From the NCBI RefSeq assembly GCF_964031045.1, contig NZ_OZ034994.1:1-64000 (forward strand): DNA of 64,000 nucleotides, in the 5' to 3' direction. Origin of the DNA: Spiroplasma endosymbiont of Aspidapion aeneum. GTDB lineage: Bacteria > Bacillota_I > Bacilli_A > Mycoplasmatales > Mycoplasmataceae. A program made the translations under genes and the position numbers. The notes under the pieces are model-generated. The model saw only the letters and a list, made by a program, of their open reading frames with translations. It searched no databases and had not been told where the DNA came from. This document shows, in pieces, positions 1 through 64,000 of this stretch (its first letter is position 1; each line of letters begins with the position of its first letter).

Positions 1-1322
1 TGAAAAAAAATAGCAAAGAAATTTGAAAAGAACTAAGAAATTGATTTTTAGATGTTGTTGATTTAAATATATATAATGAATATTTAAAAAATTCAAAGTT
101 TTATAAAATCGATGATTACAACTACAATATTATAATACAAAATACGGTTTTTGGAAAAAATGTTCTTGACAATTTATTATCAGATATAGAAATTAAATTG
201 TCATTAATCGTTGGTGAAAGAGCAAATATTTATTTTGTTAATGAAGATGAACATAACAAAAAAATTGAATTAAGTAAAGGTGTAAGACAAGCATTCAGAA
301 CTCAACCTTATAGTTTTGATACATTTGTGGAAGGTGAGTGTAATAAAGATGTATTGTCAATATCAAAGAAAATAGTTGACAACCCTGATAATGTTTTATT
401 TAATCCTCTCTTTATATACGGAAAATCAGGTCTTGGAAAAACACACATTCTTTTAGCTATCAAATCAGAACTTGAGAAGAAACAAAAAAAAGTCTATTAT
501 GCACAAGCGTGAGAATTTAGAAATTTTTACACTTCTATTGCAAAGGCTGGTGAATTTGAAAAAATTGAGCCCATTTTTGAAAATGATTATTTTTTAATTG
601 ATGACTTTTATTTAATTAAATCTAATCCAAAAACCATAGATTTATTTTTTCTATTGTTATTGAATTTTCTAAAGGAGGGGAAACAAGTTATAATAACAGG
701 TGACAAACATCCTAAGGAAGTTTCATGAATAGAACAAGGAATTAAAACTAGATTTTTAGCTGGCTTAATTACAAATATAAAGGATCTTGATAAAGTAACA
801 GCTAAGTCTATTCTTAAGTTTAAAATTAAGTATAATTTATTGAATGTTGAAGAAAAATTGATTGATTTTTTGGTTGAAAATTATTCATCAAGTGTTAGGG
901 AATTAGAAGGGACAGTAAACAGCCTTGTTGTTATTAGTATTGATAGTAAAACAAAAAATGAAATTATTACTTTAGAAAAATTTGTTAGTAAATTTGAGAC
1001 ACATTATGACAATAGCAATAATGGGGATTTAAAATCATTGATTCAAAGTATATGTCAATTTTTAAATTTTGACTTTGATTCAATCATAAGTCATGTGAGA
1101 CTTAAAAGGATTGTTAATCAAAGAGACCAAGTTATATGAATTACAAAAAAAATTTCACCAAGTTCCACAGCGAGTGATATTGGTGGTGTTCTCGGAAACA
1201 GAGATCATACAACAATTTTATATTCAATTAACAAAATTAACACATCTTTAGCAAAAGATAAAACATTAGAAAAATCGTTAAAAAATATGGCAAAAAGCTT
1301 TATTAACTCTATTAAAAAATAG
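1..1322 (+). CDS. dnaA: DnaA, chromosomal replication initiator (first base of start codon outside window)
   Basis: DnaA is an AAA+ ATPase that binds DnaA boxes and opens the replication origin. The frame is open from base 3 to TAG at 1320-1322. Bases 1-2 are TG followed by AAA AAA AAT, so the start codon (ATG, GTG or TTG) begins one base before the window; the protein would be 440 aa. It shows Walker A GKSGLGKT at about residues 141-148, a Walker B LIDDF around 201, and the C-terminal DNA-binding signature DIGGVLGNRDHTTI near 393. Three in-frame TGA codons (for example 510, 726 and 1137) must be read as Trp. dnaN follows after about 40 bases, the usual origin arrangement. Confidence 0.97.
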
Positions 1323-1323
1323 G

Positions 1324-1340
1324 TTATACACTTATCCCCA
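1324..1340 (+). promoter_or_regulatory. Two near-consensus DnaA boxes between dnaA and dnaN
   Basis: Two 9-mers sharing one base, TTATACACT (1324-1332) and TTATCCCCA (1332-1340), each match the DnaA box TTATNCACA at eight of nine positions. They sit in the dnaA-dnaN gap, where many Firmicutes and mollicutes carry part of oriC or autoregulatory boxes. Only two are seen, and the region upstream of dnaA is outside the window, so this may be regulatory rather than the unwinding site. Confidence 0.45.
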
Positions 1341-1365
1341 CTATTATTAAGAAATGGAGAATAAT

Positions 1366-2481
1366 ATGCAGTTTAATATAGATAGAAATTTATTTATTGA
1401 AGAAATAAACAAAGCAAATAAAATAATTGATCTAAAATCCCAAAATATAGGATACACATATATAAAGGTTTCAGTTGAAGTAGATAATATCATAATCAAA
1501 AGTGTAAATAAAAATTTCTCACTTAAAAGTGTACTAAAAGTTGGTGAAACCTTAGAGGTTAAATCTGTAGGAGAATTTCTAATAAAAGGAAAACAAGTTA
1601 TTGATATACTTAAAAAAATGAATGATAATAAAGTTAATATTTACCTTGTTGAAGAAGATCTATTGCTTATAACTGATGAAAAAAGTGAATTTTCCGTTGG
1701 AACTAGTGAAACAAATATTTTTGTTGATAAATCATTTAAACAAAATGGTAATCACATAGTGGTAAAAAGTGATGATTTACTTAAAGGAATTAAACAAACA
1801 ATTGTTGCTGTTAATGAACAATGTACTAAGGTAAATTTAAAAGGATTGAATTTAACTATTGACAATGGAAAATTTTATTTATTTGCAACAGATAATACAC
1901 GAATTGCTGTTAGAGAAATAGATTATATAGATTCTAATTTAAAGGAAATGAGTACTACAATACCAAAAGACATTCTTTCAGAATTGTTAAAAGTATTGGA
2001 TGAAAAAGGCGATTGTAAAATAATTAATAATGAAAACTGTATTAACTTTATTTTTGGAAATGTTAATGCAGAATGTGGAATCTCAGAATATAAATTTCCA
2101 AATTTAATTAAATATACAAATATAGATTATACAACTTTATTAAATGTAGATCATAATCAATTTACTAATTTAATGTGAAGAGCAGACCTAACAAATGATA
2201 TTACAAAAAATAATAATGTAAATTTTGAATTATCTAATAGTTCAATTCATCTAAATTCTACAGCACAAAATTGTACATTTAAAGAAACATTTACCGGTTT
2301 TGAAATTGAAGGTGAGCAATATCATTCAATATCATTCAACGCAAGATTTATGTATGATGCACTAAAATCGTTTAGTGTTAAAAATATACAATTAAAGATT
2401 AAAGATAAATTTTCACCAATAATAGTTTTATCAGATGAATTCCCTCAATTGGTACACGTTGTTTTACCATTAATAACATAA
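1366..2481 (+). CDS. dnaN: DNA polymerase III beta subunit (sliding clamp)
   Basis: DnaN is the ring-shaped clamp that tethers polymerase III to DNA. I place the start at ATG 1366, giving MQFNIDRNLF, the usual family N-terminus, with GGAGA about 5 bases upstream. An in-frame ATG at 1354 overlaps that ribosome site and is less likely. The product is 371 aa, the normal clamp length, with three repeated clamp folds and an ending that resembles the usual clamp C-terminus. One internal TGA at 2176-2178 encodes Trp. It sits directly after dnaA and before serS. Confidence 0.95.
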
Positions 2482-2508
2482 TAAAATAGGACAATAGGAG
2501 ATACATAT

Positions 2509-3774
<1,266 letters not shown>

Positions 3775-3776
3775 AC

Positions 3777-3792
3777 TGTTTCACGTGAAACA
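3777..3792. promoter_or_regulatory. parS: parS centromere site 1
   Basis: The 16-mer TGTTTCACGTGAAACA is a perfect match to the Bacillus Spo0J/ParB parS consensus TGTTNCACGTGAAACA. It lies at the centre of a longer perfect palindrome spanning 3768-3801 (34 bp), which also overlaps the serS stop codon. ParB loads here as a CTP-dependent clamp for origin segregation. The cognate parA-parB pair is about 9 kb downstream at 12723-14349. Confidence 0.93.
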
Positions 3793-3809
3793 GTTTAAAA
3801 AATTATTAC

Positions 3810-3825
3810 TGTTTCACGTGAAACA
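3810..3825. promoter_or_regulatory. parS: parS centromere site 2, coincident with a terminator hairpin
   Basis: This is a second exact TGTTTCACGTGAAACA, 33 bp centre to centre from the first. With its flanks it can fold as CTGTTTC-ACGT-GAAACAG, and it is followed immediately by eight T residues (3827-3834). That is the form of an intrinsic terminator for serS, so one sequence may serve both ParB binding and transcription termination. The parS identity is seen directly; the terminator role is inferred. Confidence 0.92.
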
Positions 3826-3870
3826 GTTTTTTTTAAAAAACATAACAAGTAATTATGATAAAATAATATT

Positions 3871-3946
3871 ACGCGGTAAGGGTAACGTTCGAAGCTGGTC
3901 AGGTCCGGAAGGAAGCATCCATAAGAATCTGTGCCTTGTACCGCGT
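3871..3946 (+). ncRNA. ffs: Signal recognition particle RNA, short bacterial 4.5S type
   Basis: This is the RNA scaffold of the SRP, which binds Ffh and targets nascent membrane proteins. It carries the conserved apical core GGTCAGGTCCGGAAGGAAGC (3897-3916). The ends pair exactly: ACGCGGTA at 3871-3878 with TACCGCGT at 3939-3946. A run of T follows the closing stem and serves as terminator. TATGAT/TAAAAT sequences at 3854-3864 are suitable -10 elements. The serS-ffs-tadA-dnaX order matches Bacillus. Confidence 0.95.
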
Positions 3947-3964
3947 TTTTTATAGGAGAAAATG

Positions 3965-4393
3965 ATGAGTAACAATCATTTAAAAATAATAAAAAAACTT
4001 ATAGAAAAGTGCAAAAGAAAAGGCGAAGTCCCTGTTGTTGCATTAATATATAATATTAAACATCAAGAAAAAATATTTTATTCATATAATACAAGGCAAA
4101 AAAAATATACTATTTGTGGTCATGCAGAAATAAATTTAATTAATAAGATGTTTAAAAAAACTAAATCAAAAAACCTTATTAATTTTGAAATGATAGTTAC
4201 ATTAATACCATGCGAAATGTGTTACTTTGCAATAAAACAAGTATCAATTAAGAATATCTATTACATTTTAGATAATGATAAGACTATTACAAAAGATATA
4301 GAACAAACAACTCCTAAACTAATTAAGATCAAATCTGAATATAGCGAACAATATAAAAAGGAACTTAGTAATTTCTTTAAAAAAATGAGGTAA
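3965..4393 (+). CDS. tadA: tRNA-specific adenosine deaminase (TadA)
   Basis: TadA deaminates the wobble adenosine of tRNA-Arg to inosine, using zinc. The 142-aa protein shows the cytidine-deaminase zinc motif: HAE at residues 53-55, and PCEMC at about 82-86 supplying both cysteines. Two adjacent ATG codons (3962, 3965) are possible starts. AGGAG at 3954-3958 gives better spacing to 3965. Its place between ffs and dnaX is the same as in Bacillus and supports TadA over other deaminases. Confidence 0.88.
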   Translation: MSNNHLKIIKKLIEKCKRKGEVPVVALIYNIKHQEKIFYSYNTRQKKYTICGHAEINLINKMFKKTKSKNLINFEMIVTLIPCEMCYFAIKQVSIKNIYYILDNDKTITKDIEQTTPKLIKIKSEYSEQYKKELSNFFKKMR

Positions 4394-4396
4394 TTT

Positions 4397-6133
4397 ATGA
4401 ATGAAGTTTTATACAGAAAATATAGGCCTAAAGACTTTGATGGTGTTGTGGGTCATGAAAACTTTAAACAAATATTGTTGAATGAATTAGAATCAGATTC
4501 TCTTCCACACGCATTATTGTTTAACGGTCAAAAAGGAACGGGGAAAACATCAGTTGCAAGAATTATTGCAAAAGTTTATAACTGTAAAAATAATAACCAA
4601 AATAAGAGTATTTCTTGTGATAAATGTGAAAGTTGTATTAATTTTATAAACGACAGTCATCCAGATATTATTGAAATTGATGCAGCTTCTAACAACGGTG
4701 TCGATGAAATTAGAGGATTAAAACAAAATATTAATATTTCTCCCATAATTGGGAGACACAAAATATACATAATAGATGAAGTACATATGCTAACTCAAAG
4801 TGCATTTAACGCATTTTTAAAGACATTAGAGGAACCTCCTTCATTTGTGGTATTTATACTTGCAACAACCGAAATTCACAAAATTCCGCAAACAATATTA
4901 TCTAGATGTCAGCTTTACAATTTTAATAAATTATCCTTTTTAGACATTAAGGAAAAGATTGAGGAGATTTGTATAAAAGAAGGCCGCGAGGTGGATGATG
5001 AATGTCTTAGCGAAATATACTATATGTGTGATGGTTCACTAAGAGATGCCTTAAATATTTTAGATCAATTATTTGCCTTTCTTCCGGACAAGGTAACAAT
5101 AGATCAGTTTAAACGCGTTTTTAGTACAATTTCCAAGAAAGAAAAGCTAAACTTAATATTATTTATACTTGAAAAAAAATACGATGAGATCTTTGACTTT
5201 TTTAATAAAATAGATAACCAAAATATTAATAATTCTGTTTTTATTTTATCTTTGATTGATATTTTAAAAGAACTTATCGAATCAAAGATTGTTAATAATA
5301 AAAAATCATTTATTTATATTACAAATGAAGATTTTAATATTTTTTCAAAATTTAATTATAACGATATTTTAAAAGTAGCAGATATTTTTATATTGTTATA
5401 TCAAAAGAACAAAAATAACAATCTAAAACCTAAAATAATATTAATAACATTAATAGCAAAATTATTACTTATAAGTAATAATATTATTGACAAATCAATG
5501 GGAGTAATAGACAGTCATTCAGAATCCATTGACCAGTTAAAATTTTCAATTTATGATCAAGAAAAAAATGTTAAAAATAAAAAAAACATAAACACCGAAT
5601 ATAAATTAGAAAAAAATGATACCATTAATGAGAATGACAATGTTGAAATCAAAAAAAATATAACTTATAAAATAAAAGAAAGTGCTATTTTTATGTGTTT
5701 AAATAAAAGTACAAAAAAATATCGAGAAGAATTTACTATTGCATTGTCAAGGGCTGACTTTTCAAAACTTAATAATATATCTTTTTTAGAAAAATCAAAA
5801 ATAATCGCTGCAACAAAAGACTGTTTATTATATGCAACCAAAAGTGGCGAAAACGAGATGTTAATAAATTATAAAGATCTAATTAGCAACGAGGAAACAA
5901 TAAAACAAATCAAAAATCTTTTTGGAAGCAAAATAGCAATAATTCAAATTGAGCAAAACAAAGTCCAATTAATAAAGATAAAATATGATATTGATAAAGA
6001 TAGATATAATTCCTCTAACTTTTCATTAACAGACTTTTATGAGGGCAAATATTTTGACTCGAATGACAACCATGACGAAAAATTAGGTAAGATCATAGGA
6101 TTATTTGGTAAAGATAATGTAAAAATAGATTAG
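4397..6133 (+). CDS. dnaX: DNA polymerase III subunit gamma/tau
   Basis: DnaX is the clamp-loader ATPase that loads DnaN and couples the replisome. The 578-aa product has Walker A GQKGTGKT (residues 44-51), a zinc module of Cys63, Cys74, Cys77 and Cys80, Walker B IIDEVHML, and the SRC arginine-finger motif. The region from about 370 onward is Lys/Asn-rich linker and C-terminal tau domain. It begins 4 bases after tadA ends. I see no in-frame TGA and no convincing slippery site with downstream structure, so only a full-length product is expected. Confidence 0.95.
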   Translation: MNEVLYRKYRPKDFDGVVGHENFKQILLNELESDSLPHALLFNGQKGTGKTSVARIIAKVYNCKNNNQNKSISCDKCESCINFINDSHPDIIEIDAASNNGVDEIRGLKQNINISPIIGRHKIYIIDEVHMLTQSAFNAFLKTLEEPPSFVVFILATTEIHKIPQTILSRCQLYNFNKLSFLDIKEKIEEICIKEGREVDDECLSEIYYMCDGSLRDALNILDQLFAFLPDKVTIDQFKRVFSTISKKEKLNLILFILEKKYDEIFDFFNKIDNQNINNSVFILSLIDILKELIESKIVNNKKSFIYITNEDFNIFSKFNYNDILKVADIFILLYQKNKNNNLKPKIILITLIAKLLLISNNIIDKSMGVIDSHSESIDQLKFSIYDQEKNVKNKKNINTEYKLEKNDTINENDNVEIKKNITYKIKESAIFMCLNKSTKKYREEFTIALSRADFSKLNNISFLEKSKIIAATKDCLLYATKSGENEMLINYKDLISNEETIKQIKNLFGSKIAIIQIEQNKVQLIKIKYDIDKDRYNSSNFSLTDFYEGKYFDSNDNHDEKLGKIIGLFGKDNVKID

Positions 6134-6141
6134 GAACGTTT

Positions 6142-7366
<1,225 letters not shown>

Positions 7367-8053
7367 ATGAATATTGATGCTTTTCTAAAATTACTAAGAG
7401 AAAGATTAATCGGTAATATTCTCCACCACTCAATCATAATTTGTATTAATGAAGATAATGATTTTCAAATTATTTACAATAGTATAAAAGAATTATTTAC
7501 TGAAAAAAATAAATACTACACAGATCCTGAATTTATATTGCTATCAGATCAACCAAGTAAAAGTGAAATAAATTCACTTCTTTTTGACTTTTCTTTGAAA
7601 AAAGACACCAATAAATTTAAATATTATGTAATTAAAAACATTGATAACATGAATGTTTATGCTAGCAATAGTATTTTAAAGTTTTTAGAGGAACCGCCCA
7701 AAAATACTTATGGTTTTATGTTTGCAAAAAATTTTAGTAATATTTTAGAAACAATTAAATCGAGGTGTCTAAATTTTAAAATAGCACACATAAAAAAAAT
7801 CGGCTTACCTATTTTGGAAAATATAAATAAATGTAATATTTTTGTACTTTCTGAAAAATTAAATAAACTCACATTAAATGAATGCTATAATGAATTTGTA
7901 GATTATTATTTATCTAATATTCAAATATTTAACTATGATAATTCTAATAAATATTTGGACCTTTTAAATAAACTTTACATAAATAATATGAAATCTATGG
8001 TTATCGAAAGTTTTATTTCTTTGCTATTGAAGGTACATTATGCTAATTCTTAA
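7367..8053 (+). CDS. holB: DNA polymerase III delta' subunit
   Basis: HolB is the clamp-loader partner of DnaX and lacks its own ATPase activity. The 228-aa sequence is diverged but keeps NSILKFLEEPPKNT and a following SRC motif, typical of delta' and gamma/tau. The P-loop lysine motif is missing, as expected. The position between tmk and trmN6 matches Bacillus yabA/yabB context. Its end overlaps the next gene by 14 bases. Confidence 0.88.
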   Translation: MNIDAFLKLLRERLIGNILHHSIIICINEDNDFQIIYNSIKELFTEKNKYYTDPEFILLSDQPSKSEINSLLFDFSLKKDTNKFKYYVIKNIDNMNVYASNSILKFLEEPPKNTYGFMFAKNFSNILETIKSRCLNFKIAHIKKIGLPILENINKCNIFVLSEKLNKLTLNECYNEFVDYYLSNIQIFNYDNSNKYLDLLNKLYINNMKSMVIESFISLLLKVHYANS

Positions 8054-8756
8054 CGACCTTTTAAATTATAAAAATTTAAAGATTTATCAAGATAATAATA
8101 TGTTTAATTTTTCTATCGATTCTATCTTATTGGCTAGATTTGTAAAATTAAAAAATGATGTTAAGATTATTGATATTGGTACAAATAACTGTGTAATACC
8201 ATTAATAATGTCTCTATATTCTAATTCTAAAATAACGGCGATTGAAATTCAACAAAAGGCTTATAATATTGCGAAAAAAAATATTACAATAAACAACAAA
8301 GAAGAAAAAATTAATTTGGTTTGGGGAGATATTAAGGATTTTTCAAAAAATAACAATAATTATTTTGATATTGTAGTATGCAACCCCCCATATTTCAAAG
8401 TTGAGGACAGCAGTAAAAAAAATATATCTATAGCAAAAACATTATCAAGGCACGAAGTAAGTTTAAATATTGATGAGTTATTACAATGCAGTTCGAAAAT
8501 ATTGAATAATAAAAAAGATTTTTATATGATACATTTAACTGAAAGATTTGATGAAATAATATTAAAACTTAGAAAATATAAGTTAACACCTAAATTTGTG
8601 CAATTTATTTATCCAAAAGAAAATATAAAATCAAACCGATTTATGATACATTGCAAATATAATGCTAACCAGGGAATATCTATTTTGCCACCATTAATTA
8701 TAAATGAAAAAAATGGTTCATATACAAGAGAGGTTCAAAAATTTTTTAATGAATAA
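8040..8756 (+). CDS. tRNA1(Val) A37 N6-methyltransferase-like protein (TrmN6/YabB family)
   Basis: This is a SAM-dependent adenine methyltransferase. Motif I is DIGTNNCVIPL near residue 45 and the catalytic motif NPPY is at 115-118, which marks N6-adenine or related amino methylation. The 238-aa length and the neighbourhood (holB upstream) match the TrmN6/YabB family. Substrate is inferred from the family. It overlaps holB by 14 bases and tilS by 8, so it belongs to the same transcript. Confidence 0.85.
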   Translation: MLILNDLLNYKNLKIYQDNNMFNFSIDSILLARFVKLKNDVKIIDIGTNNCVIPLIMSLYSNSKITAIEIQQKAYNIAKKNITINNKEEKINLVWGDIKDFSKNNNNYFDIVVCNPPYFKVEDSSKKNISIAKTLSRHEVSLNIDELLQCSSKILNNKKDFYMIHLTERFDEIILKLRKYKLTPKFVQFIYPKENIKSNRFMIHCKYNANQGISILPPLIINEKNGSYTREVQKFFNE

Positions 8757-9936
8757 AATTATAAAGAATGAATTTGTAAAGAAGAAATTTGTATTGGGGT
8801 TATCCGGTGGACCTGACAGCATTTTTTTATTTATTCATTTAGTTAATGAACTTGCTGAACCTCAAAAACAATTAATAGCTTGTCACATAAATTATAACTA
8901 TAGAATAGATTCAAATATTGACGAAGATATTTGTGTTCAACTATGTAATAAATATAAAATAAAATTATGTTTAAAGTCTTGCAATCTTTATGATTCAAAA
9001 ACAAATTTTGAATCATGAGCTAGGGAAACAAGATATGAATACTTTAAGAAAATTTGTGATAATTTTGATTTTGATTTTATTACAACAGCTCATAATTTAA
9101 ATGATTTTATTGAAACTTATTATATTCAAAAAGAAAGAAAAACAAATGTATCATTTTTTGGTATAAAAGAAATAACCAATATAAAGAATTGCAAAGTTTA
9201 TAGACCTATGTTGTCTATAAAAAAAAGCGAAATTATACACGAGGTAACAAGATTTAAAAAAAATGGTATAATATCTTCTTGAGCCAATGATTCCACAAAT
9301 AATAATGATAAATTTTTAAGAAATAAAATAAGAAAAAAACTTTGTGAAAAAGATTTTGAAAATATAATTCAAAAAATAATTACAGATAATAATCAACAAT
9401 TTGATTATGAACAAACTATAAACAATTTTTTCAAGGGAGAGTATTCCTACCTTAAAATTGATAGTATTAATAGAATACCTAATGAAAAATTAAGGTTAAA
9501 AATTTTATTTAGATTTTTACAACATCATATGTCTGCGGATAAAATATCTTCAAAAAAAAATCGGTTAGCTGAAATTTTAAAACAGATAAAGTCAACCAAA
9601 GTATTTCTTGAATATAAGACTGATGAGTTTTTATTAGTAAAAGATAAGAATAAATTATATGTTATTAATGAACAATTTAGAGAAATTATTGATGAACAAT
9701 ATGATCACAACAAAGTAAATTTTTATAAAAAATACGTAAATTTTATAAATATTGAAAATACAAACAACAATATTAAAATTTCAAATAATTGAATAAAATA
9801 TAAAAAATATAAAATCAATAATAGCGGAAAAACTCTTAATGATGCATTTAAATTTAAACAAATAAGTAAACATGAAAGATATAAATATATTTTCTTTATT
9901 AATAGTGGTGATAAAATTATCAACTGAGACTACTAA
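8749..9936 (+). CDS. tilS: tRNA(Ile)-lysidine synthetase
   Basis: TilS modifies C34 of the tRNA-Ile that reads AUA, essential for decoding AUA as Ile. The 395-aa product has the PP-loop ATP pyrophosphatase motif SGGPDS (residues 19-24) and the conserved TTAHNLND segment. I prefer ATG 8749, four bases before the previous stop, over an in-frame ATG at 8704; neither has a good ribosome site, which suggests translational coupling. Several TGA codons encode Trp. The hpt gene usually found between tilS and ftsH is missing. Confidence 0.92.
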
Positions 9937-9969
9937 AAATGATAATATATAATATATAAAAGGAGAAAT

Positions 9970-11835
9970 ATGAAGAATAAAAAATCAATATGAATATGGT
10001 TCTTTTCAGTAATGTCAATAATCATAATAATAGCTGCTTTGTATCTCTGAAAAAACCCAACAAAAGAATCCTTATCTTTTAATGAGTTTATGTCTCTTGT
10101 AAATAATGGAAAGATTAAGACACTATCTTGACAATATAGCAACGGAATATACTATGTGTCTGGAACATATCTTCAGGGAGATCAATTATCAAGTTTTCAA
10201 ATTTGTTTTACAGATTCAATTCTCGATGCTCAAGCACCGTCAATTAAGGCTACGATTTTGGAATTTTTATCGAATAATTCATATGCCCTTTCAAGCACCT
10301 CTCTTTGGTCTTCAATTGGTTCACAATTATGAGTTATAGTATATATAATAATTATGATCGTTTTTATGGTTATGCTTTCAAAATCATCCGGTGGCGGTCT
10401 TTTGGGTATGCAAAAAAACAAAACTCGAGAAACTAAGTCTGATGTTAAATTTACCGACATTGCTGGTATAACAGAGGAAAAGGAAGAACTAATTGAATTG
10501 GTTGATTATCTAAAGAATCCAGCAAGATATGCTGAAATGGGTGCAAGAATACCAAAAGGTGTATTAATGGAGGGCCCCCCAGGTACAGGTAAAACTCTTT
10601 TAGCAAAAGCAGTCGCCGGTGAGGCTGGTGTCCCATTTTTCTCAATTGCTGGGAGTGAATTTGAAGAGATGTTTGTGGGTCTCGGAGCAAGTAGAGTTAG
10701 GGATCTATTTTTAGATGCTAAAAAAACTGCTCCATGTATTATTTTTATTGATGAAATTGATGCAGTTGGTAGAAAAAGAAATAATTCATTAGGGTCTGGA
10801 ACAACAGAACAAACATTAAATCAATTATTGGTTGAGATGGATGGTTTTGAACCTAATTCTGGAATTATTGTAATGGGTGCAACAAATAGAGTAGATGTAC
10901 TTGATCCTGCTCTTTTAAGGCCGGGTAGATTTGATAGAACAATACAAATTTCTCTACCCGATATTAGGGAAAGAGAAGCTATTTTAAAATTACATTCTAG
11001 AAATAAGCACATTTCAAAAAATGTTGATTGAAAAAGAATAGCAGAAAGAACTCCGGGATTTTCCGGCGCACAATTGGAAAATGTTTTAAATGAAGCGGCG
11101 ATTTTAGTTGTTAGAAGAAACGGGAAAGAAGTAAAACTCATTGATATTGATGAAGCAATAGATAGGGTTGTTGGTGGCCCTGCTAAAAAATCCAGAACAA
11201 TGACAATTAATGACAAAAGTATCGTTTCATATCACGAGGGTGGGCATGCTCTTATAGGACTAATATTAAAATCAGCTTCTAAAGTGCAAAAAGTAACTAT
11301 TATACCTCGAGGTAATGCTGGTGGCTATACAATAATGACCCCAAAAGAAGAAACCAATTTTAACTCTAAGGATAATTTATATGGAACTATTACCGGATAT
11401 TTAGGTGGTAGAGCAGCTGAGGAAATTAAATTTGGAAAAAACAAAATTACCACAGGCGCACACGACGATTTAGATAAAGCAACCACAATTGCTAGAAAAA
11501 TGGTTACGCAATTTGGAATGTCTGAACTCGGATTAGCAAGACTTGTATCTATCCAAGATGAAGCTATGGGAAATTACAAAGGGATTTATTCTGATGAAGT
11601 TGCCTCAAAGATTGACCAAGAAATTAATAAAATTTTGAATACTTGTTATTTGTTGGCTGTTAAAACAATAAAAGCAAATATGAATCTTTTGGATTTAATT
11701 GCTGAAAGTTTAAGAATTTTAGAAACAATAACAGCTGAACAAGTTGAATACATTTATAAAAATAAAAAACTCCCGGATGAAGTATTGGTTAGAAAAAAAG
11801 AAATGGAAAAAGAGTTACCACTTGACGAAAATTAA
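9970..11835 (+). CDS. ftsH: ATP-dependent zinc metalloprotease FtsH
   Basis: FtsH is a membrane-anchored AAA+ protease for quality control. The 621-aa protein has two N-terminal transmembrane segments (about residues 9-26 and 117-137) flanking a short external loop, Walker A GPPGTGKT at 202-209, Walker [12 protein letters not shown], and the zinc site HEGGH at 422-426. AGGAG at 9961-9965 marks ATG 9970. TGA codons in the first 400 bases break the frame only under the standard code. A hairpin follows the stop codon. Confidence 0.97.
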
Positions 11836-11846
11836 TTTTTAAAAAT

Positions 11847-11884
11847 GACTCAAAACTAAATTTATTTTAGAGACTGGGTCTTTT
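11847..11884 (+). terminator. Probable intrinsic terminator after ftsH
   Basis: GACTC (11847-11851) can pair with GGGTC (11876-11880), allowing one G-U pair. Inside it CTAAA (11856-11860) pairs with TTTAG (11866-11870). Four T residues follow. The stem is imperfect, so this is moderately supported, but it sits between ftsH and an independent rsmG promoter region. Confidence 0.5.
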
Positions 11885-12001
11885 GGTTGTTTGTATAGAA
11901 TAGGTATCATTATGTTATTTCCATATAAATATGATTACTTATACATATAATTTGAATCATATAGAATATGTTAAAAAAATAATGTATTATTATTATGGTG
12001 G

Positions 12002-13485
<1,484 letters not shown>

Positions 13486-13496
<11 letters not shown>

Positions 13497-14349
13497 GAAG
13501 AAAACCTTACTAAAAGACCTTTTTAATGGTAATGTTGATGAAACAATAAATTTTATTCAATCTAAACCAAAGGTGGCAAAGGATTTATCAGATGAAGTTT
13601 TTTTAACAACTCTCAGTGTAAATCCCGACCAACCTAGAAGAAATTTCAATGAATCTGAATTGAATGAATTAGCATCATCAATAAAAAACATAGGTTTAAT
13701 TCAACCAATAATTATTAACCAAGACAATATAATAGTTGCTGGTGAGAGAAGATATAGAGCCTCAAAAATAGCTGGACTTGAAAAGATATCAGTTATAAGG
13801 TTATCATTAACACAACAACAATTAGAGGAATACTCAATAACTGAAAACGTGCAAAGGGTTGATTTGCTACCCATAGAAGAAGCAAAAGCATATAAAAAAT
13901 TAATTAACAAATTTTTGTTAACACAAGAAAAAATATCTGAAAAAGTTGGAAAATCAAGATCGCATATAGCAAATATACTAAGATTATTAAATCTTCCTGA
14001 CTATATTCAAGTTGCAATGAATAATAATGAAATTTCAATGGGTCAAGCTAAGCCACTTTTGTCAATTATTAATAATGAAAAAAAAATAAAGGAGATATTT
14101 GATTTATTAATTGAGAAAAATTTAACTTCAAGGGAAGTTGAACTATTAGTTAACAAGGCTAATAACCCCCAAAAAATATTTAATAAGTTAGTAAATAAAA
14201 ATGATGATATTATTGCCATGGAAAGAAAATTGACAACATTATTAAAAACACCTGTGAAAATTGAAAAAAACAAAGTTATTGTTAGTTATAATGGAGTTTC
14301 AGACCTGAATCGATTATTAGAATTAATGAACTTGCTAAACGAGCAATAG
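13486..14349 (+). CDS. parB: Chromosome partitioning protein ParB/Spo0J
   Basis: ParB binds parS, hydrolyses CTP and slides as a clamp. The 287-aa product has the N-terminal ParB domain with NPDQPRRNF and the CTP-binding GERRYR (residues 86-91), then a helix-turn-helix around EKISEKVGKSRSHIANILRL, and a basic C-terminal dimerisation region. It overlaps parA by 11 bases. The parS consensus in this window matches the canonical one, consistent with the conserved HTH. Confidence 0.95.
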
Positions 14350-14359
14350 GAGAGTCACT

Positions 14360-15457
14360 ATGGGATTAAAAGTAGGTATTGTAGGTTTACCAAATGTAGG
14401 AAAGTCAACGTTATTTAACGCAATAACAAATTCACAGGTTGAGGCAGCAAATTATCCTTTTGCAACTATTGAACCTAACATTGGTGTAGTTGAAATAAAA
14501 GATGAAAGACTAACAAAAATTGCATCAATTTTTAAGTCTAAAAAGATAATTTATGCAACTATTGATTTTGTTGATATTGCAGGTCTTATCGCTGGAGCGA
14601 GCAAAGGAGAAGGCTTGGGTAATGCTTTTCTTTCGAAAATAAGAGAAACAAACCTTATATGCCATGTTGTCAGGTGTTTTGATAATAATAATATAACACA
14701 TATCGAAGGAACAATTGATCCGGTGCGGGATGTTGAAATAATATTGTTAGAGCTTATTCTTGCTGATGAGGCAGTCATTGATAAGAGACTTGCCAAAATA
14801 AATGTCAAGGTTAACTCTAAAACTGATAAATATACTATGTTAGAATATTCACTATTGTCTAAAATAAAAAATCAATTATCTAAAGCAAAATTAATTAACC
14901 AATTACAATTTGATAATGATGAATTAAATATTATTCAGGGTTATAATTTGATAACTTCAAAAAAATTTGTATTTGTAGCAAATGTACAAGAGGATGAAAT
15001 TTTAAATGATACATTTAACTTTGTAAAATTAAAAAAATGATGTGAAGAAAACTCATTTCCTATAATAAAAATATCCGCAAAGATAGAAGAAGATTTATCT
15101 CGAATGAATGAGAAAGAAGCAGAATTATTTCAGGTTGAATATAATATTCAAAAATCAGGGTTAAGTCAACTTGTAGACTGTGCATTTAATTTGCTTAAGT
15201 TAAAGACATATTTCACAGTAGGCCCTCAAGAAGCTAGGGCTTGGGAATTTAGGGATGGTATGACAGCGCCACAATGTGCGGGGATTATTCATACAGATTT
15301 CGAAAAAGGCTTTATAAAAGCTGATGTGTATGATATTAATGATCTTTTTATGTATAATAGTGAACAAGAATTAAAAAATGCTGGTAAGGTAAGATTGGAA
15401 GGAAAGAACTATATTGTTAAAGATGGAGACGTTTGTTTCTTCAGAACTAACAAATAG
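14360..15457 (+). CDS. ychF: Ribosome-binding ATPase YchF/Ola1
   Basis: YchF is an Obg-family P-loop protein that binds ribosomes and prefers ATP. The 365-aa protein has GLPNVGKST (residues 9-17), DIAGLI, and NVQEDE where GTPases would have NKxD; the NxxE form is the family hallmark for ATP use. A TGS domain occupies the C-terminus. AGGAG lies upstream of ATG 14360. One TGA at 15038-15040 is Trp. Confidence 0.95.
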
Positions 15458-15465
15458 TTTTCAAA

Positions 15466-17369
<1,904 letters not shown>

Positions 17370-17380
<11 letters not shown>

Positions 17381-18596
17381 ATTTGTTAAATATTTTAGAG
17401 ATAATGTTCATGGTGATATACTAGTTGATGAGATGATTGTATATGAGCTTATAAATACAAATTTTTTTCAACGATTAAGAAGAATTGAGCAACTCGGAGG
17501 AGCAAAATATGTATTTCTTGGTGCAAACCATACAAGATTTTCACATTGTATAGGAGTCTATCATATTGTTTGTAAATTTTTATTAAATCCTAATATTGTT
17601 TCTGCATTTTCAGATTATGAAATAAAAGTCTTAAAGGTATCGGGGCTTTTACACGATATTGGCCATGGACCTTTTTCTCACACTTTTGAGTGAATTTTAG
17701 AAAATGCTGTGATTGATTCACACGAACAATACTCGTCAAAAATAATTAGAGAAGACCCTGAGATTTTAAAAATTCTAAAAATTTACAATATTAACCCAGA
17801 AGATGTTTGTTCTGTAATAGAAGGAAAAAATAAAAAATTATCTCCTCTAATTTCTAGTCAAGTTGATGCAGATAGGATAGATTATCTTCTTCGGGACGGA
17901 CTTCTCGTTGGAGTTAACTACGCTGCAAGTGATGTAGAATGAATTATTAGAAATTCTTTATACAAGGATGAAGATATGATATTTAATTATAAAGCTAAAA
18001 GTAGCTTAGAAAGTTATCTTTTAGGAAGGTATCATATGTATGAACAGGTTTATTTGCATAAAACATCAATTGCTTTTGATGAGACATTAAGATCTTGATT
18101 TGAAAGACTGATAGATTTAAAAAAAATAAATTATAACTTTATAAATATAAAAATGATAGACATCCTAAAAGAGGTTATTGAGAAGAAGGTTATTCCGTTA
18201 AATAAATATTATTTAATGGATGACTATTTATTGATAAATTTTTTTCAAGATGGAAGACTTGAGAAGGATGAAATATTTGCAAAGTTATCATATATGCTAG
18301 TTAATCGTCATTTCCTAAAAGTTGTAGACAATTTTAATGAAAGCGGTTTCCAGAATTTTAAAAATAATCTAGGTAATAAGGAAGATGTTAAATATTTTTG
18401 TCGTAAACAAAAGGTTTCCAGTCTTCAATTGTACAGGGTTAAGTCTAAACACGAAGAAATAAAACTTTTATTAAAAAATGGAGATATAAAGAGTTTGGAT
18501 AGTGTTTCTTCTTTAATAAAAAATTCAAATAAAAAAAGTGAAAAAAGTGTTTTAAAAAGTAATTATTTATATTTATTCTCAAAAGATTATATATAA
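17370..18596 (+). CDS. HD-domain phosphohydrolase (SAMHD1/dGTPase-like, YwfO family)
   Basis: This 408-aa protein carries the HD metal motif HDIGHGPFSH preceded by TRFSHCIGVYHI, the paired histidine signature of dNTPase-like HD proteins, and later QVDADRIDYLLRD, which is typical of the SAMHD1/YwfO group. Members hydrolyse dNTPs or related nucleotides; the exact substrate is inferred. Translation starts at GTG 17370, inside the end of gltX. Three TGA codons encode Trp. rpoE follows after 22 bases. Confidence 0.85.
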
Positions 18597-18618
18597 TTAA
18601 TAATTAGGAGGTTCTTTT

Positions 18619-19101
18619 ATGTCTGAAATAGCATTGATTGACAAAATTTATGAAATATTAAAAAAAACAAAAAGAGAAATTTCTTTTAATGAAATATGAA
18701 AAAAATTAAAAAAAGAAAATTTTATTAATTTTAAAAAGGAAGAAGAAACAAAAGCCGAAGCATATACAGAACTTGTTTTAGATAACAGATTTGCATTAAC
18801 TGTAGATGGTAAATGGTGTTTAAGAGATTTTCTAAAGTATGAGGATATAAAAAAACAGTATTCAAATATTGATAAGTTTATGACTACTGAAGAATTTGAT
18901 AGCACCGTACAATATAGAAATAATGATAACGGTGACACAGTGGCATTTGACGTTAAAAAGATTTCGATAAGAGATAAATATGGTTCATTGGAAGAAAATG
19001 TTCTTGATGCAGATTTAATTGAAACATTGGAAGATGAGGATGAGTATATAACAGATTCTTTTATAGATGATGATTTTGATGATACAGATGATTATGAATA
19101 G
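18619..19101 (+). CDS. rpoE: DNA-directed RNA polymerase delta subunit
   Basis: The delta subunit of Gram-positive RNA polymerase lowers non-specific binding and speeds recycling. The 160-aa protein has an N-terminal HARE/winged-helix domain (residues 1-90, with WKKLKKE and KWCLRDF) and a strongly acidic tail rich in Asp and Glu, the diagnostic layout. TAGGAGG lies ahead of ATG 18619. A TGA at 18697-18699 is Trp. pyrG follows, the same order as rpoE-pyrG in Bacillus. Confidence 0.92.
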
Positions 19102-19138
19102 TCTGTTTATACTTTAAATATATTAAAAAGGAGTTTAA

Positions 19139-20737
19139 ATGAAATACATTTTTATAACGGGTGGTGTTGTATCTGGTTTGGGAAAAGGTATAGTTGGCAG
19201 TTCCATTGCTGCAATATTAAAATCATTTGGTGTCAAGGTCTATATGAAGAAATTTGATCCATATTTAAATATTGACCCCGGAACAATGAACCCCATTGAA
19301 CATGGAGAAGTTTTTGTTACAGATGATGGTGCAGAGACTGATTTAGATTTAGGTCACTATGAAAGGTTTATTGATGTTAATTTATCTAAAAATGCATCAA
19401 TAAGTTCAGGAAAAATTTATGAGCATACATTACTTATGGAAAGAAGAGGACAGTTTTATGGAAAGACCGTTCAGATAGTTCCTCATATAACCAATTTGAT
19501 AAAAGAAGAGATTTACACGCTGGATGCAGACGTTGACGTTGACGTTGTTATATGTGAAATTGGAGGAACAGCGGGGGATATTGAATCACAGCCATTTATA
19601 GAGGCGATTAGACAAGTAAGAATGGAAAAAGGAATTAAAAGTGTTATGTTTATTCACGTTGCTTTGCTACCGTTCCTAAAAATTACAAATGAGTATAAAA
19701 CAAAACCAATTCAGCACTCATTTAAACAGCTTTTAGGTCTTGGAATTCAACCAGATATTATAGTGACTAGGTCAGAAACTGAGATAGAGAAAAAACTTAA
19801 GGAAAAAATATCTCTATTTTGTAATATAAATGAAGAATCAGTTATTAGTTGTCCTGATAGTGAGTCAATATATTTTGTTCCCCAAACATTATATAATGAG
19901 AAGATTCATGAAATTATTACTTCTCAGCTTGAAATTAAGATTACTAAGCCCAACTTTTCGTGGTGAGAAAAATTAATTAAAAATATAAAGGAAGCAACTA
20001 ATAATGTAAAGATAACAATAGTTGCAAAATACTTTGCGTTAAAAGACTCTTATCTTTCTGTTATAGAATCATTAAAAATAGCAGGTTTTGCAACCAAAAA
20101 TAACATTAGTATTGAATGGGTTGATGCTAAAAAACTTAATATAGATAATTATAAACAAGAGTTAAAAAATAGTAAAGGAATTCTTGTACCAGGGGGATTT
20201 GGTGAAAGTGGCATAGAAGGTAAGATATTAGCAGCAAAATATGCAAGAGAAAATAATATTCCATACCTAGGTATCTGTTTGGGTCTACAGGTTGCTTGCG
20301 TTGAATTTGCAAGAAATGTATTAAAATTATCAAACGCTGCAAGTACAGAGGTTGATATAAATACTAAAAACCCTGTTATCGATATCATGAATGGTAAAGA
20401 TAAATATAATATCGGTGGAACATTAAGAGTTGGTGGGTTTAATACTAATATAAAAAAAGGAACACTAGCATATAACATTTATAAGAAAAACGTAATAAGA
20501 GAAAGACACAGACATAGATATGAATTTAATAATGACTATCGAGAAGCATTTGAAAGCAAAGGTTTTGTTTTTAGTGGAATTTATGAAGAGGGAAATCTTG
20601 TAGAAATTATCGAAAACCCAGCATGTAATTTCTTTATAGCAAGCCAATACCATCCTGAGTTTACATCGAGAATTGGTAAACCAAATCCTTTGTTTAAAAG
20701 TTTCGTAAGTGCTGTGGTAAAATATAGTTATAAATAA
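19139..20737 (+). CDS. pyrG: CTP synthase
   Basis: PyrG converts UTP to CTP using glutamine. The 532-aa protein has an N-terminal synthetase domain (GGVVSGLGKGI, FDPYLNIDPGTMNP) and a C-terminal glutamine amidotransferase domain with nucleophile Cys in LGICLG and the His/Glu pair in QYHPEF. AAGGAG is well placed before ATG 19139. A single TGA at 19964-19966 is Trp. Confidence 0.96.
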
Positions 20738-20777
20738 TTAAAATAATATATAATAAAAGTGGAATAAGAGGAAAAAA

Positions 20778-21668
20778 ATGGCACAGATATATCATAAAAA
20801 ATTAGTTAATGCAAAAAATATGGTTCTAAATGCACATAAAAATAAATATGCAATTGGACACTTTAACATTAATAACCTTGAGTGAACAAAAGCAATTCTT
20901 GAAGGAGCTCAAGAAACAAAAACACCAGTTATTATTGCAACTTCTGAAGGGGCAATAAAATATATGGGAGGAGTAAATGTTGTTGTTGGAATGGTAAATG
21001 GATTACTGGATGATCTTAATATTACAATCCCAGTAGCCTTGCATCTAGACCATGGACAATCTCCAGAAATTGTTAAAAAATGTATTGAGGCAGGATATTC
21101 ATCTGTTATGTTTGATGGTTCACATTTACCATATGGTGAGAACCTAACAAAAACAAAAGAACTTGTTAAATTTTCAGAAAAATTTAATGTATCTTTTGAG
21201 GCAGAAATTGGGTCAATCGGTGGAGAAGAAGATGGTGTTATTGGAAGTGGTGAACTAGGTGATCCAATTCAGGCAGCAGAAATATCTAAAGTGGGCATTG
21301 ACATGTTGGCTGCAGGAATAGGTAACATTCATGGTAAATATCCAGATTGGTGAAAATCATTATCATTTGAAACGCTTGAAAAACTTCAAGCAGCATGTAA
21401 AATGCCAATGGTACTACATGGTGGAAGCGGGATACCACAAGACCAAGTTAAAAAGGCAATCACACTTGGAATTTCTAAAATCAATGTAAATACTGAGTTG
21501 CAATTATCCTTTAGAGATGCAACTAGAAATTATATTGAAGAAAAAAAAGATTTAGATGATGTAAAAAAAGGTTTTGACCCAAGAAAACTATTAGCCCCTG
21601 GTTCTTCAGCAATTAAGGCGACGTTTACAGAATTGGTAACATGATTTGGTTCAAAGGGAAAAGCATAA
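20778..21668 (+). CDS. fba: Fructose-bisphosphate aldolase, class II
   Basis: This zinc-dependent glycolytic aldolase splits fructose 1,6-bisphosphate. The 296-aa product has LHLDHGQS with the catalytic Asp and zinc His, GEIGS-like EAEIGSIGGEEDG, and the phosphate-binding HGGSGIP. TGA codons at 20883, 21351 and 21642 encode Trp, the last near the C-terminus. GAGG precedes ATG 20778 and TATAAT at about 20750 could drive it separately. A strong terminator follows. Confidence 0.95.
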
Positions 21669-21697
21669 GGAATTTCATAATTAAACAAATATTTTTT

Positions 21698-21723
21698 AAA
21701 ACTATGTAAAACATAGTTTTTTT
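21698..21723 (+). terminator. Intrinsic terminator after fba
   Basis: A 10-bp perfect stem, AAAACTATGT paired with ACATAGTTTT, closes a three-base AAA loop and runs into seven T residues. It lies 30 bases after the fba stop and before the secA promoter. Confidence 0.9.
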
Positions 21724-21909
21724 ATTATCTTAATCTAAAAAATTTATATTTTATTTTACTATATAAAATTTTTATACCTTAATCACCCTTGACTTAGAAA
21801 AAAATATGTTGCATATCCATATCATAAGATTAAACACAAAATGATTAAAATATTTTATATCAATTTTCATTTAATTAAAAAAAATATAGAACGAACTGTC
21901 TTAATGGTG

Positions 21910-21915
21910 TATAAT
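21910..21915 (+). promoter_or_regulatory. -10 element for secA
   Basis: TATAAT lies 38 bases upstream of the secA start, after the fba terminator. No clear -35 (TTGACA-like) is seen at 16-18 bases upstream, so promoter strength is uncertain. Confidence 0.5.
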
Positions 21916-21952
21916 AAATACATTGATTATTTTAATGATAGAGGTAAAATAA

Positions 21953-24900
21953 ATGGCAAAAGACAAGGCAATTATTAGAAGACACAGTAAAACGGCAGAT
22001 CGAATAATAGAATTAGATAAATTTTATTCTCAATTTTCAGATGAAGAATTAAAGTCAAAAACTGTAGAGTTTAGAGAATTGATAAATAATGGCGCTGAGA
22101 TAGAAGATATTATTATTGATGCTTATGCAGTTGCAAGAGAGGCGGCTTTTAGAATATTAAAACTTAAGGCATACAAGGTTCAATTGGTGGGAGCATTAAT
22201 ATTGAATAGTGGTGATATAGTTGAAATGAAAACTGGTGAAGGTAAGACTCTAACTGGTCTTTTGGCAGCATATGTAAATGCACTTTCAGGAAAAGGTGTT
22301 CATATTGTTACAGTTAACGAATATCTTTCTCAACGTGATTGTGAATTAAATGGGCAAGTTCTTACTTATCTAGGTTTATCTGTCGGTCTCGTAAGGAGAG
22401 ATATGGGTAGATCCCAAAAAAAAGAAGCTTACAATGCGGATGTAACCTATGTAACAAACTCTGAAATTGGTTTTGATTATTTAAGAGATAATATGGTAAA
22501 TTCTCTAAGTGATAAAACACAACGAGGTTTTAATTATGGAATAATTGATGAGGCAGACTCTGTTCTTATTGATGAGGCAAGAACACCATTAATAATATCT
22601 GGCGGTAAACAAAATAGGTCAAATTTATACAAAATGGCTGACGAATTTGCTAAAACTTTGATCAAAGAAATTGATGTGGACTTTGATTTAGAGACTAAAC
22701 AGGTTTTTTTAGCTGATAACGGTATAAAAAAAGCACACACATACTTTAATATGAAAGAACTTTTTGATGTAAAGAATACTGAAATATATCACTTAATAAT
22801 GAATGCTTTAAAAGCAAACTTTGTTTTTAAAAAGGAAGTTGAATATACTGTTCAAGGGACTGAAATTGTTTTGATTGACCAATTCACAGGAAGAATAATG
22901 ACAGGTCGTTCTTATTCAGATGGATTACACCAAGCTCTACAGGCTAAAGAGGATGTGCCAGTTGAAGATGAAACTGTGACGCTGGCAACCATAACATATC
23001 AAAATTTTTATAGACTATATTCTAAACTTTCTGGAATGACCGGAACAGCAAAAACCGATGAGGAAGAATTTCTTAAAATATACAACACTAGAGTTGTTGT
23101 ATGTCCAACAAATAAACCAATTATTCGAAAAGATTATCCTGATTATTGTTTTTATTCCAAAGATGCTAAACTTAAAAAATTGGTAATAGATATTAAAAAA
23201 ATAAATGAAAAAGGAAGACCAATATTAATAGGAACAACATCTGTTGAATCTTCAGAACAAATTTCTAGATATCTTGATAAAGCAAAATTAAAATATGAAA
23301 TGATAAATGCAAAAAATCACGGACGTGAGGCAGAAATTATTGAAAAGGCAGGCCAAAAGTATGCTATTACGCTCGCAACAAACATGGCTGGTAGAGGAAC
23401 AGATATTAAACTAACAGATGAAACAAGAGAATTAGGCGGTTTGATTGTTATTGGTGTTGAACGCAATGAATCTAGAAGAGTTGATAACCAATTGAGAGGA
23501 AGATCTGGTCGCCAAGGTGATGCGGGGTCATCTGTATTTTACATATCTATGGAAGATGAATTAATGGTTAGGTTTGCGGCCCCTAAGTTAAGAGCAATGT
23601 TTAGAAAATTGGGAGATGACTTTATTCAATCAAAATTATTTTCAAAATCGTTAACAAACGCTCAAAAAAAACTAGAGGGATTAAATTTTGACCAAAGAAA
23701 AAACGTATTGGATTATGACAATATACTTTCACAACATCGAGAAACTATTTATATTGAAAGAGATGAAATTTTAAAAATTGAAAATTTTATTGACCTATTA
23801 AGTAGATTTTCATATACAATAGCATATGAAAATCTTATTAGGTCAAGCGAGAATTTTAAAGGTGAGCTAACTCTAAACAAAGAAAAGTATGTTACGGATG
23901 TAAATAAAAACTTTTTATTGGATAATGATTTAAAATTATCAATAAAAGAAATTAATAATTATGATTTTTCACAAATAGCTGAAATAGTTCAATTAAAAAT
24001 GATAACTCAGTTTGAGCGAATAAATGAAAATATAAGTGAAGCTGCTGCAGCACAAATACATAGAAGAACAGTTTTACAAGCACTAGATAAATTTTGAACC
24101 AAGCATATTAACCTATGTCAAAAATTAAGATCTGGAATTTATTTACAGCAATATGCACAAAACAATCCCTTAAATCAATATATTGAAGAATCATCTCATT
24201 TATTTAAAAAAATGAAAATTGATATTGCTGAAGAAGTTATAACAAAATTAATAAATAGTAAATTTACATCAACACAAGAATTAAGTGATATTTATGTTTC
24301 AGCTGAAAAAATAGAGCCGAATGTAATCGAATTGAAAGCAGAGGACATCCTTGAAGAAATTGGCATTAATAAAAATGATTTCAATAGAGAAAATGTTTTA
24401 AAGAAATTTGAAGAATATAAAACCAAGTTTGTAAATGATAAAAATAAACTTATTGAGGTCGAAGCGAAAGAAAAAGCTATGATTCAGTTAATGGATAAAC
24501 TTGATAAAGAAGTTATTGAACAGAATGAGTCCATTAGAAAAGCTGTTGGAATTAAACAAGATAAATTTAATGAATTATTATCATATTTTAATATTAAGCC
24601 TGAGCAGTTTTCTAGAGAAATTTCAACTGAATTGATTAATAAAAAAATTGAGGAAGTTAATAAAAAAGGTATTAAAAAAGAAATTTCAAAAGTTCTTAAA
24701 TATTCTAAAGAAATATTTGAAATTATGGATAAACTCGATAAATTGCTGAGAGACAAGAAAAGTAATGTAAATTTAGAATTAACACAAGAAGATATCAACA
24801 CTCTTAAAAATAAATATGGACTTGCGGACGTTAAAACAATACATGTCGAAGAATTAAGAAAAGTACATTTAAAACATTTGGAAGGTGTTACCAATCAAAA

Positions 24901-25129
24901 AACAATTGACAATATTAATATGGAATTTTCAATACTCGCAGGAATACTTTGTAAAGATATTAAAAAAGAAATTGAAATGTTGAATAAGAAAAATAAAACT
25001 AACAAAGTTGTTATGATTGATAAAGATGGAAAAGTTACAAAATCTATTAAAGTTAATGATGATGGTTCGTTAGCAAGTGATGAAATGGAAGATACTGAAC
25101 AAATTGAAACTAGGGTTAAAATTGGTTAA
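21953..25129 (+). CDS. secA: Preprotein translocase ATPase SecA, with long C-terminal extension
   Basis: SecA drives protein export through SecYEG. The frame runs through one TGA (24095, Trp) to TAA at 25127, giving 1058 aa. It has GEGKT at about 95-99, a DEAD-type IIDEADSVLIDEARTPL, and helicase motifs such as TNMAGRGTDIKL and QLRGRSGRQGD. The helical scaffold ends near residue 770. About 290 further residues follow, Lys/Glu-rich and predicted mostly helical or coiled. The usual zinc-binding CxCxSG tail is absent. Ordinary SecA is about 800-900 aa. Confidence 0.94.
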
Positions 25130-25148
25130 GTATTAGGGGTATTATGCT

Positions 25149-27116
25149 ATGGTTGATAGTAAATTTAAAATGATATCAAAGCACCAACCTGCAGGCGATC
25201 AGCCAAAGGCTATTGAAAAACTATATAAAGGTATACTTGATAATAAAAAACATCAAGTACTTTTAGGTGCAACGGGAACGGGAAAAACATTTACAATAGC
25301 AAATATTATAAAAAAATATAATAAACAAGCTTTAATATTGTCACCCAATAAAACACTAGCTATGCAGCTTTATTTGGAATTGAAAAATTTATTTCCAAGT
25401 AATAAAGTTGAATACTTTGTAAGCAATTTTGATTTTTATCAGCCAGAAGCATTTATAGCTGCTAAGGATTTATATATAGGAAAAGATGCTAAAAGAAATA
25501 ATGACCTTGAAATGATGCGTTTGAGTACACTCAATTCATTAACAACAAGAAAAGATACAATTGTAGTTTCGTCAGTTGCAGGGATTTATGCACTAGAAAA
25601 TCCAGATGATTACTCTCGTATTAATTATGAAATTAATCTTAATAAAAAAATTGATTTAAAAGAGATATTAAGATTTCTAATTACAACAGGCTATACTTCA
25701 ACGGAAGAACCATATCCCGGATCATTTATTAGAAGAGGAGAAGTGTTAAATATATACCCCGGTCACTCAGATAGATATTACTACAGAATAACTTTTTTTG
25801 GAGATTTAGTTGAAGATATTTCGATTATGCAACCACTTAATAATAATATTAAGGAAAAGATTAATAAGTTAATATTGTTCCCGGCATCAACATATGTAAC
25901 AGACTATTCAAAGGTTAATATTGTTTGCGATAATATAGAAAAAGAACTCAAAGATAGAATTAATTTCTTCTTAGAAAACAACAAAATTATTGAAGCAGAT
26001 AGAATTAAAAAAAGAACAAATTATGATATTGAATTATTAAGAGAATTTGGAATGTGTTCTGGAATAGAAAATTATTCATCACATTTAGAATTTAGAAAAC
26101 CGGGTGAACCGCCGAGTTGTTTATTTGACTATTTTGAGGATGAATTCTTAACAATAATAGACGAATCACATATTATGATTCCACAAATAAGAGGAATGTA
26201 TAATACAACAATTTCTAGATTAAACTCTTTAATTGATTATGGATTTAGACTTCCCAGCGCAAGAGATAATAGACCATTATTTTTTAATGAATTTGAAAAT
26301 AAGGTATCAAAAATTATTTACATGTCTGCAACACCGGGTGATTATGAATTAGAAAAAACAAACTCTGAATATGTTGAACAAATAATTAGACCAACTGGAT
26401 TGCTTGACCCAGAAATTGAGATTCGAAGCACCGAAAATCAAATGGAAGATATAATAAATGAAATTCATAAAACTGTTAATAATAAAGAAAAAGTATTAAT
26501 AACAGCATTAACAATTAAAATGGCTGAAGAAATTTCAGATTTTTTAGCACAAAGAGGTATAAAGGTTTCATATCTTCATTCAGAATTAAAAACAATAGAA
26601 AGAGCCGAGGTTATTTATAATTTAAGAAAAAATATTTTTGATGTGGTAGTGGGGATTAATCTTCTCAGAGAGGGACTAGATATTCCTGAGGTTTCACTGG
26701 TTTGTATATTAGATGCAGATAAGAATGGTTTTTTAAGAGATACAAGGAGTCTAATTCAAATTGTAGGTAGAGCAGCAAGAAATAGAAACGGTAGAGTTAT
26801 ATTTTATGCATATAATATAACGCAATCAATGAAGGGTGCTATTGACGAAACACAAAGAAGGCGAAATATTCAAATTGAATACAACAAAAAACACAACGTA
26901 ATACCCCAAACAATTGACAAGGAAGTTACTAAAATATTTTCGAATGATAGACTAGAAGAGAAACTTAAAATACTTAGGGGTAAAAAGGTCAAGAAATTTA
27001 TAAGAGATAAAGAAATTAAAGAACTTAGAATTGAAATGTTAAAAGCAAGCAATGAATTAGATTTTGAAAAGGCTGCTGAACTAAGAGATATTATAATTGA
27101 GTTAGAAAACCAATAG
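25149..27116 (+). CDS. uvrB: Excinuclease ABC subunit B
   Basis: UvrB verifies DNA damage and pairs with UvrA and UvrC. The 655-aa protein has Walker A GATGTGKT, the FDFYQPEAF segment, the DESH helicase motif, IVGRAARN, and a C-terminal UVR motif (about residues 618-655) that contacts UvrC. It follows secA after 19 bases and precedes uvrA by 8, so the three are probably co-transcribed. Confidence 0.97.
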   Translation: MVDSKFKMISKHQPAGDQPKAIEKLYKGILDNKKHQVLLGATGTGKTFTIANIIKKYNKQALILSPNKTLAMQLYLELKNLFPSNKVEYFVSNFDFYQPEAFIAAKDLYIGKDAKRNNDLEMMRLSTLNSLTTRKDTIVVSSVAGIYALENPDDYSRINYEINLNKKIDLKEILRFLITTGYTSTEEPYPGSFIRRGEVLNIYPGHSDRYYYRITFFGDLVEDISIMQPLNNNIKEKINKLILFPASTYVTDYSKVNIVCDNIEKELKDRINFFLENNKIIEADRIKKRTNYDIELLREFGMCSGIENYSSHLEFRKPGEPPSCLFDYFEDEFLTIIDESHIMIPQIRGMYNTTISRLNSLIDYGFRLPSARDNRPLFFNEFENKVSKIIYMSATPGDYELEKTNSEYVEQIIRPTGLLDPEIEIRSTENQMEDIINEIHKTVNNKEKVLITALTIKMAEEISDFLAQRGIKVSYLHSELKTIERAEVIYNLRKNIFDVVVGINLLREGLDIPEVSLVCILDADKNGFLRDTRSLIQIVGRAARNRNGRVIFYAYNITQSMKGAIDETQRRRNIQIEYNKKHNVIPQTIDKEVTKIFSNDRLEEKLKILRGKKVKKFIRDKEIKELRIEMLKASNELDFEKAAELRDIIIELENQ

Positions 27117-27124
27117 AGGTTAAA

Positions 27125-29953
27125 ATGGAAAATAAAGAAATAAAAATTTATGGTGCTCGTGAACATAATTTAAAAAATATAAATGTGTCAATTCCTAAAA
27201 ATTCACTGACTGTTATAACAGGACTATCTGGCAGTGGTAAATCATCATTAGCTTTTAATACTCTCTATGCTGAGGGGGAAAGAAGATATGTTGAATCACT
27301 TTCATCTTTTACAAGACAATTCTTTAAGACAAAAGAAAAGCCAGACGTAGATGACATTGAAGGACTTAGCCCTGCAATTGCGATTGATCAAAAGGGGCAA
27401 TCTCACAATCCAAGATCAACAGTTGCAACAATTACTGAAATTCATGATTATTTGCGCGTGCTATTTGCAAATAAAGGCGTACCTTTTTGTATTAATGGTC
27501 ATGGTCCAATCACAAAAGATAGTGTTAATGGTGTTATGGATTCTATATTTAAGGAATTGAAGGATAAGGAATCGTTTTATATAACAGGACCAATAGTCCG
27601 TAATTATGATAAAAATCTAGATAATATAATTGCAAACGTGAAAGAAGATGGGTATGTAAGAGTTTTAATTAATAATAAAGTTTTTTTATTGGATGATGAG
27701 ATAAAATTTGAGAAGAATACTAAATATGATATAGATGTTTTAATATCCAGATATTCTTATGACGTAAGCATTGATATTTCGGAAGGCCTAACAATAGCTG
27801 TTGAAAGTGCACTTAAGTATACAAATGGTCTTGTAAGATTGATTAAGCCAGAACTAAATGAGTCAATTTTATATTCCACAAGAAACGCGTGTAAAGAATG
27901 TAATTTTGTTATCCCTGATATTGATGCAACATTATTTTCTTTTAATCAAAAAAAGGGTGCATGTAGCAGTTGTGCTGGTTTAGGTTACAGATTAGAGGCA
28001 GTTGAGGAACTATTGGTTCCAGATCAAAGTTTATCAATAAATGATGGTGCAATTGTATATTATAAAAATCGCATAGATGATACAAGTAGGGAATATCAAA
28101 TTCTTAAGGCGCTATGCGAGTATTATAAAATTTCTATGAATTTGCCATATTCAAAGCTCTCGAAGAAAGATAAACAATATTTATTAAAAGGGAGTGATGA
28201 AAGAATAGCTGTTAATCTAAGATCGGTTAATAATATAGAAACAAATAAAAAGGACTATATAGAAGGAATAGCAACTCTAATAGAAAGAAGATACATTGAA
28301 ACATCATCATCCGATGCGAGAAACTATTATTCTACATTTATGTTACAAAGGACTTGTAAAGAATGTAAAGGACAAAGACTCAATGATTTTGCACTTAGTG
28401 TAAAAGTTGCTAACAACAGTATTGCAGATATTGTTGCAATGTCTATTGAAAAATGTATTGAGTTTTTCATTAATCTTAACATTACAAAAAAGGAAGATAA
28501 GGTAAATAATTTAATTCTAAATAAGATAATTGATAAGTTAATTTTTATTCAACAAATTGGATTAGAGTATATAACTTTAGATAGACAAACATCAACATTA
28601 TCAGGAGGAGAGTCACAAAGAATAAGGTTAGCAAGACAACTAGGTACAAAATTAACTGGTGTATTATATGTTTTAGACGAACCATCAATTGGTTTACATC
28701 AAAAGGATAATAAAAAATTGATTGAAACTTTAAAAAAACTTAGAGATTTTGGAAACACAGTAGTAGTAGTAGAACATGATATTGAAACTATAGAAGCGGC
28801 AGATTATGTAATTGATATAGGACCAAGTCCAGGACTTGCGGGTGGATATTTAGTGGCTTGCGGAACACCTGATGAAATAAAGCTAAATGATAAATCAATT
28901 ACTGGGAAATATTTATCCGGAAAAAATAAAATTATGTTACCGACAATTAGAAAAAAATCTAACAGTGTTCTTAGAATTTTCGGAGCAAAGGAAAATAATT
29001 TAAAAAATATAGATATATCAATTCCAACAGATTCTCTTGTCTCAATAACGGGTGTATCGGGCGGTGGTAAATCAACATTACTTGAGGATATAATTTTCAA
29101 AGGCATAAACCAAATTAAGGGTTTCAAAACAACAAATGTTGGAAAATTTGAAAAGATATTAGGTAGTGAATTAATTGACAAAGTAATATTTGTTTCACAA
29201 GATCCAATTGGAAAAACCCCAAGATCTATTCCGGCCACATATGTTGGTGTTTTTGATGATATCCGCGAGTTGTATTCTATGGCACCTGAATCAAAAATAA
29301 GAGGATATACTAGAGGTAGATTTAGCTTTAACAAACCTGGTGGAAGGTGTGAGAATTGCTGGGGAGAAGGAGAAATTCGCGTAGATATGCAGTTCTTAGG
29401 TTCTGTTATTATAGATTGTGAAGTTTGCAATGGAAAAAGATATAATGAATTAACATTATCAATAAAATACAAAAATAAATCTATTTATGATGTATTAGAA
29501 ATGACTTTTACAGAAGCTTTTGATTTTTTTAAAAATAGTCCAAAAATAAGTTCTAAATTAGAGACTGTAATAGAGGTGGGACTTGGATATTTAAAACTTG
29601 GTCAAAACGCAGCAACTTTATCCGGTGGAGAAGCACAAAGAATCAAATTATCAACATTCTTGCTTAAAAAAACTAAAGGAAAAAATTTATTTTTATTTGA
29701 TGAGCCAACTACTGGACTACATATTGATGATGTTAATAGGCTTATAGGGGTACTAAACAAATTAATTGAAAACAGGAATGGTGTAGTTGTTATAGAACAT
29801 AATTTAGATTTTATTAAGGTTTCTGATTTTATTATTGATATGGGTCTGGATGGTGGTGTTAAAGGTGGTTATATTGTGGCGACGGGCACACCCGAAGATG
29901 TTTCTAAAAATATTAATAGTTATACAGGTAAATTTTTAAAGGATTATTTATAG
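27125..29953 (+). CDS. uvrA: Excinuclease ABC subunit A
   Basis: UvrA is the damage-recognition ABC ATPase. The 942-aa protein has two ABC modules: P-loops GLSGSGKSS and GVSGGGKST, and signatures LSGGESQRIRLA and LSGGEAQRIKL. Cys-rich zinc modules are seen around CKECNF...CSSCAGLG and CENCWGEG...CEVCNGKRY. No TGA codons occur, and a minus-strand open frame inside it is only a shadow. Standard length. Confidence 0.97.
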   Translation: MENKEIKIYGAREHNLKNINVSIPKNSLTVITGLSGSGKSSLAFNTLYAEGERRYVESLSSFTRQFFKTKEKPDVDDIEGLSPAIAIDQKGQSHNPRSTVATITEIHDYLRVLFANKGVPFCINGHGPITKDSVNGVMDSIFKELKDKESFYITGPIVRNYDKNLDNIIANVKEDGYVRVLINNKVFLLDDEIKFEKNTKYDIDVLISRYSYDVSIDISEGLTIAVESALKYTNGLVRLIKPELNESILYSTRNACKECNFVIPDIDATLFSFNQKKGACSSCAGLGYRLEAVEELLVPDQSLSINDGAIVYYKNRIDDTSREYQILKALCEYYKISMNLPYSKLSKKDKQYLLKGSDERIAVNLRSVNNIETNKKDYIEGIATLIERRYIETSSSDARNYYSTFMLQRTCKECKGQRLNDFALSVKVANNSIADIVAMSIEKCIEFFINLNITKKEDKVNNLILNKIIDKLIFIQQIGLEYITLDRQTSTLSGGESQRIRLARQLGTKLTGVLYVLDEPSIGLHQKDNKKLIETLKKLRDFGNTVVVVEHDIETIEAADYVIDIGPSPGLAGGYLVACGTPDEIKLNDKSITGKYLSGKNKIMLPTIRKKSNSVLRIFGAKENNLKNIDISIPTDSLVSITGVSGGGKSTLLEDIIFKGINQIKGFKTTNVGKFEKILGSELIDKVIFVSQDPIGKTPRSIPATYVGVFDDIRELYSMAPESKIRGYTRGRFSFNKPGGRCENCWGEGEIRVDMQFLGSVIIDCEVCNGKRYNELTLSIKYKNKSIYDVLEMTFTEAFDFFKNSPKISSKLETVIEVGLGYLKLGQNAATLSGGEAQRIKLSTFLLKKTKGKNLFLFDEPTTGLHIDDVNRLIGVLNKLIENRNGVVVIEHNLDFIKVSDFIIDMGLDGGVKGGYIVATGTPEDVSKNINSYTGKFLKDYL

Positions 29954-29954
29954 T

Positions 29955-31049
29955 ATGATTTCAAATGAAATTGAAATAGTAAATTTTCAGAATAAACTTA
30001 GTAAAAATTTTTCTCTTTCAAAACTTTTATCCGAAATTGGAAATCCACAAAATAGCATACAAGTGATAAATATTGTTGGAACAAATGGAAAAGGTTCTGT
30101 TTCAAATGCATTACACCAATGTTTGCAAAAAATATATAAAAATGTGGGGTTATTTACATCTCCTTCATTCCTATACCATAATGAAAGATTTAAAATAAAC
30201 AACAAATATATATCAGATTCAGAACTAAATTCAATTCTTAAGGAATATGATTACTTAATTCGTAAATATAATTTAACATTTTTTGAAATTTTTACACTTG
30301 TGACAATTATTTATTTTTGTGCACATAAAATAGATATTGCGATTATTGAAGCTGGGATTGGTGGTGTGTTAGATTCAACATCTGTATTTAAAAATCAAAA
30401 GTTAGTTGTTGTAACCTCAATCTCTTACGATCATCAAGAGATACTTGGTAAGCACATTCGTTCAATAATAAATCAAAAAATTAGTATAGCCAATAAAGGT
30501 GTTCCCATTTATATAAGTGCGGATAATTTAAAATATAGAAAATATATTCAAAAAAATTATGAACAAACTATATTTTGTGAAAATTCTAATACCGATTTGT
30601 TTTATAATAATGGTAATATTGGTTTAGTTAATAGAATTAGCAAAGATCTTAAAATTAGTATTAACCCTAATGAAATTAACAGACCAATTGGTAGATTTAC
30701 ATATATTCAGAGAAACCCAGATATTATCATAGACGGATGTCATAATATCGACGGAATAAAGAAAGCGATAAAATCTCTTCCGAATAAAAGTTTTAATTTC
30801 TTGTTTGCATCGTCAAAAAATAAAAATATTTCATACCTGAAATTTTTAAAAAAACATTGTGAAAATCTATATATATGTGAATTTGAGCATTTTAAAAGCT
30901 GAAAAATTCCAGATAAAATAAAAAAGAAAAGTGCTTTTATTTATGACTGAAAGAAATTTTTAAAAGAAAATAAAGATTGTAATTTGTTTATTTTTGGAAG
31001 TTTATATTTTATACCATATATATATAAATACTATAAAAAAAGTACATAG
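29955..31049 (+). CDS. folC: Folylpolyglutamate synthase/dihydrofolate synthase
   Basis: FolC adds glutamates to folates so they stay in the cell. The 364-aa protein has the ATP loop GTNGKGS, IIEAGIGGVLDST, SYDHQEILG and DGCHNIDGI. These are the family motifs, with some substitutions (Val for the Arg of GGRLD). It begins one base after uvrA ends. A folate uptake gene follows, which fits an organism that imports folate rather than making it. Confidence 0.9.
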
Positions 31050-31068
31050 TTTAGAAGAGGAAATTAAT

Positions 31069-31731
31069 GTGACACAACTTGGATACATATATAGTAACGT
31101 ATTATTTTTAATGCTAATTATTATTATATTTTTAATTTGTTTATCAATGGATAATTGAACATTCAAAAAAATTAAAGTCAAGCAAATGTCATATATTTCT
31201 GTAATTTGTTCTGTTAGTGTGTTGTTAACAAATTGTATTAGCTATTCTTTTTCACTATCTTATATTCACTTTTCATTGGCTCTAGGTCAGTGATTATTAT
31301 TTTCATGTGGCTTGGTTTTTGGCCCATTATGTGGGTTTATATGTGCTATATGTACCGAAATTGTTGGAGACATCATTAATGTTGGTGGTGTATTTCACTT
31401 AGGTTTTCTTTTTTCGTCGGTATTGTGTGCATTTTTTGGAAGTATAGTGTTCAAATTTGCAAATAAAAAAAGATATTTTTGGATAGGTATTAGCTATACT
31501 ATTTATTATATATTTAAGGCTTTCCTGATCAACCCAGTTTGTTATTATTATATAGGTTTTTATAATGGGGTCTTTATAAATCTAATTATAACTTTGATAA
31601 GAACCCCATTTTTAATTTTTTTATATTTATCCCTTATATATGCTACATACCCAGTATTTATTAAGATTATATATAATAAACCCAATCTACCCCCTACTAA
31701 AAAAGATAAACAAACCAAAGAAATTTTATAA
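31069..31731 (+). CDS. folT: ECF transporter substrate-binding membrane protein, probable FolT (folate)
   Basis: This 220-aa, six-helix membrane protein resembles S components of ECF vitamin transporters. It has GLVFGPLCGFICAICTEIVGDI followed by a GG-FHLGF loop, the segment that in FolT carries the substrate-binding loop. GTG 31069 is preceded by GAAGAGG at a spacing of 8. TGA codons at 31156 and 31291 are Trp. Adjacency to folC supports folate as the substrate; the ECF ATPases are not in this window. Confidence 0.75.
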
Positions 31732-31779
31732 TATTTATTTTTTTATTCCGATTTTTTAATATGTATTTTAATTTTGTGC

Positions 31780-31785
31780 TATAAT
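31780..31785 (+). promoter_or_regulatory. Extended -10 promoter element before the MATE gene
   Basis: TGCTATAAT (31777-31785) is a perfect extended -10 with the TGn motif, 80 bases upstream of the MATE start. No strong -35 is visible, which is tolerated for extended -10 promoters. Confidence 0.6.
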
Positions 31786-31865
31786 AAAAAACAACTTGGA
31801 TATAACAACGGAAATGCGAGTGTAATAAATTAATTTTATTTAATTGATTAAATCGAGTATTAGAA

Positions 31866-34061
31866 ATGAGAAAAGCGATGGATACAAAAAGAAATTCTAA
31901 TATAGAATTTGAAAGCAAAGAAAAATTATTTACTAAAAGAGAATGAATACTAAGATATTCATCTCCTTTTAAATCTATGATGTTTATGGCTGGACCAATG
32001 ATCATTATAACAATGGTTAATGCAACTTACGGAATAATAGACAAACAGTTAACACTTAATTATGCTATTGGTGATGTGAAGGCATTAATGGCTGAGAATC
32101 CAAAATTTTATATTGATGGTGTTTTGGCTAATAAAACAATAGTTAACGGAAATTCATCGGAGGAGCTTATAAGGTTATTTGCAAAGCAATTAATAAATGT
32201 CTCCACCCAATATTCTAATACTATTATTTTTATGTTATCTGCATTGACTTTATTTACTTGTGTTGGTACATCTATTAAATGGGGACAAGCGATGGGTAGA
32301 AGAAATAAAAAAGAAATGGATTCAATTTTAATTAATGGTTTTATTCAAAACTTATTGTTAACTTTTATTGGTCTGCTTTTACTACATTTCTTTGCACCGT
32401 TGATTCTAACATCACAAACAAATATTAGTTATGCTAGTAGAGAACACACAATTCAATTTATATTGGCAAATGACTACACAGAAAAATTTATATACGGTCT
32501 TCCGCTCTTTGCAACAGCAACATTTCTTTCTACAATGTTGAGAACTGAAGGAAAAGTTTGGTGAATTATAGTTATTAATATAGTGTCAATTGTGTTAAAT
32601 ATTTGTTTCGGAATAGCTATAATGCAGCTCCTACCTGTGGGAAGTAAAATGGCAGGAGCTGTTTATGGTTCTATGGTTGCTTGAAGTTTTGTCATTGTTT
32701 CAAGTTTATGTGTGATAAAATTTTCTAAAAATACCTTACTAAAACCCAGTTTTAAGGGAATAACAATTAAATTTAAAGATGCATTATCAATATGATCACT
32801 AGGATTATCATCATTTGTATCTAATTTCATATTTGCATTTTCAAATTTTCTATTAACTTTATTAGTAACAACAATGCACACAAACCAGGCTTCAATTAAT
32901 GAAGTTGTTATGATTAGAGCACACATTGCAGGATCTACAACTCCATCTATAGCCTATTTAACCCCCGCACTAAGGGTGTTGTCTGCTGGAGCTCCATGGA
33001 CACAGGTTTTGTGAGCACCAATGATAGGAATGATGCAAGGGTGTAATGTTAACCACGCATATAATCGAGGAGCAAACAAAAGGTACAGGATGGTTGAGAT
33101 TTTCAAACTTCAATTTGCATTATGTATAATATGAGGTGTTATGGTTGAGATTTTCTTATTATCAATAGGTGGGAAAATGCTCGCGGCTTTTGATGGTCCA
33201 TCAAATAAAGGAATGTGATTGTTTTACTATATGTCGTGTTTCCCACTGATTGGAATAACTCTATCATCACTATCAATATTTCAAGGTGCCGGTAACCCAA
33301 AACTAGCAACAACACTTTCAATATTTAGATCATTAGTTTCTACACTTGGATTTGCAATAATAGGATGAGCAATAGCTAAATCTATTCCAAACTATGACGG
33401 TGAACAAGATAAATGGTTATTTATTATGTATGGTTTTGCTGAAATACCTGCCGCGATTACATCACTTATATTAGCAAATATTTTATGTAAGTCAGTTTTA
33501 AAAAGAAACCTTATGTACAACGAAAAGGATTCTTTCTCACCACCTTCTTATCTTAAAATGCTTTGTAGTGAAGCGGAAATTTCTAAAATAACAGATATAA
33601 ATAGATTGAATCGCGAATTGGAACACATAATAAAAAAATTAGAGTCAAATAATTTTGGACCAGATAAGATTGAAAATATTAAGAAAAAGTATGAATTGAA
33701 AATAAACAATAGAGAGAAAAAAGCGGAAAATAAAGAGGCCATAATAAAAAATAAATACAAGTTGTATGATACTCCAGTTTCAATAGACCAATTGGAAAAC
33801 AAAATAAGTTATTATGATAGAGTATATCTTAATAAGATTGATCGTGTACAGTATTCAGATAAAACTAATAAGCAACAAATTATAGATAAATTGGTTTTTA
33901 AAAAAGAATCTAAAATTGAGGCAGCAAGAAGAAAGCAAGAAAAAATGAATAACAAAATTATTAAATTTAGAAGTAGTGGAAAAAAAATTACACCACTAAA
34001 AGTAATATTTTTAGGTTCCGAACCACAACCTAGAGAAATTATTAATATAGACCAGGATTAA
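31866..34061 (+). CDS. MATE-family efflux transporter with C-terminal cytoplasmic extension
   Basis: A 731-aa polytopic membrane protein with the MATE/DinF layout: two bundles of six helices, conserved GxGxP-like segments such as FQGAGNPKLATT, and FAPLILTSQ. MATE proteins export cationic drugs or metabolites with H+ or Na+. The last 180 residues (from about 33525) are hydrophilic, Lys/Glu-rich and coiled-coil-like, and are not part of a normal 450-aa MATE protein. ATG 31878 is an alternative start. TGA codons in the first 1.5 kb encode Trp. Confidence 0.85.
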
Positions 34062-34112
34062 AATAAGATATAATATTTATCAAATAATTAGATTTAATAA
34101 ATTAAATTGATA

Positions 34113-34118
34113 TATAAT
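34113..34118 (+). promoter_or_regulatory. -10 element for hprK
   Basis: TATAAT 17 bases upstream of the hprK start, in a 73-base gap after the MATE gene. There is no clear -35. Confidence 0.35.
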
Positions 34119-34134
34119 TAAAATGGTGATGTAA

Positions 34135-35067
34135 GTGAAAGATATTTTAACAGTTAAAAATATAAAAAATAATTTTAATTTGGATGTCTTGGTCAATGAA
34201 AAAAATCTTGATCGCCAAATTTTTACGTATGGAATCAATAGAGCCGGTTTAGAATTAACGGGCTACTTTTACGCTAACGCTAGCTCAAAATCTAAAAGAT
34301 TAATAGTTATATCTACAAAAGAATATGGCTATATGAACCAATTTAATGAAACTATAAGAATAGAGAAATATGAAAGCTTATTGAAATATGATATTCCATG
34401 CATTATTATAACCCCCAAGTTTAAAGATAAAATGCTCATTGAGGTAGCAAAAAAATTTAATGTACCAATATTAAGAACTAAAATAGAGTCAACAAGTGAC
34501 TTTACTCAAATGCTTCTTGATTACATGGACGAATTTTTTACACAATCTTGTGAAGTACACGGCACATTAGTCAATGTTTATGGCAAGGGTGTTTTAATTA
34601 TTGGAAAATCAGGGATCGGAAAGTCAGAAATATCTATGGAACTTGTTTCAAGAAACCACCTTTTTGTTGGTGATGATCGAATAATTTTAAACAGAAAATA
34701 TGGTCAAATATATGGTAAATGTCATCCAATTTTACAGAATTTTGTTGAGATTAGAGGATTAGGAATCATGGATATCAAAGAGATCATGGGGCATAAAGTA
34801 ATTTTAAATTCATCACCAATTGATATAGTCATTGAATTGGAGCACTTTAATTCGAAGGATTTTGATGACTATGAAAGACTTGGCTGTGATTTTGAGAAAA
34901 GGGAATTTATAGGCATAAATGTGCCATATATTAAAGTTCCTGTTTCTTCCGGTAGAAATACGTCACTTATAATTGAAAGTGCTGTGGGTAAACTGAAATT
35001 GATGCTTAAAGATGATTATGTTAGCCCAATCACAATTATAAATAAAAGAATATTTGAGATAGAATAA
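34135..35067 (+). CDS. hprK: HPr kinase/phosphorylase
   Basis: HprK phosphorylates HPr at Ser46 and reverses it, linking sugar uptake to carbon control. The 310-aa protein has Walker A GKSGIGKSE, LVGDDRI-like FVGDDRIILN, and the HprK signature EIRGLGIMDIKEI. Translation begins at GTG 34135. It is followed by lgt, the same order as hprK-lgt in Bacillus. Confidence 0.95.
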   Translation: MKDILTVKNIKNNFNLDVLVNEKNLDRQIFTYGINRAGLELTGYFYANASSKSKRLIVISTKEYGYMNQFNETIRIEKYESLLKYDIPCIIITPKFKDKMLIEVAKKFNVPILRTKIESTSDFTQMLLDYMDEFFTQSCEVHGTLVNVYGKGVLIIGKSGIGKSEISMELVSRNHLFVGDDRIILNRKYGQIYGKCHPILQNFVEIRGLGIMDIKEIMGHKVILNSSPIDIVIELEHFNSKDFDDYERLGCDFEKREFIGINVPYIKVPVSSGRNTSLIIESAVGKLKLMLKDDYVSPITIINKRIFEIE

Positions 35068-35078
35068 TTTGGTTTTGT

Positions 35079-36422
35079 ATGACTATTAGTTTATTTACTA
35101 TTGATTATTCCGAAGACCTATATTTCATGTATCCCATTTGTGCATTATTAGGAGTTTTAGCTGCAATAATTGCCTCTGCAATAAAATTTAAAATAAGAGG
35201 AATGGTTATTTATGACCTTATACATTCACTTTATTTTATAATTCCTTCAGGTATTTTAGGAGCCAGTTTTTTTGGTAAAATAGGCGTATCACAAGAAACG
35301 GATTGAAAATTATGAGAATATTTTTTCTTTTGAAATCCTGGAATGAGTTTTTTTGGTAGTCTATTTTTTGGAACCATTGCTGCAATTATATTTTTTTATC
35401 ATAGGGGTAAACGAAGATTCATATCTATATTTGTGTATGCTGATTGTATTGCTCCAAATATTTTGCTTGGCCAAGCAATAGGTAGGTGAGGAAATCTTTT
35501 TAATCATGAGATACTTGGGAGACCTATAAACAAGAATGAAATAAATTGATTACCCGGTTGAATATGACATAGATTATTTTATTTTATTAACCCAGAAAAT
35601 GGTGATAAGTACACTAAGATTGTTTATCGTGAACCATTATTTTTATATGAATCTATAGCAACCATATCATTGTGAATATTATTAACATTTATAGTACCTA
35701 ATATAGGAAGATTATTTTCAAAAAAACCGTGAAATATAGACCCAATAAATTTTCCCTGCAGGTTTAACAAGAAATATAAATCATTGCCAAGGTCTAAAAT
35801 TCCAGCCTATAGCCTACAAAATCCAATTTCCTATAAGACACTTAAAAAGAATGGTGAATTAAAACTATCGGTCTGAAGTGTATGAAATAAAGCTTATTAT
35901 TATTATGAACCTGATAAAAATGAAGTACAAAAGGCGATGATTGATAATGACAATATTGATAACAAGCTCCTTAAAGACATAAATAATTATCATAGACTTA
36001 AAGCGGATTTAAAAATGATAAATAATAAAAAGGTAATAAAAATAAATGATAATAAGGCGCTCGGTGAAAGTAGAAAACAAATCATCACTAATGTAAAAGA
36101 TTTAAGAAAGAAAATAAGAAGAATAAATTATTGAAGATCAATTAGCTCAAAAAAGTTGACTTCCTTACATAATCCCCATAACTATCTCATAGTTAGAAGT
36201 GGGCTTGTAAGTTGTTTATATTTATCATTTTACTCTTTTATTAGAATGTTACTTGAATATAGGAGAGATAGATATGAAATGTTTATAAAATGAAATATTG
36301 GAGCAAATTATACATTTTTTATATTATTTTTTATATTAGGAATTTCATTGGCTTTTATATGTCAATGCTGATTACCAAATAAATTTAGAAAGGTGAATTG
36401 ATTTTATGAAAAATCATATTAA
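35079..36422 (+). CDS. lgt: Lgt-family protein 1, probably non-canonical prolipoprotein diacylglyceryl transferase
   Basis: Lgt transfers diacylglyceryl from phosphatidylglycerol to lipoprotein cysteines at the membrane. This 447-aa copy keeps the GRWGNLFNHE signature near residue 135, but the catalytic HGG motif of the family (E. coli His103) reads GMSFFGSLFFG, so the histidine is lost. About 150 hydrophilic residues (roughly 220-370) sit between the last two transmembrane parts. Many TGA codons encode Trp. The stop at 36420 overlaps trxB by 17 bases. It may be a specialised or inactive paralogue of the copy at 37380. Confidence 0.82.
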
Positions 36423-37341
36423 TAGTACAATATATGATGCCATAATAGTTGGTGGTGGTCCAGCGGGCACTAGTGCAAGTCTATACCTTAAAAGGGCAGG
36501 ATTAAAAATTTTAATAATTGAGAAGCAAGCACTAGGTGGTAAGGTTAATTTTACGGATAGTGTTGAAAACTATCTTTTAGGAAAGTCTGTGCGTGGTATG
36601 GAACTTGGAGACATGATAAAAAGTCAAATAACAGAATTAAATATTGAATGTAAATTTTCAACTGTAGTAAGTCTCAAAAAGAATGAAAATCTATTTACTA
36701 TAGGATTAAATGATAATGAATTAATTAATTCGAGAAGTGTAATTATTGCTACCGGAACAAAAGAAAGACTTCTTAATGTTGAGAATTCAGACCGATATCA
36801 GTACAGGGGAATAACATATTGCGCTATATGTGATGGCCCAAGTTTTAAGAATAAAACAATGGCTGTAATTGGTGGTGGTGATGCTGCAATAGAGGAAAGT
36901 TTATTTTTGTCAAAAATTGCAAAGAAATTGTATTTAATTCATAGAAGACAGATATTTAGAGCCAATTTTAATTCCGTTGAATGTTTAAAAAAGCAAGAAA
37001 ATGTAGAATTTATTTTAGATAGTGTTGTAGATAGAGTGGACGGTGATAAAAAAATAGAATCAATTACAATTAGGAATCTTGTAAACAAAAAATATAATAA
37101 GATTGATGTTGATGTTGTATTTCCCTATATTGGTCAAATACCTTCATCATGCCTATTGAAAAATTTAGGTGTTTTAAACGATTCTGGTTTTGTAATAATA
37201 GACGAAAATTTTCAGACAAAAATCAAAGGTTTATATGCAATAGGAGATGTTGTTAACAAAAAAATAAGACAGATAGCAACCGCTGTTAATGATGGCTGTG
37301 TTTGTGCGCTTAATGCTATTAAATATCTTCAAAATTTTTAA
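36406..37341 (+). CDS. trxB: Thioredoxin reductase
   Basis: TrxB passes electrons from NADPH to thioredoxin through FAD. The 311-aa protein has GGGPAGTSAS (FAD), the redox pair CAICDG, GGGDAAIEE (NADPH), and the GLYAIGDV C-terminal FAD motif. ATG 36406 lies inside the end of lgt1. It is placed between two lgt genes, all in one direction. Confidence 0.95.
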   Translation: MKNHINSTIYDAIIVGGGPAGTSASLYLKRAGLKILIIEKQALGGKVNFTDSVENYLLGKSVRGMELGDMIKSQITELNIECKFSTVVSLKKNENLFTIGLNDNELINSRSVIIATGTKERLLNVENSDRYQYRGITYCAICDGPSFKNKTMAVIGGGDAAIEESLFLSKIAKKLYLIHRRQIFRANFNSVECLKKQENVEFILDSVVDRVDGDKKIESITIRNLVNKKYNKIDVDVVFPYIGQIPSSCLLKNLGVLNDSGFVIIDENFQTKIKGLYAIGDVVNKKIRQIATAVNDGCVCALNAIKYLQNF

Positions 37342-37350
37342 AATATATGA

Positions 37351-37356
37351 TATAAT
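37351..37356 (+). promoter_or_regulatory. -10 element before lgt2
   Basis: TATAAT in the 38-base gap between trxB and lgt2, 23 bases before the start codon. No -35 is clear, and the genes may simply be co-transcribed. Confidence 0.35.
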
Positions 37357-37379
37357 AATTATATTTAGTGGAGGATAAA

Positions 37380-38675
37380 ATGCTAACAAATGTTTGGGAA
37401 ATGGAATGATTCAACCACGATGAAAACAAAAGTTGAACAATTAACGGTGATTATGGATTCATACATATGTATGCTTTATTTATGACCCTTGGCGTTACGA
37501 TCGCTATCGCAGTTTCAGCTATAAAGTTATGAAGAAAGCAAGTTCCATTAACAGGTCTATATATTGGAGCGATACCTATTGTAATTGTTTCATTATTTGG
37601 GGCAAGTTATTTTGGCAAAATGCCTGTTGGTGTTTCATTTTGGAATTGTTTTAAATTTTGGCAAGGAGGGATGTCCATACACGGTGGTGTATTATTTGGT
37701 GGACTATCTGGAATTGTTATTTTTTACATAATTGGTAGATATACTGGTGTTTCTGTTTTGGTATATATGGATGCCATAATTCCAAATATTTTACTAGGCC
37801 AAGCAATTGGTAGATGAGGTAATTTTTTTAATCATGAATTAGTTGGGCAACCATTATGCTTAGCCGGGCAACACAATACATTTAGTTGATTGCCTAACTT
37901 TATATTAAATAATACCCAATTTCAATATTTTGGTCCTGATAATTTAAATTATAAGGGATTAATTTTGGTAAGTGGTCAATCCTATCAAATGACACCAATA
38001 TTTATTATCGAATCCTTTTTTCTAACAATATCATGAATTTTAATTACATTTATTGTACCGGGAATTGGAAGATGAATCTCGAAAAAACCATGAAATATAG
38101 ACCAAAAGAGTTTTGCAATTGATTGAAGAAATTCATTCAGAAAACCGTTTTCTCGAGAAAAAACCGAAATAGGTTATTCATATTTTGAGGTATGAAATAG
38201 AGCGTTTTATTCAAATACAGATATTGAATCTGCAAAACAATACTGTATTGAGGTTAAGAATCTTAATAATGAATACTATGAAAAAATAAAAAATAAGGAG
38301 AAATGTTCATATTTAAGGTATAGAGCAAGATATGGTAAGTCTCTATTAAAAGCAAATAATCCAAATAAGTATCATATAACATATTGTGGAATAGAGGCTG
38401 GAGTTTATTTTTTTCTTTGAAATATTGTTAGATTATCTTTAGAATCAATAAGACCTGAGGACGTTTTATTTATAAGTTATAAACGCGATTTATCACTTGT
38501 TTTGGTAGCTTGTGCAAGTATTATTGGTGTTGCAATAATATTATTGAGTATATTTATTTTTCCATATTTATCTCGAAAAGAAGATTTTGTCTTTGAAAAA
38601 AAATATTTTCTTATTAGTGGAGAGGAAACAAAATTGTTAAGATTAAAAGACTTTAGAAGAAAATCAGAGGCTTAA
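37380..38675 (+). CDS. lgt: Prolipoprotein diacylglyceryl transferase (Lgt) 2
   Basis: This 431-aa copy has both key motifs: GMSIHGGVLFGG with the catalytic His at residue 101, and GRWGNFFNHE at about 144. It should be the active enzyme that lipidates lipoproteins. It shares with copy 1 the FIVP-IGR--SKKPWNID segment and a hydrophilic insertion (about residues 245-340) not found in the 290-aa E. coli enzyme. GTGGAGGA precedes ATG 37380. TGA codons give Trp. whiA follows after one base. Confidence 0.92.
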
Positions 38676-38676
38676 T

Positions 38677-39618
38677 ATGTCATTTGCAAATGAGGTTAAG
38701 GAAGAAATATTATCTCATGAATATACAAAAGAACAATTTATCTTATTTATGCACGGGATATATGTAAGTGGTATATCAACAACAAGCACCGAAGGAAGTT
38801 GCGCCACAATAGAGCTTAGATCATCATCTCCCCCTTTAATGAGAAAGATTATTAAGTTCTTTAAAAATGAATATAATTCTAAAACAAATTTATCAATCAG
38901 ACAAAATTTAATAAAAAAAACAAAAGTTTTTATTGTAAAGATATATAACGTTGGTAAATTTTTGCAAGATTCTATGTCCACAAATTTTGACATAGAAAAT
39001 ACTTCCGATGTGAAAAGATGATTCGAAAGAAGCGATTTAATAAGAGCATATTTTTGTGGATTGTTTTTAGGGTGTGGGAGTGTTAACTCCCCCTCTACAT
39101 CTAACTATCATTTGGAGTTAAAATATAATAAAAGGGAAATCGCGGAAAGAGATATTTTAATCATAAATACATTTGGATTTGGATTCAAAATATACTCAAG
39201 ATCAACAAATAGAATAATAATTTATATAAAAAAATCTTTATTAGTATCTGACTTCTTAAAGTTTTTGGATGTGTCTAATTCAGTATTGAGGTTTGAACAA
39301 GTAAGAATACAAAGAGATTTTAAAAACTCACAAAACAGAATTATTAATATTGAAACAAGTAACCAACTTAAAGTATTAATAACAAGCAAAAAACAAATAG
39401 ATGATATAGTTTTCCTGGTAAATAATAATCTTTTTAGTTCTCTTCCTAAAAATACTCAAATTTTATTATATGAAAGATTAAAAAATGATTCTGCAACATA
39501 TGATGAATTAAAAGAAATTCTTAATAAAAAGGGTATAAAAATATCAAAACCAACAATCGGGGTAATTTTTGGAAAAATTAAAAAAATTGTAGAACTGGAG
39601 AAAAATAATGGAATTTAA
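38677..39618 (+). CDS. whiA: WhiA, DNA-binding protein
   Basis: WhiA combines an inactive LAGLIDADG homing-endonuclease fold with a C-terminal HTH. The 313-aa protein has RAYFCGLFLGCGSVNSP and NYHLE in the middle domain and an HTH near YDELKEILNKKGIKISKP. In Gram-positives it affects division and gene expression; in mollicutes it has been linked to control of ribosomal-protein operons. One TGA (39019-39021) is Trp. It is tightly coupled to lgt2 upstream and overlaps the next gene by 11 bases. Confidence 0.93.
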
Positions 39619-39835
39619 AAGTAAACTAATAGAACTTATTGGCAAAAACATTCGTTATATTCGTGAAAATAAATTATTAACACAGACCGAATTATCTAAA
39701 AAAATAATGATTAATAAAAATTACATTTCTGATATTGAAAGAGGCCAAAGAAATGCAACTATATACACTTTGGAAAGATTAGCCAAAGGCTTAGGTGTTG
39801 AAGTCATAGACTTTTTTAACACTAAGATATCTTAA
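39608..39835 (+). CDS. Small XRE/Cro-CI type transcription regulator
   Basis: A 75-aa protein that is almost entirely one HTH_XRE domain: TQTELSKKIMINKNYISDIERGQRNATIYTLERLAKGL, with five helices. Such single-domain repressors bind palindromic operators as dimers. It starts inside whiA, so the two are translationally linked. Its 3' end overlaps by 14 bases a gene on the opposite strand. Target unknown. Confidence 0.88.
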   Translation: MEFKSKLIELIGKNIRYIRENKLLTQTELSKKIMINKNYISDIERGQRNATIYTLERLAKGLGVEVIDFFNTKIS

Positions 39836-40241
39836 TATTTGTTTGAATATAATCCCTTATAAGTGGATCACTCTCAAATTCACTGTTGTAATTGGTGTAA
39901 AGAATATAGACATTAATGCCTTTATTTTTTAGAAGCTTATAAATATTTAAATTACTTCTTATGTTACTATTGATAATAAGTATATTTTTTCTCCTATCAA
40001 TTTTTTTATAAATCGCAAACTCTGTAGAAATCGGTGGAACATTAATGCTATTGACAATGTGGGAATCATTGAATGACATTTGATTTCTTATATCTATTAG
40101 TTGTCACTTCTTTTCATACTTATCATATCTCTGAAAAATTTTAATTAAAAAAAATAAATTCTTTGTTTTATATTTTTTTTTGAAGGAATTTTTTCTTAAG
40201 TAATTATTAACAATTAGTATAATCCTTGAAACTAATTTCAT
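39822..40241 (-). CDS. Rhodanese-like domain protein lacking the catalytic cysteine
   Basis: The start codon ATG (complement of 40239-40241) is preceded by GGAAGGAG, a very good ribosome site. Reading one TGA as Trp gives 139 aa. An N-terminal basic, amphipathic or membrane-associated region is followed by a rhodanese fold: LIDIRNQMSFNDSHIVNSINVP and NILIINSNIRSN. The active-site loop has Asn where the Cys should be, and the whole protein contains no cysteine, so sulfur transfer is not possible. A binding or regulatory role is inferred. It converges with the XRE gene. Confidence 0.75.
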
Positions 40242-40300
40242 ATAAACTCCTTCCTATTTATTTAATCATTTTTTTATTAAAAATACAATTCAAAGCAGCC

Positions 40301-40336
40301 ACAATATTACTTATTTTAACAATATTACTTATTTTT
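40301..40336. repeat. Two-copy 18-bp tandem repeat
   Basis: ACAATATTACTTATTTTA is followed directly by a copy differing only in its final base (40301-40318 and 40319-40336). It lies 60 bases upstream of the rhodanese gene on its promoter side, so it could be a duplicated binding site or a simple slippage product. Confidence 0.7.
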
Positions 40337-40809
40337 GCAATGAATAAGCTTTGTAATATAAACGTATAAAATACTATATATTTTTTTGTTTATTTGAAAA
40401 TAAGATCAATTAGAATTTATAAATAAAAAATAAACAAATATACTTACACAATTTAACAAAAGCATAAAGAAAGCCAAGTGTACTGGAGGATAAAACCTGC
40501 ATTCTTTTACAAGGAGGAAAAGAATAAAAAAAGCGGTCTTAAAAAGGGAATAATATTTACACCAACAAGAAAAATATTTTTTTTCATGAAAAATATATTT
40601 ACATAATAAAATACTTTACTATGATCCTGTAACCAAATTAAAGATTATTAAAATAGATAAAAAACATAAAATAATTTCTGACAAGGCCACTAATTTCATA
40701 TTTGATTTTTTAATATAATAATATAAAAAAACAAAATTTTTTTTAATTAAAGAAGATATATATATAACATTAAAGCTAAAGAAATATTAAAGGTAAGTAA
40801 CTAAAATAA

Positions 40810-40980
40810 TGAAATATGAAAATAAAGTATTAAGGTCAGAAAATAAAAAACTTAAAATTCAAAATAATGTACTAAAAAGGTCGAGATCTCCCTGTGAAGA
40901 CCTTTGATACAAGGAGAAAATGATGACTAAGTTATATAAACACACTTGTTTTGTAAAATATGTATATAAGGGACTTTAAA
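40810..40980 (+). pseudogene. Short leucine-zipper-like coding remnant
   Basis: Under code 4, the frame from ATG 40810 to TAA 40978-40980 encodes 56 residues. The start, ENKVLRSENKKLKIQNNVLK, is a heptad-repeat helix like the C-terminal part of IS3-family OrfA transposase subunits. The rest is basic and unlike any domain I know. A ribosome site within it (AAGGAG, then ATG 40920/40923) could start a 19-aa product. I regard this as a probable fragment; the IS3 link is only a resemblance. Confidence 0.3.
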
Positions 40981-41979
40981 AAAATAAAATAGTTTAAAAA
41001 AATTAGATGCATTGAACATAAGTGATAGTAAGCACTATGCATTTAAAAATGTTTTAATTTATTTAAAATATTTAAATTCAATTATTGAAATTTTCTACCG
41101 TTAATACACAAATATATATCCAAATCCAATCTCGATGGATGGCAACAATATGATCGTTCATTTAACACTATGGAAGGGCTCTTACAATAAATAAGTTGAT
41201 TAGAAGTATTTTTAATGTTAGGTTAGCCAAAAAATTGTTTACGATTATTAATTAAAATATTTGTCAAAATTTTGAGTAGCGGTTAATTTAACTAAGAAAC
41301 TCAAACTCTCAAGCATTAAATCAAATTGTTAGAAATGATTTAATTTGAAATGATACATATATAACTTGTAATGTTAAAAGAATAAAATTGATAAAACTTG
41401 ATTTAAAGATAATTTATAAATTAAAAGCAAAATAAGTTAGCATGGAAATTTGATATGTAGAAAAGTTGCTTCATATTCAATGGAAACATCTTAGAATATA
41501 TAATTAGTTATCGAAATATTACATGACATATACAGTTGCCTCACATAAAATATTTTTTCTAAATGTATAGTTTAAATAATTACAGGTTCAAACAATCTAT
41601 TGTATAATGTTTCAAAATATGTGAATCAGCAAATCATTTTATAGTAGTAATGCTAATTCTGGCTTTAAATATAATTCATCAACTGAAGATTTAAAAGGTT
41701 GAATAAAAAAATAATTCTGCCTATATTTGGAACCATTTTAACTCACTTTTAGATTTCACTCAGCATTCGAAAAATTTATTACAAACATATATTTATAAAC
41801 AAAAAAAGAAAGTTACTTGCTAGGCTTCCTCTCATTGAGGTTGACTATGATGTTAATTATCAGTTATTTAAAAAGAAATTTTTTTTTATTTTGAAAATGA
41901 ATTTACTTATCTATACTATATTTTTTTAAATTATTAACAAATAATTTAACATTATGTACAATTTATGTTATTTTGTGTG

Positions 41980-41985
41980 TATAAT
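41980..41985 (+). promoter_or_regulatory. -10 element for secG
   Basis: TATAAT 28 bases upstream of the secG start, at the end of the gene-poor region. It likely starts the secG-rnr-smpB transcript. Confidence 0.5.
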
Positions 41986-42013
41986 ATTATTATTGAACTA
42001 TAGGGAGATAGCT

Positions 42014-42295
42014 ATGAATATGATATTATTAACAAGCACTTCAACAAATTATATGGTTTTAGTTTTTGAAATTATGACATTTATTGCTGCAATAATAATG
42101 ATTATAATTGGTTTGCTACAAAATAAATCAACACAAACTGGGCTTAGTGCACTTAATGGTGGGAATGATGATTTATTTCAAAATTCTAAAGAAAGAGGAT
42201 TTGATAAAACCTTATCAAACTGAATGTTTATATTCGGAATAATCTTGTTTGTTTTAGCGGTTATTTGTTCTGTTCTTAATAATGCCTTGGGATAG
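42014..42295 (+). CDS. secG: Preprotein translocase subunit SecG
   Basis: SecG is a small helper of the SecYE channel. The 93-aa protein has two hydrophobic segments (about residues 12-33 and 69-88) joined by the conserved QTGLSALNGGNDD-type loop. GGGAGA at 42003-42008 indicates ATG 42014; an in-frame ATG at 41954 lies upstream of the promoter and is not used. A TGA near 42221 is Trp. secG before rnr and smpB is a conserved Firmicutes order. Confidence 0.9.
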
Positions 42296-42299
42296 AATT

Positions 42300-44393
42300 A
42301 TGCAGCATAAATTATTTAATTATATTAAAATGAATAAATCAATTAAATATGAAACACTTGAGGAAGTATTTAAAAATGATAAAAATTTTAATGATGAGTT
42401 AGAATTTTTAATTAATAACAATAAAATACATCAAAAAAAAGACGGAAGCTTTTATATTTTAGGAGAAAATGAAAAAATAGGCGTTATTAAAATTCATGAA
42501 AAGGGGTTTGGCTTTATACACCCAATAACTGATGAAAAAACAGATGATGATTTTTATGTATCAAAAATTGATCTTGCTAATTCTATATCGGCAGATGTTG
42601 TTAGTTTTGATATTTTATCAACAGGTGATCGAAGTTCTGCAAAAGTTCTTAAGATTATCGATAGACCAAAAAAATACTTAGTTGGATATATTGAACTTAA
42701 TAACAATTTTTTAGATTTTGTTCCCAACGACCCCTTATATAAAAATTATTATACCAAAATAGACCACAAGAATAGTGTTAGTGTTAAGAAGGATGATATT
42801 GTCAAGGTAAATATTGTTAATGTAGAAAACAATAGGTTAATAGTAATTGTAACAGATGTTATAGGAAATAATAATAGAGCTATAGATAAAATAATTGCAA
42901 TTGCATATGAACACGATATTGGCGTTGGATTTTCACAAGAAGCAATTGCAAACACTACTGAGGTTGTTAATAAATATAACAAGGATATATTGGAAAGAGA
43001 ATCTAGAAAAAAAGAAAGCCTTTCTCATTTAGATTTTGTTACGATTGATGGCAGCGATTCTAAGGACTTGGATGATGCAATCTATGTTGAAAGAACTGAA
43101 AATGGTTATAAATTGATAGTTGCGATTGCAGATGTAAGTTATTTTGTAAGTGAAAATTCACACTTGGATAAAGAAGCGTTAAAAAAAGGAAATTCTACAT
43201 ATTTGGCCAATAAAGTTTTACCGATGTTACCAGAAATATTATCAAATGATTTATGCTCGTTAAATCCTAATACCGAAAAATTTAGCCTGGCATGTGTTAT
43301 TAATTTCGACACTAACGGAAATGTCATAGCAAAAAAGGTTCTAAAGACAATTATTATTTCAAAAGCAAGATTGACATATAGTGAAGTGAATAATTTTTTT
43401 GAGTCTGGAAAATTTAAACACCCTTCTAATATAGCGGAAATGATTCTTTTATCACGGGAATTGCATCAGAAAATTGATAAACTCAAGTTTAACAAAGGAA
43501 CTATTGAGTTTAATATTCCTGAGCTAAAGGTGATTTTAAATAATGATGGTAACGTAATTGATATTATTGCAAAAGAAAGTGGAGAAGCCGAAAAATTAAT
43601 CGAAAATTTTATGGTTTCTGCTAATGAAGCTGTAGCAACACTTGTTTATGAAAAAAAATATCCTTTTATTTATAGAAATCATGATGTGCCAGATGAAATA
43701 AGCCTCTTAGAATGGTATAGTACGCTTACATTGCTGGGTGTAAATCCTAAAGTTGATAATCAAAATAAAGGGAATCCAAAATATATTGTTCAAGCATTAC
43801 GGTCAATAGATAAAGATATTGTTGATAAAAAAGAAAAAGCGGTAATAAATATCTCATTATTAAAATATATGGGAAAAGCATTTTATGGGCCAAATAATAT
43901 AGGTCATTTTGGGCTTGCAAGCAGTTGCTACACACATTTTACATCTCCGATAAGAAGATACTCTGATTTAATTGTCCATAGGTTACTTAAAAAGTATTTT
44001 ATTGAAAAAAATAATGAGAAATATAGTGATATTTCTGTTGAAAATATTATAAAAAAACAATCAAATATAATAAATATTGCTGAAAGAAATTCTATTGACG
44101 CAGAAAGAGATGTTAATAAGGTCTGTGCAATAGAATATTTAGATAAGCATATTGGAGAAGAGTTTGATTCAATCATTTCATATGTTGCAAAATTCGGAGT
44201 TTTTGTTCAACTTGAAAATTTAATTGAAGGAATGATACACATAAGTAACCTTCAAGGGTACACATATGATGACACTACAAAATCATTTAATTGTCCTAAC
44301 GCAAGGCAATTAAAAATTGGACAGAGAATAAAGGTAAAATTAATAAGTACTAATGTATTAAAAAAAATAATAGATTTTCAATTAGTTAAGTAG
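42300..44393 (+). CDS. rnr: Ribonuclease R
   Basis: RNase R is a 3'-to-5' exoribonuclease that degrades structured RNA and works with tmRNA. The 697-aa product has cold-shock domains, the RNB catalytic motif DGSDSKDLDDAIYVE, and a C-terminal S1 domain (FGVFVQLENLIEGMIHISNL). I choose ATG 42300; ATG 42282 in the same frame overlaps the end of secG. No in-frame TGA. smpB follows after 8 bases. Confidence 0.95.
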   Translation: MQHKLFNYIKMNKSIKYETLEEVFKNDKNFNDELEFLINNNKIHQKKDGSFYILGENEKIGVIKIHEKGFGFIHPITDEKTDDDFYVSKIDLANSISADVVSFDILSTGDRSSAKVLKIIDRPKKYLVGYIELNNNFLDFVPNDPLYKNYYTKIDHKNSVSVKKDDIVKVNIVNVENNRLIVIVTDVIGNNNRAIDKIIAIAYEHDIGVGFSQEAIANTTEVVNKYNKDILERESRKKESLSHLDFVTIDGSDSKDLDDAIYVERTENGYKLIVAIADVSYFVSENSHLDKEALKKGNSTYLANKVLPMLPEILSNDLCSLNPNTEKFSLACVINFDTNGNVIAKKVLKTIIISKARLTYSEVNNFFESGKFKHPSNIAEMILLSRELHQKIDKLKFNKGTIEFNIPELKVILNNDGNVIDIIAKESGEAEKLIENFMVSANEAVATLVYEKKYPFIYRNHDVPDEISLLEWYSTLTLLGVNPKVDNQNKGNPKYIVQALRSIDKDIVDKKEKAVINISLLKYMGKAFYGPNNIGHFGLASSCYTHFTSPIRRYSDLIVHRLLKKYFIEKNNEKYSDISVENIIKKQSNIINIAERNSIDAERDVNKVCAIEYLDKHIGEEFDSIISYVAKFGVFVQLENLIEGMIHISNLQGYTYDDTTKSFNCPNARQLKIGQRIKVKLISTNVLKKIIDFQLVK

Positions 44394-44401
44394 GTGGAAT
44401 T

Positions 44402-44848
44402 ATGGGTAAATTAATCATAGCCCACAGAAAAAGAGCTAGTTTTGATTATGAAATTTTTGATAAATATGAAGCCGGTATAGTTTTATACGGTTCGGAAGTT
44501 AAATCAATTAGGTCTAATTCGGCATCTATAAACGAAGCTTTTGTAATTGTGAAAAATTTAGAATTATTTATTTTAAATATGAATATTGCAACATATAAAT
44601 TTGCAACAAATAAATACTCCGAATTAGATCCAACTAGAACAAGAAAACTTCTACTTCACAAGAATGAAATAAAAAAAATATTTAAGAAAATTAAATTGGA
44701 AAAATTAACACTAATTCCTACGTCCATATATTTTGTTAATGGAAGAGTTAAAATGGAAATAGCACTTGGAAAAGGTAAGAAAAACTATGATAAGCGTGAA
44801 ACAATTAAGAAAAGAGACGTTGAAAGAAGATTACAGAAAATTAAATAA
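44402..44848 (+). CDS. smpB: SsrA-binding protein SmpB
   Basis: SmpB binds tmRNA and brings it to stalled ribosomes. The 148-aa protein has AGIVLYGSEVKSIR, the conserved KLLLHKNEI and a C-terminal GKKNYDKRETIKKRD tail that mimics the anticodon arm. Its tmRNA partner is 2.9 kb downstream at 47780, separated by a P-type ATPase gene. Confidence 0.96.
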   Translation: MGKLIIAHRKRASFDYEIFDKYEAGIVLYGSEVKSIRSNSASINEAFVIVKNLELFILNMNIATYKFATNKYSELDPTRTRKLLLHKNEIKKIFKKIKLEKLTLIPTSIYFVNGRVKMEIALGKGKKNYDKRETIKKRDVERRLQKIK

Positions 44849-44888
44849 TATTTTTGTCACAAAATAACAAATTAAATAATATTATTGA

Positions 44889-44894
44889 TATAAT
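44889..44894 (+). promoter_or_regulatory. -10 element upstream of leader peptide and P-type ATPase
   Basis: TATAAT followed 29 bases later by the leader ORF start, in the gap after smpB. No good -35 is seen. A second TATAAT at 45003-45008 lies after the leader and could give a leaderless transcript. Confidence 0.45.
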
Positions 44895-44922
44895 ATTAGT
44901 ATAGAGAATTGAGGCGATATTT

Positions 44923-44958
44923 ATGATAGAACTCCCCGAATCGAAAGGCATTAAATAA
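44923..44958 (+). CDS. Putative 11-aa leader peptide upstream of Mg2+ P-type ATPase
   Basis: ATG 44923 has an excellent ribosome site (GAGG at 44911-44914, spacing 8) and encodes MIELPESKGIK before TAA. Two bases after the stop codon begins a 9-bp stem, ATTTTTTGA / TCAAAAAAT (44960-44982), then a short T run. A short ORF with an acidic and proline-containing start, followed by a hairpin, before an MgtA-type ATPase recalls the mgtL arrangement of enterics. No homologue is known to me; the role is inferred. Confidence 0.5.
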   Translation: MIELPESKGIK

Positions 44959-44959
44959 T

Positions 44960-44985
44960 ATTTTTTGATTACTTCAAAAAATTTT
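44960..44985 (+). promoter_or_regulatory. Attenuator-like hairpin after the leader ORF
   Basis: Perfect 9-bp stem with loop TTACT (44969-44973), followed by TTTG. It is A+U only, so weak as a terminator, but its position directly at the leader stop codon would let a ribosome on the leader affect its folding. Confidence 0.4.
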
Positions 44986-45154
44986 GTAAATATAAATAAT
45001 AATATAATAAGTATATAGTAAGGAAGAGTGAAATCGATGAAATATAAAAGTTGTAAATTCTGAGAATAATATTTGAAAAAAAGCTAGTAGTCAAACTATT
45101 GAGGAATTTAAATCAGAAAATAATATAAGGTATGTTGGCCTTAATGAAGTACAA

Positions 45155-47683
45155 GTGGAAAAAAATAGGGAGGAATTTGGAGATAATAAACAAACAAAAA
45201 TAAAATTTAACTTTTTTGTAAGTATAATAAAAAATTATTTATCAATATTTAATATTATTTTATTAGTAATATATGCATTTAATGTATACCAATATTTTCA
45301 AAGTCCTGATATTATCGATCTTATTTCAATAATAATAATTTTTACTATGATTATTTTAAGTGGGTCAATAGGTTTTTTTCATGAGTATAATAATTATGTC
45401 ATTACAAAAAGTATATTTGCAAAAAATAAAAGATTTGTTAAAGTAATTCGTAACACAGATATAGATTTTTATGATATATCTGAAGAAAATATAAATCAAA
45501 TATCAAAGCAAACAGAAATAATCGATGCAGATGAATTAGTCATAGGTGATTTCGTTTACATAACAACCGGCGATGTTATCGAAGGGGATTTAAAAATTAT
45601 TTTTGAAAACAATTTTTCCGTAATCCAGCCTTCATTATCAGGGGAGGTTTTTCCAGTAGACAAATCTATTTATAATAATAATGAAAATATGATCGATTAT
45701 GAAAATATATGTTATGCCGGCACAACTGCTGCAACCGGATATGCAATAGCTGTTGTTATAGGGACTGGAAAAAGCACATATCAACTAAAAATAACAAATA
45801 GAATTAAAGATAAGCCTAAGAAGAGGTTATTTGATAAATACCTATTTAAGATAAGTTGTTTTATTGTGTCTTTTATAGCACTGATAACCCCTATTGTTTT
45901 TGGTATTACTAAAATTGAAGGAAACACGTGGGACTATTCTCTATTATATGCTGTATCGCTCGCTGTTGGTCTAACACCTGAAATGCTTCCAATTATTGTT
46001 GCCTTAAATCTTAAAAATGGCTTTAAAATATTAACAAAAAAATATAATTTTAATATTAAAACAATTAGTTCAATTCAAGCGCTAGGAGCAATTGATGTAT
46101 TATGTATGGATAAAACAGGAACAATAACCGAAGGAGAAATTAGCCTTTGAAAATCATGTGATTACTACGGAAATAGAAATGACAATTTAAATGTTTATTC
46201 ATTTATTAATTCTAATTACCAATCCGGATTTAAAAATCATATTGATAACGCCATTATTAAAAAATTAGATATCTATGAACCTAAAGTCAATGAAGTGAAA
46301 ATCATAAAGGAAAAACCTTTTGATTTTAATAGAAAATTACTATCCTTGCTTGTTGAGTATAAGGATAAAAAAATCCAAATTACTAAAGGTGCTTCGGATG
46401 AGATTCTTGGTATAGTTGATAAAATTGAACTTAATGGATCTGTTGAGAAAATTCAAGATAAGCATATCAAAAAAATTGAGGAGGACATAATTAATTTTAA
46501 TAGAAGTGGTTATCGAATTGTATGTGTTGCCACAAAGAGTGATAATAATAATATTGAAGAATCTAATTTAACATTCTTAGGATTTTTAATTTTTTTTGAC
46601 AAACCAAAAAAAGAAACAAAAAAATTTATTCAACAGTTGGGTCAAAGACAAATAGATTATAAAATACTCACTGGAGATAGTGAGGTTATAACTAAGGAAA
46701 TAGCTAAAATGTCAGATATAAAAATTAGGGGTTCAATATCTGGGGTAACTTTGGATAAAATGACAGATGAACAATTTAAGAATGCAGTAATCAATAATAA
46801 TATTTTTTATAAACTAAACCCTCTCCTTAAATCAAAAATACTAACAACACTACAAGAATGTGGGAAAGTTGTCGGATTTATAGGTGATGGAATAAATGAT
46901 GTCGCAGTTTTAAGGTCTTCTGATGTAGGAATATCCTTTAGAGATGCATCTGGCCCAGCACAAAACGCTGCTGATATTGTTATTGGAGGTAATGAGCTTG
47001 TAGATATTGATGAGAGTGTGATTAGAGGTAGGGAGGCATTATGTAATATTGTTAAATATATTAACATTACTATAGCATCAAATTTTGGTAACACAATAAG
47101 TATATTAATAGCAATTTTATGATTAAAGTTTACACCAATGCAACCTATACAAATATTAACACAGAATCTCCTATATGACCTAACACAATTTGCTCTTATA
47201 TATGATAGAGTAGATAGTTCATTCACTAAGGTACCTAGGTCTATAGATCTAAAGCACATTATTAGATTTTCCTTAATAAGTGGCCCCGTTAGTTCTATAT
47301 TTGATATTATTTGTTTTCTTATATTAACATATGTTTATAAATACACATTAAATACACCTAATCAAGACCAAAATATAGTTTTATTTAATTCATCTTGATT
47401 TATTGTTGGATTGTTAACACAAGCTGGTGTTGTGTTTATATTTAGAACAGAGTATAATAATTTATTTAAAACAAAACCTTGCTCCGCTCTCGTTATATCT
47501 AATATTTTTGTATTTGCCTTGGGTTTTATCATACCTTTCACCCCTGGAGTATCAGGATTATTTAGTATGGCACCGCCGTCTTACACATTTATATTTTTTG
47601 CATTAGGAATTATAATTTTTTATATATTATTATCCATGCTGGTAAAGTATATTTATATTAAGGTATTCGGTAGTGTGTGATAA
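45155..47683 (+). CDS. Magnesium-importing-type P-type ATPase (MgtA/MgtB-like), apparent frameshift at 5' end
   Basis: A P-type ATPase with phosphorylation motif CMDKTGTIT (Asp at about residue 319), TGDS, GDGINDVAVLR, and the MgtA-like VGLTPEMLP in helix M4; about ten membrane segments. GTG 45155 is the first usual start codon in the open frame, giving 842 aa, but has no ribosome site. The same frame is open upstream to about 45013. ATG 45037, with GGAAGAG before it, is one base out of frame; dropping one A from AAAA at 45046-45049 would join them and give MKYKVVNSENNIWKK. Four TGA codons, including the last before TAA 47681, are Trp. Confidence 0.88.
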
Positions 47684-47693
47684 TATTTTCAAA

Positions 47694-47718
47694 AAAAATA
47701 TCTTTTAGATATTTTTTT
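47694..47718 (+). terminator. Intrinsic terminator after the P-type ATPase
   Basis: Perfect 10-bp stem AAAAATATCT / AGATATTTTT with a TTT loop and a continuing T run, 10 bases after the stop codon and upstream of the ssrA promoter. Confidence 0.85.
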
Positions 47719-47744
47719 TATATTAAAAGAGTATAATAAATATG

Positions 47745-47773
47745 TTAGCATTTCTTCGTTAGTTTAATATAAT
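47745..47773 (+). promoter_or_regulatory. ssrA promoter
   Basis: TTAGCA (47745-47750) and TATAAT (47768-47773) are separated by 17 bases; the mature 5' end of tmRNA at 47780 lies six bases after the -10. Spacing and position are ideal. Confidence 0.75.
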
Positions 47774-47779
47774 AAAAAT

Positions 47780-48182
47780 GGGGATGTCTTGGATTCGACA
47801 GAATATTGTCTGGGCATATACTGCAGTGGTTTGGTAGACCTTAATACTTCTAGGTTTGAATTAAACGCAAACGAAGAAAATGAAAAATTTGAAATGCCAG
47901 CATTTATGATCAATAACGCATCAGCTGGGGCAGCAATGCTTGCTTAATATCCTTTAGGATATTACACTCAAACTTAATCAAATGAGTCCCTTACTCGTTT
48001 GGTTCCGTAAAGCCTTAAGGGGTGGTTCTGTTATGGTAATTCGCAGTTCCGAGATTTATTACCAAAATTAATGATTTTTTTTCGTTCTCTTTAAAATTCA
48101 TTAATTATCAAAAGAGAAATAAACTGTAGACGTTATGGTTGGAGTATTTTGGACGCGGGTTCGATTCCCGCCATCTCCACCA
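47780..48182 (+). ncRNA. ssrA: Transfer-messenger RNA
   Basis: tmRNA rescues stalled ribosomes and tags the product for proteolysis. The 5' end GGGGATG pairs with CATCTCC before a genomically encoded ACCA at 48179-48182, forming the acceptor stem. A T arm with GGTTCGATTCC is present. The tag frame runs from GCA 47867 to TAA 47945-47947: 26 residues that begin ANEENEKF, contain EMPAF and end AAMLA. Four T-rich bases and a T run follow. The tag's end differs from the LAA of most bacteria and resembles Spiroplasma. Confidence 0.97.
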
Positions 48183-48212
48183 TTTTTTTTATTTTTATAG
48201 TATAATTATATT

Positions 48213-50186
48213 ATGATAGGTCAAAATATATTTATTTTGGTTAGTTTATTCGCATTAGTTTTTATGTTTATATACTGTTTTTCTTGAGCGCTTGTAAGGA
48301 ATTATGTTTCTAAATATAGAAATTATTATTTTTTTATTTTAGGTGTCATTTTCTCTATTGGTATTATATTCACATGTTTTTTTATGGGCATATATAATTT
48401 AAATAATATATATGGCGATTTTATTTACTATATACCGATAATTGTGTACTTTACAGCCATTAGTTTTATTTCAGAAATAACAGCTGGAATTATATTAATT
48501 ACAAACTTATTTTGCTTATTTTTCTTATATAAAATTTCATCATATTTTATTTATTTTTATCAACCATCTAATATAACAACAACCTTTGTAATTTGTTGTT
48601 ATATAACAATCACATTAACAAGTGTTATAAAAAAATTCTTTAATAAATTTAAATTAAATGAATTGGAATTTATTTTAATCAATACATTAATATTATTGTT
48701 GACTTCAATGTTGTTTAAACTTATTTGAAAAGGTGAAAGATTTAACATAACATTTGTAATATTCTTTATTTTGTTATTATATTTATCTGCATTTTTGGCA
48801 ATAATTATTGACTCAATATATTATCGCGCACTTAATTTGAGTAATATAGTTATCTATGATGAAAAGTATTATCTTAATCCTCAAAATATTTATTTAGGAA
48901 TAATGCAATTTTTAAAATCTAATAAAACCAGACTTGGAATTTACTTCAATTTTTTCATCGCTGATTATGATGATTTCGAAAATAAAATGACTAATGAAAT
49001 AAAAGAAGCAATTATAAATGACATAACTGAAACATTTTATAATGAAATAGAAAAAAATATTGAAAACAATAAAATATATTTAAGAGTGGATAGAAAGACG
49101 TATGGAGTGTTTATTGATATTTCTGATGAAATAAATAATATAAGAGAATATAATATTGACCCCCTTGATAACCTTGCAGAGGTAAATAGACTTAACAATA
49201 TAATGGATAATATTATTACAAATTATAAAATCAAAAGTGTCCAAATAAAAATAAACCTAAAATCTATATATTCAATTTATGGAGTTGACAGTAGTGATAT
49301 TGAGAAATTATTTAACTTAAACAATTGATATGTTGCTAATGAAAAAAAATTAATTGTTGGAAACTTTAAGCAAGCAAATATATTTGATTATAATAAAAAT
49401 AAGAAACTTAAAAGAAAAATAATTGCCTTGGGTGACTTATTTAATATAAATGAAATTAATTTTTTATATAACCCAATATACAGCATCGGTAAAAAATTAT
49501 TTACTGGGTATATTATAAATACATACTTTAGTGGGCGAAAAATAGTATTTTCAAAAGATGATGAGTTAGTTGTTAATGTAGATAAAGCTGGTTTGGGAAC
49601 TATTCTTATGAGATACATTGCAAATAAACAACTTATATCTCTCAATGGAAATTGTCAAAAAGATATATTATATTTTATAAATTATGATACTTATGCTTTG
49701 TCTTCGAACGATTTTAATATCAATGAATTTAATCATAAATTATCAGATAATAATGTTAAAGGTTCATCGCTTGTTTTATTATTAAATCACAAAGCGGACG
49801 TAGATAGTGTAGATAACTTGAAAAAAAACATCAAGCAACTAAAGCAAAACAAAATCAGAACCTGTGTTAACGGTTTAGATTTAAATGATATCGATACAGC
49901 ATTATTTAAGTATTTGAGTCCCGACTATGTAACAATTGATAATGAAAAGATTAATAGGTTTGGTGTTATAAAAGAAAAGGAAAAAATAATAAATTCACTA
50001 GTAAATTCTTTCTTAAAAATTAATTGTAATCTAATAATAACAAATGTAAGAAGATTTTCTGATTATGTTCTGCTCAAAAAAAATAGAATTAAATTTATCT
50101 CAGGCCCAATCATAGGAACAGATGAAAAACTTAACTCTAAAATTTCTAAGGATTTAAAAATACTCTTTGAGAAAGGAAGGGAATAA
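48213..50186 (+). CDS. Multi-spanning membrane protein with degenerate GGDEF/EAL-like C-terminus
   Basis: Reading two TGA codons as Trp gives one 657-aa frame. About seven membrane segments occupy residues 1-205. Then comes a region like a worn GGDEF fold (FFIADYDDFENKM, LRVDRKTYGVFI), and from about residue 405 an EAL-like fold: FLYNPIYSIGKKLFTGYI aligns with the start of EAL domains and LSPDYVTIDNEKI with the LPxDxLKID strand. The EAL and DDFGTG catalytic motifs are replaced, so no c-di-GMP cleavage is expected. It sits 30 bases after ssrA and is followed by mgtE after two bases. Confidence 0.7.
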
Positions 50187-50188
50187 TA

Positions 50189-51634
50189 ATGGAAAATAAA
50201 AATGAAATATTACAATTAAGTGATAGTTTAAAAATTCTTGTTGATAATTCGGATTTTGACAAGATCAAACAGTTGGCAGCGGATTTTTATGCAATTGATT
50301 TTTCTGAAGCATTATCCTCATTAGATACAAAATATATTATAGTTGTTTTGAGAATTTTAGAAAGTAACAAAAGTTCAATAATATTTTCAGAATTTAATAA
50401 TGAAGTTCAAAAAAATGTAGCTATGACCTTAAATGAGAAATGAATGGCTAAAATACTTGATGCCATGAATAGTGATGATGCAGCAGATATTATGGAAAAT
50501 TTACCACCATATATTGTGAAAAAAATACTGGAAAAATCAAGTCCTGAAACTAAATATCAATTTAGCAAGTTATTGAATTATAAAGATGATACCGCTGGTG
50601 GAATAATGTCTGTTGATTATATAGTTCTCAGGGATAGTTTAAATGTAATAGATGCCTTGGAATTGATAAAGAAAAATTATAAAGACATAGAAAACACTAA
50701 TACAACCGCATATTTTGTTGTTGATAAAAATAATGTACTTTGTGGGCTTGTTCACCTAGGTGAAATATTTTTTGCATCTGATATAAAAAAAATTAGGGAT
50801 ATTATGAATAATAATGTAATTTATGTTAATATTAACGATGACCAGGAAGTAGTTGCAAATAAAATGAAGAAATATGATATTCCATCAATTCCAGTTGTAA
50901 ACAATGAAAATAAATTAATGGGAATTATAATGATTGATGATGTTTTGGATGTTATGTCAGAGGAAACAACGGAAGACATATATAAGCTGGGGGGAATTAA
51001 TTATTTTGGAAAGGATAGTTATTTTTCACTCAGTATATTTAAAATAGTTAAGTCAAGACTGTTATCTATTTTTATGATACTCTTTATATCTACCTTATCT
51101 CAAATACTATTAACTATTTTTATAAACAAGGAATTTAATTCCAATAGTAAAAATTTGGATTATGTTATAACATTATTTATAACGCCATTGATTGTAGTTA
51201 TATCATGTTCATCTGGAGCAATTGCTTCACAAACAACATTGTTAACAGTTAGAAGTATATCCTTAGATCAATTAAAAAGTAATAAATTTTTTGATATTGT
51301 TAGAAAAGAGATTATTATTGGTCTTTTATTTGGAATTATTGTAGCATTATTAAATTTTGTAAGATTAATAGTATTTTATGAAATTTACTATAGTGGTGAT
51401 ATTAACAAAAATTATATCTGGCTATCAATTTCAAGCATATCAATTTCAATAATACTTACAGTATTTATTTCAAATTTTATAGGTTGTATTATTCCGCTAA
51501 CGGCAAAGTATTTAAAAAGGGATGCCGCTGTCTCTTCAATATTTTTATTGGAGACAATTGTAGATCTTATTTCAATTTTAATACTTTATGGCATTTCATA
51601 CATATTTATATATAATATTGGAAACGGATTATAA
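50189..51634 (+). CDS. mgtE: Magnesium transporter MgtE
   Basis: MgtE is a Mg2+-gated channel. The 481-aa protein has an N-terminal superhelical domain (with MNSDDAADIMENLPP), a CBS pair (residues about 145-270) and five C-terminal membrane segments with RDAAVSSIFLLETIVDL. The pore segment reads SSGAIASQT where many homologues have GNAGNQ. The TGA at 50441-50443 (Trp) sits in the N-terminal domain. This is the second Mg2+ transport gene in 6 kb. Confidence 0.92.
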
Positions 51635-51641
51635 ATATTCT

Positions 51642-52289
51642 ATGAGAATCAGGAAAAAAAAGTGAACAAAAAAATGATGGGAGGGAAATAACTCTTTATT
51701 ATTAGAAAATTCATCAATTATTAATGATATTATATTAATTAAAAATAAAAGATTAAATTTAGAAATAGGGTGTGGTAAAGGTGATTTTATAATTAATAAA
51801 AGTGTTAATGAGAAAGACAATATTTTTATAGGGTTGGAAAAAGATCCTACCATTTTAGCTGTTGCTATGCGGAAGTTTAAGGAAAAAATAAATCCTGTAA
51901 ATAATAATTTATATTTTTCAAATATTTTAGCCCAAAATATATCTGAATATTTTCCAAAAGAAAAATTTAAGAAAATATTTCTTAATTTTTCAGATCCATG
52001 ACCAAAAAAACATCAGGCAAAGCGTAGATTAACACATATTAGTTTTTTAAAAATTTATTATAATTTATTAGTCAACGGTGGAACAATAGAATTTAAGACC
52101 GATAATGATAATTTATTTTTATTTACTATTGAGCAAGTGAAATTATTTGAGAATTTCTTAATTACTTACAAAACATCAGATCTGTATAGTGACACTTTTG
52201 AAATTGTTAATAATGTACAAACAGAATATGAAACAAAATTTTTAGAAAAAAATGTAAAAATTAAAAAAATGGTACTACAAAAATTATAG
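51642..52289 (+). CDS. trmB: tRNA (guanine-46-N7) methyltransferase TrmB
   Basis: TrmB methylates G46 in tRNA. The 215-aa protein, which is invisible in the standard code because of four TGA codons near its ends and centre, starts MRIRKKKW, has SAM motif LEIGCGKGDF, and the signature FSDPWPKKHQAKRRLTH. ATG 51642 lies 8 bases after mgtE. It converges with purB with an 18-base gap. Confidence 0.93.
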
Positions 52290-52307
52290 AATAAAACTTT
52301 AAATATT

Positions 52308-53600
52308 CTACTTAAGAACTCTTTTATATAATCTATCTACATTTTTTAGAAAAATATTAATATTTGCGATTTTATCTATATTAGAATTATTTATAAATTT
52401 TCCATTATTTTCTTCTTTAACAATATCTAGAAAATCTCTTTTTTCTTTTAGGCATTTATTTGAACAAACTTGTATAAAATCATATATTTCTTCACGAGAA
52501 TGCTTTGTTGTTTTTATTATTTCCGTTAATAATATTTGCGAATAATATATTTTATTTGAGCTATCAATATTTTTCAACATTTGTTTTTTATCGATGTTTA
52601 AATTTGAAATAATTGAATTAAGTCTTCTTGTCATAAAGGTTGCAATATTTATTGAATCTGGTATTATAATTCTTTCATTAGAACTATGACTAATGTCGCG
52701 CTCGTGTCATAAAATATTATTTTCTAATGATATATTTGCATAACTCCTTAAAAGCCTTGCAAGTCCTGTAATATTCTCTGAACCAATTGGATTCTTCTTA
52801 TGAGGCATTGAAGAAGAGCCTTTTTGCATAGCGGAAAAACCTTCGCTTACTTCACCTACATCACTTCTGTGCAATAATCTTATCTCGGTTGATATTTTTT
52901 CTAAAGTTGATGCATAATTTGCATAAGATAAGAATAGGCTTGCTAATCTATCTCTTTGGCTAACTTGTGTAGATATTAGGTCACACGGCATGTCTAAATG
53001 CTTTGCAACATATTCCTCTATCTCAATTTCTAGATTAGTAAAATTTCCCATTGAACCTGATATTTTTGTTACACAAACATCTAATATTGCCATGTCCAAT
53101 CTTTTTTCTTGTCTGCGCAATTCATCATACCATAGTAAAAATTTGAGTCCAAATGATGTTGGTTCACCAAAAATTCCGTGACTTCTACCCATAATAAATG
53201 TATTTTTGTGCTCTAACGCCTTTTCCTTAATTGTTTCCATTAGTTTTTTAAGGTCTTTTTTATATACCTCATATGACTTTTTTATTAAAAAATTTTGAGA
53301 CGTATCCACAATATCTGTAGATGTTAATCCTAAATGTATTCATTTTTTTTCCTCACCAAGTGATTCGCTGACCATCCTTGTAAAGGCTATTACATCGTGT
53401 TTAGTTAATTGTTCAATTTCTAACATTCTTTTTAAATTAATTTTTACATTTTTTTCAATTCTATCAAGATCTAAGGACGGAATGACATTTAGTTTATTTC
53501 AAGCTTTTAAAACTAAATGTTCTACTAATCATCAAGTTTTTATTATTGATAAATTAGATCAAAATTGCTCAATCTCTTTAATGGAATATCTTTCAATCAT
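52308..53600 (-). CDS. purB: Adenylosuccinate lyase
   Basis: PurB acts in AMP synthesis from IMP (fumarate release from adenylosuccinate). Start ATG is the complement of 53598-53600; several TGA codons (Trp) split it under the standard code, but code 4 gives 430 aa. The fumarase-superfamily signature GSSSMPHKKNPIGSEN and the GRSHGIFGEPTSFG segment are present. It follows purA with a one-base gap, so they form a two-gene operon for IMP-to-AMP conversion. Confidence 0.95.
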
Positions 53601-53601
53601 C

Positions 53602-54894
53602 TTAATCAAAACCTTTTTTATTTAAAACAGTTTGTTTTCTATCGCTACCAACAGAAAACCCAAGAATATCAACCTTACACAATTCAGAAATCTTATTTAA
53701 ATAAATCTTAGCATTTTCTGGTAAGTCATCAAAACTTTTAACATTAGATATGTCTGTCATTCAACCCTTCATCTCTTCAAATACGGGTTCACATTTTGTA
53801 AACTGAGTATTAGATGCTGGCAGATAATCTATTTTTTTTCCATCCAATATATAAGAAGAACATATTTTTATAATTTCTTGGTCATCCAATACATCTAATA
53901 GTGTTATAAATAATTTATCAATGCCGCCTGTTCTTATTGCATATTTTAACGCAACAATATCTAGTCAACCAACTCTTCTGGGTCTCCCAGTATTAGAGCC
54001 ATACTCGTTACCATTTTTTCTTATTATTTCAGCTTTTTCACCAGTTATTTCTGTTGGCATAGCACCAGCACCAACTCTTGTATTATAGGCCTTTGTTATA
54101 CCAACAACTTTACTAATTAATTTTTTATGAATTCCTACACCGAGACTTACATTATTACCAGATGTATTTGAGCTTGTAACAAATGGATATGTACCGTGAT
54201 CAATGTCTAACAATACACCCTGTGCCCCTTCAAAAAGAACTTTTTTGTTATCACGTATTGCTTTATCTATTATATATCCACAATCCAAAATATTGTTTTT
54301 CAAAAGTTCGAAATTATTAATTGCATTTATATAAACTTCATTAAAATTAAGGGGCTTATGGTTATATATTTTTGTTATAAGTTCATTGTGATAGTTAAAC
54401 GCCTCCCTAAACAACTCTTCAAAATTTTTTTCAAAAAAATCACATATTCTTATTCCAAATCTGTTTGCTTTGTCAGAATATGTTGGACCTATGCCTCTCC
54501 CTGTGGTTCCTATTTTTCTTTCCTTTCGAGCATCTTCTTGGAGTTTATCCAATAATGTGTTAAATTCAAAAATTACATGAGCTCTGTCTGATATTCATAA
54601 ATTTGATGTATCTATACTATCATCTCTCAATATCTTTATCTCAGCATTTACCTTTTCCAAGTTTATAACTGTTCCATTCCCAATTATATTCATCACATTA
54701 GGGTTTAATATTCCAGATGGAACAATTGTAACTTTATGCCTCACCCCATTATTTCATATTACGTGCCCAGCATTATCGCCTCCAGCAAACCTTACAACTA
54801 AATCAGCTTTTTGGGCAAAATAATCTGTTATTTTACCTTTTCCTTCATCGCCTCATTGGGTTCCTACTATTACCATCGTTTTATATTTATTCAT
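53602..54894 (-). CDS. purA: Adenylosuccinate synthetase
   Basis: PurA joins IMP and aspartate using GTP. Start ATG is the complement of 54892-54894, with AAGGAG upstream. The 430-aa protein has [14 protein letters not shown], the [14 protein letters not shown] loop, and [15 protein letters not shown] codons encode Trp. It is the first gene of the minus-strand purA-purB pair; the organism probably salvages IMP or hypoxanthine since no de novo genes are near. Confidence 0.96.
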
Positions 54895-54914
54895 TTCTGC
54901 TCCTTAATACTTTA

Positions 54915-54943
54915 ATTATAATATATTATTTAGGTGAGAACAA
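54915..54943 (-). promoter_or_regulatory. purA-purB promoter
   Basis: On the minus strand, TTGTTC (54943-54938) and TATAAT (54920-54915) are 17 bases apart, with the purA start about 20 bases downstream. The -35 is only a partial match. Confidence 0.5.
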
Positions 54944-54964
54944 ACATATATGGGGTATATGTTT
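54942..54964. promoter_or_regulatory. Inverted repeat at the purA promoter (operator candidate)
   Basis: AAACATATA and TATATGTTT form a perfect 9-bp inverted repeat around TGGGG. It touches the -35 of the purA promoter on the minus strand and is well placed for a repressor or activator site. It could also be a hairpin, but no gene on the + strand needs termination here. Confidence 0.45.
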
Positions 54965-54973
54965 TTCTTTCTT

Positions 54974-55018
54974 AAAAAGTGTAATAATATAATAAATATT
55001 ATAAAAAGCACTTTTTTT
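54974..55018. other. Long-looped inverted repeat upstream of tRNA-Gly
   Basis: AAAAAGTG (54974-54981) pairs with CACTTTTT (55009-55016), with a further TAATA-type A/T pairing inside and a T run after. It lies between the divergent purA promoter and tRNA-Gly promoter; function unclear. Confidence 0.35.
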
Positions 55019-55047
55019 ATTGAAATTACTGTAAAAAAATTGTAAAA

Positions 55048-55053
55048 TATAAT
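55048..55053 (+). promoter_or_regulatory. -10 element for tRNA-Gly
   Basis: TATAAT 14 bases before the mature tRNA; a weak -35 TTACTG lies 16 bases upstream at 55026-55031. Confidence 0.55.
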
Positions 55054-55067
55054 ATGTAGATTTACTT

Positions 55068-55141
55068 GCGGGTGTAGTTTAATGGTAGAACTTCAGCCTT
55101 CCAAGCTGACTGTGAGGGTTCGATTCCCTTCACCCGCTCCA
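55068..55141 (+). tRNA. tRNA-Gly (anticodon TCC)
   Basis: A complete 74-base cloverleaf. Acceptor GCGGGTG pairs with CACCCGC, TCAGC/GCTGA forms the anticodon stem with loop CTTCCAA, so the anticodon is TCC reading GGA and neighbours. The T arm is AGGGTTCGATTCCCT and CCA is genomically encoded. It stands alone with its own promoter and terminator. Confidence 0.97.
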
Positions 55142-55170
55142 TTCTGAAACAAATGATTAATAACTTCTAT

Positions 55171-55198
55171 AAAAAGCATATTTTTTATGCTTTTTTTT
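55171..55198 (+). terminator. Intrinsic terminator after tRNA-Gly
   Basis: Perfect 10-bp stem AAAAAGCATA / TATGCTTTTT with a five-T loop and further T residues, 30 bases after the tRNA. Confidence 0.85.
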
Positions 55199-55261
55199 AA
55201 TTTTAATATTAAAATTAAAAGATAGTAAACATTGGTTATTTAGTAGATTTGTGGGGTTACT

Positions 55262-56005
55262 GTGAAAAAAGAAAATATAAAAGAAGCAATTTTAAATAAT
55301 AGAGATTTTTTTGATAGCAGAACTGAATTCTGAAAAACCATTGTATACTGTCTTTCCGTTTCCTCCTTTATCGGTTTGCCATTATGAATTTTATTTTCAA
55401 ATGATTTTATTGTTTTAGATTGATGATATTCTAAAAACTCAGTTCAGAAAATAAAATTATCATTGCTTTTTAATTTTTCTTTTTTTCTTTTTTCTCTTTC
55501 GATCAGTATATTATTTTATTATTTGAAATGAATAAAAGAAGACCTTATAATTTATTCTTGTTCTTTTAACAGTTTCATTATCACAAATAACATGAATAGT
55601 TATTGATTACCATTCACAAGTAATATAAGTGTATTTATAAGAATAATAATAGCTTTTGCAATAGCTTTTGCAATTTTATTTATATCAATTTTTTTAACAG
55701 GGTTTATGAAAAATTCTATGTTAAAATTTGAAGAATACAATGAAAGATTAGTTAAAGAATATAATGATGGATTAGTTTTGACCACAAAGAAAGGGTTTAG
55801 AATTGAAAAAAAAATTCTAGCAATAAATAAAAGAAAACAAAAACAAAAACAAAAACAATTAATCGAAGAGGAAGCTGAAAAAATAAGAAAAGCAGATTTA
55901 GAAAGTAAAATAGAAGATATTAAAAAAAGAATTACAGATAAGGATAACAACAAAATTAAAAAGGAAAAAACTAAAAAAAGTAAAAATAATAAAATAAAAT
56001 TTTAA
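55262..56005 (+). CDS. Uncharacterised membrane protein with charged coiled-coil tail
   Basis: I do not recognise this gene. Code 4 gives 247 aa from GTG 55262 (GGGG upstream), with multiple TGA codons as Trp in the N-terminal half. Three to four hydrophobic segments fill about residues 24-150. The last 95 residues are Lys/Glu/Gln-rich and form a coiled coil, including a short KQKQKQKQ repeat. It lies between the tRNA-Gly terminator and an oppositely oriented gene. Confidence 0.75.
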
Positions 56006-56184
56006 TATTTAAAAATGATATATAAACATAAATAGATAATTAATGTTAACATATTCTGTAAATTAATTTTATAAGTTTATTTGAGTCAGTTACTAATTAG
56101 TATTAATATTTTTATTTTTAATATAATTTTACGGTAAATATTTAATTATAAATAATATTAGTCAATAATTAATTTATAAATATT

Positions 56185-57288
56185 TCATTTGTTAGACTCT
56201 TTACTCTGAAATGGTGTCTTATAGTGCCCAGGATACACTATAATATTGGTTTCATAATTAACTATATAATTTATTGATTGTTTAAATTCCATTAAATTAG
56301 TATATTTAAACTTATGCATTCCCACATCTTTATAAAATATTGTATCACCAACAAAAATACAATTTAATTCCTCTATATGATAAAAGGTGGTATCTGGTGT
56401 ATGACCCTTGAAAATTTTTGGTTTGATTGTATAATTATTTAAGGTTATATCTTCATCGTTTTTAAAAAAATCAACCTTAAATTTTGGGAGCTGTTCAAAA
56501 TCAAATCTATCAATTAAATCTTTTCTATATTCAAGAGCTTCTTTTGTTTTTCCATAGAGATACTCATAACTTATACGGTTAATTTTAAATATTATGTTCT
56601 TATCGTGGTTGTAAAGTTGTCTCAAACCTATTATATGATCAATGTGAAAATGCGTTATTAGGACATGTGTTATAATTATATTATTTATCTTAACATATTT
56701 TAAAATTCCACTAATAGAGCCTCCACAATCAATTAGGAAAGCTTTATTATTTCTGATTATCAAATATGAATTTTGGACATTAAATTTTTTATAAATAAAA
56801 GTCCATACACCATCAAATTTCATTTTTATGTTTGAGTACATATAAGTGTAAATTATAATAAATATTAACATCAGCGAGCACAATATTATTAATTCACAAA
56901 TTTCAAATATATAAATTTTTAATAAACCATTACTAGTTAATTTGCTTTTAAATAAAAAGTTAGTTATTAATATCAATGTTAATATATACATAGATATACA
57001 TATTGCTAATATAATTAGACCAATAGTTCTCAATTTTATTTTATTATTTTCATCCCTAATCTTAATATCAAATAATAATATTATTCCCCTCTTTTTATTT
57101 GAGAATTCATATAGCAAAATTATATTTATGATAAATGTGTATGCTAAAATCATTAAGTTAGATGATTTTAGGTGCTTATCTTTTTCAATTAAATAACATA
57201 AAATAAATATTAATGTATGAATAATTAGTGATAATGCTGAAATTCAAACAAATGATTTTCTATGTAGCTTTAAATTATCTTTTTGCAT
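56185..57288 (-). CDS. Membrane-anchored metallo-beta-lactamase-fold hydrolase
   Basis: Reading through one TGA extends the frame to ATG (complement 57286-57288), giving 367 aa. Four hydrophobic segments (about residues 14-34, 44-60, 88-112, 122-150) precede an MBL domain. All metal ligands of the glyoxalase II-like type are present: HFHIDH at 213-218, the GHTPDT histidine, FVGDT aspartate and PGH near the end. The active site should be functional. Substrate is unknown. The N-terminal membrane bundle joined to MBL recalls a reduced ComEC but has no competence motif. Confidence 0.8.
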
Positions 57289-57358
57289 AAATATATTTTA
57301 CATCAATATAATAATAAATAAGCATATTTAACAACCCATTAATGTGAATCGTTACGTA

Positions 57359-57393
57359 TTGACAAAAAAATCATACTTATATTATGGTATAAT
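57359..57393 (+). promoter_or_regulatory. Candidate tsaD promoter with wide spacing
   Basis: A consensus TTGACA (57359-57364) and consensus TATAAT (57388-57393) are 23 bases apart, wider than the usual 17. A TATTAT at 57380-57385 would give 15. Transcription from the -10 would start just ahead of the TTG start. Confidence 0.4.
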
Positions 57394-57421
57394 TATTTTG
57401 TTATTTTGTAAGGGGAACATT

Positions 57422-58375
57422 TTGGTAATTTTAGGAATCGAATCAAGTTGCGATGATTTTGGCGTTTCAATAATAAAGGATGGTAATGTTGTTTCCAATG
57501 TTGTTTCCTCACAAATTCAACATCATCTTGTTAATGGGGGAATAATTCCAGAACTTGCTGCACGATTACATGTGGAAACATTTCACGCAATATTTAAAGA
57601 GGCTATTAAAAATTCTGGATTGAAAGTTGAAGAAATTGAATGCATAGGATTTACAAATGAACCCGGATTAATCGGTTCATTGATTATTGGAAGAATAGTG
57701 GCAAAAACCATTGCAAGTTATTTAAACATTCCAATATATCCATTAAATCATATGAGAGGTCACGTTGCGTCTGCGTTTATAAATAATACCCCAATTTATC
57801 CTGTCATTAGTCTTGTTGTTAGCGGAGGGCACACCCAAATTGTTTTGTCAAAAAGTATAGAAAATTATGAAGTTATTGGCGAAACACAAGATGATGCTAT
57901 TGGCGAATGTTTAGATAAAATTGCTAGAAAGATGGGGTACAATTACCCCGGTGGTGTAGAGATAGATAGACTATCTCAAAAAAGCAAATGTTTGAAATTT
58001 GATTTTCCTCTTGTCCAACTAAATAATTTTGATATGTCTTTTTCCGGTTTAAAAACAAAGGCTTTGAATTATATAAATAATAAAAAAGATTATGTAAGTG
58101 AGAATATAAATGATTTTGCTAATAGTATTCTAAACGCGTGTATAAATCAAGTTATTGAAAAAACAAGACTAGCAATTATTATGTTCAGCCCTAAAATGAT
58201 TTCTTTAGCTGGTGGAGTCTCTGCAAATAAAAAACTAAGAAATGATTTTGTAAAACTTGGTACAGAATTTAACATACCAATAGCGTTACCAGAACAAGAG
58301 TACTGTACAGATAATGGGGCAATGATTGCTAAATTATTAGATATTATGTTAAGGGAGAAAGATAATGTTAATTAA
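57422..58375 (+). CDS. tsaD: tRNA N6-threonylcarbamoyladenosine synthase subunit TsaD
   Basis: TsaD transfers threonylcarbamoyl to A37 of ANN-decoding tRNAs. The start is TTG 57422, with AAGGGG 6 bases upstream, giving LVILGIESSCDD; an open frame from ATG 57344 includes the promoter region and is not the start. The 317-aa protein has the metal pair HMRGHVAS, SGGHTQ and GGVSANKKL. It overlaps asnS by 11 bases. Confidence 0.94.
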   Translation: MVILGIESSCDDFGVSIIKDGNVVSNVVSSQIQHHLVNGGIIPELAARLHVETFHAIFKEAIKNSGLKVEEIECIGFTNEPGLIGSLIIGRIVAKTIASYLNIPIYPLNHMRGHVASAFINNTPIYPVISLVVSGGHTQIVLSKSIENYEVIGETQDDAIGECLDKIARKMGYNYPGGVEIDRLSQKSKCLKFDFPLVQLNNFDMSFSGLKTKALNYINNKKDYVSENINDFANSILNACINQVIEKTRLAIIMFSPKMISLAGGVSANKKLRNDFVKLGTEFNIPIALPEQEYCTDNGAMIAKLLDIMLREKDNVN

Positions 58376-59729
58376 GGATATATATATAAATATTTCTAAA
58401 TCTGAGGGGAAAAATGTTAATTTTTTTGCACGGGTTAGAAGTCATAGATTAGGTAAAAATATTTCATTTTTAATAGTAAATGACGGGTCTACAATTAATG
58501 ATGTACAAATTGTATATAAAAAGGATGATAATTTTTTTCAAGAGATATCACAAGCTAAAGTGGGCTCAATAGTTTCTATTGATGGGACATTAAAAGTAAC
58601 TACAGAAGGAAAGCAACCATTTGAAATTACAGCAAATAAATTATTTTTAATTTCAAATACAAATGATAATTATAAATTACAGAAGAAAGAACACACTTAT
58701 GAGTTTTTAAGAGATATCGCTCACCTTAGACCAAGAACAAAAACATTTGAATCGGTTTTTAGATTGAGATCTTCTATTTTTCAATGTATTCACAGTTTTT
58801 TCACAGAAAAAAATTTTTTATTTGTTACAACCCCAATCATTACAAATAATGATGCTGAGGGAGCGGGAGAGTCTTTTATAACAACAACAATTACAAACAA
58901 CAATTATGATAATGATTTTTTTGGAAAAAAAGCAAATTTAACTGTTTCGGGACAATTACACGCTGAAGCATTTGCGCAAGCATTTCAAAATGTTTACACT
59001 TTCGGGCCAACATTTAGAGCGGAAAAATCATACACTTCCAAGCATGCTGCTGAATTTTGAATGTTGGAGCCTGAATGTGCAAATTATGAATTAAAACAAT
59101 TGATGTCATTAATTGAGGATATAATTAAATATATAATTAAATATATATTAAAGCATAACATTGATGAATTAAAATATTGTGATGAAAATTTAGAAAATGG
59201 ATTAATTGACAAATTACATTTTATTGAAAATTCAAGTTTTGAAGTTGTTGAGTATTCTCAAGCAATAGAGATTTTAAGCAAAGCAAAAGACAATGGATAT
59301 AATTTTGAAGAAAAAAATATAAAATTTGGACTCGATTTAACCACAGAGCATGAAAGATATTTGTGTGAAAAACACTTTAATAAGCCCACTTTTGTTATTA
59401 ATTATCCAAAAGAAATTAAAGCCTTTTACATGAGGCTAAATAATGACGGAAGAACTGTAGGAGCTGTGGATTTATTGGTGCCGTTTATTGGTGAATTGGT
59501 AGGCGGGAGTGAACGTGAATATGATATAGATAAAATTGTCAAAAGATGTAATGAATTAAATATAAATAGAGATCTTTTAAATTGATATATTGATTTAAGA
59601 AGTTTTGGATACTATAAAACTGCTGGCTTTGGTCTAGGGTTTGAGAGATTAATAATGTATTTAACTGGTATGACTAATATTAGGGATGTGATTCCTTTTC
59701 CAAGAACTGTGAGAAATTTACAATTCTAA
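58365..59729 (+). CDS. asnS: Asparaginyl-tRNA synthetase
   Basis: AsnS charges tRNA-Asn. The 454-aa class IIb enzyme has an N-terminal OB fold (residues 15-105), then the catalytic core with [22 protein letters not shown] and motif 3 [18 protein letters not shown] codons at 59058 and 59583 encode Trp. A start at ATG 58365 overlaps tsaD. Confidence 0.96.
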
Positions 59730-59797
59730 TTTTTATCATTTTAATTGCTCTAAAAGTCATAAAAAAGTGTAATATATATATAAAGGGGTTTGTTGTA

Positions 59798-60775
59798 ATG
59801 TTGATTTCATTTATTTTAGCAGGTGATTTTCTTAAAGGAGAATTCGAGCGAAGTTTACAAAGTATTTTATCTCAAAGTGATGATGATTATGAAATAATAT
59901 TATGTTCCGATGTTCCGATGGAAGACTCTGAAATAAGTATTTATTATTGAGATCTTTTTTGAAAAACAAAAAAGATCAACACCATAATACTGAATGATTC
60001 ATCTGTTGGTAATTCTTCTAATTGAAATAATGCATTAAAAGTATTAAACGGGGAATATTTTATGTTTATAAAACCCGGTGATACACTAGATATAAATATA
60101 GTGTCTAACATTAAAAAGGCACTTGTTAAAAATGCTAATAAAGGTGCGCTTGATATTATAGAATTTTGTGCTAACCTAACAGGACTTGCTAAATCTCAAA
60201 CAAAGACATATATAGAAAAAGATAGGGTTTATAATTTAGATGTTGATTTTGCTCCGTTTGCACACGTTGTTGATATTTTATTTACAAAGTGTTATAGAAG
60301 AGATGTTATAGAAAATAATCCATTTAGTTTTAAACCATTTGTTGAGTATGAACTTCTTTTTGTTTACAAGTTTTTATCACAGGCTAAAACTTTTATAAGT
60401 TTAGAAACAAATTATATTGGATACATTGATATTCAAATAAGTTTATCTTTTCAACCTGTTTTTGATAGGGTTAAACAATGGTCACACATTTTTAACCACT
60501 TTAGAAGATTGGGAATTTACAAAGATATCAAAGATTATATTAATTATGCATATTTTAAGTCTACTATTCATACCTGATTATGACAAATCAAAAGGTATAA
60601 CAAAAAAACATTAATTATAAAGTCATATGATTATATCACTAGAAAATTTAATAGTAAAAAAAGAACAGAATTTATAAAGCAAAATAAGGCATATAAAAAT
60701 TCCGAAGATATGAAGTTCAAGGCTATCATGTTGAACTTTGATAACTATATTGAGGATTTTAAAAAAGAGAATTAG
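59798..60775 (+). CDS. Glycosyltransferase family 2-like protein
   Basis: A 325-aa protein. The start, MLISFILAGDFLKGEFERSLQSILSQSDDDYEIILCSD, and a following SVGNSSNWNNALKVLNGEYFMFIKPGDTLD match the fold of GT2 glycosyltransferases, in which donor binding uses a DxD motif; here the position reads KPGD, so activity is uncertain. AAGGGG precedes ATG 59798. Several TGA codons encode Trp. It is followed after two bases by a membrane protein. Confidence 0.7.
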
Positions 60776-60777
60776 TA

Positions 60778-61431
60778 ATGAAAAAAAAATATATTTTTAA
60801 AAAACCAAATTTATCAAGAATATTTTTTTCAAGGTTGATAGATACGATCTTTTGTTCCGCTATTGTTTATGTTGTGTCATACTTATATATTATAAATTCA
60901 TATTTAACCGCCATTATTTATTGTGGTTGTGTTTTTATAATTTATTCCTTTTATTTTTTAATTATACCTTGTCTATTTGCTTATCGATGCTTTGGAAAAA
61001 TTTTATTTAATCTTTTTATTCTTCAAAAAGATAATAATGAGAAAATTAAATTTATTATGTTATTAAAAAGAGAATTGTATTATATTTTTTTTCCCTATAT
61101 TGTGTTGATGATAGCACAATTTTTAAGAGTGTATATAATTATTAACACACAAGATTCATCAAATAATTGAGCAAAACTCTTATATAATCTTGGAATAGGT
61201 TTTTTTGTATTGTGGTCATTGTATCTTATGATTTCTATAAAGATTCAAGATAGCCATTTATCAAGTGTAGATTTAAAAAATAGAATTCATGTATTACACA
61301 AAATTAAGTTTATAGAACCAATATTTTATGATAAAAATAATATTAACAAAAATATCGATATGCCAGGTTTTGTAGATAAAAACAATTTGGAAGAAATAGA
61401 AAAGATTGACTATAAGGAGATTGTAAATTAA
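60778..61431 (+). CDS. RDD-family membrane protein
   Basis: A 217-aa membrane protein with four hydrophobic segments. LSRIFFSRLIDTIF at the start and CFGKILFNLFILQ after the second segment match the RDD family (Arg-Asp-Asp domain) pattern: an Arg and Asp in the first helix and the FGKxLxxL motif. Function of RDD proteins is poorly known; some act in ion transport. One TGA at 61168-61170 is Trp. The hydrophilic tail is acidic. pcrA follows after four bases. Confidence 0.72.
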
Positions 61432-61435
61432 ATAT

Positions 61436-63553
61436 ATGAATAATTATCTCGATGAATTAAATAATAAACAAATTGAAGCAATTGAGGAAATTGTAAAGCC
61501 TGTAAGAGTTATTGCTGGAGCAGGGAGTGGAAAGACACGTGTTATAACAACAAAAATTGTTTACTTGAAGGAGAAACTGCAATGTAGATTATCCGAAATT
61601 TTAGCTTTAACTTTTACAAGAAAAGCAGCGGAAGAAATGAGAGAAAGAGTGCTTTCTATAACAAAGAGTGACGAAAAGACAAATATAATGACATTTCATA
61701 GTTTTTGTTTTTTAATTCTTATTAAGCATTTTAAGATAGTTGGGTTAAAGGAAAATTTTCAAATACTAGATTCTTACTCACAAGAAAAAGTTTTAAAAAC
61801 ACTTTTTAGTGGAATTGAAAAGTTTGAGAGAACAGATATTAAAAAACAAATATCTAAAATAAAAAACAAATTTTTTGATAATAATAATATAATTGAAAAA
61901 ATATCGGATTTAAAATCATATGATAATTCTATTATAACTGATTATAATGTTTACCAGGATTACATACGGTCTAATAATAAAATTGATTATGATGATCTTA
62001 TGTTGTATGCCTATTATATATTAAAAAATAATGAGGATATTTGCGAAAAGTGAGCTACTTCATTTAAGTACATACTTGTGGATGAATTCCAGGATACTAA
62101 CTATTTACAAATGAGCATAGTAAATTTAGTTTTGAGAAAAAGAGACTGTATTACTATTGTTGGCGACCCAGATCAAACAATATATACGTGAAGAGGAGCA
62201 AAACAGGAAATAATCTTGAATTTTGAGGAAAAATTTAAGGAGGCAAAAACTATAGTTTTAGATCAAAATTATCGTTCAACTAAACAAATTTTAGATGCTG
62301 CCAATATGGTTATAAAAAATAATAATAAAAGATATGAAAAAGATTTACACACTAAGAAATTGGACGGAGAATCTATAGATGTTATGGGCTTTGATGACTT
62401 AGAGGAACAAAACCAATACATTGCAAATAGAGTATTTAATCTCGTAAAAGAAGGAAGTTATAAATATAAAGATTTTTTTATTTTGGCAAGATCTAATAAA
62501 CAAATAAAAAATATAGAATTAACACTAAACTACTATAAGATTCCTTATCTTGTAAGAGGTACGGACTCATTTTTCTCATTGAAAGTTATTACAGACTCCT
62601 TATCCTTTTTAAAAGCATTCGTATATAAAGATAATGAGTCAACACTTTCAATGTTAGAATTATTACCAAAAGTTGGCCAAGTAACTATAAGAAAAATACG
62701 TGAAATTTGTACTCTAAGTAGATTGTCTATATTTGAATGATTTATAAATGGTGATCATAAGGGTTTTCCTTTGGCAATAAGTAATACGAGTGAGGTATAT
62801 AAATTATGTGAAAAAAGTATGAACACATATTTTAGTGCTAAGGAGTTAGCGTTTATCCTCCTTCATAAGGCTGGTATTATAGATAAGGCAATTTCTGAAA
62901 ATCAAAAAAATAATCACCACGCAAGAATAAAAGAACTATTTGACATCCTGACAAGTCAGGACATTGAGTTTAGCGATTTGTATTTGTATGATAAACTAAC
63001 AAACTTTTTAGTAAATGTTACTATTAATAGTGATGTATTACAAAATGATAGTGAAGCAGATGCTATTTTTGTTTCTACAATACATGGAGCAAAAGGGATG
63101 GAAAGGCCCGTTGTGGTAATTTATGATGTTAATAGCTTTAATTTTCCAAACTTTAATTCGTACAATAATGCATCATATATCGAAGAGGAAAGAAGAACAT
63201 TTTATGTAGCAATAACAAGGGCTAAGGAAAAATTGATTATTTCCTATAATTCCACATATCCCTCTATTTTTATTGAAGAAATGAGCACAAATATTGATGC
63301 AGCAAAATATAAACGAACATTTGATCAACCAGAGATTTTTAGATATCAAAATAATGACCAATCTAATACAGAGCATATCGAGGTTGTTTTAAAAAATAAT
63401 TTATCAATTGGAGATAGAATAATACACGATTATTTTGGAGACGGAATTGTAATAGATGTTATGGTAAAAAACATTAAAATTAAATTTGAATCGAGTGGAA
63501 TAAAATTTGTACCAATGCTATCAAATACGTGAAGAAAAGTAGATAAAATTTAA
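61436..63553 (+). CDS. pcrA: ATP-dependent DNA helicase PcrA/UvrD
   Basis: PcrA is an essential superfamily 1 helicase in repair and replication restart. The 705-aa protein has P-loop [52 protein letters not shown] and motif [17 protein letters not shown]. The C-terminal [19 protein letters not shown] resembles the Tudor-like domain that binds RNA polymerase. Four or more TGA codons encode Trp, the last near the C-terminus before TAA 63551. Confidence 0.95.
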
Positions 63554-63644
63554 AATCAATTTTAATTTAACCTAAATTATATTTGTTTTTAATGAAAAAA
63601 TTCTTTTTTTTATATACAATAATAAAAGTTAAAGGTGGATAAGA

Positions 63645-64000
63645 ATGAAAAAAAATTGATTACTATCAACTATTCTTTTTTTTACTTTATTTGTTGGACT
63701 TATAGTCTTTACCCAATTTGTCGGTTTTGATATTAATGTAAAATTGGGTAATAATGATAATGTAAAATTTAAATTTGTTGGTCTACAATATGATAAATCA
63801 TTTAATAATGATATTGTTACGGATTTTTCCACAACTCCAAGTAAGTCTATTTCATATTTGTCAAAATTTGTAGATCTTAACGGAAACGGAATATTTAGTA
63901 TTCTTACATCTAAAATATGAGCGTTAATAGTTAGTTTAATTTGTCTCTCAGGCGCTGGTTTTATTTACTCTATATTTATGCTATTTTTTACAGATAAATT
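63645..64000 (+). CDS. Uncharacterised membrane protein, cut by window end
   Basis: ATG 63645 has AAAGGTGGA upstream and an open frame (118 residues visible) to the window edge. A transmembrane or signal-anchor helix at about 5-27 is followed by a 60-residue extracytoplasmic stretch and a second hydrophobic segment near 92-117. TGA codons at 63657 and 63918 are Trp. I cannot assign a family. Confidence 0.75.

Follow-up and report, generated by a model that had tools for sequence, protein, structure and literature searches.

A conserved leader ORF upstream of mgtA in Mycoplasmatales as a putative translational attenuator, and its apparently shortened copy in a Spiroplasma endosymbiont

Throughout the order Mycoplasmatales, the gene for the Mg2+ importer MgtA is often preceded by a short predicted leader ORF that probably controls the translation of mgtA as an attenuator, in which sensing of the kind known from the enteric MgtL leader would be combined with a geometry of the erm type. 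Mg2+ would be the signal, as judged from the controlled gene, and the copy found in the window (the whole 64,000-nt stretch of DNA analyzed here) appears to be a simplified or decaying one. The mollicutes examined yielded neither a Rho protein nor an M-box, and we found no account of how their Mg2+ uptake is regulated. If the proposed reading is correct, control of mgtA by a translated leader would occur in two unrelated lineages, and the read-out in the second would differ, being translational. The features of the window that bear on this reading are as follows.

44886..44894, + strand: extended -10 promoter box TGATATAAT, 28 nt 5' of the leader ATG
44911..44918, + strand: leader ribosome-binding site GAGGCGAT, matching the anti-SD consensus GAGGTGAT at 7/8 positions
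44923..44958, + strand: putative leader ORF MIELPESKGIK, 11 codons (ATG ATA GAA CTC CCC GAA TCG AAA GGC ATT AAA TAA)
44932..44943, + strand: CTC CCC GAA TCG (Leu-Pro-Glu-Ser), an early rare-codon Pro/acidic segment, the proposed ribosome-sensing codons
44938..44971, + strand: weak leader-to-UTR complementarity, GAATCGAAAGGCATTAA with ATAATATTTTTTGATTA (E -8.2), a possible remnant of pairing B described below
44960..44982, + strand: 9-bp A/T-rich hairpin with loop TTACT (44960-44968 with 44974-44982), not seen in relatives
45020..45025, + strand: ATPase ribosome-binding site AAGGAA, from the sequence
45037..45069, + strand: ATG led by this ribosome-binding site in the wrong frame, MKYKSCKFWE*; the ATPase frame is +1 relative to ATG 45037
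45041..47683, + strand: MgtA-type Mg2+ P-type ATPase (TIGR01524; TGA = Trp), frame open from 45011

The preliminary description of this DNA had pointed to the short ORF MIELPESKGIK with a near-ideal ribosome site ahead of the ATPase, and the sequence at 44923-44958 bears it out. In dinucleotide shuffles of the window region 5' of mgtA, an ATG-led ORF with a 7/8 Shine-Dalgarno match arose in only 0.7% of cases. The ribosome sites of leaders in relatives, such as L071 (gaggtgatattATG) and L022 of Mesoplasma seiffertii (gaggtgatattttATG), are nearly the same as that of the window. Of 80 leaders, 53 have an exact TATAAT 20-40 nt 5' of their ATG (5.4 in shuffles), and among the leaders with the exact box its distance to the ATG peaks at 26-29 nt, with 28 nt in the window. 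The 11-codon ORF is thus predicted to be a genuine copy of the leader, for which a chance origin is unlikely, and, as read from these sequences, it is one copy of the conserved mollicute mgtA leader that has been cut to 11 codons.

The conservation of the leader was assessed over 60 genomes of the family that carry the ATPase, whose loci were gathered by an alignment-based search; the group labels g and f used below are those of the search tool, and the relatives compared belong to genera other than that of the window. A contig scan with the window ATPase as single query gave no match, and an alignment scan of contigs returned 80 loci, few of them mollicute. Under strict criteria, a leader lies 5' of the primary mgtA in 40 of the 60 family genomes vs. 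1.0 expected, while none is found 5' of the 19 paralogous ATPases. In the primary copies of the family, the ORF led by a ribosome-binding site is mostly positioned 107-213 nt before the mgtA start. The window leader itself misses the strict criterion because of the one mismatch in its ribosome site. Leaders also occur in other families (10/19 in f3, 5/13 in g18 of f7 and 2/9 in f5), are absent from all 19 loci of genus g24 and are rare in the class Bacilli outside the order (1/14 loci). In an Escherichia genome, the identical scan picks up the genuine MgtL (MEPDPTPLP..). The check proposed in the preliminary description, conservation of the start and ribosome site in relatives, has therefore come out in favor of the leader across mollicute families, in genera other than that of the window; the distance to the promoter and the Pro, Ser and acidic codons near the start are conserved there as well. 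We found no account of a mollicute mgtA leader in the open literature, to which the search was confined, subscription journals lying outside it.

Within the citri clade, 6 of 8 extra mgtA copies have a strict-criteria leader, while most of the main copies are without one. The main copies at L014, L015, L018, L087-L089, L092, L094, L097 and L100, mostly without a leader of normal length led by a ribosome-binding site, share a long-range inverted repeat (GATTTAGGAATTTT .. AAAAGTCCTAAATTT) 5' of mgtA, which is a different element.

Conservation at the codon level, which had also been proposed as a check, is seen in several genera of relatives, g5 excepted. Among single-base codon differences in the leader frame, for which the pairs compared are not independent, 71 are synonymous vs. 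44.4 expected, and the other two frames give, with the same non-independence of pairs, 53 vs. 50.8 and 23 vs. 48.3. The excess lies in the N-termini and is strongest in g9 (8 synonymous, 1 not), g12 (6 and 2) and g11b (10 and 5). It is absent from the g5 leaders, so the peptide sequence may matter little in g5. Proline makes up 18.6% of leader codons 2-4 vs. 3%, and acidic residues (Asp/Glu) 23.5% of codons 8-10 vs. 11%. Many leaders of the MSIPS.. type contain few acidic residues, and a destabilization of ribosomes like that by MgtL is therefore not obvious there.

Comparison of the relatives also establishes two RNA pairings that recur though the sequence changes, with stems ranging from 6 to 18 bp over the loci. 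In pairing A, the leader ribosome site and start codon pair with the 3' half of the leader (mean z -2.66 vs. shuffles; 18 bp in L026, 16 in L093, 15 in L246 and 14 in L006), and in pairing B, the leader 3' half pairs with the stretch just 5' of the mgtA ribosome site (mean z -2.44 vs. shuffles; 12 bp in L069, 11 each in L079 and L085). When own partners were compared with partners swapped between clades, Z was -12.5 for A and -14.0 for B (0/2000 permutations), and the control pairings (leader with upstream region, leader with ATPase start and ribosome-binding site with UTR) were null. The leader halves of A and B overlap or abut in many loci. A third pairing, C, between the stretch just 5' of the mgtA ribosome site and that site, is clear in about ten loci, including L066, L069, L074, L075, L076, L079, L246 and L254, but weak on average (mean z -0.43 over all loci).

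Based on these pairings, we propose a switch of four segments: the ribosome site of the leader together with its start codon (segment 1), the 3' half of the ORF (segment 2), the stretch just 5' of the mgtA ribosome site (segment 3) and that site itself (segment 4). By sequence, segment 2 can pair alternately with segments 1 and 3 in the relatives, and in several clades segment 3 has segment 4 as a further possible partner. When ribosomes reach the leader end, or when none is present, segment 2 would not hold segment 3, which would then hide the mgtA ribosome site (OFF). If ribosomes instead halt or drop off within the early Pro/Ser/acidic stretch of rare codons, segment 1 would stay occupied and segment 2 be left untraversed, so that segment 2 could pair with segment 3 and mgtA would be translated (ON). 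In this scheme, the leader would be translated, and early loss or pausing of ribosomes would be the signal. The trigger is most likely low Mg2+, acting through ribosome destabilization as in the enteric MgtL, given that the controlled gene imports Mg2+ and that Pro, Ser and acidic codons come early in the leaders.

Two negative searches bear on the read-out. No Rho match over the cut-off was obtained in 25 genomes, including that of the window, whereas the control search recovers Rho in 8 known genomes; the read-out by Rho-dependent termination of the enteric MgtL can therefore not apply, and the read-out must differ. The covariance model of the M-box (RF00380) likewise matched neither the window nor any of the other mollicute loci scanned, and with neither Rho nor M-box found, a translational attenuator with erm-like geometry is the best reading.

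In erm attenuators such as those of ermC and ermB, the position of the leader ribosome decides between pairings 1:2 and 3:4 on one side and 2:3 on the other. The mollicute relatives, though not the window, share this four-segment logic in that segment 2 alternates between segments 1 and 3. Unlike the erm attenuators, the mollicute leader would control a Mg2+ pump instead of a resistance methylase, with no drug ligand implied, the leader ribosome site itself serves as its segment 1, and its 3:4 pairing is weaker.

The enteric MgtL leaders of Salmonella and E. coli resemble the mollicute leaders in having a short ORF with a strong ribosome site 100-200 nt 5' of mgtA, early Pro/acidic codons (in the predicted ORF MIELPESKGIK of the window and in the family leaders) and alternative RNA structures. 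In enteric bacteria, low Mg2+ causes early ribosome drop-off on MgtL and thereby mgtA induction (PMC11282234), and by analogy the mollicute leader would be expected to be induced at low Mg2+ through early drop-off. The two differ in that no sequence homology is seen and no Rho gene was found, which leaves the mollicutes without a Rho-dependent terminator; moreover, segment 2 of the mollicutes is contained in the leader ORF and pairs with the ribosome site of that ORF, and the read-out is most likely translational. The idea of an MgtL-type leader, as put forward in the preliminary description, thus holds for the family, with its conserved ORF and attenuator-like stems, applies only in part to the window, with its truncated leader and near-chance stems, and does not extend to a Rho-type read-out.

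The M-box (ykoK) riboswitch is also a Mg2+-responsive leader of Mg2+ transporters, but the mollicute element is a different RNA that would need a translated ORF. The covariance model search used for the mollicutes found M-boxes 5' of mgtA in Enterococcus, Trichococcus, Clostridium and Bacillus loci. In Mycobacterium tuberculosis, an M-box is combined with translated uORFs (PMC12810186). This system is likewise a Mg2+-linked leader with uORFs and with anti-SD and anti-anti-SD pairing, but it has the M-box aptamer and Rho-dependent termination, and its regulated gene does not encode a P-type ATPase (PMC12810186). At the mgtA genes L200, L202 and L185 (Enterococcus, Trichococcus and Clostridium, respectively), the M-box is followed by a short acidic ORF led by a ribosome-binding site (MDDSPENKK.., MDEGSSTGIGP.. 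and MEDGSSKIIDP..). A question raised by these sequences is whether M-box and ORF might be two Mg2+ devices in series.

In the window, pairings A (z +0.3 to +0.9) and C are at chance level, and pairing B is inconsistent, with z values of -1.9, +0.2 and +1.9 in three definitions. Promoter spacing, ribosome site, start and the Pro-Glu-Ser segment are kept. The window copy seems to have lost or replaced the stems while keeping the leader.

The start of the window mgtA is also unusual. The ATPase passes the Mg2+ P-type ATPase model TIGR01524 (643.9 bits, cut-off 610.75), and its frame is already open at 45011, before GTG 45155, a point missed in the preliminary description. The PF00690 N-domain is detected only if translation starts 5' of GTG 45155, and the orthologues start at an ATG about 35 codons ahead of a conserved GL pair. 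The only ATG led by a ribosome-binding site, at 45037, is 1 nt out of register with the ATPase frame, and its reading frame ends at TAA 45067-45069. Elsewhere the ATPase frame is open, and it contains the DKTGT motif. The frame mismatch could be a sequencing error, a fresh lesion or decay, or recoding; a single-base sequencing error would account for it.

The hairpin directly after the leader, which the preliminary description had put forward as a regulatory element, has a different status. Its 9-bp stem exists, with its first base 1 nt and not 2 nt past the stop codon, and its stability is -5.6 kcal/mol. It is A/T-rich and ordinary for this genome: the 64-kb window contains 15 comparable perfect stems (7.3 in shuffles), and two of the 15 fall within about 110 nt at the leader. 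The stems conserved in relatives are others, and a regulatory role of this hairpin is not borne out. As a terminator it was rejected, since the terminator scan was empty at the leader and hairpin and A/T-rich stems are common in the window. The 156-nt window leader as a whole folds no better than shuffles (z +0.21).

How much of this could have other causes may be judged by weighing the alternatives together. That the ORF and the hairpin both arose by chance in AT-rich DNA is very improbable; such an origin is suggested by the ordinary hairpin and by the fold of the leader, which does not exceed shuffles, and for the hairpin it stands, but for the ORF it is contradicted by the 40 of 60 genomes with a leader, the conserved promoter spacing and the rarity of such ORFs in shuffles. 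A serious possibility, though we would not put it at even odds, is that the window leader is a non-functional relic, which is compatible with the attenuator reading for the family. Lost stems, a truncated leader and the frameshifted ATPase start all point that way, against which have to be set the promoter spacing, ribosome site, start and Pro-Glu-Ser segment that persist, and the open remainder of the ATPase frame with its DKTGT motif, in which a single-base sequencing error would explain the mismatch.

Two further alternatives concern the family as a whole. The regulator might act by structure alone, the ORF just carrying RNA segments and Mg2+, another ligand or temperature acting on the fold, with leader translation incidental. 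The very strong 1:2 and 2:3 stems would fit this, as would the lack of a synonymous excess in g5 and a stem order that could give an H-type pseudoknot where the halves abut without overlap. We nevertheless consider it unlikely, given that nearly all loci have as segment 1 a ribosome site close to consensus plus a start codon, that the frame is kept, that the N-termini of g9, g12 and g11b have a synonymous excess, and that a bias toward C-ending codons at positions 5-7 is unexplained by pairing with either ribosome site. Somewhat less probable still is a different signal, in which case the leader would respond to the charging of Ser or Pro tRNAs, to a drug that targets ribosomes or to translation stress in general, and MgtA would follow because Mg2+ stabilizes ribosomes; the early Pro/Ser enrichment, exemplified by proline at codons 2-4, and the erm-like four-segment layout are in keeping with it, but Mg2+ import is the specific function of the controlled gene and the enteric mgtA uses a similar leader for Mg2+ (PMC11282234).

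The codon bias just mentioned is pronounced. At leader positions 5-7, 66% of four-box codons end in C, as opposed to 5% in the bodies of the ATPases. Of 34 leaders, 24 have a C-ending four-box codon among codons 4-8, compared with 8.9% of the 5-codon stretches in those bodies; CTC CCC are codons 4-5 of the window leader. Among the 29 tRNA genes found in the window genome, Ser UCN, Pro, Leu CUN, Val, Gly and Ala are each served by U34 tRNAs alone, with the anticodons UGA (Ser), UGG (Pro), UAG (Leu), UAC (Val) and UGC (Ala). It is conceivable, if a long shot, that the sensor is the codons and not the peptide alone: C-ending four-box codons (TCC, CTC, CCC, GTC and GCC) at positions 5-7 would be read by U34 tRNAs, U34:C3 decoding would weaken first as Mg2+ falls, and the resulting ribosome pause would flip the switch. 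A Mg2+ sensor of this kind would exploit four-way wobble decoding and could exist only in genomes whose tRNA set is minimal. Two pairing-based roles of these codons were tried and rejected: pairing with the leader's own ribosome site is avoided rather than favored (mean z +0.66), and direct masking of the mgtA ribosome site is, over 34 loci, no better than in shuffles (mean z +0.14). The minimum-free-energy fold of the window leader does show leader codons with the mgtA ribosome site (ACTC:GAGT and CC:GG).

The leader also occurs in Mesoplasma florum L1 (L011), a harmless laboratory species whose genome is 793,224 bp (PMC7745072) and in which promoters have been mapped, so that the putative attenuator is directly testable there, and the minimal cell JCVI-syn3A retains mgtA (PMC6609329). 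Other genes near the window mgtA include those for SmpB and RNase R, located 5' of it. At 44402-48182, mgtA and its leader lie between smpB and the tmRNA gene, and in the g12 relatives L044 and L046 the tmRNA gene directly follows smpB. A second Mg2+ transporter, MgtE (TIGR00400, 272.9 bits), is encoded at 50189-51634, 2.5 kb 3' of mgtA.
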